A stretch of DNA of 32,855 nucleotides from Marine group II euryarchaeote REDSEA-S11_B3N4 (GTDB lineage: Archaea; Thermoplasmatota; Poseidoniia; Poseidoniales; Thalassarchaeaceae). Location of the stretch: positions 1-32,855 of the forward strand of contig LURR01000005.1 of NCBI GenBank assembly GCA_001628485.1, in the 5' to 3' direction. Shown in pieces: positions 1 to 32,855 of this stretch (the first letter of the stretch is position 1; every line of letters starts with the position of its first letter). The notes beneath the pieces are model-generated. The model made no database searches. It worked only from the letters and a program-made list of their open reading frames with translations, and was not told the DNA's origin. The position numbers and the translations under genes were made by a program.

Positions 1-12
1 GCAGGAGACGGC

Positions 13-906
13 ATGAGGAAGCGGGACATAGTCCGTGCAAGAGTAATCAATGTGGAGCCCATGCTGAAAGCCTCCACCAAGGGAGACCCGAAACTAGGTG
101 TCCTGTACGCTTCATGCCCCGTATGCGGGGTAGACCTTCTGGCTAGCGACAGAAAGCCAGACTTCAATGTGGAATGCCCTCGATGTGACTACAGCGGATT
201 CAGAGCCCTCTCAAACGGATTCGGGCATGGTTTCGAGATACCCTCTGACTCCGATATCCAAAGTCTAAACCGTCCAGGTGAGCGTTGGTCCAAGGAGGCC
301 GAGTCGATGCTGGGGCACGACGGCGCTAGGCCATACCTTTCACCTGCCGCTGATCACAGGAGGGGGTGGACTCACGAAATTCCCGAATCTGCAAAGAGGG
401 CGCCTTCCTCAAGAGGCCGAGGGAGTAGACCTCAGAGGGAGATGTTCCCCGCAACTTGCACTCTTTGTGGCATTGATACCAAGGTGCCTTTCAAACCCAC
501 TCCAGGTAAGCCTCTGAGGTGTCGAGACTGCATGGAGAAGGTCGAGTCGGGCAAGGCAACCAAGGAAGAGCTTGCCAAGGAGAGGGAGGTCATGAAGAGA
601 GCGAGATCAAAGGCACAGAAGGAGCACGGAGTCAAACTGTTCGTGGGAGGCGTGTCCTACGATGCCTCTGAGGATGACTTGAGAGAAGCCTTCTCAGTCC
701 ATGGAAAGTTGAAGGACGTCCACATGGCATTGGATAGGGAGACGAAGAAGCCTCGTGGCTTTGCCTTCATCACCTTCGCAGACAAGAAAGAGGCAAAAGC
801 AGCCATAAAGGCGATGAATAAGTCAGAGTTCAAGGGCAGGAAGATCTCCGTAGAGGAATCCTCCTCCGGTGGCAGAAGCAAGAGCAAGAAAAGAACCAGA
901 AGATAG
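13..906 (+). CDS. RRM RNA-binding protein with two zinc ribbons
   Basis: The 297-residue product has three recognisable parts. A first CxxC/CxxC zinc ribbon has Cys35, 38, 55 and 58. A second has Cys149, 152, 170 and 173, with the spacing seen in small zinc-ribbon modules (CGxxxxVPFxPxxGKPxxC). A C-terminal RNA recognition motif spans about 208-282, with RNP2-like LFVGGV at 209-214 and RNP1 RGFAFITF at 248-255. The tail is Ser/Lys/Arg-rich. The likely role is single-stranded RNA binding, with the ribbons aiding nucleic-acid or protein contact; the target is unknown. The ATG at 13 follows GGAGA by 4-5 bases, so this start looks genuine. It converges on the PAC2 gene with a 5-base gap. RRM proteins are uncommon in archaea, so the family assignment is firm but the function is not. 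Confidence 0.9.
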   Translation: MRKRDIVRARVINVEPMLKASTKGDPKLGVLYASCPVCGVDLLASDRKPDFNVECPRCDYSGFRALSNGFGHGFEIPSDSDIQSLNRPGERWSKEAESMLGHDGARPYLSPAADHRRGWTHEIPESAKRAPSSRGRGSRPQREMFPATCTLCGIDTKVPFKPTPGKPLRCRDCMEKVESGKATKEELAKEREVMKRARSKAQKEHGVKLFVGGVSYDASEDDLREAFSVHGKLKDVHMALDRETKKPRGFAFITFADKKEAKAAIKAMNKSEFKGRKISVEESSSGGRSKSKKRTRR

Positions 907-911
907 GCAGA

Positions 912-1676
912 TCAAACGTAGAAGTCAGAGGAAGCCTCTTTCTCGTCCATCCTCAGGTAATCATCGATCGAACCCTCCTCCCCCATTCTCTCCATCAGCC
1001 TGGCAGCTGTCTCCTTCGTGGTGTCCAGATCCAGATCCAGAGTCAAATCGAAGGCCTGCTCTACCCACCTCGACATTCTCTCAGCGGCTAGAATGTCGGA
1101 ACTTGCCCCGATAGTCTCTGCGATAACCCCTATCGCAGGGACGCCCTTGGTCGGGGCCAAGGAAAGAACCATCCCAGCCACTCCGATCATTCCTGCCTTC
1201 GGTTGGTCTTTGCTGACCTCAATGTCATCTTCCTCGAGAGCATTGCGGATCTCTTTATCCGAGCAGACTGCGAAAATCGAACGCTTTTCAGGCTCAGAGG
1301 CAAGGCCCGCTAGAACAAGCAAACGACTCGCCCCCCACTCGTCAGCGAGGTCTAGCACGGCCTCTGCCACTTCGAACTGACCCGATGCTGTCATTGGTTG
1401 CATCATTCCGGTTATTGTCACCAGCTCTTCCCCGTCCGGCAGGACTATCTTGCTGATGTCCAACCTTGGAGGTCCAATCAAACCCGTCTCGGATAAGGTG
1501 GCATGGGGGGGGAAGTCGGGATGCAATATCCAGCCAATCGTCCTCGAAGGGTGCTTTTCTACCACCGCGTCAATCAGTATCTTGCCGACATTGCCCACTC
1601 CGGGTACCGCTTCCAGAATCATAGAGCCCTCTGGAAGCCCTGTCCCTTCAAGCCAGTGAACCTTGGCTCTGTTCAA
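912..1676 (-). CDS. PAC2 family protein (proteasome assembly chaperone-like)
   Basis: This 254-residue protein matches the archaeal PAC2 family, related to eukaryotic proteasome assembly chaperone 2. The N-terminal pattern is typical: a Gly-rich VPGVGNVGK turn near residue 24, an IGWILHPDFPPHA-like segment, and a central LLVLAGLASEP strand-loop. The acidic C-terminal region (about 205-254) is probably helical. The archaeal family has no settled biochemical role; a chaperone or ligand-binding function is inferred. The start codon overlaps the nop10 stop by 4 bases (ATGA), so the two are translationally coupled as last genes of the rpl44e-rps27e-aIF2a-nop10 operon, a conserved archaeal arrangement. 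Family call is strong. Confidence 0.88.
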   Translation of the reverse strand: MNRAKVHWLEGTGLPEGSMILEAVPGVGNVGKILIDAVVEKHPSRTIGWILHPDFPPHATLSETGLIGPPRLDISKIVLPDGEELVTITGMMQPMTASGQFEVAEAVLDLADEWGASRLLVLAGLASEPEKRSIFAVCSDKEIRNALEEDDIEVSKDQPKAGMIGVAGMVLSLAPTKGVPAIGVIAETIGASSDILAAERMSRWVEQAFDLTLDLDLDTTKETAARLMERMGEEGSIDDYLRMDEKEASSDFYV

Positions 1677-1885
1677 GCAGCATCATCCTTCCTGGGGGTG
1701 GGTAGCGATTTGACCCACTTGTCACTTCCAGCATCCTGCCTCTTTCTCCGTCTGGACCCCTGGGGGTCCTCGGGAGAGAATTTCAGTGAAGCTGCAGACT
1801 CCATCTTCCCTCCACAGGTCTTGCACTTTTCCCCAAGGCCGAATTCTCTGCATTCGATGCATCTCTGGAGTCTGGTCCTAGCCAT
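1673..1885 (-). CDS. nop10: H/ACA RNP component Nop10
   Basis: A 70-residue protein with an N-terminal zinc ribbon (Cys9, Cys12, Cys21, Cys24) followed by the family signature FSPEDPQGSRRRKR, which matches the archaeal Nop10 FSPEDPYGxYRR motif. Nop10 binds Cbf5 in H/ACA ribonucleoproteins and supports RNA-guided pseudouridylation of rRNA. The C-terminal 20 residues extend a little beyond the usual roughly 60-residue archaeal length and are polar. It lies 56 bases after aIF2-alpha and overlaps the PAC2 start by 4 bases. The neighbourhood is the conserved archaeal translation operon, which supports the call. Confidence 0.93.
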   Translation of the reverse strand: MARTRLQRCIECREFGLGEKCKTCGGKMESAASLKFSPEDPQGSRRRKRQDAGSDKWVKSLPTPRKDDAA

Positions 1886-1941
1886 GATTGAGGCTAAGGC
1901 TATCGATTCGGTTCATGAATTATATTCCTTCAGAAACGGGT

Positions 1942-2730
1942 TCAAAGCCTTTCTATGGATATGGAACCATCGACTGAACCTATTTGCTTTGAAGCGGCCT
2001 CCTGAGCAGCTTCCCATACAGACTCTGCAGATGGGTAATCTGGAGCCTTGATGTCTACTCTGTAATTAGGAGCCCCGTCATAGTGACAGGTGAGGGTGAC
2101 CTCCTCCTCGCTCTTAGCGCAATCCTCTGCAGCCTGCAGGGCGCTACTGATGGCATTGACTCCCTCCGGCCCCCAGACCTTGATTTCGAACATTCCTCTT
2201 ATTTCCACGAATGGAGGGATGATATTCTCTATTGCCAGCTCAGTGACCGTTGCTATCCAATCTCCTTCGAACCCCGATTCCTCCAGTGCACTCTCGTTTA
2301 TGGCACACTCCTCCAAGGCTCCGTAAAGTGATCCGAAGGCCTCTTTCATTTCCTCGGAGACTTCCTCTGTCTTGTTCTCTTTCCAACCAATTCTCTCTGC
2401 AGCCACCCTCATGATCTGGGAAGCACGCTGCTCGTTCTTCCACGACTGCAAGGCATCTCTTCTTCTCTCTTCGGAGACTGATTTTATTGAGAGAGTGATG
2501 CTGTCTCTATCCTTTTTCACTCCGATTACCTTGGCTACTAACCTCTGCCCCTCTCTGACATGGGCTCTGATATTCCTAACCCATCCAGTAGCTATCTCCC
2601 CAATGAAAACGAAGCCTTCCCTGTCTGGATACGTGTCCAGGGACAAGTAAGCTCCGTTCTCCTTCACGCTTTTCACGGAGCAGACAACCAACTCCCCTTC
2701 CTCGGGCCAGTCGTTGGATTGATCCGCCAA
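1942..2730 (-). CDS. eif2a: Translation initiation factor 2 subunit alpha
   Basis: The 262-residue product has the archaeal aIF2-alpha architecture. An N-terminal S1/OB domain (about 12-88, GELVVCSVKSVKENGAYLSL onward) is followed by a helical middle domain (about 90-170) and a C-terminal alpha/beta domain (about 175-262) that contacts the gamma subunit. aIF2 delivers initiator Met-tRNA to the small ribosomal subunit. The start is TTG at 2730, 12 bases after the S27e stop and preceded by GAGAGG; no ATG in frame would keep the S1 domain intact. Position between rps27e and nop10 is the standard archaeal order. Confidence 0.95.
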   Translation of the reverse strand: MADQSNDWPEEGELVVCSVKSVKENGAYLSLDTYPDREGFVFIGEIATGWVRNIRAHVREGQRLVAKVIGVKKDRDSITLSIKSVSEERRRDALQSWKNEQRASQIMRVAAERIGWKENKTEEVSEEMKEAFGSLYGALEECAINESALEESGFEGDWIATVTELAIENIIPPFVEIRGMFEIKVWGPEGVNAISSALQAAEDCAKSEEEVTLTCHYDGAPNYRVDIKAPDYPSAESVWEAAQEAASKQIGSVDGSISIERL

Positions 2731-2742
2731 GATTCTGCCTCT

Positions 2743-2913
2743 CTAGTTGAGAACCTCGACGACAGTGCATCCTGTAAGTTCTGCCAGACCGCCTGCTGGC
2801 ACTGCAAGAGTCGATCCACAAATAGCACATGCAACTGTGGTTGCTGACCTATCGAAAATTATGGCCTCACTACCGCAATCCTTGCAAGTAACTCTCAGAA
2901 ATCTTCCCGCCAT
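2743..2913 (-). CDS. rps27e: Ribosomal protein S27e
   Basis: A 56-residue reading frame, MAGRFLRVTCKDCGSEAIIF onward, ending AELTGCTVVEVLN. It has the four zinc ligands as CxxC at residues 10-13 and CxxC at 29-32, and the family GSTLAxPxGG turn. S27e is a small-subunit zinc ribbon protein. The ATG at 2913 is preceded by GAGGAGAGAGA, a clear Shine-Dalgarno. It sits between rpl44e (9 bases upstream) and aIF2-alpha (12 bases downstream), its usual place in archaea. Confidence 0.95.
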   Translation of the reverse strand: MAGRFLRVTCKDCGSEAIIFDRSATTVACAICGSTLAVPAGGLAELTGCTVVEVLN

Positions 2914-2922
2914 TCTCTCTCC

Positions 2923-3204
2923 TCAATTATCTACAAGTTCGAATTTTCTTGCTCTCTTTCCCTTCGGGGAGTGGGCCTTTCCGGTCTCTGTGCATCTGTA
3001 AACCAAGTTTACCCTCTTCGTAGGCTTCTCCCCTGAAGGCTTTGGACGAGGGAAACCTCTGTACCCAGCAGTCACTCTTCTGAACCTTCTTTGGCCCCAC
3101 TTTAGTTCGCTAGCCCTCTTCTTCTTGACCCTCTCAACCGTGTGTTCAGTATGCTTTCCAGCAGAGGGGCTGTATCTCATAACCTTCCTTGGCATCTTTA
3201 CCAT
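2923..3204 (-). CDS. rpl44e: Ribosomal protein L44e with degenerate zinc ribbon
   Basis: A 93-residue basic protein that follows L44e throughout: MPRKVMRYSPSAGKHTEHTV at the N-terminus, a WGQRRFRRVTAGYRGFPRPK middle, KPTKRVNLVYRC, and a KAHSPKGKRARKFEL end. It is a large-subunit protein near the E site. In most archaeal L44e the N-terminal YCPxC and the C-terminal RCxxCGKxH supply four zinc ligands. Here they read YSPSA and RCTETGKAH, so three of four cysteines are gone. The fold may be zinc-free. The ATG at 3204 is chosen because GGAGGGTGA lies 6 bases upstream (counting from GGAGGG). First gene of the run through PAC2. Confidence 0.94.
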   Translation of the reverse strand: MVKMPRKVMRYSPSAGKHTEHTVERVKKKRASELKWGQRRFRRVTAGYRGFPRPKPSGEKPTKRVNLVYRCTETGKAHSPKGKRARKFELVDN

Positions 3205-3207
3205 TTG

Positions 3208-3216
3208 TCACCCTCC
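3208..3216 (-). promoter_or_regulatory. Strong Shine-Dalgarno for rpl44e
   Basis: Read on the minus strand this is GGAGGGTGA, almost a full complement of the archaeal 16S 3' end. The GGAGGG core lies 6 bases before the ATG at 3204. It fixes the L44e start at MVKMPRK rather than the internal ATG at 3195. Confidence 0.75.
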
Positions 3217-3334
3217 TAACTGCTTGTGCGCCGCGAGCCACCGATGACCCGTATATGAATCTAGTCGAGCGATTAGGTGATGTGCTCCCTCCGCTGCAAG
3301 AAAAACACAAGAATCTCTCGTGCATCCGAAGTCC

Positions 3335-3880
3335 ATGGTTGTAGATGAGGCCATCCTCTGGTCCTCCCTGGTTTTACTTGCTACAGGGATCAGCCTACAT
3401 AGAATGGGGCCATCCTTCCAAAGGAGTAGGTTCGGTTCTCCCTTAGTTCTCCTTGGTGTGGCATCCTTCGTTCTGTTACCTGAAAAATTGGATGATCCGG
3501 AAAGTGAAGTGTATGGCTCAATTATCGCGCTAGGAAAATGGACGGTCCCGTTTGTCTTGGGTGCGATTCTCGTCCTGAGGGCCTCTTCGACGTATGGCGA
3601 GCCATCCTCTTCTGGTCTGCTTCTAGGATGGGCAGTAATCGCCATCTCATGGATAATTGCCTATTTTGAACATGTTTCAGTTTCTTCCATAGACGTAATT
3701 GGGGCCTCATCCTCCCTATTGGGAATCTTATTGGGGTTTGCTCTAGTATACATCGGGGCTTCTTTTTCTGAGAGGTCGGTTAGACTGGAATCCTATTCCG
3801 ATCCTCTTTCAGAAGAGGAGGGAGAACTGGTTCGGACAATTCTACTTAGACGACTGGGAGGAGACGGCCATGGAGATTGA
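3335..3880 (+). CDS. Hypothetical multi-pass membrane protein
   Basis: I do not recognise a family. The 181-residue product (from ATG 3335) has about five hydrophobic segments, near residues 6-20, 33-50, 68-84, 94-112 and 122-142, separated by short loops, and an acidic-then-basic soluble tail (SDPLSEEEGELVRTILLRRL). It is likely an integral membrane protein. A GTG at 3320 would add five residues; neither start has a convincing Shine-Dalgarno. It is divergent from rpl44e across about 130 bases and overlaps the next membrane gene by 11 bases, so the two are probably co-translated and may form a complex. An antiparallel open frame covers it but lacks the hydrophobic periodicity of a real protein. 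Confidence 0.75.
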   Translation: MVVDEAILWSSLVLLATGISLHRMGPSFQRSRFGSPLVLLGVASFVLLPEKLDDPESEVYGSIIALGKWTVPFVLGAILVLRASSTYGEPSSSGLLLGWAVIAISWIIAYFEHVSVSSIDVIGASSSLLGILLGFALVYIGASFSERSVRLESYSDPLSEEEGELVRTILLRRLGGDGHGD

Positions 3881-4196
3881 CTTCTCAGAGTTCATGCTTC
3901 TAGTTGCAGGGGGGGTCGCCCTGTCTGCGTCTTTCTGCTTCATTCATTTCGCCTCTACATTAAACAGATTCAACAGGTCACTCGCACTCTTCGCTCCAAT
4001 AGTTCTAGTCTGCGCTTCCATATACACGACAATGATGCTTTCCGACACCGGACCAACTTCTTCTTTTAGGGACTCAATCGCCTCATCAATAGTTGCCTTG
4101 GTCAGCCTGTTCCCCATATTTGGTGCTATGCTGACCATTGCCTTGTTCAGGATAACCCTCTTAACAAATCGGTCGGTGGGCGCGTCGTCTCAGTGA
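3870..4196 (+). CDS. Hypothetical small membrane protein
   Basis: The 108-residue product has three hydrophobic segments, around residues 7-28, 39-57 and 71-98, consistent with three membrane spans. No known motif is visible. The ATG at 3870 has a strong Shine-Dalgarno (GGAGGAG at 3857-3863, 6 bases upstream) and overlaps the end of the preceding membrane gene by 11 bases. rpl37e follows after 11 bases, so all three may share a transcript. Function unknown. Confidence 0.75.
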   Translation: MEIDFSEFMLLVAGGVALSASFCFIHFASTLNRFNRSLALFAPIVLVCASIYTTMMLSDTGPTSSFRDSIASSIVALVSLFPIFGAMLTIALFRITLLTNRSVGASSQ

Positions 4197-4207
4197 GGTT
4201 GTAGTGC

Positions 4208-4393
4208 ATGTCAAAGGGAACTCCGAGTATGGGGAAGAGGCAGAAGTCCACCCATATCCGCTGTCGTAGATGTGGGCGCCATTCTTACCATAAGCAGAAG
4301 GGGCAATGCGCAAGTTGTGGTTACGGAGTTACGTCCAGAATGAGGAAGTACAGGTGGAACAAGCGCAACAGAACCATGTGGCAGAAGAAATAA
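4208..4393 (+). CDS. rpl37e: Ribosomal protein L37e
   Basis: A 61-residue, strongly basic protein starting [20 protein letters not shown] and carrying the L37e zinc ribbon [10 protein letters not shown]...CASCGYG (two intact CxxC pairs), followed by the basic tail [14 protein letters not shown]37e is a large-subunit protein. The ATG follows GAGGT by 8 bases. It precedes purF, starting 50 bases before it. Its complete ribbon contrasts with the eroded one in L44e of the same genome. Confidence 0.95.
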
Positions 4394-4443
4394 CTCAAGC
4401 CGTAAATGCCTAAGTCTTGTTCTCTTACCGGATGATGATACCG

Positions 4444-5946
4444 ATGTGCGGCATCATCGGAATAGTTGGCTCTCCTAGCACCCATGTAGCTACGTCTGTG
4501 TATGATGGCCTAATCGTTCTTCAGCACAGGGGGCAGGATGCTGCTGGAATTGTTACCAGTGATTCTGAGAACATTTGCCATAGGAGGGCGAACGGACTAG
4601 TCCGAGATGTTTTCCTAGATAGGCACATGAAGAGGCTAAACGGATCAATGGGGATCGGGCATGTCAGATATCCAACAGCAGGCTCTAGCTCTTCGGATGA
4701 GGCACAACCGTTCTACACCAATACCCCGTTCGGAGTCAGCTTGGCCCACAATGGGAATCTGAACAACACCCCGGACATAATTTCAGGACTCCTAGAGTAT
4801 GATCATCGAAGGATTAACACAAGCTCAGACTCAGAGGCCCTACTCAATCTATTCGCCGCGGAGATTCAGAGATCCGTAAACGGGAGGCCAGGAGGGATGG
4901 CGGCACTGAACGAGGACGACATCTTCAGAGCCGTAGAAAGGACCCATTTGAGAGCAGAAGGAAGCTACAGCGTGGTATGCCTAATTACTGGTTGGGGCCT
5001 GGTGGCCTTCAGGGATCCACATGGGATAAGGCCCCTATTTCTCGGAAAGAGGGAGGTCGACGGATTCACAGAGAGACTAGTATCCTCAGAAAGCGTAGTC
5101 TGCCAGTCCATAGGTTTCGAGAACGACAGGGACATATCTCCCGGAGAAGCAGTAATAGTGAGAATGGATGGTGAGACCCATGCAAAGAATTGCCACTCCG
5201 ATGTTAATCACACGCCATGTGTTTTCGAGCATGTGTACTTTGCAAGGCCAGACTCCGTCATCGATGGAATTTCAGTGCATCAGGCTAGATTGAGGATGGG
5301 AGAGGCTCTGGCTAGTAGGATCGAGTCATTATTTCCAGACCATCGGATAGATGCCGTTATTCCGGTGCCGGACAGTGGAAGGATTGCCGCTCTAGGATTA
5401 TCAAGCGCACTTGGAGTTCCATACAGGGAGGGATTCGTCAAGAATCGATACATAGGTAGGACGTTCATCATGCCAGGGCAGAAAATTCGCAAGGACTCCG
5501 TCAGGAAGAAATTGAACACGATATCCGAGGAATTCAACGGTAAGACTGTGTTGATCGTTGATGATAGCATAGTCAGGGGTAACACATCCAGAAGGATAGT
5601 CCAGATGGCCAGGGATGCCGGGGCATCTCGAGTCTTGTTTGCTTCCTCTTCCCCCCCTATTGTACATCCTAATGTGTATGGGATAGACATGCCCGCTAGG
5701 GAGGAGTATGTGGCTTATGGTAAGACCAACGACGAAATCTGCCAGGCAATCGGAGCTGATTGGCTGATATACCAAGATCTGGGCGACTTGGTCGATGCCT
5801 GCACAGGGACGAGCGGTAGCCAAATCGAAGAGTTCGATTGCTCATGCTTCAATGGAATTTACGTCACAGGCGGAATTACTGAGGAGTACCTGAGTAGGAT
5901 AAGTAGAACTCGCTCTGACTCAGGTAAAGAGCAGGCATCAGTCTGA
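4444..5946 (+). CDS. purF: Amidophosphoribosyltransferase
   Basis: PurF makes 5-phosphoribosylamine from PRPP and glutamine, the first step of purine synthesis. The 500-residue product begins MCGIIGIVG, so removal of Met exposes the catalytic Cys of the class II glutaminase; this decides the ATG at 4444 over an in-frame TTG at 4417 that would bury it. Glutaminase motifs QHRGQDAAG, GHVRYPTAG and AHNGNLNN follow. The C-terminal phosphoribosyltransferase half has the PRPP loop VLIVDDSIVRGNTSRR. The fourth-cysteine region reads DCSCFNG and the SSPPIVHPN site has Asn where Bacillus-type enzymes have an Fe-S ligand Cys, so a canonical cluster is doubtful. The 3' end overlaps etfA by 9 bases, tail to tail. 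Confidence 0.95.
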   Translation: MCGIIGIVGSPSTHVATSVYDGLIVLQHRGQDAAGIVTSDSENICHRRANGLVRDVFLDRHMKRLNGSMGIGHVRYPTAGSSSSDEAQPFYTNTPFGVSLAHNGNLNNTPDIISGLLEYDHRRINTSSDSEALLNLFAAEIQRSVNGRPGGMAALNEDDIFRAVERTHLRAEGSYSVVCLITGWGLVAFRDPHGIRPLFLGKREVDGFTERLVSSESVVCQSIGFENDRDISPGEAVIVRMDGETHAKNCHSDVNHTPCVFEHVYFARPDSVIDGISVHQARLRMGEALASRIESLFPDHRIDAVIPVPDSGRIAALGLSSALGVPYREGFVKNRYIGRTFIMPGQKIRKDSVRKKLNTISEEFNGKTVLIVDDSIVRGNTSRRIVQMARDAGASRVLFASSSPPIVHPNVYGIDMPAREEYVAYGKTNDEICQAIGADWLIYQDLGDLVDACTGTSGSQIEEFDCSCFNGIYVTGGITEEYLSRISRTRSDSGKEQASV

Positions 5947-6867
5947 CATGATCGCTGATAAGTGCTCTTTCAGAGCGGGAATAGACTCTTCCCAACTGGC
6001 AACAATGCCGTAGTCGGCCACTCCGAAGATAGGGGCCTCAGGATCCTTGTTAATCGCTAGGATGTATTTGCTGGACCTCATCCCAGCTAGATGCTGTATG
6101 GCGCCGCTGATTCCTACTGCAATGTACAGGCTCGGAGTCACCGTCTTCCCTGTCTGGCCTACCTGCATGCTATGGGGTATTTCCTCCCATGTGTCAACTG
6201 CGGCCCTGCTAGCTCCAACTGCGGCTCCTATCTCATCTGCTACCTCATAGAGATGCGAGAAGTTTGACGGATCGCCCATCCCCCTTCCACCAGAGATAAC
6301 GATGTCCGCCTCTGCCACATCTAGTCTCTCTCCTGCTTTGGCCAGGGCCTCTTTTACTGCCACGGAAACTTCTTCACTCACATTGACCGTCGATATCTCC
6401 GCGTTCCCCCCTCCCTCCGCTGGCTGGAAAGTGTTGGCACGGACGCTCAATGCGCACGGCAATGACACTTCCACTTCCTCGATTGCCTTCCCTGAGAAGA
6501 TTGACCTTGATACTGAGATTCCATCATTCAGGCTTGTGATGTCTTGAACCACAGGAAAACCCTTCTTCGCTGCAATGGCCGATGACATCTCCCTTCCAAT
6601 TGCCGAGGAGGATGTCAGCACAAGATCCCCGTCTATGAAGGGTACAATCGCATTAGACCATGCCATACAGTCGTAGCTGTCGAAGCAATCCCCTTCAACG
6701 GAGATGACTTTACTGACCCCGGAAATCTTAGCGGCTTCTGGTGAACCAACCCCTCCCGGGCAAATCACGCTAATTTGCCCTCCGATAGAAGAAGCCGCCC
6801 CTACCAACTGCGCAGTGACGGGGTGCAAAGACTCGTTGCTAGCTTCAGAAATTATCGTGATATCCAT
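5938..6867 (-). CDS. etfA: Electron transfer flavoprotein alpha subunit
   Basis: The 309-residue protein has a variable N-terminal domain and the highly conserved C-terminal FAD domain: GGRGMGDPSNF, GASRAAVDTWEEIPHSMQVG, LYIAVGISGAIQHLAGM and AINKDPEAPIFGVADYGIV. With EtfB it takes electrons from acyl-CoA dehydrogenases and passes them to ETF:quinone oxidoreductase. The ATG at 6867 is preferred because GAGGTG lies 5 bases upstream; an in-frame GTG at 6873 falls inside that Shine-Dalgarno. It follows etfB so closely that the ribosome site overlaps the etfB stop. Confidence 0.95.
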   Translation of the reverse strand: MDITIISEASNESLHPVTAQLVGAASSIGGQISVICPGGVGSPEAAKISGVSKVISVEGDCFDSYDCMAWSNAIVPFIDGDLVLTSSSAIGREMSSAIAAKKGFPVVQDITSLNDGISVSRSIFSGKAIEEVEVSLPCALSVRANTFQPAEGGGNAEISTVNVSEEVSVAVKEALAKAGERLDVAEADIVISGGRGMGDPSNFSHLYEVADEIGAAVGASRAAVDTWEEIPHSMQVGQTGKTVTPSLYIAVGISGAIQHLAGMRSSKYILAINKDPEAPIFGVADYGIVASWEESIPALKEHLSAIMSD

Positions 6868-6877
6868 TTTCACACCT

Positions 6878-7636
6878 CTAAATTACGTTGGCCTCATCTC
6901 TCAACTTGCCAACGACTATCTCGATTGAACCGGCTCCCTCGAACCTCTGACCCGGGGGCTTCTCCGGAGGAGATGAGTGGGATTTTAGGGATGCTCTCGG
7001 GCTACCAATTTCTATCCCCAGATCTTCTATCCCGATGCTTTCTATCGGCTTCTTCTTCGCCATCATTATGCCTCTGACGTTAGGTCTCCTCAACTCAACT
7101 TCGCCTTTATCGAATGTGAACACGCAGGGGCCGCTGACCTCGATTCTTTCCAGTCCCGTAGCCCCAAGCCTAGTTGCGGAGAGTTTGCCCCCATCCATGG
7201 AGACCTCTGTGACAGAGCCTACGCACGAGTATCCAAGCAGGCTAGCTACTCCTGGACCGGTAGAACCGCTGTTCGTATCAGCAGCCTGTTTTCCGCAAAG
7301 GACGATATCGCACTCTGACCTTTCGATTGCAGAGGACAGAATAGACTGAACAGTGCAACTGTCCATGAAATCCGCATCGGTAACGATGTGAATCAGCCTA
7401 TCCGCACCAACAGCTGCCGCTTCAGTAAGGCATTTCGAGGCCCTCTGGGGCCCAAAAGTTATCGCGACCAACTCATCAGCACCTGATTCTTTCAGCGCTA
7501 TCGCGCTTTCCAGAGCATACTCGTCATAGGGACTAATCGACCACTTGGTAATGGCGGACTCATCCACCCTCGAGCCCGAGACGCCGATCTTCGCGGTGGT
7601 GTCTGGGACTTGCTTGAGAAGAACAGCAACTCTCAT
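6878..7636 (-). CDS. etfB: Electron transfer flavoprotein beta subunit
   Basis: A 252-residue protein beginning MRVAVLLKQVPDT, the classic EtfB N-terminus, with SPYDEYALESAIALKE, GKQAADTNSGSTGPGVASLLG (the AMP-binding region) and the recognition-loop region RRPNVRGIMMAKKKP. It docks acyl-CoA dehydrogenases in the ETF heterodimer. An in-frame ATG at 7699 would add 21 residues not seen in the family, so the start at 7636 is preferred. The etfB-etfA pair lies directly downstream of a glutaryl-CoA dehydrogenase-like gene (64-base gap), a functional electron donor. Confidence 0.94.
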   Translation of the reverse strand: MRVAVLLKQVPDTTAKIGVSGSRVDESAITKWSISPYDEYALESAIALKESGADELVAITFGPQRASKCLTEAAAVGADRLIHIVTDADFMDSCTVQSILSSAIERSECDIVLCGKQAADTNSGSTGPGVASLLGYSCVGSVTEVSMDGGKLSATRLGATGLERIEVSGPCVFTFDKGEVELRRPNVRGIMMAKKKPIESIGIEDLGIEIGSPRASLKSHSSPPEKPPGQRFEGAGSIEIVVGKLRDEANVI

Positions 7637-7700
7637 CTGAATCCCTGACCTCTGGGCAGGTTCTGGACCTTTCAATATTGGTACGCATTCTTTAGACAAT

Positions 7701-8873
7701 TCACGGCTCTCTGGTGAATGATTGAATTCCAGTGATGTGCCTTCCTAGAATTAGGTTGTGGATGTCATGAGTCCCCTCGTATGTCTTTACAGATTCTAGA
7801 TTTGCCATGTGCCTCATGACGGGGTATTCATCGAGAATTCCATTCGCTCCGTGAATGTCTCTCGACATTCTGGCTATCTCAAGCGCCATATCCACATTGT
7901 TCATCTTTGCAAGAGAAATCTGCTCTGGAATCCAAGTCCCATCGTCCTTTTTCTTACCGAGGTGATATGCAAGCAATTGCCCCTTAGTTATCTCCCTTAG
8001 CATCCAAGATAACTTGTTCTGTACAAGTTGGAACGACGCAATTGGATGTCCGAATTGAATCCTACTCAATGCATACTCCTTAGCCGAATTGAAACACGAC
8101 TGAGCAGCCCCTACTGCACCCCAAGAGATCCCAAACCTAGCATTATTGAGGCAGCTAAATGGCCCTCTAAGACCCCTTACATCGGGTAGGATTCTGTCCT
8201 TGGGTATTTTGCAATCTTGGAATACCAGTTCACTGGTAATGCTGGCCTTTAGCGAGTGCTTGCCCTTCATCTCCGGAGCGGTGAAGCCCTCATCCTCCTT
8301 CTCTACAATGAATCCCCTGATAACACCGTCAAGCTTGGCCCATACGACCGCCAAGTCCGCAATAGTTCCGTTTGTAATCCACATCTTGGCGCCGTTGAGT
8401 AGGAAGTAGTCGCCCTTGTCCTCTGCCTTAGTTAGCATATCACCGGGATTTGAACCGTAGTCTGGCTCAGTAAGACCGAAGCACCCAACCAGCTCTCCAC
8501 TGGCCATTCCTGGCAAGTATTTCTCCTTCTGCTCTTCGCTACCAAAGTCCCATATTGGGTACATCGCAAGAGATCCTTGAACGCTAGCGAACGAGCGGAC
8601 GCCGCTATCCCCCCTTTCCAACTCCTGGCATATCAGGCCATAAGCGGTGTATGATAGTCCCGGGCACCCATACCCCTTCAATGGAGCCCCGAGAATCCCC
8701 ATTTCTCCGATCTCAGCCCTCCATTCGTCTGGAAAAACACCTTCACGGCATGCATCCTCGATGTTTGGTAGTATTCTTTCCTCCACCCAGTCCCGCACAA
8801 CATCCCTAATCATTCTCTCTTCATCGGTCAGTAGTGAATCGATATCGTAGAAGTCCAACGCCTCGTATGCCAT
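7701..8873 (-). CDS. Glutaryl-CoA dehydrogenase-like acyl-CoA dehydrogenase
   Basis: The 390-residue flavoprotein follows glutaryl-CoA dehydrogenase closely: SYTAYGLICQELERGDSGVR, GCFGLTEPDYGSNPGDM, the FAD region LNGAKMWITNG, GPFSCLNNARFGISWG, and the catalytic-base segment TYEGTHDIHNLILGR, which contains the active Glu. Such enzymes convert glutaryl-CoA to crotonyl-CoA in lysine and tryptophan breakdown, reducing ETF; the etfBA genes directly downstream fit this. The start is set at ATG 8873 (MAYEALDFYD); a TTG ten codons upstream is possible. Other short-chain acyl-CoA substrates cannot be excluded. Confidence 0.9.
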   Translation of the reverse strand: MAYEALDFYDIDSLLTDEERMIRDVVRDWVEERILPNIEDACREGVFPDEWRAEIGEMGILGAPLKGYGCPGLSYTAYGLICQELERGDSGVRSFASVQGSLAMYPIWDFGSEEQKEKYLPGMASGELVGCFGLTEPDYGSNPGDMLTKAEDKGDYFLLNGAKMWITNGTIADLAVVWAKLDGVIRGFIVEKEDEGFTAPEMKGKHSLKASITSELVFQDCKIPKDRILPDVRGLRGPFSCLNNARFGISWGAVGAAQSCFNSAKEYALSRIQFGHPIASFQLVQNKLSWMLREITKGQLLAYHLGKKKDDGTWIPEQISLAKMNNVDMALEIARMSRDIHGANGILDEYPVMRHMANLESVKTYEGTHDIHNLILGRHITGIQSFTREP

Positions 8874-8909
8874 GTTATTGAACCGGCGCAAGCAAGTTTG
8901 CAAATGAAT

Positions 8910-10145
8910 CTATGCTCGTCCTTTTTTCCTTGACTTGCGCCTTTCCTTTCTAAGGACATCTTTGCGCTCTTCCTCGCTACCAATCCTTTTCGTCAACCAA
9001 TTGCTTAGTTTCGGCGAAGAACTCACCATCAGAGATGCCACCAGCAATGTGGCCCCGCCAAGGATAATTATCCCTATCCAAATTTCTAGCATTGAATTGT
9101 CCTCGTTCTGATCAACGGGTCCGAAAGAGACTAAGGTGCCCCTATCGGTAATTAGCCACCCCTCGAAGAATCCAGACCCCCATGTGCCAACGATTCTCTG
9201 ATCCGAGATTTCTACGTCAAATTCTACAGCGTCGATATTATCGAGCCAGTGGAATGACTTCCCGGCTTCTTTGTCGTGCTCAATTAATCCGAATGGAGCC
9301 AGTGAAATAAGGGAAATTCCGTCCGATTGCGCTTCTATCCCTGTCATTGCCCCTACGAAACCTTGGAGTTGAACTATGTCGTTGTCAAAGACTCTGGTTT
9401 CCGAGGGCTCTGAAACGACTACAACAATACTTGCGATGGTTAAGTCGCTGGATATTGCGACGCATTCTGGCACTTCTGAAGAGTGACAGACAATATCCAC
9501 CCATGGAGTCCCGAAACCGCCTATCCAGTGCAAACCATGTTCCTGATCGATAATCCCTATGCCTCCCAAGGTCGAGGTTATCGCACAGATATTGTGCCCC
9601 CTCAGACAAGAGATGCCCGAGATGACCCTATCTCCTCGATTTTCCAGAACTATCGCCTCAATTCCTCCGTCAGAGGTGCCTCTGAACCTCCAAATCCATC
9701 CATCCTCCCCCCCGATGTAGGCCCAACTTCCATCACTATTCCAAGATACGGAAGTTAGCAGGGTATCGCCGAAGGTGGAAGGGCCGGCGGCCTGCTCGAT
9801 ACTTGAGTTCGCCAAGGTCATTCTCAGGACATTCCCGCCTTCCCCAACCATGATGGCCGTTTTCCCCCCGGGGTGGAATGAAGAGTCTAGAAGAGAATAG
9901 TCGCCACTCCATTCGATATGTGAGTTGTTTTCGGGAGAATTGGAATCGATAAGGAAAATGCCCGAGTTTGCACCATGAGCCAGGACCAAATCTTGATTAT
10001 AAGAAACAGAAATCCCTTCAATGCCCATATCGCCTTCTGCCATACTGATTGAACCCCCTAGCTCGACTGTAGATTGTGCCAGTGATGATGGCGCAACAAG
10101 GGCGATTGAGAATCCGACTAAGGCCGCCAAAAAATCTCTGCGCAT
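8910..10145 (-). CDS. Tat-exported, membrane-anchored propeller-like protein
   Basis: The 411-residue product starts MRRDFLAALVGFSIALVAPS, a signal peptide with the twin-arginine RRxFL pattern and a likely cleavage near SLAQ (residue 24). The middle (about 30-345) is built of short beta-rich repeats with GxxIGGEDGWIWRF-like WD/propeller character, e.g. SWNSDGSWAYIGGEDGWIWR near 140. A hydrophobic anchor lies at about 353-374, followed by a very basic 37-residue cytoplasmic tail. So it is probably an extracellular beta-propeller held in the membrane; the ligand is unknown. Propeller assignment is by pattern and not certain. It reads divergently from the gene at 10241 and ends 36 bases before the dehydrogenase. 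Confidence 0.75.
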   Translation of the reverse strand: MRRDFLAALVGFSIALVAPSSLAQSTVELGGSISMAEGDMGIEGISVSYNQDLVLAHGANSGIFLIDSNSPENNSHIEWSGDYSLLDSSFHPGGKTAIMVGEGGNVLRMTLANSSIEQAAGPSTFGDTLLTSVSWNSDGSWAYIGGEDGWIWRFRGTSDGGIEAIVLENRGDRVISGISCLRGHNICAITSTLGGIGIIDQEHGLHWIGGFGTPWVDIVCHSSEVPECVAISSDLTIASIVVVVSEPSETRVFDNDIVQLQGFVGAMTGIEAQSDGISLISLAPFGLIEHDKEAGKSFHWLDNIDAVEFDVEISDQRIVGTWGSGFFEGWLITDRGTLVSFGPVDQNEDNSMLEIWIGIIILGGATLLVASLMVSSSPKLSNWLTKRIGSEEERKDVLRKERRKSRKKGRA

Positions 10146-10240
10146 ACGACTCCGAGAGGTTGTGTCCGTATAGGCATTCTACTGACTTCCCAACCTCTAT
10201 GGTCGGCAGTATTGAAGTGATAATGTCGTTTCGATAGCAT

Positions 10241-10753
10241 ATGGAGCGATTCGACGTTCGAAGAGGAATTATCAAAGAAGTAGGAGAAAATGGAGGGCTT
10301 TCAGAACTCGCCAAAGAGTTCTTCGAAAAGGTGGAAAGGACTTCTGCAGAATCCTTTGAGGGATCCCACGGGGTTATGACCTCGATAATTGGAAGATTTG
10401 AGAATGGTGCTTTGATCGTTGATGTGACTAACGTCGCACCCGATTTCGATAATCCAGAATCAATGAAATCGGCGATGGAGGATAGGAAGCGATGGACTAC
10501 GTTCCTTGACAAGGCTACAGGGTACAATTCCAAACAGAGGGGGGACAAGGCGAAGGAATGGGCTAAGAAGGCTGCAAAGGCCAAATCAGCCGTTTCGTCA
10601 GCACGACATTTCATGCAGATGTCCGATAGTATTCCTGCCGACAAGATAGAGAAAGCGGAATCGTTGATTGAGGAGATTGAGTCCCTACTCAAAGAAAATG
10701 AGAATACCAAGGCCAAAGGGAGAGCAGAGAAGCTCAACAAACTGCTCAATTAG
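10241..10753 (+). CDS. Conserved hypothetical protein (possibly DUF5611-like)
   Basis: A 170-residue soluble protein. The N-terminal ~110 residues (MERFDVRRGIIKEVGENGGL, then GSHGVMTSIIGRFENGALIVDV) resemble small archaeal proteins of the DUF5611 type, but I am not sure. The C-terminal ~65 residues are Lys/Glu/Ala-rich and very likely a coiled coil or helical hairpin. tyrS follows after 8 bases, so the two are probably co-transcribed. An overlapping antiparallel open frame exists but looks like a shadow. Confidence 0.7.
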   Translation: MERFDVRRGIIKEVGENGGLSELAKEFFEKVERTSAESFEGSHGVMTSIIGRFENGALIVDVTNVAPDFDNPESMKSAMEDRKRWTTFLDKATGYNSKQRGDKAKEWAKKAAKAKSAVSSARHFMQMSDSIPADKIEKAESLIEEIESLLKENENTKAKGRAEKLNKLLN

Positions 10754-10761
10754 GTGAGGCA

Positions 10762-11895
10762 ATGGTAGAAGAAGGGACTCTTCCAGAGTTATCCGCCGAA
10801 TCCAAGACTCGTATTGATAGGATGTTCTTGGGATGTCAGGAAGTAATTGGCGTGGAACATCTCGAGTCTGTATTTCGAGGTGGGCCTAGTCATTCCGGAG
10901 ATGGCCAACTTTCTGCTTACATAGGCTTGGAACCTAGTGGGAAGGCCCACCTTGGCTGGATTATCCTTGGAGATACAATCAAGAATTTGTTGGACGAGGG
11001 AGTCAATGTCATCATACTTCTGGCAGATTGGCACGCTTGGGTGAATGACAAGTTCGGAAGAGACATGGGGAAGATTTCCACAGCCGCAGAATACATGTCC
11101 GAGATGTTTAGGGCCATTTTGGATAATCCTGGAGAGGGGACCGGGCCAGGTGAAATCCAATTTATTCGCGCATCTGATGTTATGGACTCCGGGAAGTACT
11201 GGGAACGGGTCCTGAGATGCTCGAAGAACATGAGCCTTTCAAGAGTGAGGAGAACCTTCAGCATAATGGGTAGGGATGAGGACTCTTCCGATCACGACTT
11301 GGCTGCATTCTACTATCCCGCTCTGCAGGCTGCGGATATTTTCGAACTTGAGGTTGACATAGCTTTCGGAGGCATGGACCAGAGAAAGGCGCACATGTAC
11401 ATGCGCGAGGTTGCGGAGAAGAATCAATGGATAAAGCCGACATGCATCCACACTCCTATGCTCTCTGGCCTAAAGGGACCAGGAGGGAGGATGGACTCCT
11501 TTGATCATAAAATGTCCAAGTCAGATCCGGGGAATGCAATCCTCTTGGATGACGATTCGGAATCAATCAGATCTAAGATTAGGAAATCCTTCCTAGAAGT
11601 GGGAAACGATAAATCCCCAATATTCGAGATATCTCAAAATGTAATAATGCCCAAACTCGGGAGGATAATAGTATCTCCAGACCCTAAGTACGGCAAACCA
11701 TCTGAATGGACCGATCAACAGCAATTTGTAGACGCAGTGTCGAATGGAGAAATACACCCGCTGGATGCAAAGATGGCAGTAGCCGATGCTCTATTCGAGG
11801 TACTAGAGCCCATCTCTAAGCACTTCTCAGACAAGCAAGAGCTAATCGATTCAATAAACAGCATTTCCGGCGAATCGCAGAATCGTTCTAATTGA
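10762..11895 (+). CDS. tyrS: Tyrosyl-tRNA synthetase
   Basis: A 377-residue class I synthetase of the archaeal/eukaryotic TyrRS type. The HIGH-like motif is in EPSGKAHLGWI (residues 57-67), LLADWHAWVNDKFG lies in the catalytic domain, FGGMDQRKAHMYMREVAEKN is the tyrosine/adenylate site, and KMSKS is at 250-254. It charges tRNA-Tyr. The compact C-terminal domain matches archaeal length (no bacterial S4 tail). GGTGAGG precedes the ATG, and the upstream hypothetical gene ends 8 bases before. TrpRS shares the fold, but the DQRK segment and LADWHA favour TyrRS. Confidence 0.92.
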   Translation: MVEEGTLPELSAESKTRIDRMFLGCQEVIGVEHLESVFRGGPSHSGDGQLSAYIGLEPSGKAHLGWIILGDTIKNLLDEGVNVIILLADWHAWVNDKFGRDMGKISTAAEYMSEMFRAILDNPGEGTGPGEIQFIRASDVMDSGKYWERVLRCSKNMSLSRVRRTFSIMGRDEDSSDHDLAAFYYPALQAADIFELEVDIAFGGMDQRKAHMYMREVAEKNQWIKPTCIHTPMLSGLKGPGGRMDSFDHKMSKSDPGNAILLDDDSESIRSKIRKSFLEVGNDKSPIFEISQNVIMPKLGRIIVSPDPKYGKPSEWTDQQQFVDAVSNGEIHPLDAKMAVADALFEVLEPISKHFSDKQELIDSINSISGESQNRSN

Positions 11896-11957
11896 TGCGC
11901 GAGGGATTGGCCCCATAGTAATCATAATGTAGGCCTATTCCCCGTCACCTTGGTAGT

Positions 11958-13508
11958 ATGTCAGTCGTTGGCATTGATGATATCGCGCTCCATTTCCCAA
12001 GACTATATTTCGCAATGCAGGATTTTGCGGAGTTCAGAGGTGCCGACTATGGCAAACTTAGCAAAGGCCTCGGTCTAGAGGCAATGGCGATACCGGATGT
12101 GCACGAAGACACTGCAACAATGGGTGCAAATGCTGTTTCCAGACTTATTGACAGAAATTCACTGGACCCTTCTTCGATAGGTAGGATATACCTAGGCACC
12201 GAATCGGCCTTGGACGGCGCTAAGCCAACTGCTACTTACATTATGGACATGCTCGAGCAGCGCTATTCAGAGAAATTTGGTGAAAACTCCTTCAGGAATT
12301 GCGATGTAGTGGATATGACATTCGCCTGCATTGGTGCAGTCGATGCGATGCACAATACTCTAGATTGGGTGGCAAGGGGGGGTCAGGAAAGAAACAGGAT
12401 AGGAATAGTGGTTTTTGCTGACAACGCGAAATATGACCTCGGATCTTCTGGAGAGTACACTCAGGGAGCAGGCGGAGGGGCGATACTAATTCGCCATAAT
12501 CCGAGATTACTTGCAATTCCCGATATTTGGGGCGTTTCCACAATGCCAGTTCATGACTTCTTCAAGCCGCGGAGAGAGATTGAGACGCGAACCGTAGTCG
12601 AGAATGTTCTGGAATTGGCAGAGGAATCCGGTGCCAGGTTCACGTCCAATCTAGCAGAGAAGATACTCAAATTACTCCCCAGATCTAAGAAAAAGAACCA
12701 GACCATATTCGAGAATGAGAAAATAATGATTCACAAGGATACTCCTGTTTTCGATGGACAGTTCTCCAATCGATGTTATTCCGAATCTGTCAAACAGGCC
12801 TTCATAGACTTCCGTCGGAAGGCTATTGAGGAAGGCAGGTATAATCCAGAGGATGATGAAATTCTAACTAACCAATGGAGCAGGATTATTGTCCATCTGC
12901 CATATGCTTTTCAGGGGAAGAGGATGTTCCCCGATGTCTTCCGCCACGACCGCAGGGACCTCCCTATGTGGGAAGCCATTGTTGAGGAGATTGGTCCCGA
13001 GCCTTTGCCTTCAGAATTCCCGGATACTCCCGAAGGGATAGAAGAATTCGAAACCGCGAATGACTCCTACAGGAGGCTAATTTCCAAGACTCCGGAGTTC
13101 AAGACATTCGTGGAACAGAGGATTGAGAAGACGCAAAGAGCTTCTAGCCTGATTGGAAACCAATATACTGGGTCAATTTTCCTTGCACTGATGTCAGCAA
13201 TGGAGTCCGATTATATTGAGAACGTAGAGATGGAGGGAAGCCACATTGGCCTCTGCGGGTATGGCTCGGGGGCCAAGGCTAAGGTTTTCGAGGGAGTCGT
13301 CCAACCAGGTTGGAGGGAGATAGCCTCTAGATTCCACCTATTCGAGAGACTATCAACTCGTCATGCCATCAACAAGACGGTTTACGAGGCTTTGCATATG
13401 GGCAAGAGAAAGCGTTCGGTGGTAAAGCCCAGTACAGAGTTTGCCTTGGTAAGCGTCGGCTTAGAAGGAGATCTGGAAGGGCAAAGGAGATACCAGTGGG
13501 TGGAGTGA
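11958..13508 (+). CDS. HMG-CoA synthase, MvaS/eukaryotic-like, with insertion
   Basis: This condenses acetyl-CoA with acetoacetyl-CoA in the mevalonate route to archaeal lipids. The 516-residue protein shows the catalytic triad of the family: Glu82 in GTESALD, Cys124 in DMTFACIGAVDAM, and His313 in IIVHLPYAFQGK. DNAKYDLGSSGEYTQGAGG, GNQYTGSIFLALMSAME and GLCGYGSGAKAKVFEG also match bacterial MvaS and eukaryotic enzymes better than the short archaeal type. About 65-70 extra residues, Lys/Arg/Glu-rich, lie between Cys124 and His313 relative to Staphylococcus MvaS. Start ATG 11958; downstream gene converges with a 2-base gap. Confidence 0.9.
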   Translation: MSVVGIDDIALHFPRLYFAMQDFAEFRGADYGKLSKGLGLEAMAIPDVHEDTATMGANAVSRLIDRNSLDPSSIGRIYLGTESALDGAKPTATYIMDMLEQRYSEKFGENSFRNCDVVDMTFACIGAVDAMHNTLDWVARGGQERNRIGIVVFADNAKYDLGSSGEYTQGAGGGAILIRHNPRLLAIPDIWGVSTMPVHDFFKPRREIETRTVVENVLELAEESGARFTSNLAEKILKLLPRSKKKNQTIFENEKIMIHKDTPVFDGQFSNRCYSESVKQAFIDFRRKAIEEGRYNPEDDEILTNQWSRIIVHLPYAFQGKRMFPDVFRHDRRDLPMWEAIVEEIGPEPLPSEFPDTPEGIEEFETANDSYRRLISKTPEFKTFVEQRIEKTQRASSLIGNQYTGSIFLALMSAMESDYIENVEMEGSHIGLCGYGSGAKAKVFEGVVQPGWREIASRFHLFERLSTRHAINKTVYEALHMGKRKRSVVKPSTEFALVSVGLEGDLEGQRRYQWVE

Positions 13509-13510
13509 AG

Positions 13511-14755
13511 CTACTGCAAGATTTCTCTTATTGACGACAAGAAGAAGTCTACTTCCTCCATCGAGTTGTAGTGTAGCAATCCCACTCTAAGAACCCCCTC
13601 CGGCTCAAGTCCTAGTGCCTCGGTTAACTCCAATGCATAGAAATTGCCTGCCCAGACAAATATCCCCCTCTCAGCCAGCAAGGAACCAATCTCGCTTGCC
13701 GTCATCTTGGGATGGGTGAAAGATACGGTGGGGGATCTTTCCGCAATTCTCTCTGGATTGGTTATTCCCCAGATTTTCAAACCGTCAATTTCTGTCATCC
13801 CATGGATCATTCTTAGACACAATTCTCGCTCATGCTCTTCGATAGCAGTGTATGCTACTTTCAGGGCCTCTCTTCTCGCTAGTCCTTCGTTTCCTGAGAC
13901 TTCTCTACCAATCCAGGCGATATAATCAATCGCAGCCTTGGTTCCCGCCATTCCCTCATGGCTCTGAGTCCCCGTCATCCATCTGAATGGGACTTCCTCC
14001 GTAGATACTCGAAGCTTTGCAACAGGAAGCTCCTCCATCCTGCTCCTCTTCCCCCAAAGAATCCCCTGGTGGGGGCCGAAGAACTTGTACGGGGAGCATA
14101 GCAGGAAATCACACCCTATGTCTTCCACATCTATCAGGGAGTGAGGTGCAAAATGAACCGCATCAACAACGACCTCTGCACCGAAACCATGTGCAATTCC
14201 TATCAGTTCTCTGACGTTGTTTATCGTCCCAGAAAGATTCGAAGCAGCCCCAATTGCTACGAGCACGGTACTTTCGGAAATCGATTCAGCAACCGATTCC
14301 ATGTCCAAAGTACAGTCATCTGGATTTACTTCAATTTTCTTCAACGAGGCCCCGGACCACTCTGCCGCTAGTGACCATGGCCTGACGTTCCCGTCGTGGT
14401 CTAGTCTGGTTACTACCACCTCGTCGCCCGGCCCCCATGTCTTGCTAAGTGCGCTGGCTAGTTGGATATTCAGACTGGTCATGTTCTGGCCGAATGCAAT
14501 CTCATTAGGGTCGGAGCACCCTAGGAATTCGGCACAAGCACTCAGGGTTTCAGTGATTATTTCGTCCGTCTCCATTGAAGTAGGAAAACTCATTCCAGTA
14601 TTTGCATTGTGATTCAACAAGTAATTACTGACAGTGTCTGCTACGGATTGTGGGACCTGGCTACCGCCGGGTCCGTCGAAGTAAACTGCTTCCCTTCCAT
14701 CGATTTTTCTACCGAGGGACGGGAAACAGCCTCTGATTTTCTCTAGTGGGTACAT
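13511..14755 (-). CDS. Cysteine desulfurase-like class V aminotransferase (TIGR01976 type)
   Basis: A 414-residue fold-type I PLP enzyme. It begins with the NifS-family N-terminus FPSLGR...VYFDGPGGSQVP, has a NxNTG substrate loop, VVVDAVHFAPH near the PLP-binding Asp, and CDFLLCSPYKFFGPHQG containing the Schiff-base Lys. Where true cysteine desulfurases have the catalytic Cys loop (RxGHHCA), this protein reads WAGNFYALEL, so the Cys is absent. That matches the cysteine desulfurase-like TIGR01976 group, whose reaction is not settled; Cys lyase, other aminotransferase or racemase-type chemistry are possible. It follows the acyl-CoA dehydrogenase by 13 bases, probably one operon. Confidence 0.85.
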   Translation of the reverse strand: MYPLEKIRGCFPSLGRKIDGREAVYFDGPGGSQVPQSVADTVSNYLLNHNANTGMSFPTSMETDEIITETLSACAEFLGCSDPNEIAFGQNMTSLNIQLASALSKTWGPGDEVVVTRLDHDGNVRPWSLAAEWSGASLKKIEVNPDDCTLDMESVAESISESTVLVAIGAASNLSGTINNVRELIGIAHGFGAEVVVDAVHFAPHSLIDVEDIGCDFLLCSPYKFFGPHQGILWGKRSRMEELPVAKLRVSTEEVPFRWMTGTQSHEGMAGTKAAIDYIAWIGREVSGNEGLARREALKVAYTAIEEHERELCLRMIHGMTEIDGLKIWGITNPERIAERSPTVSFTHPKMTASEIGSLLAERGIFVWAGNFYALELTEALGLEPEGVLRVGLLHYNSMEEVDFFLSSIREILQ

Positions 14756-14768
14756 CCTGACCGACTCA

Positions 14769-15944
14769 TTAAGGAGAAATTGACCTATTTATCACGATTC
14801 TCTGTACTTCTTGAGTGCCCTCGTAGATTTGAGTTATCTTGGCATCCCTGAAGAACCTCTCAACTGGGAAGTCCGTAGTATACCCATACCCTCCCAGTAC
14901 TTGCACTGCTCTTTCGGAAACCCACATTGCAGTGTCGCCCGCGAAGAGTTTTGCCATACTGGCATCCATTGTGTGCCTAGGCGCACCTTCCTCATAGTGG
15001 AGCTGCTTCGAGAGGGATGCCTTGTAAACCATCAATCTGGCCGCCTCGGTTCTAGTTGCCATATCCGCTAGGTAATTCCCTACACTTTGATGGTGAGCTA
15101 TAGGCTTCCCGAATGCGACTCGCTCATGAGCATAATTTAGAGCAGCCTCAAATGCTCCTTGGGCTATTCCGAGTGCCTGTGCGGCTATCCCAATTCTTGA
15201 GTTATCTAATGCATTCATGGCTATGGGAAAGCCCTCTCCTACTCCCTTTAGCACATTTTCAATAGGCACTCTGCAATCCTTCAGAATCAACGAGCATGTG
15301 TCACTGGAGCGTATTCCCAGCTTATCCTCCTTCTTCCCTACTGTGAATCCATGGAACGACTTCTCGACAATGAATGCCGTAGTTCCGCCATGCTTCTTGT
15401 CTCCAAATTCAGGGTGATCCACGTCCTTGGCGAAAAGGACGTAAATGTCAGCGCTATCACCGTTCGTCACCCACATCTTCTCCCCGTTGAGGATGTAGTG
15501 GCTACCGTCTTCACTGATCTTTGCCTTACACCCCAGGGCCGCAGCGTCCGTCCCAGCACCTGCCTCTGAAAGGGAATAAGCACCAATCTCATTTCCTGCA
15601 AGTCTTGGAAGGTATTGTTTCTTCTGCTCCTCATTCCCATGCAAGGCAATCGTCATTGAACAAAGTCCGACGTGGACGCAGTACATTACTGAGAACGAGG
15701 GATCAACTCTTGCCAGCTCTTCTACGATTATTGACTCAGATACTGAGTCCACTTGGTTTCCGCCGTATTCGTCTGGAATCGTTACTCCCTGGAGTCCGGT
15801 AGCTTTGCAGAATTCCAACCACTCCTCCAGAGGTGCTCGCTGCTCTCGATCACGTTCCAGGCACGTGGGTGCCAATGTTTCCTCGGCAAACCCCCTTACC
15901 ATCTCTCGAATCATGTTTTGCTCTTCTGTCTCGATGAAGTCCAT
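14769..15944 (-). CDS. Acyl-CoA dehydrogenase (short/medium-chain type)
   Basis: The 391-residue protein has the family hallmarks: AYSLSEAGAGTDAAALGCKA and YILNGEKMWVTNGDSADI (FAD contacts), LGIRSSDTCSLILKDCRVP, NSRIGIAAQALGIAQGAFEA, and ITQIYEGTQEVQRIVINR with the catalytic Glu. It resembles butyryl-CoA dehydrogenase more than glutaryl-CoA dehydrogenase. It oxidises an acyl-CoA and hands electrons to ETF, whose genes lie about 8 kb away on the same strand. The ATG at 15944 matches the usual start MDFxxTEEQ. Substrate chain length or branching cannot be read from sequence alone. First gene of a likely two-gene operon with the PLP enzyme. Confidence 0.92.
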   Translation of the reverse strand: MDFIETEEQNMIREMVRGFAEETLAPTCLERDREQRAPLEEWLEFCKATGLQGVTIPDEYGGNQVDSVSESIIVEELARVDPSFSVMYCVHVGLCSMTIALHGNEEQKKQYLPRLAGNEIGAYSLSEAGAGTDAAALGCKAKISEDGSHYILNGEKMWVTNGDSADIYVLFAKDVDHPEFGDKKHGGTTAFIVEKSFHGFTVGKKEDKLGIRSSDTCSLILKDCRVPIENVLKGVGEGFPIAMNALDNSRIGIAAQALGIAQGAFEAALNYAHERVAFGKPIAHHQSVGNYLADMATRTEAARLMVYKASLSKQLHYEEGAPRHTMDASMAKLFAGDTAMWVSERAVQVLGGYGYTTDFPVERFFRDAKITQIYEGTQEVQRIVINRSISP

Positions 15945-16053
15945 GCTCTCATTGACTCGGAGTAAGAGGATATTGTTAATCTCTCTGAGAAGAGGAATTC
16001 TCTCTCAATCGAATAGTTCAAATCAGGGACTGCCGCGCCGGCGGACGATATAG

Positions 16054-16557
16054 ATGAGTAGCGGCGATTACTTTGAATTCAGCATTGCCCATGACAGGAA
16101 ATATACTCTGGACCATTTATGGGTCCAAGTTCTCGATGATGATGAGGACGATATGACAGTCAAGCTGGGGATTAGCGAGTTCATTAGGGCCGAATACGGG
16201 GATATTCTGCGTGTTGTTCTCTCAAAACCAGAGGACGATAGTGAATTCCAAGTTGATACGGACGAAGGAGAATCGCAAAATGATGATGACGCTCCTGCTG
16301 CACCTATTTCTAGGGGGGACGAGCTAGATACAGATGATTTGATGATCACAATCAGGACCATAGAGGACAGAGTCCTGATTAATGCTCCATTTCCGTGCAA
16401 GATAGTGGAACTTAACGGAGATGTTGAGGATAATTCCGATCTTGTCAACGAGGATGCTTACCAAGACGGATGGTGCATGATAGTTCGACCTCACGAATGG
16501 GACGAAGATATGTACCTCGACGAATCAGAGTACATAGAGTACCTGAACGAGATTTGA
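16054..16557 (+). CDS. GcvH-like protein lacking the lipoyl lysine
   Basis: The 167-residue product aligns with glycine cleavage H protein: KYTLDHLWVQV (like KYSKEHEW), GISEFIRAEYGDILRVVL, APFPCKIVELNGDVEDN and LVNEDAYQDGWCMIVRP. Two things differ. The lipoylation site (ESVKA, seven residues before the AP pair) reads RTIED, leaving Glu104 where the lipoyl-Lys should be. And a very acidic insert of about 30 residues (59-93) separates the two halves. So it keeps the barrel-sandwich fold but cannot carry lipoate at the usual position. The function is unknown; a structural or binding role is possible. Convergent with the nucleotidyltransferase, stop codons abutting. Confidence 0.82.
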   Translation: MSSGDYFEFSIAHDRKYTLDHLWVQVLDDDEDDMTVKLGISEFIRAEYGDILRVVLSKPEDDSEFQVDTDEGESQNDDDAPAAPISRGDELDTDDLMITIRTIEDRVLINAPFPCKIVELNGDVEDNSDLVNEDAYQDGWCMIVRPHEWDEDMYLDESEYIEYLNEI

Positions 16558-17835
16558 CTAAGGCCAGGAAAGTCCTTGCCACTCCTCAAAGTCAGAATTT
16601 TTCCAATCAAACTCTGTCAAAAGTTCGATTACTTCTTCTTCGCTAGCCAAGTCCCTTTCAACCTGAATTCTGTGCAACCAATCCTTTAGTCTGCCGAGCC
16701 TTTTTCCGCCCTTTAGTCCGGTTATCTCTGAAATTCGAGACCCATCAACAAGAGGTCCAGAACCTGCCTTCAGATCGGAATTTTTTTCTAATTCAGACTC
16801 GAAATCTTCCGTATCAGCGCCCAATCCCCGCTTGTAGTCAAGTATCTGAGATTTCTGTGTATCGGACCTGGTGGCTGAGAATCTTCTAACACTCTCTACG
16901 GAGGGGTCCAGGTCTATCTTTCTGCATTCATGTAGGTCCGACAACGCAGAACTCTCTTTTCTTGACAGCCTCAAAAGAGATGCAATTCTATCTGACATCT
17001 CGGCCCCATCGGACTCTTCATCTCTGCAGATTAGTGCTAGATTTACGATATAATCTTCCGAGGGTTCTGTATTCGTGTTTATCGAGATTCCAGGAAGAAT
17101 CTCCTCGAATATTCTGTGTTCTGCCATGGACTCAACTATTCGCATCGAATTCGAACAGGAAAGGACTCTTTGAAGCTCATTCCAAATCCTTTCTTTAGAT
17201 ACCTTGCTTAGCATCGGAAGATTGGACGATATTGCGACACTCAGTTCCGGATCAAACTTTCTAAGGCCTCCTTCTCCTAGGTCCAAGAACCTGAATGCCC
17301 TAACTATCCTCAATCCATCTTCCCCGATTCTCTCTTCTGCTCGGCCCACGGTCCTGAGGATTCCAGATTCAAGGTCTTTTACCCCTCTGCCACCTAGGTC
17401 AATCAGTTTTCCAGATGGGCATTCTTCACCCACTAGTCCCTTCATCGGCTCTATCGCCATCGCATTGATGGTGAAATCCCTCCTTGCAAGGTCTTCTGCT
17501 ATGTCGTTCCCGAAGGTTACGTTATCGGGCCTCCTCCCGTCAGTGTAACCTCCATCCTTCCTGAGGGTGGTCACCTCGCACTGGAAATCCCTCCCTTTTG
17601 AGTCCTCCACGCGCACTAAGACAGTGCCAAACTCCTCTCCCACCATTATTGACTTTGGAAACGCACTCTTAACCTCTGAAGGGATTAAATTTGTAGCCAG
17701 ATCAAGGTCTTCACTATCCTTCCCAGCTATCCTATCTCTGACCCAGCCGCCAACTATCCATACGTCCCCCTCCTCTCCAAGTTTGTCGAGGACTATTCTT
17801 GCCCCCTCGCAAAGGTCACCTAGGTCAACATCCAT
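16558..17835 (-). CDS. Class II (bacterial-type) CCA/poly(A) nucleotidyltransferase
   Basis: A 425-residue class II polymerase-beta superfamily nucleotidyltransferase. Motifs are VGGWVRD (residues 28-34), the metal-binding DLD at 43-45, YTDGRRPD (97-104), RRDFTINAMAI (118-128) and RIGEDGLRIVRAFRF. It adds CCA to tRNA 3' ends or A-tails to RNA; sequence alone does not separate the two. Archaea normally use the unrelated class I CCA enzyme, so this gene was likely acquired from bacteria. The three tRNA genes in the window already encode CCA, making repair, quality control or polyadenylation plausible. The C-terminal helical region (about 230-425) is divergent. ATG at 17835; shares a promoter region with the divergent serine-kinase gene. 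Confidence 0.88.
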   Translation of the reverse strand: MDVDLGDLCEGARIVLDKLGEEGDVWIVGGWVRDRIAGKDSEDLDLATNLIPSEVKSAFPKSIMVGEEFGTVLVRVEDSKGRDFQCEVTTLRKDGGYTDGRRPDNVTFGNDIAEDLARRDFTINAMAIEPMKGLVGEECPSGKLIDLGGRGVKDLESGILRTVGRAEERIGEDGLRIVRAFRFLDLGEGGLRKFDPELSVAISSNLPMLSKVSKERIWNELQRVLSCSNSMRIVESMAEHRIFEEILPGISINTNTEPSEDYIVNLALICRDEESDGAEMSDRIASLLRLSRKESSALSDLHECRKIDLDPSVESVRRFSATRSDTQKSQILDYKRGLGADTEDFESELEKNSDLKAGSGPLVDGSRISEITGLKGGKRLGRLKDWLHRIQVERDLASEEEVIELLTEFDWKNSDFEEWQGLSWP

Positions 17836-17864
17836 GTTCTAACCCCGAATCTCCCAACAGGAGC

Positions 17865-17873
17865 AGATATATT
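17865..17873. promoter_or_regulatory. TATA-like element in divergent promoter
   Basis: The bases AGATATATT lie in the 61-base gap between two divergent genes. The centre is about 28 bases before the ATG at 17897, the distance expected for leaderless archaeal transcripts, and about 34 before the opposite ATG at 17835. The near-palindromic core could serve both directions. No experimental support. Confidence 0.5.
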
Positions 17874-17896
17874 GAATCACGGCTCGTCGCGAAGTC

Positions 17897-18310
17897 ATGC
17901 AGGTCGATTTGGTCCCCATGGAAATACTTCTCCCCCATGAACTGACAATACCCAAGAAGGTCGATGAATTAGAAAAAATGACACATCGCTGGAAGGCCTA
18001 CGTCCTGCCATTAGTAGTAGACAGGAATACGGGCGTAATCCTAGATGGCCACCATCGTCACCAGGTGGCATTGCGAATAGGCCTGAAATGCCTTCCATGC
18101 GTTTTGGTCGACTATCAGGGAGATGACTCAATCGAGTTAGACGTGTGGCCAAATTGTGGCAGGGATTCAATAACTAAGGAAGAGGTGGTTCAAGCAGGAC
18201 TTAGTGCAGAGCTCTTCGATCCAAAGACTAGCCGACATAGGCTACCTGACCACCTCCCGCGAATCTCAGTTTCTCTGGATAGGCTTCTTTTACCAGCAGT
18301 AGAAGAATAG
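17897..18310 (+). CDS. Minimal SerK-like free serine kinase (ParB/Srx fold)
   Basis: The 137-residue protein aligns with the Thermococcus ADP-dependent serine kinase SerK at both ends. The LPHEL segment places Glu15 where SerK has its catalytic Glu30, ILDGHHRHQVALRIG matches the phosphate-binding DGHHR loop (50-54), and TKEEV...LFDPKTSRHRLP matches the C-terminal PKTTRH motif (109-114). SerK phosphorylates free L-serine to O-phosphoserine for cysteine formation. About 100 residues of the middle of SerK are missing, so this is a minimal form. A different ParB-fold role cannot be excluded, but the paired motifs are specific. A TATA-like box sits 28 bases upstream. Confidence 0.75.
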   Translation: MQVDLVPMEILLPHELTIPKKVDELEKMTHRWKAYVLPLVVDRNTGVILDGHHRHQVALRIGLKCLPCVLVDYQGDDSIELDVWPNCGRDSITKEEVVQAGLSAELFDPKTSRHRLPDHLPRISVSLDRLLLPAVEE

Positions 18311-18319
18311 AATTCCACA

Positions 18320-19306
18320 TTAGGGTATCAGATCCTCATGACCGCCAGCGAAATCGGAGACCTCTTCTGGAGAACCTGGGCTGGCAAGGTCTATGGAAAG
18401 AAACTCACTGAATAATGGCCACAATGGCCCCAACCACTCAATTTCCGACATCAGGAGGTCTACTACTGGGTGTTCCATTACCTCCTCTTCAGAAGACTCC
18501 TCGTCGATATATGGGAGATCCGGTGGCATCTCTCGTAATGCAAGAATGAGATTTCTAACTCTAGCGCAAGTGCTCTCCTCAATCTCGATCATCCCGCCAA
18601 CCAGATCAAATGCATCCTCGATGTGATTGGCTAGGGAAATCGGATCAAGCGGACTGGTTTCAGACTCTCCAACATCCATCGGTCCGAAAACTACCCCTCC
18701 TAGATCGGTATCAAACCAATCACCCCCCTGCTTTTCTCTCTTCAATAATCTCTGATGCACGGGTCCGCCAAAAGGACCTAGTACGAAACCGCCATCTATG
18801 ACTAAATCTTCGATGGGATTCGGAATCTCTCTTACTGAGCCAGTAATCAGGACCCTTTCGAAGCCTCCAGAAAGATGCTCTATTTCACCGATGTCATTTG
18901 GCCGCAGAACTCTGATCGTTCCAGAACATAGATGACTCGCTAGCCTATCTTCGGTGTGTAACCTGACCTCTTCGTGAGGCTCAAGGATGGTAACCGTTCC
19001 TTCCTCCCCCAACATCCTGTCTATTATTGCAGCGAGGTATCCCCCCTTAGAACCAATTAGCATGATGTCTTGTCCCTTATTTATCTCAAGATGATGGAGA
19101 AGAGTCGCTATCATGTGAGGTGCTGAGATCGTTCTAGTTGCCCCAAAACCAGTGAATAGGAAGGGTATCGGCCTATCGTGCCAGAAACCCTCCAAATCAT
19201 GATCTGTGAAATGTCCTGGATCGATATCAATCATGGCAGATTTAGTCAAATCGTCTATTGGTATTCCTGCAGCCTCGAGCCTTTCAACCAACTCGGACAT
19301 TAACAC
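18320..19306 (-). CDS. Protein-L-isoaspartate methyltransferase-like protein
   Basis: A 328-residue SAM-dependent methyltransferase of the PCMT type. The signature TRTISAPHMIATLLHHLEI (about 57-75) is followed by the glycine-rich SAM loop LIGSKGGYLAAI, the VTILEPHEEV acidic strand end, and VIDGGFVLGPFGG. PCMT repairs isoaspartyl residues in damaged proteins. The usual GDG and RE motifs are altered (LRPND; no RE), so activity is uncertain. An acidic C-terminal extension of about 100 residues (from 225 on) is extra to the family. GTG at 19306 is chosen because GGAGGG lies 6 bases upstream; an ATG two codons later has poorer spacing. Confidence 0.75.
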   Translation of the reverse strand: MLMSELVERLEAAGIPIDDLTKSAMIDIDPGHFTDHDLEGFWHDRPIPFLFTGFGATRTISAPHMIATLLHHLEINKGQDIMLIGSKGGYLAAIIDRMLGEEGTVTILEPHEEVRLHTEDRLASHLCSGTIRVLRPNDIGEIEHLSGGFERVLITGSVREIPNPIEDLVIDGGFVLGPFGGPVHQRLLKREKQGGDWFDTDLGGVVFGPMDVGESETSPLDPISLANHIEDAFDLVGGMIEIEESTCARVRNLILALREMPPDLPYIDEESSEEEVMEHPVVDLLMSEIEWLGPLWPLFSEFLSIDLASPGSPEEVSDFAGGHEDLIP

Positions 19307-19312
19307 TCAGAA

Positions 19313-19318
19313 CCCTCC
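19313..19318 (-). promoter_or_regulatory. Shine-Dalgarno fixing a GTG start
   Basis: GGAGGG on the minus strand, 6 bases before the GTG at 19306 and 12 before an ATG. The spacing supports GTG as the start of the PCMT-like gene. Confidence 0.6.
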
Positions 19319-19374
19319 TCAGTCAGAGATAACCACCATAGAGGATTTGAATGCATTGCTCTTCGGACCTCCCG

Positions 19375-19450
19375 GGGTCCGTGGTCTAGGGGTTATGACG
19401 TCGCTCTTACAAAGCGAAGATCGCAGGTTCAATTCCTGCCGGACCCACCA
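19375..19450 (+). tRNA. tRNA-Val (anticodon TAC), CCA encoded
   Basis: The 73-base cloverleaf has acceptor GGGTCCG/CGGACCC, anticodon stem TCGCT/AGCGA around loop CTTACAA (anticodon TAC), and T-arm GCAGG-TTCAATT-CCTGC. The discriminator A at 19447 is followed by a genome-encoded CCA (19448-19450). No intron. It sits in the roughly 200-base gap between the PCMT-like gene and pncC; the rest of the gap shows only weak TATA-like bases. Confidence 0.95.
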
Positions 19451-19510
19451 ATAATCATCGATAGTGGCGTATGCTACGTCTCCAAATTTACAGAAAAAGG
19501 TCAATAGTGT

Positions 19511-20218
19511 GTGCAGAGACAGAATTTCGTGGTCGAAGAGGCTGCTGCCCTCGCTTCTAGGTTGAAGCACCGTCTAATCAAGAAGGACTGGACAATTTCC
19601 ACCGCGGAATCTTGCACTGGAGGGCTGATTTCATCACTGCTTACCGATATTTCCGGAGCTAGTGCCTGGTTCAAGCAAGGTTGGATTGTATACTCCAATG
19701 AGTCAAAAATGAGGGAACTGGGCGTAGAAAGCTCCGCCTTTGATGAGGGAGGTTATGGGGCAGTCTCTCACAAGGTTGCAGTTCAAATGGCCCGTGGGGC
19801 ACGTTACAAGTCTGGATCAAACATCTCTATTGCAGTGACAGGAATCGCTGGTCCTAGCGGGTCTTCCGAGGATAAGGAAGTCGGAAGGGTTCACGTTGCA
19901 GTAATTGCCGAGGACTACTTCTTGGTCAGAAGAATGGATTTCGGAGACAACGATCGTCTCGATAACAAGCGCTCATTCGCTTCATTCGCTCTGAGATTGG
20001 CCTTGGAGGCTATTGATAGGCTAGATGATGGATCAAAGAAGGAGACCTCACTAAGTAGCGATCCCGTGGGAGTCAATACGGAAGAAGACCCAGGAGGCCA
20101 GTCAGTACTGGGTACGGACGAGTGGGAAGGGGGGATTTCATGGGGCTCTGAGAAGAAAACTGTCTCTCAATCACTGAAGAAGATAGATCTTGCATCACTC
20201 ATTGATTGGGACGAGTAA
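19511..20218 (+). CDS. pncC: CinA C-terminal / NMN amidohydrolase PncC-like
   Basis: The first ~170 residues form the CinA C-terminal domain: TISTAESCTGGLISSLLTDI (active-site Ser in TAESCTGG), WFKQGWIVYSNESKMRELGV, AVSHKVAVQMARGARY, IAVTGIAGPSGSSEDKEVGRVHVAV and a final helix. The family deamidates nicotinamide mononucleotide in pyridine nucleotide salvage. The last ~65 residues (from 175) are a polar, low-complexity tail absent from the core enzyme. Start is GTG at 19511; no strong Shine-Dalgarno. Downstream polB follows after 62 bases from its preferred ATG. Confidence 0.88.
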   Translation: MQRQNFVVEEAAALASRLKHRLIKKDWTISTAESCTGGLISSLLTDISGASAWFKQGWIVYSNESKMRELGVESSAFDEGGYGAVSHKVAVQMARGARYKSGSNISIAVTGIAGPSGSSEDKEVGRVHVAVIAEDYFLVRRMDFGDNDRLDNKRSFASFALRLALEAIDRLDDGSKKETSLSSDPVGVNTEEDPGGQSVLGTDEWEGGISWGSEKKTVSQSLKKIDLASLIDWDE

Positions 20219-20280
20219 TTCATCTGGAAGAATCCCATCGACAGATACCATCAAGGGCGTTCACATATGACGTCCATCGT

Positions 20281-21897
20281 ATGCGCTCGCCGAGTTGGGA
20301 AGCTATGCACAGCCAACTTTCCTCTGCGGGCTTAATCGTTCAGACTAGTGCAGTGGAGAAGCTGAAAAAACTACAGAATGTCATCCCTCTGATAGAAGCC
20401 GCTAATTCATCAGGTGTAAGGCTACTAAACGGAGCGACGGTAGATGAGTTGCTGGCCATCTCTTCATCTCCAACAGAGTCCCCCGATGAAACTCAAAAAT
20501 CTCTCTCTCAGACGACTTTACCTAGGCCCGAGCAAGATACCCCTCATGGGAGGGTTCTAGCCCCCATTCTTCCAACCCCAGACGAAATAATCCCCCGCCC
20601 CAGATCGTCTTCAGGATTCAACAGCTCCGACTTCCCACTGGAAGCAAGAGAAGTTGACTCGGAGATCGAGATTCATTTCGATATAACCGGGCAGTCTTCT
20701 ACTGAGGGGAGAATTTCAGATATGCAATCCTGCTTCAAGAGTAGACTCGCGCAGATTAGAAGCATGATGATTTCTCATGGAGTTCTTCCAAGAAGGCCAA
20801 TCAGCAACTCTGAAGCATGGAGGAATCGCCGGAGGCTAACAAATAAGGAATCAGAATTCACAATCATCGGGTTATCGAGTGATGTAAGGTGGACTAAGAA
20901 TGGTTGGATGAGCTTCGTTTTGGAGGATGAGACTACCCAAATTAGGTGCATGATCAAACCACCTTCTGATGCCTCCCCCTTGCATCCATCTTTAGACGGA
21001 CTGATGGATGACGAGATAGTCGGAGTTAGTGGCAATTTCTCTTCCGGTGAGAGAGAGCCCATATTGTGGGTTCAGAACATACACAAACCTCCCTTGGGAC
21101 AGCATTCCAAATCTCAAGCAGGGGCTGAGTCGGCCGTTTCCGCAGCATTCCTGTCCGACGTACACCTGGGAAGCAAGACTTTCCTCGCACCTCAGTGGGA
21201 GAAGATGGTTCAATGGTTCAAGAACGACCCTCTGGCTAAGACCGTCAAATACTTCGTTCTCACAGGTGATGGGGTAGATGGGGTAGGAATTTATCCCGGC
21301 CAGGAGAGGCATCTAGCCATCACCGACTTGTTCAATCAATACGGTGAGCTGGCAAGGATGCTGGAAGATATACCCGATTGGGTAGATGTTGTGATGCTCC
21401 CCGGAAACCATGACGCCGTCCGACCAGCAGAGCCCCAACCAGCCCTGGATCCGGAGGTACAACAGGACTATTCGAATACCACATTTGTTGGAAATCCCTG
21501 CGACTTCAGCCTTCATGGCGTCAGGATACTTTCCTACCACGGAAAGAGCATTGACGATTTCGTAGCCACTCTTAGGTCAGTCACCTATTCCAAACCGGAG
21601 ATGGCCATGCGTGCCATGCTTGAGAGGAGGCATCTTGCTCCCTCTTGGGGTGGCAAAACGCCGCTTTCTCCTGAGCCAGAGGATAGGATGGTTATTCCAG
21701 TCGTTCCTGATATTTTCGTGACCGGGCACGTGCATGGGCATTTTGTCGGGGATCATAAGGGCACACTAATGGTGCACAGCTCTACTTGGCAGGATCAGAC
21801 AGATTTCCAGAGAATGTTGGGATTCCAACCAAAGCCATGCATTCTCACTGTGGTTAACCTACATACTTTCGCGACGGAATCAATTGATTTCATCTAG
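20281..21897 (+). CDS. polB: DNA polymerase D small subunit DP1
   Basis: DP1 is the exonuclease subunit of archaeal family-D replicative polymerase. After a Ser/Pro-rich linker comes an OB fold (about 195-280: FTIIGLSSDVRWTKNGWMSF) and a calcineurin-like phosphoesterase domain with all metal motifs: LSDVHLG, LTGDGVDGV, MLPGNHDAVRP, SYHGKS and FVTGHVHGH. The intact set predicts active 3'-5' proofreading. The ATG at 20281 gives 538 residues; an in-frame TTG at 20206 would overlap pncC and add 25 residues of no family likeness. Its DP2 partner is not in the window. The gene ends directly against the convergent HAD gene. Confidence 0.94.
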   Translation: MRSPSWEAMHSQLSSAGLIVQTSAVEKLKKLQNVIPLIEAANSSGVRLLNGATVDELLAISSSPTESPDETQKSLSQTTLPRPEQDTPHGRVLAPILPTPDEIIPRPRSSSGFNSSDFPLEAREVDSEIEIHFDITGQSSTEGRISDMQSCFKSRLAQIRSMMISHGVLPRRPISNSEAWRNRRRLTNKESEFTIIGLSSDVRWTKNGWMSFVLEDETTQIRCMIKPPSDASPLHPSLDGLMDDEIVGVSGNFSSGEREPILWVQNIHKPPLGQHSKSQAGAESAVSAAFLSDVHLGSKTFLAPQWEKMVQWFKNDPLAKTVKYFVLTGDGVDGVGIYPGQERHLAITDLFNQYGELARMLEDIPDWVDVVMLPGNHDAVRPAEPQPALDPEVQQDYSNTTFVGNPCDFSLHGVRILSYHGKSIDDFVATLRSVTYSKPEMAMRAMLERRHLAPSWGGKTPLSPEPEDRMVIPVVPDIFVTGHVHGHFVGDHKGTLMVHSSTWQDQTDFQRMLGFQPKPCILTVVNLHTFATESIDFI

Positions 21898-22584
21898 CTA
21901 AGGGATTTCCTCTCCAGGGAAAATTAACGGCCATATCAGGCTCAAGTCCTTCTCTTCAACCACAGGGACGCCAGCTTCCATGAAAGCCTCCAGTGCCCTC
22001 TCTCCCCTTGGATTGAATCCAATGAATTTGGACCCCTCTATCTTCATTGACAAGTCTGTGCTGGAATCCCCCACAGAGACAATCTGTGATGGCTCGAACC
22101 CGTTTATTCTTGCTAATTTTTCGACCATAATCCCCTTATCGTGAGTTAGAACCCTGGTCGGGAGACCACCCAGTAGCCACCCTTCGTCATCCCATTCGAA
22201 GCCATTTGCAACCCAGTCGTCAACCTTCAGCATATTTGCGATAGCACCTACGAAGATGTCCACTCCAGAGGAAACAATCGCCACAAAAACCCCTCTTTTC
22301 TTCAGGTTCTCGACAACCTTTCTGGCACCCTCAATTAGCCCTACTCCGCTGTAGCAACGCATGATGTCATCCCTATGTATCTCTGGACGAACCTCCCTCC
22401 ATACTTTGATATCGTGAGCAACAAACTCCTCCTCCGAGATTTTACCATCCAGGAACTTCTCTAGTGTCTCCTGATGTTCCCCCCCATCATCTTCCCCAGT
22501 TCCGAAGCTTCTGTGAATCATCTGCCAAGAGGAGCCATTGTCAGATAGCACCCCGTCACAATCGAAAACTACCGCTCTGACCAC
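21898..22584 (-). CDS. HAD-family phosphatase (phosphoserine phosphatase-like)
   Basis: A 228-residue HAD hydrolase: motif I VVFDCDGVLSD with nucleophile Asp, a helical cap (about 20-85), motif II IVSSGVD, motif III Lys in LTHDKGIMVEK, and motif IV VSVGDSSTDLSM. The layout resembles phosphoserine phosphatase and HAD subfamily IB enzymes. The substrate is unproven; phosphoserine is a reasonable guess, and a serine-kinase-like gene lies 4 kb away. Start ATG 22584; divergent from the MoaD-like gene. Confidence 0.82.
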   Translation of the reverse strand: MVRAVVFDCDGVLSDNGSSWQMIHRSFGTGEDDGGEHQETLEKFLDGKISEEEFVAHDIKVWREVRPEIHRDDIMRCYSGVGLIEGARKVVENLKKRGVFVAIVSSGVDIFVGAIANMLKVDDWVANGFEWDDEGWLLGGLPTRVLTHDKGIMVEKLARINGFEPSQIVSVGDSSTDLSMKIEGSKFIGFNPRGERALEAFMEAGVPVVEEKDLSLIWPLIFPGEEIP

Positions 22585-22657
22585 TGATAGGTTGTTATCC
22601 AGAGACGGCTAATAATTGGGCAGGTGAGTTGATTTGCCCAGAACACTCCCCAATGTC

Positions 22658-22924
22658 ATGGAGGATGCGCGGGACTATGACAGGGCGATCAAGGTAACCA
22701 TGCTCATGTTCGGACCATTGGCGGAGAAGATGGGGACTAGGGAGATAGAAGTCAATATGCCAGATGGGACAACTCTGATCCAATTGGCAGAACGATTCGA
22801 ATTAGATGGAATGCTGGATTCCGGAATGAGAGTGGCAATCGATGGGACTGTCGAGCCGAATACATCTCGGGAGCTCCATGACTCAGCCGAAGTTGCCTTC
22901 CTCCCTCCAGTTTCAGGCGGTTGA
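22658..22924 (+). CDS. MoaD/ThiS family ubiquitin-like sulfur carrier (SAMP-like)
   Basis: An 88-residue beta-grasp protein: IKVTMLMFGPLAEKMG at the start, a D-G-T-T-L-I-Q-L-A helix entry, and the diglycine end FLPPVSGG. The C-terminal GG is the site of adenylation and thiocarboxylation or isopeptide linkage. In archaea such proteins serve molybdopterin or tRNA thiolation, or act as SAMP modifiers; which applies here cannot be told. ATG 22658 is preferred; a TTG at 22634 would lie at or before the start site predicted by the TATA-like CTAATAATT at 22609-22617. Confidence 0.88.
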   Translation: MEDARDYDRAIKVTMLMFGPLAEKMGTREIEVNMPDGTTLIQLAERFELDGMLDSGMRVAIDGTVEPNTSRELHDSAEVAFLPPVSGG

Positions 22925-22979
22925 AGGGAAACGATGCCAAAACATTTGAACAAAGCCCTTCACACAAGGCCCTGTTAGC

Positions 22980-23186
22980 ATGGCAATAGGGTCTACAGAA
23001 ATCGTCATCCTGGTGGTGTTCGGGATACTAATTTTTGGAGCAAACAAGATACCGCAATTGGCTAGGGGGGTTGGAAGGGCCAAGGGCGAATTCCAGATGG
23101 GGATGAAGGAAGCGTCCGAGATGGCAGCTATTGGGGACATGGACCGTGGGGGGATGACCGAAGACATCGCCTCCGAGCAGGAGTGA
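22980..23186 (+). CDS. tatA: Twin-arginine translocase subunit TatA/E-like
   Basis: A 68-residue protein with the TatA layout: a short N-terminus, a single membrane helix (VILVVFGILIFG), the hinge and amphipathic helix KIPQLARGVGRAKGEFQMG, and an acidic tail. TatA forms the pore for folded Tat substrates. TatC is not seen in the window. A Tat-signal propeller protein (10145-8910) is a candidate substrate. It ends directly against the nob1 stop. Confidence 0.9.
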   Translation: MAIGSTEIVILVVFGILIFGANKIPQLARGVGRAKGEFQMGMKEASEMAAIGDMDRGGMTEDIASEQE

Positions 23187-23681
23187 CTAAATCTTCCTGA
23201 ACCTCAGTTCTGATCCGCAGTCCTCGCACTCTCCAGGGCTCTCTCTGGCGAACCTCGTTCTCCCTCCACCGGAAGTTACTCTCCCACATCCTTTGCATTT
23301 AAGCTCCCAATTCCAGGTCTCTGAGATTCCAACCGTCTCCACGGGAGACCACTTAATCCCAGCCGAACTGCATACATTCTGTATCCTGTAATCATCAGTG
23401 TACAAGTGCCCCTTGATATCGATAACTAGTGCAAGAAGTGAAAGGTCAGTTTCTGAAAGGCCGTCCAAGTCACCTGTGTCTATGGAAATCTTCGTTGCCT
23501 GATTTATGGATTCTATTGTTGGTCTCTTCCATATGAGATTCGCAGCTTCAAGAGACAACATCCGCTCGGGAGAAACCCTACTCAGCTCCAACCTTTGATT
23601 TTCCACGACATACCCCCCATCAAGTAACTCGATAGGCCAATTGATCAGGGCGGCCGTGTCCAGAACATTCGGCACACCCAT
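23187..23681 (-). CDS. nob1: rRNA maturation endonuclease Nob1
   Basis: The 164-residue protein starts MGVPNVLDTAALI, with the first PIN-domain Asp in VLDTAALI, then LSETDLSLLALVID and LYTDDYRIQNV carrying the other acidic residues. A zinc ribbon follows (CKGCGRVTSGGG, CEDCGSEL). Nob1 cuts pre-16S rRNA to form the mature 3' end. The ATG at 23681 is chosen since an upstream in-frame extension (to 23873) is arginine-rich and unlike the family. Divergent from the DedA gene. Confidence 0.92.
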   Translation of the reverse strand: MGVPNVLDTAALINWPIELLDGGYVVENQRLELSRVSPERMLSLEAANLIWKRPTIESINQATKISIDTGDLDGLSETDLSLLALVIDIKGHLYTDDYRIQNVCSSAGIKWSPVETVGISETWNWELKCKGCGRVTSGGGRTRFARESPGECEDCGSELRFRKI

Positions 23682-23777
23682 GGTCGTGCGTCGTGGATCA
23701 CCAATTAGAGTTGTATTATCCCATTTGAGTCTGTAGTCCAAAGTAATGGTTATGCAGAAGCCCTGTGGCGAACAAGC

Positions 23778-24380
23778 GTGCTTGAACAGATAACGTCGTC
23801 TGTGATTGATTGGGGGAGTAACTTTGGATTGGTTGGGCTTGCTCTGGTTTCTTTCACGGAATCTATAATCCAACCAGTTCCTCCAGATTTACTAGTCATC
23901 CCAATGTCTCTGGAGGCAGCCAGTACCCTAGAACTCCTAGCGATATTCCTTGTCGCCACCATTTTCAGTGTTCTGGGCTCTTTGGGAGGATATGCGATTG
24001 GACTTTATGCAGGAAGGCCGATTATCGGTAGACTCGCCAGACCTTCATTATCCAGGAGACTGGATGAGATATTGGTCAGATACGGTGATGCGGGAGTTTT
24101 CGTCGCAGCAGTTTCCCCAATTCCTTACAAGCTTCTTGCATGGACTGCAGGTGCAGGAAGGATGGATCTAAGGCCATTCGTATTGGCTGGAGTATTTGGC
24201 AGAGGCATACGGTTCGGCCTACAGGTTCTACTCATTGGTGTGTGGGGGGATGAATTCATGAATCACCTGGACAATCCCCTCTTCTGGATACTAGTATGCG
24301 CGTTTTCGTTTGCAGCATTCATTCCTCTTAACAAATGGTGGAGGGGTCTGGACAGTGTATCGGCCACCCATCTGCAATAG
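23778..24380 (+). CDS. DedA/VTT-domain membrane protein
   Basis: The 200-residue product matches the DedA/SNARE-associated (VTT) group, YqaA-like: SFTESIIQPVPPDLLVIPMS with the ExxxxPxP re-entrant motif, GSLGGYAIGLYAGRPIIGRL, FVAAVSPIPYKLLAWTAGAGRM (second re-entrant, phospholipid flippase-type motif), and two C-terminal membrane spans. Members are likely lipid scramblases or transporters. Start is GTG at 23778; upstream ATGs are out of frame. tRNA-Glu lies 37 bases downstream. Confidence 0.86.
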   Translation: MLEQITSSVIDWGSNFGLVGLALVSFTESIIQPVPPDLLVIPMSLEAASTLELLAIFLVATIFSVLGSLGGYAIGLYAGRPIIGRLARPSLSRRLDEILVRYGDAGVFVAAVSPIPYKLLAWTAGAGRMDLRPFVLAGVFGRGIRFGLQVLLIGVWGDEFMNHLDNPLFWILVCAFSFAAFIPLNKWWRGLDSVSATHLQ

Positions 24381-24417
24381 AACTGATTATGAGAAAGTAG
24401 CAACTCGGAAATATGCC

Positions 24418-24495
24418 GCTCCTGTGGTGTAGTACGGTCCATCATTCCGGGTTTTCATCCCGGCGACCCGGGTTCAAATCCCGGCAGGAGCACCA
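24418..24495 (+). tRNA. tRNA-Glu (anticodon TTC), CCA encoded
   Basis: A 75-base cloverleaf: acceptor GCTCCTG/CAGGAGC, anticodon stem CCGGG/CCCGG around TTTTCAT (anticodon TTC), T-arm CCGGG-TTCAAAT-CCCGG, and discriminator A. CCA is encoded at 24493-24495. No intron. It lies upstream of sufS. Confidence 0.96.
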
Positions 24496-24572
24496 AGAGA
24501 GACTCTAGAATGGTCCCTTTGGCCATACACGAATTCAAAACTCATAACCTTCTGCGTTGTTCGGTTGATGAC

Positions 24573-25805
24573 ATGGGAATGGATGTAGAATCGATTAGGA
24601 AAGATTTCCCGATTCTTGATAGGAAACTGCCAAATGGCAAGCAGTTAGTCTATTTCGACAATGCAGCGACATCTCAGAAACCCCAATGCGTAATAGACGC
24701 GATGTCTGAGTACTACTCTGAATACAACTCGAATGCCCATAGGGCCAATCATACTCTGGCTGATGAGGCAACTACCGCTCTCGAGGGGGCCAGGAAGTCC
24801 ATTTCCTCCTTTTTTGGAACCTCTCCTGAACAGATGGTCTACACAAGCGGAGCCACCGAGGCCATCAATCTGGTCTCTTATGGATGGGCCAGAGAGAACC
24901 TCTCATCCGGAGATGTGATAGTTCTCACTGAAATGGAGCATCACGCTGACATAGTCCCTTGGCAGCAACTATCCAAGGAGAAAGGTGTAGAAGTTCGTTA
25001 CGTCCCAATAGACACAGACTCTTTCACTCTTGACATGGATGCATTCGAGGTAGCCGTTTCCGGAGCATCACTCGTTTGCGTGGTACATACCAGCAATGTC
25101 CTAGGAATCAGGAACCCCATAGAGAGGATCGTGGAACTCTCCCATTCCCAAGGTGCTAGAGTTCTGTTGGACTGTGCACAGGGAGCTCCTCATGAGAGAA
25201 TTAGTTTCGATCAATCCGGAGTGGACTTCATGGCGATATCTGCCCATAAGATGGGAGGTCCAACTGGAATAGGGTGCCTCTTGGTGAAGCGAGACGCAAT
25301 GGAGCAGATGACCCCATTCATGACTGGGGGCTCAATGATCAAGACGGTGAGCGTCGAAGGATCCACCTTCCAGGAGGGACATGCAATGCTGGAAACCGGA
25401 ACTCCTAGGATCGCCGAAGCAATAGGATGGGGGGCTGCTGTCGAATGGCTGGACAGGCATGACATGAAAGAAATACATTCGCACATAAACAGAATCGCAT
25501 CTTGGACCGCTGAACAAATATCGGAGATAGATGGCATAACCGTCTACGGAGACCCAACCAGAGGGGATAGCAGCGGGGCCGTCTCTTTCCTCCACGATTC
25601 AATACAGTCACAAGATCTCGCCCTACTGTTGGACGAGGGTGGATTCGCAGTGAGGACAGGTCATCACTGTGCTCAGCCTCTAATGGATGCTCTAGGGGTC
25701 CCATCCACCAACAGGGCTTCTTTCTGGCTTTACAACACCATGGACGAGGCAGAAGCATTCGTCGAGCATCTGAGATATGTTGTCGATAGGTTTTCGGACA
25801 AGTGA
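24573..25805 (+). CDS. sufS: Cysteine desulfurase SufS
   Basis: The 410-residue PLP enzyme has the SufS/NifS-II signature: VYFDNAATSQKP, EMEHHADIVPWQQL, the Schiff-base Lys in AISAHKMGGPTGIG, the ETGTPRIAEAIGWGAAV block, and the active Cys in RTGHHCAQPLMDALGV. It takes sulfur from cysteine for Fe-S assembly. ATG 24573 follows GGTTGATG; a start at 24510 would add 21 residues outside the family. sufE overlaps or follows its end and sufT is next, so this is a three-gene sulfur operon. Confidence 0.94.
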   Translation: MGMDVESIRKDFPILDRKLPNGKQLVYFDNAATSQKPQCVIDAMSEYYSEYNSNAHRANHTLADEATTALEGARKSISSFFGTSPEQMVYTSGATEAINLVSYGWARENLSSGDVIVLTEMEHHADIVPWQQLSKEKGVEVRYVPIDTDSFTLDMDAFEVAVSGASLVCVVHTSNVLGIRNPIERIVELSHSQGARVLLDCAQGAPHERISFDQSGVDFMAISAHKMGGPTGIGCLLVKRDAMEQMTPFMTGGSMIKTVSVEGSTFQEGHAMLETGTPRIAEAIGWGAAVEWLDRHDMKEIHSHINRIASWTAEQISEIDGITVYGDPTRGDSSGAVSFLHDSIQSQDLALLLDEGGFAVRTGHHCAQPLMDALGVPSTNRASFWLYNTMDEAEAFVEHLRYVVDRFSDK

Positions 25806-25842
25806 TGAGCAATTTCAAGTCGAATGGTCCCGAGGCGATGTC

Positions 25843-26280
25843 GTGGATGATGGAAGGAGATGGCCAGAGCAGTTGGACTCCATTGTCGAGGAGTTCTCAT
25901 CCTGCTTCGACTCCATGGAGAGGTATGAGCTTCTTTTCCAATACGCAAAGAGGAACCCCTCTCCTTTGCCTGTCGAAGAGTGGGACGATAGAAACCAGGT
26001 ACATGGTTGTCAATCACGTGCACATGTCTCTTGCGACCTTGACGACGAGGGGCAATTCGTCCTGAGGGGAGGGGCCGATGCACAGATTGTTCAGGGTCTG
26101 ATTGCGGTAACTGCGATTGCTGTGAACGGCATGAGTCCTTCATATGTCGCGGCAATGTCTCCGGAATTCGCGGACTCCATGGGCATCAGGTCATCTCTAA
26201 CGCCAAGCAGAGCAAACGGTTTCCTGAATATGTTCAAGAGGGTCCAAGAAGAGGCTTCTTCACTATCGGGGAGGACTTAG
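25843..26280 (+). CDS. sufE: SufE-like sulfur acceptor
   Basis: SufE accepts persulfide from SufS. The motif HGCQSRAHV contains the sulfur-accepting Cys, and LIAVTAIAVNGMSPSYVAAM is the typical following helix. The GTG at 25843 is preferred: it is 7 bases after GAGG and starts at MDDGRRWPEQL, beyond the overlap with sufS. An ATG at 25777 is possible but would read the conserved sufS tail out of frame. sufT starts 1 base after the stop. Confidence 0.85.
   Translation: MDDGRRWPEQLDSIVEEFSSCFDSMERYELLFQYAKRNPSPLPVEEWDDRNQVHGCQSRAHVSCDLDDEGQFVLRGGADAQIVQGLIAVTAIAVNGMSPSYVAAMSPEFADSMGIRSSLTPSRANGFLNMFKRVQEEASSLSGRT
26270..26274 (+). promoter_or_regulatory. Shine-Dalgarno for TTG-start sufT
   Basis: GGAGG at the end of sufE, 7 bases before the TTG at 26282. 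It supports a TTG start for the MIP18-like gene rather than the later ATG at codon 8. Confidence 0.6.
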
Positions 26281-26281
26281 G

Positions 26282-26587
26282 TTGGTCACAGAATCAGAAG
26301 TGATGGAGTCTCTGTCTAATGTTGAGGATCCCGAACTAAATCTGAAGGTTACCGATTTGGGACTGATTTACTCCGTGGATATTAGCTCAAGCCATGTAGA
26401 GGTTGAGATGACCCTTACTAGCCCTGGTTGCCCCGTCGCTCCAGAGTTGATGGCGGCTGTGCATAGGGCAGCTTTGGCTACAGAGGGAATCGAAAGCGTT
26501 CAAGTGAACCTGACGTTCTCCCCGCCATGGGATCCTAGAATCCACTCTTCCGAGGACGCGAAGTTCGAGATGGGGATTTTCGACTAA
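26282..26587 (+). CDS. sufT: MIP18/SufT-like Fe-S assembly factor
   Basis: A 101-residue DUF59/MIP18 protein: DPELNLKVTDLGLIYSV and the conserved Cys in TSPGCPVAPEL, then VNLTFSPPWDPR. The family helps mature Fe-S proteins. The start is TTG (26282), set by the GGAGG 7 bases upstream. Its stop shares bases with the folD stop (CTAA), so transcription from the two sides meets here. Confidence 0.88.
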   Translation: MVTESEVMESLSNVEDPELNLKVTDLGLIYSVDISSSHVEVEMTLTSPGCPVAPELMAAVHRAALATEGIESVQVNLTFSPPWDPRIHSSEDAKFEMGIFD

Positions 26588-27462
26588 AACAGTTGCATCT
26601 CTGCGGCCCTGAGCGTATTTTCCATCAGCATGGCTATCGTCATCGGCCCTACCCCACCTGGGACGGGGGTGATCCAACCTGCAACCTCCGAAACCTCGGG
26701 AGAAACATCCCCTGCCAACCCGCCTTCTACACGAGAAATACCAACGTCAACGACGAAAGCGCCCTTCTTCACCCATTCCTTCCCCACCATATGAGGTCTG
26801 CCAACTGCAGCAATCAGTATGTCTGCCTGATTGCATATTGAGGAAATGTCCTCGGTCTTCGAGTGAACTATGGTGACCGAAGCATCACAACCAGGCTGTG
26901 CCAGCATTAGGGCCATGGGCATCCCCACTATCCTTGAGCGACCCAGAACCACAGCCCTGGCCCCTCGAGTTTTCACTCCGCTAGACTCCAGCATTCTCAT
27001 CACTCCAGACGGAGTACAGGGCATTAGCCCCCCAGCCCGCCCCTGTACCAGTTTTCCAAGATTGACGGGATGGAATCCGTCCACATCCTTTTGCGGGAGT
27101 ATGGAAGATGCGATTGCCAGTTCGTCGACCCCATCCGGTGCCGGACTTTGAACTAGTATTCCGTGGATATTTGGGTCCGAGTTGAGAGAGCTAACTACTT
27201 CTAGGATTTCTTCTAGATTCGAACTTCCCGGCATGTCGATCCGAGTGCTAATTATTCCACACCTCTCACACGCTCGCTCTTTGTTCCTTACATACACATG
27301 GCTAGCCGGGTCGTCTCCCGCTATCACTACAGCAAGGTGAGGGGCAACTCCTTGTCCTTTCAGTGACGAAACTCTCTCCGATACCTCTTCTTGGATTTTT
27401 ATCCCAAGAGCCTTGCCATCAACAATCCGTGCGCTCACGTTAACTCGAACGTAGCCTGGCAT
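26584..27462 (-). CDS. folD: Methylenetetrahydrofolate dehydrogenase/cyclohydrolase
   Basis: The 292-residue bifunctional enzyme has the FolD patterns: VVIAGDDPASHVYVRNKERA (catalytic Lys in YVRNK), GILVQSPAPDGVDE, QKDVDGFHPVNLGKL, MPCTPSGVMRMLE, the Rossmann loop VVLGRSRIVGMPMA, and TPVPGGVGPMTIAML. It interconverts methylene- and formyl-tetrahydrofolate with NADP. It begins 12 bases after the DUF2892-like gene and shares that promoter. FolD in archaea is usually regarded as acquired from bacteria. Confidence 0.95.
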   Translation of the reverse strand: MPGYVRVNVSARIVDGKALGIKIQEEVSERVSSLKGQGVAPHLAVVIAGDDPASHVYVRNKERACERCGIISTRIDMPGSSNLEEILEVVSSLNSDPNIHGILVQSPAPDGVDELAIASSILPQKDVDGFHPVNLGKLVQGRAGGLMPCTPSGVMRMLESSGVKTRGARAVVLGRSRIVGMPMALMLAQPGCDASVTIVHSKTEDISSICNQADILIAAVGRPHMVGKEWVKKGAFVVDVGISRVEGGLAGDVSPEVSEVAGWITPVPGGVGPMTIAMLMENTLRAAEMQLF

Positions 27463-27474
27463 TTGACGATTGGC

Positions 27475-27708
27475 TCATATCGGAGTCCAGAATCCAAGTG
27501 CTCTAGCTACGCACCAACCCGACCAACCTTCGAAGATAGCAAATGACCCCCCTCCAATCAGAGAGGCAGGAACCAGCCACGTTGCGCCAATGTCAACCCC
27601 CTGAATGTAGAGGAAAGAAGCTGCCACAATTCCGACTAGTACTCCGAGCGATCCCGATATCAAACGAAGGAATTTACCTCTAGAGCCTATATTGCATTCC
27701 AACTTCAC
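27475..27708 (-). CDS. Small membrane protein, DUF2892/YgaP-like
   Basis: A 77-residue protein starting MKLECNIGSRGKFLRLISGS, the CNxGxxDRxxR signature of DUF2892, with two hydrophobic spans (LGVLVGIVAASFLYI and WLVPASLIGGGSFAIFEG) and a conserved Cys-containing end SGWCVARALGFWTPI. In other organisms the domain is often joined to rhodanese; here it is alone. The GTG start at 27708 lies 27 bases below the centre of a clear TATA box, so it is probably leaderless. Confidence 0.78.
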   Translation of the reverse strand: MKLECNIGSRGKFLRLISGSLGVLVGIVAASFLYIQGVDIGATWLVPASLIGGGSFAIFEGWSGWCVARALGFWTPI

Positions 27709-27729
27709 AGGCTAATTCTGCAATTGTTA

Positions 27730-27740
27730 CTTATAAAATA
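27730..27740 (-). promoter_or_regulatory. TATA box for DUF2892-like/folD operon
   Basis: On the minus strand TATTTTATAAG, preceded by the purine-rich CTGAAAAACAG. The centre is 27 bases upstream of the GTG at 27708, as expected for a leaderless archaeal transcript. One of the clearest archaeal promoters in the window. Confidence 0.75.
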
Positions 27741-27782
27741 CTGTTTTTCAGAATGCATAGTAAAACCTCTCCCTTCCGACTT

Positions 27783-27859
27783 TGGAGCCCCAGGAGGGAT
27801 TCGAACCCCCGGCCGTCTGATTACAAATCAGATGCTCTACCAGGCTGAGCTACTGAGGC
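27783..27859 (-). tRNA. tRNA-Thr (anticodon TGT), CCA encoded
   Basis: A 74-base cloverleaf on the minus strand: acceptor GCCTCAG/CTGGGGC with one G-T pair, anticodon stem TCTGA/TCAGA around loop TTTGTAA (anticodon TGT), T-arm GGGGG-TTCGAAT-CCCTC, discriminator T. CCA is encoded at 27785-27783. It lies between the DUF2892-like promoter and the divergent membrane-protein gene. Confidence 0.95.
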
Positions 27860-27947
27860 TTACACTGCGCTAAGACATCCTCCACTTGAACCCTCCACAT
27901 TGGGAGATGTGGCAAGTTCTCATATCTCGCTGTTCTGTCGAGCGCCC

Positions 27948-28352
27948 ATGGGCTCGAAACCCCGAGTCTCGAATCGCCAATTGAATACCATCATTTCTGC
28001 TTGGCTTTGCATCGCTATTGGCTCCGGGCTCACCCTGAGCGAGGGGTCTACATTCTCCCTCGGACTCTCAGCCCCCCTTTCCATCGGGGGGGTGATCCTA
28101 TTGGTGGTGGGAATCGCAATGGGAAATGATGCCGAGGAATCTTCATTGCACGAAGAGTGGGAACCATCGGCCATAGAGTTGCGCGACGCAGGTAGGCCTA
28201 TGTTCAGAGTCGACACTACCTTGGACGAGCCGATTAGAACCTCGATACTATGTGGGAGATGTGCTGAGATAACTTGGAAAGAGGGCAGGAAGCCCAAGAC
28301 ATTCACATGCCCATCGTGCGGGGTCGATCTGTGGAAGTCAGAGGAAGAGTGA
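27948..28352 (+). CDS. Membrane protein with C-terminal zinc ribbon
   Basis: I do not recognise a family. From ATG 27948 the product has 134 residues: two membrane helices (about 14-32 and 41-63) and a soluble C-terminal half with a CxxC...CxxC zinc ribbon (CGRCAEITWKEGRKPKTFTC then PSCG). A TTG at 27900 would add 16 residues. The ribbon probably faces the cytoplasm. The preferred pheS ATG lies 67 bases downstream. Confidence 0.75.
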   Translation: MGSKPRVSNRQLNTIISAWLCIAIGSGLTLSEGSTFSLGLSAPLSIGGVILLVVGIAMGNDAEESSLHEEWEPSAIELRDAGRPMFRVDTTLDEPIRTSILCGRCAEITWKEGRKPKTFTCPSCGVDLWKSEEE

Positions 28353-28419
28353 GCTAGGGAAGCCAATTCTCGGCAACCGTCAAGTGTTGATGACTTCTGG
28401 AAAGAACGGAGACGTAGAT

Positions 28420-29913
28420 ATGGATCTCGGAAACAATGAGCGCAGGATGCTACGGGCGATGCTATCTGACCCTTCAAGGGAGTGGACTTTGGGACAACTT
28501 CTCTCAGAAACTGGCTGGGAAGACCAGGTCCACGTTGCCGGAGCAGGGAAGAAACTCGAAGAGGAGGGGTTGCTTGAATTGAGTGAGTCATCCTCTAGGA
28601 TGGTTTCCCTGGGTGATGAAGGCCAAAGGGCCTCTGAGAATGGACTCCTGGAATCAAGGCTATGGGGCTGGATGTCGGAGTTAGATGGAGAAAAAAGAAC
28701 CATGAAGTCTCTGATGTCATCGGATTTCGATAGAGCGGAGACTGGACCGGGTATAGGAATTCTGAAGGGCCTTGGTATCGATATAGAATCAGGCAGTTTC
28801 ATCATATCAGACGAATCGAAGATCTCACAAGAAATCGACAGAAGGTCCGAATTCATTCTGTCTCTTTCAGAGGGTGCAGTTGAATCCTCTAACCTGGATT
28901 CAGAGATGCTATCTCACTTCTCATCTAGAAGCGGATTACTCATTTTCGAGGACGTAACCATCAGAACTTGGAAACTCACTAAATCCGGCTCTTCGTTTGA
29001 CCCCTCATCTCTGGAGGAGACCAAACTGATAGGCGAGGTGACTCCAGAGATGCTTCAGACCGAGTCATGGATAGGGGCGGAATTCAAGCCGTTCGACGTA
29101 GAGGCACCTGCTCCCATGCCAACAGGGGGCAGGAGGCACCCAATGCAGTCGCTCATCGAGCGGATCCGTTCGGTCTTCCTCGAGATGGGCTTTTCAGAGA
29201 TAGAAGGCGACTACGTTCAATCAGCCGGCTGGAACATGGATTCGTTATTCATCCCCCAGTCCCACCCCGCAAGAACCATGCAAGATACATTCTATCTAAA
29301 TCAGCCTAGAAATGTGGAAGTCGACGAGGAATACCTCGACTTATGGGCGAGGGTGCATGAGCACGGTCATGACACGGGTAGCAAGGGATGGGGGGGTTCC
29401 TTCGACAAAGAAGAGTCTCAGAGGGCCCTGCTAAGGACTCACACCACGGTTAACACCGTCAGGCATATCGCTGACAACCCCCACACTCCGTCCCGAGTCT
29501 TCGGAATCGGGAGGGTGTTCAGGCAGGAGACAATAGACAGAACCCATATGCCGGAGTTCCACCAAATAGAAGGAATAATCCACGAGCCCGATGCCAGCCT
29601 ACCAATGCTAATCTCGACCTTGAAGACCTTCTACTCAAAGATGGGATATCCAGATGTAAGAGTCAGACCCGCGTACTTCCCTTACACAGAACCAAGCGCA
29701 GAGGTCGACATACTCTGGAAGGGAGAGTGGCTCGAGCTCGGCGGGTCCGGAATCTTCAGGCCAGAAGTTACAGAACCATTGGGTACCGAGTGGCCGGTGT
29801 GCGCCTGGGGAATGGGCCTCGAGAGACTGGCAATGCTGGTCCTAGGTCTGGACGACATCAGGCAACTGTATCAGCCGGACCTAGAGAGGCTGAGGAAGAT
29901 GCCCCTGCTTTGA
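28420..29913 (+). CDS. pheS: Phenylalanyl-tRNA synthetase alpha subunit
   Basis: The 497-residue protein has an N-terminal winged-helix domain (NNERRMLRAMLSDPSREWTL) and the class II catalytic domain: HPMQSLIERIRSVFLEMGF, LRTHTTVNTVRHIADN (motif region), FGIGRVFRQETIDRTHMPEFHQIEG, RVRPAYFPYTEPSAEVD and the motif-3 GMGLERLAMLVLG. It forms the PheRS heterotetramer with PheT, which does not follow here. ATG 28420 is preferred: GGAG lies 8 bases upstream; a GTG 12 codons earlier lacks one. Stop is 13 bases from the convergent SCO gene. Confidence 0.94.
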   Translation: MDLGNNERRMLRAMLSDPSREWTLGQLLSETGWEDQVHVAGAGKKLEEEGLLELSESSSRMVSLGDEGQRASENGLLESRLWGWMSELDGEKRTMKSLMSSDFDRAETGPGIGILKGLGIDIESGSFIISDESKISQEIDRRSEFILSLSEGAVESSNLDSEMLSHFSSRSGLLIFEDVTIRTWKLTKSGSSFDPSSLEETKLIGEVTPEMLQTESWIGAEFKPFDVEAPAPMPTGGRRHPMQSLIERIRSVFLEMGFSEIEGDYVQSAGWNMDSLFIPQSHPARTMQDTFYLNQPRNVEVDEEYLDLWARVHEHGHDTGSKGWGGSFDKEESQRALLRTHTTVNTVRHIADNPHTPSRVFGIGRVFRQETIDRTHMPEFHQIEGIIHEPDASLPMLISTLKTFYSKMGYPDVRVRPAYFPYTEPSAEVDILWKGEWLELGGSGIFRPEVTEPLGTEWPVCAWGMGLERLAMLVLGLDDIRQLYQPDLERLRKMPLL

Positions 29914-29926
29914 CAAAGATACTGAA

Positions 29927-31036
29927 TCACTCTTCTGCTAGTGCCTTGACATCTTGCAGGAAATCTCCGACATCCCAGTGGATGCCCGAGTATGCAACCC
30001 TCTTCCTCTGCTCCTTGTCAATGATGAAAGTAACAGTCGAGTGCCCAATCTCGTATTCTCCCAGACTCTCTTCATGCGGGTCTGTGAGATTTCCATCATT
30101 CACTTCGGTGCTTCCTTCTGGAACACAAGACATCCAGTCGTCGGAACCCCTATCCCATCCATCATCGCACATGCAATGGGCGCTCGCTCCCGTACCCATT
30201 ACCCATCCCCTGCCATTGCAATCAACACCGGGGGGCATCATGCTCAAATTTGCATTACTCGCTATCCATGCTAAGTGCGTATCGAATCCAATGTCCATTT
30301 CAGAGATGCTAGCCTCAGTGGGATCCCATGTTTCGTCTGAGTCATTCCAGATATGGAGTACCCACCCCCATGTGTCATCCGCAGTCCAATTCCCAATCGT
30401 CCCGTTGCTAATGTCGTAGTCCATTTCGGCATTCACCGTCAGAGCGTATTCAGCGAGTTCTCCACCATTGCCGTAGCAGGATGCGTTGAATTCGCCTATA
30501 CATGGGTTGTCAGTCACTACTGTGGCGTTGTCAGGGCCCATAACTGCGAATCTCAGCATCGCCTCTTCCGGCGGAAGGCTGTTCGCAATGTGATCGGCAT
30601 CCACCACGACCTTCCATTCGTCCCACACTGCTTGCATAACCGAGCCCCTGTCGTGGGTAAGGTGGTTCCATTCGTACCCTCTCGCAGTGGTCCACTCCAG
30701 GAGCCTCTGAGTGGTATCCCTGGCAGGATCGATGGTTATTGAGATGAACTCGACGGATTCCGATTCGCCTCCCAGGTTCTGGCTCACGTAGTCGATGTTA
30801 GAGGATATGATCAGACAAACATCCGGACAGGCAGTGTAGATGAAGGCAACAACTACGACCTTCCCATCAAAATCGGAAAGAGAAACATCCTCCCCAAACT
30901 GGTTTTCCAGAGTAAAGTCCGGCGCATCGGGCGGATTCCTGTATTCCGTACCCAGTATCTCCGTCCCCTCAGGGCCAATGCATCCTGCAAGTAGGAAGGA
31001 GAAGGCCAGAATCGCCGCTCTGACTACCACAGACAT
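29927..31036 (-). CDS. SCO1/SenC lipoprotein with large insert (EGF-like)
   Basis: The 369-residue lipoprotein has lipobox LLAGC (Cys19) and a thioredoxin fold with VVVVAFIYTACPDVC (Cys70, Cys74) and the distal His332 in EYEIGHSTVTFIIDK, the copper ligands of SCO1. SCO1 delivers or reduces copper for cytochrome oxidase. Between the core strands a segment of about 170 residues is inserted, with Asn-Thr/Ser sites and a CMCDDGWD element (Cys273, 288, 290, 304) like the second half of an EGF module. Last gene of the copper operon. EGF likeness is by spacing only. Confidence 0.86.
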   Translation of the reverse strand: MSVVVRAAILAFSFLLAGCIGPEGTEILGTEYRNPPDAPDFTLENQFGEDVSLSDFDGKVVVVAFIYTACPDVCLIISSNIDYVSQNLGGESESVEFISITIDPARDTTQRLLEWTTARGYEWNHLTHDRGSVMQAVWDEWKVVVDADHIANSLPPEEAMLRFAVMGPDNATVVTDNPCIGEFNASCYGNGGELAEYALTVNAEMDYDISNGTIGNWTADDTWGWVLHIWNDSDETWDPTEASISEMDIGFDTHLAWIASNANLSMMPPGVDCNGRGWVMGTGASAHCMCDDGWDRGSDDWMSCVPEGSTEVNDGNLTDPHEESLGEYEIGHSTVTFIIDKEQRKRVAYSGIHWDVGDFLQDVKALAEE

Positions 31037-31063
31037 AGTCCTGCTTCCTAGTTAGGGATTATT

Positions 31064-31792
31064 TCACTCTTCTTCCACTAGGCTCAGTATGTCTTCTAGA
31101 ACGAGCTCGGGGTTCCAGTCCGTGTCCCCCCACCATACCCTTTGCCTCATCTGCTTGTCAACTATGATTGTGCCTGTTGTGTGATCCACCCAGTAGTCGA
31201 GTGGGTGGTGGTTGGTCACCACGTCACCCTCTGGCTGCTGGGTCTCCTTCCCACATCCGTTGTTATCGACCTCTTCCCCCTCTGGTGTATCGGGGCAACT
31301 GTCGAATCCGTCAGCGACTCCGTCGTTGTCCACATCTGTGTCGTACGTTGTTAGGCCTACGTCGAAGTTCATCCAAACAGGCTCCAAGTCCTCGACTGCA
31401 CCCGTCAGATGCGGCCATCCGAGTTCCCTGGTGGTGGCATAATTGTTCAGAACACTTGCATTGTCCGTCCAGGGATCGACTGTAACAGTCAGGATCTGAA
31501 CAGAAGAGCCATGCAGGTCGCCCAGCTCCTGCTCAACGAATGCCAGATTGGCACTGACCACTGGACAGATATCGGGGCATCTCGTGAACAGGAAGGCCAC
31601 AACCACTACCTTCCCTTCGAAATCAGACATTGAGACAGTATCCCCATTCTCATCAACTAGAACGAAATCATCCACTGAAATTGGGGGGTAGATGTCCTCC
31701 CCGTAGAAATCATCAACCTCATTGGAGAGGCATCCGGAAGAGGAAATTATCAACAATGCCAGGAAAACAGAGAACATCCTATCCGTCTTCAT
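31064..31792 (-). CDS. SCO1/SenC lipoprotein with TSP3-like calcium insert
   Basis: The 242-residue product has a lipobox-like SSSGC (Cys21), the SCO copper motif TRCPDIC (Cys72, Cys76), and His204 in DYWVDHTTGTIIVDK. At residues 151-180 is DTDVDNDGVADGFDSCPDTP, a thrombospondin type 3 calcium repeat (DxDxDGxxDxxDxCPxTP). The insert lies at the same place as the larger one in the next SCO gene. It overlaps the upstream cupredoxin-like gene by 4 bases (ATGA). Confidence 0.87.
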   Translation of the reverse strand: MKTDRMFSVFLALLIISSSGCLSNEVDDFYGEDIYPPISVDDFVLVDENGDTVSMSDFEGKVVVVAFLFTRCPDICPVVSANLAFVEQELGDLHGSSVQILTVTVDPWTDNASVLNNYATTRELGWPHLTGAVEDLEPVWMNFDVGLTTYDTDVDNDGVADGFDSCPDTPEGEEVDNNGCGKETQQPEGDVVTNHHPLDYWVDHTTGTIIVDKQMRQRVWWGDTDWNPELVLEDILSLVEEE

Positions 31793-32322
31793 TCATCCAT
31801 CCCCATTAGCCTATTTACTACGACTAAGAAAACCAACATAAGCATGACTGAAATAGCTAGAAGGCCCTCATTCGTTCCATTCGAACCCTCGTCCGCAGAA
31901 TCCTCCGAGTTGAATGAGTATCCTGTAGGGGGCCCCGCCTCCTCGTGGTAGTCGTGCATCACAGTCAGGTTTAGCGTGTTCCAGATGGTCCCATTTTCGA
32001 ATATATCAAGGTAGTAATTTCCCGCTGGCCATCTGTCCCAGTCCAGTATGAACGAGCACTCATCCCTTATCGACGAGGAGTTACTCGGCTCCGTCTCACA
32101 CCTCTGATCGTATTCGCCATCCCCATCCAGGTCCACTCTGATCGTCCTGTTGGTATCAGCCACGTTGTAGAACGTTACGGAGTCGTTCTGCATCACCTCA
32201 GCCACTCCCGGTTGAAGGCTAGACCCCCTCATGATAATCGAGAAGTCATTCGCTCCGTGACCAGATGCCATGGGCATTGCGAATGAGGACATCAGAAGTG
32301 CTATGACGAGTGCCCTGCTCAT
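31789..32322 (-). CDS. Cupredoxin-like protein with membrane anchor
   Basis: From ATG 32322 the 177-residue product has a signal peptide (SRALVIALLMSSFAMPMA, cut near SGHG), a beta-rich domain with cupredoxin-like patterns (VMQNDSVTFYNVADTN and WPAGNYYLDIFENG), and a C-terminal membrane helix (LLAISVMLMLVFLVVV). Classic copper ligands are not all visible; the HG near the mature start and MHDYHEE could bind copper, but this is guesswork. ATGs at 32331/32334 overlap the upstream gene. Sits between the LVIVD-like and SCO genes. Confidence 0.65.
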   Translation of the reverse strand: MSRALVIALLMSSFAMPMASGHGANDFSIIMRGSSLQPGVAEVMQNDSVTFYNVADTNRTIRVDLDGDGEYDQRCETEPSNSSSIRDECSFILDWDRWPAGNYYLDIFENGTIWNTLNLTVMHDYHEEAGPPTGYSFNSEDSADEGSNGTNEGLLAISVMLMLVFLVVVNRLMGMDE

Positions 32323-32323
32323 T

Positions 32324-32855
32324 TCAATCATCATCTTCAATGGTCCATAGCGCAGGATAGTTGTATCGCGGGTCGAAGTCCTCATCGAACTGGACCACGT
32401 AGATCCCACTGACCATCTCGGAGATGAAGAGGAATCCACGTGGGTCGTACTGCAGCCCCCAATCGAAAGGAATCATGCATGAGGCCCAGCAGTCGGCCAT
32501 GTCATACCCCAATGTGGTGGTTGGGTCTTCTATCCAGTATGGCCCAGATGGCAGGTAGTATCCGATAGTGTGAGTGGGGGCTAGCTCCTCTATGGCCTGG
32601 AAACCCCTGTCTGGTTCGGCCACTCCGTTCTCCCATACCAACTCCTCCCATATTCTTCCGTGATCAGTTACCCAGTTCCCCGCATGGTAGTGGGTCCAGT
32701 ACACATGGCCATTTACGCCAGTATCTCCATTATGGGGGCTGTAGATGTATCCTCCAGGGATGTAGTGCTGCGGGTGCTTGGACCCATTTGCCAACGTCCC
32801 CTCTCCCGGTAGTCTCCATTTAGAGACAAGGAAGGGTTTGGATAAGAATATTTCC
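32324..32855 (-). CDS. Secreted LVIVD-like repeat protein, 5' end missing
   Basis: The frame is open to the window edge, so the start lies outside. About 177 C-terminal residues are visible. They are aromatic- and Asp/Gly-rich: NGHVYWTHYHAGNW, TIGYYLPSGPYWIEDP, and GLQYDPRGFLFISEMVSGIYVVQFD, the last like an LVIVD/choice-of-anchor propeller blade. Probably an extracellular beta-propeller. The stop overlaps the region of the next start. The His-rich HVYWTHYHAGN could bind metal, unproven. Confidence 0.7.
   Translation of the reverse strand, partial: EIFLSKPFLVSKWRLPGEGTLANGSKHPQHYIPGGYIYSPHNGDTGVNGHVYWTHYHAGNWVTDHGRIWEELVWENGVAEPDRGFQAIEELAPTHTIGYYLPSGPYWIEDPTTTLGYDMADCWASCMIPFDWGLQYDPRGFLFISEMVSGIYVVQFDEDFDPRYNYPALWTIEDDD

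Follow-up and report, generated by a model that had tools for sequence, protein, structure and literature searches.

We identified in the window, i.e., the whole 32,855-nucleotide stretch of DNA that was analyzed, a gene (16054..16557, + strand) for a 167-residue paralog of the glycine-cleavage H protein, GcvH, that lacks the lipoyl lysine. The assignment is based on the open reading frame, a Pfam match and an alignment with canonical GcvH sequences. The explanation that we consider best, plausible although short of probable, is that this is an old H-protein paralog that would have lost its lipoyl lysine and would now act as a non-lipoylated, non-catalytic binding subunit, with the divergently transcribed acyl-CoA dehydrogenase (ACAD) as its partner. 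If true, an H protein without its swinging arm that is maintained by selection across the order Poseidoniales would represent a second use of the GcvH scaffold in archaea. These archaea are abundant in the surface ocean, and the paralog offers a target that is small and soluble and has a candidate partner, ACAD.

Family assignment and predicted structure

The open reading frame is located on the + strand, where the first-pass annotation had placed it; the antisense reading frame at 16068-16448 is a mechanical ORF. The window protein matches the Pfam GCV_H family (PF01597) with 53.7 bits, over the cut-off of 22.2, in a match split in two stretches; thus, it may be annotated as gcvH despite the absence of the lipoyl lysine. 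Its scores are under the cut-offs of the NCBI models for GcvH, i.e., well under that of the NCBIfam equivalog TIGR00527 (54.3 bits; cut-off 115.85) and under that of NF002270 (63.6 bits; cut-off 117). It also scores under the cut-offs of two GcvH-like families that NCBI separates from GcvH, TIGR03077 'not_gcvH' (27.5 bits; cut-off 144.05) and NF045810 'GcvH_rel_desulf' (25 bits; cut-off 150). All 13 PDB sequence matches of the window protein are H proteins.

The paralogs of the order belong to two families, which we infer to be Thalassarchaeaceae, the window's own family, and Poseidoniaceae, the other family. The AF2 model of the window protein is of moderate confidence (mean pLDDT 65.3), and a structure search with this model returned H proteins first (1onl, E 2.7e-7). 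The AF2 model of an other-family member, which is free of the insert described below, has a mean pLDDT of 81.8 and aligned with E. coli apo-H over 122 residues with Z 16.9 and rmsd 2.0. By these comparisons, together with a Foldseek search, the window protein belongs to the Pfam family and, together with its relative, is predicted to adopt the GcvH fold. Additionally, core residues Y17, H21, W23, G39, N121, Y136 and W140 are common to the paralog and GcvH.

An acid-rich insert, residues 58-88 (16225..16317, + strand), was observed only in own-family representatives, where its length varies, and is missing from those of the other family; in the AF2 model, pLDDT is below 50 for residues 58-62 and 64-83. 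The window protein had been described as two GcvH halves separated by about 30 acidic residues. By manual count, however, 11 of the ~31 extra residues in the insert are D or E.

Loss of the lipoyl lysine

In our alignment, the column of the lipoyl lysine, which holds Lys in 31/31 canonical rows, places Glu104 of the window protein at this position, as had been proposed from the sequence; these rows comprise the copy of the window's own genome and the 30 best-scoring others, and they are biased towards typical GcvH. The Glu104 codon, assigned by the alignment and the model, is located at 16363..16365 on the + strand, as computed from the ORF start. In the AF2 model, at its moderate confidence, Glu104 is found inside the turn between strands 96-102 and 106-110; in the other-family model, the residue at the lipoyl position, by manual count, is likewise in the hairpin turn, which holds Glu.

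None of the 130 extracted paralogs has Lys at this site, where 14 other residues occur: E (43), D (30), F (14), N, Y and S (9 each), I (5), Q (3), L and G (2 each), and M, T, V and H (one each). In a second collection of GTDB contigs, whose species overlap with those of the first, the best 80 matches included 73 paralogs, again with no Lys (0/73), while the remaining seven were canonical copies, all with Lys. One of these 73 loci (L225) is titled Nitrospiraceae bacterium UBA2166 and is probably a mis-binned archaeal contig. Closer to the window, the nine other genomes of its genus have E (eight) or D (one) at the site; thus, a sequencing or assembly error as the origin of Glu104 was ruled out. 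Neither the alignment to GcvH families nor these close relatives, the two places where a lysine could have contradicted the first-pass annotation, placed one at the site. Across Poseidoniales, the lysine is absent from 130/130 paralogs, while the glutamate is not conserved; the occurrence of 14 different residues, and never Lys, indicates that Glu itself is incidental and that the feature would be the loss of lipoylation.

Lipoate ligases generally need a lysine at the exact hairpin tip. Of the 58 extracted other-family members, 53 have Lys at the +2 position from the site (window residue 106), and such a residue could make the paralog a carrier lipoylated or otherwise modified elsewhere. We consider this very improbable. 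The hairpin of the other family aligns without gaps, so the +2 Lys is not a misplaced lipoyl lysine; by manual count on the other-family model, it begins the return strand, while the turn holds Glu. In the own family, the same column is Arg in 44/72 members, the window protein among them, and Lys in 9/72. Among the columns listed, only position 16 is often Lys in both families (34/72 own, 53/58 other), and it is far from the hairpin.

Distribution, phylogeny and selection

PF01597 was matched by 145/145 Poseidoniales genomes, and relatives of the window protein (E up to 1e-10) were found in 143/145, covering all 21 genera sampled. Paralogs were extracted from 130 of these 143 genomes (own family 72/72, other family 58/71); the 13 genomes with a paralog that were left out of the extraction are all of the other family. 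With a paralog profile, the 130 paralogs scored at least 155 bits, versus at most 79 bits for the canonical copies. In two own-family genomes (G044:C9:76876-77220 and G115:C15:125935-126285), an extra GcvH match of 113-116 bits accompanies the stronger canonical one.

We built a tree, midpoint-rooted and based on few columns, from 79 rows (25 paralogs, 31 canonical Poseidoniales copies, 20 sequences of other Thermoplasmatota and three bacterial ones). In it, the 25 paralog representatives form a single clade, split from all other rows by a branch with 100/100 support, and a second branch (100/99) likewise sets apart the canonical Poseidoniales copies. Among the matches listed from 292 genomes of the phylum, none outside Poseidoniales reached the level of the full-length paralogs: the outside-order matches scored at most 83.5 bits, versus at least 154 bits for the full-length matches inside the order. 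In 20 outside-order stretches taken from among the best listed, the hairpin Lys, read by eye, was retained in 20/20. One GcvH-like protein of another Thermoplasmatota genome (L190, 2040-2480) has SAKW rather than ESVK surrounding the Lys and sits on a long branch in the tree.

Within the genus, the paralog is under purifying selection: of 45 pairs, the seven with usable dS gave dN/dS of 0.02-0.23, and the other 38, for which no dS estimate was obtained, had dN of 0.08-0.20. After both sets had been thinned at 90% identity, 69 paralogs were compared with 23 canonical rows. The near-fixed residues peculiar to the paralogs are E8 (0.99), F9 (0.99), R15 (1.00), L22 (0.88), Q25 (0.93), R53 (0.88), E90 (0.91), G122 (0.93), P146 (0.91), H147 (0.83), D150 (0.84) and E159 (0.99). 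The hairpin varies: its E, S, V, K and S are fixed in the canonical rows and variable in the paralogs, and the paralog alignment contains four extra residues in the hairpin of some genera. This drift is what a decaying, functionless paralog would be expected to show. We find such a decay hardly credible, and a pseudogene reading was ruled out by the retention in 143/145 genomes, the purifying selection and the near-fixed own residues. The near fixation of the latter while the hairpin varies suggests, on the alignments, a changed function rather than decay. The earlier proposal of a repurposed barrel-sandwich scaffold fits these observations together with the predicted GcvH fold.

Canonical glycine cleavage genes in the same genome

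The window's own genome (1.30 Mb, 92% complete) carries a canonical GcvH, whose motif is VESVKSV, as well as GcvP, an LplA/B-family ligase and, over the cut-off, two proteins with a biotin/lipoyl domain. A search for GcvT in this assembly was negative. The absence of GcvT is likely explained by an assembly gap, because in genome G104 GcvT and GcvP are ~5 kb apart, and in the window's genome the contig that carries GcvP stops 2.4 kb beyond it on the side where GcvT would be expected. In the order, GcvP is present in 137/145 genomes and GcvT is over the cut-off in 131/145. According to the first-pass annotation, the protein is unable to take a normal part in glycine cleavage, and the absence of Lys in both collections, together with canonical GcvH and GcvP in the same genome, is consistent with this view as far as sequences can tell.

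The paralog could instead be a regulator of glycine cleavage, a pseudo-H protein that, being unable to carry the arm, would compete with lipoylated GcvH while binding GcvP, GcvT or the lipoate ligase. Such a role would be served by the retained H fold and core residues, by the wide presence of GcvP and GcvT in the order and by the ligase in the own genome. We regard it as unlikely, since the residues fixed in canonical copies (the Glu of HEW, TDxAQ except its acid, the Glu of VELP, and ESVKS) are mostly replaced in the paralog and, in the window's genome, none of gcvH, gcvP and the ligase gene shares a contig with it.

Gene neighborhood and the divergent acyl-CoA dehydrogenase

The candidate partner, ACAD, is located at 14769..15944 on the - strand, divergent from the paralog. 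The intergenic region of 109 bases between them (15945..16053) contains blocks conserved over 15 own-family loci, and its position is consistent with back-to-back promoters. The identity of ACAD is based on Pfam and, among solved structures, its nearest relatives carry the names acyl-CoA, butyryl-CoA and short-chain acyl-CoA dehydrogenase; its best NCBIfam model is acryloyl-CoA reductase, with 417.9 bits against a cut-off of 640, and no name was assigned.

A direct profile search located ACAD divergently upstream of the paralog in 127/130 loci; in the other three, only 1 to 127 bases are available upstream before the contig edge. The first gene calling had given ACAD as the divergent neighbor in 83/88 loci, a set that includes the window, leaves out loci shorter than 5 kb and lacks 11 more that were dropped since no called gene spanned their center. 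In the named GTDB loci taken from the best 80 matches, several of whose contigs are also in the first set, ACAD was found in 69/73, and three of the remaining four are at contig ends. The fourth, locus L267 (bases 1-1004), has 1,004 bases upstream with no ACAD, a possible rearrangement or misassembly near the contig end. Neither the paralog nor a close ACAD was found in genomes G013 and G135; since the two genes are linked and these assemblies are in ~260 and ~140 contigs, respectively, the joint absence is uninformative.

On the other flank of the paralog, the next gene is a CCA-adding enzyme in 31 called loci and an HMG-CoA synthase in four (own family in the loci listed), while in the other family it is a phosphoribosyltransferase in 40 loci, mostly followed by Dph2, Orc1, S6e and eIF2-gamma. 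Thus, the ACAD flank is constant and the opposite flank differs between the two families. In the window, an HMG-CoA synthase-like ORF of 516 aa (11958-13508) has its best NCBIfam matches in two stretches, under the cut-offs, as if bearing an insertion.

Nevertheless, a strict neighborhood is weak evidence of partnership, because the neighbors of the canonical gcvH are equally conserved in the order: one downstream gene, RNase H-like on our reading of its sequence, in 31/31 loci, and two upstream genes in 28/31. Additionally, an ACAD that is 69-72% identical was found in 5/6 genomes searched from another order of the class. No paralog was found in the stretches of 3.9-4.2 kb fetched around it; at L296, one of these five loci, gene calling was crude and of poor quality, but a six-frame profile search likewise gave no paralog. 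In these genomes, the paralog profile is matched at the canonical level only. ACAD thus probably predates the pair and is able to work without the paralog. Rate covariation between paralog and ACAD gave a partial r of 0.31 (31 loci) and 0.54 (10 loci), while other gene pairs reach 0.49 and 0.61.

These same data could mean that the repurposed scaffold has a partner other than ACAD and that the neighborhood reflects general gene-order conservation. The equally conserved gcvH neighbors and the ACAD without paralog in another order point that way, while the retention of the ACAD side, in contrast to an opposite side that differs between families, argues against it; we hold this reading to be possible but somewhat doubtful.

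Our preferred explanation, an arm-less binding subunit partnered by ACAD, would proceed from a duplication of the glycine-cleavage H protein, after which one copy would have lost the lipoyl lysine; this paralog would already have been present in the ancestor of Poseidoniales. Judged from their conservation, E8, F9, R15, Q25, R53, H147, D150 and E159 may form its binding surface. The paralog would bind and regulate the divergent ACAD, or dock it to other steps of acyl-CoA breakdown. This possible partnership is the weakest step and should be taken only as a lead, because the gcvH neighbors are as strict and the ACAD of the other order occurs without the paralog. The more specific form, in which a GcvH fold without its swinging arm is a dedicated non-catalytic subunit or regulator of ACAD, joined in the Poseidoniales ancestor to an older enzyme, is one that we offer with some doubt. 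If true, archaeal acyl-CoA oxidation would have taken over a carrier-protein fold for binding alone.

Comparison with known GcvH-like proteins

Within the open-licence literature that we searched, we found no paper describing a Poseidoniales paralog of GcvH that lacks the lysine. Compared with GcvH itself, the paralog shares the predicted fold and the Pfam match, and differs in the missing lysine at the hairpin tip, the scores under the NCBIfam cut-offs, the residues of its own and, in the own family, the insert.

LbpA, the lipoate-binding protein of Hdr-like sulfur oxidation, is also related to GcvH and has a role outside glycine cleavage (PMC6067878). All 95 aligned LbpA sequences are reported to have a strictly conserved Lys (PMC6067878), unlike the 130 paralogs. 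There are no hdr genes among the annotated neighbors of the paralogs, only some of which are annotated.

Simiate / FAM206A, also called ABITRAM, is eukaryotic and was compared by description only. Like the paralog, it has been proposed as a descendant of the glycine cleavage H protein, and it is said to be absent from bacteria and archaea (PMC3859600).

In the structural comparison, GcvH-L of Streptococcus pyogenes (5a35) shares the GcvH fold with Z 12.4, a value below those of the 18 H-protein entries ranked above it. GcvH-L of this species is lipoylated.
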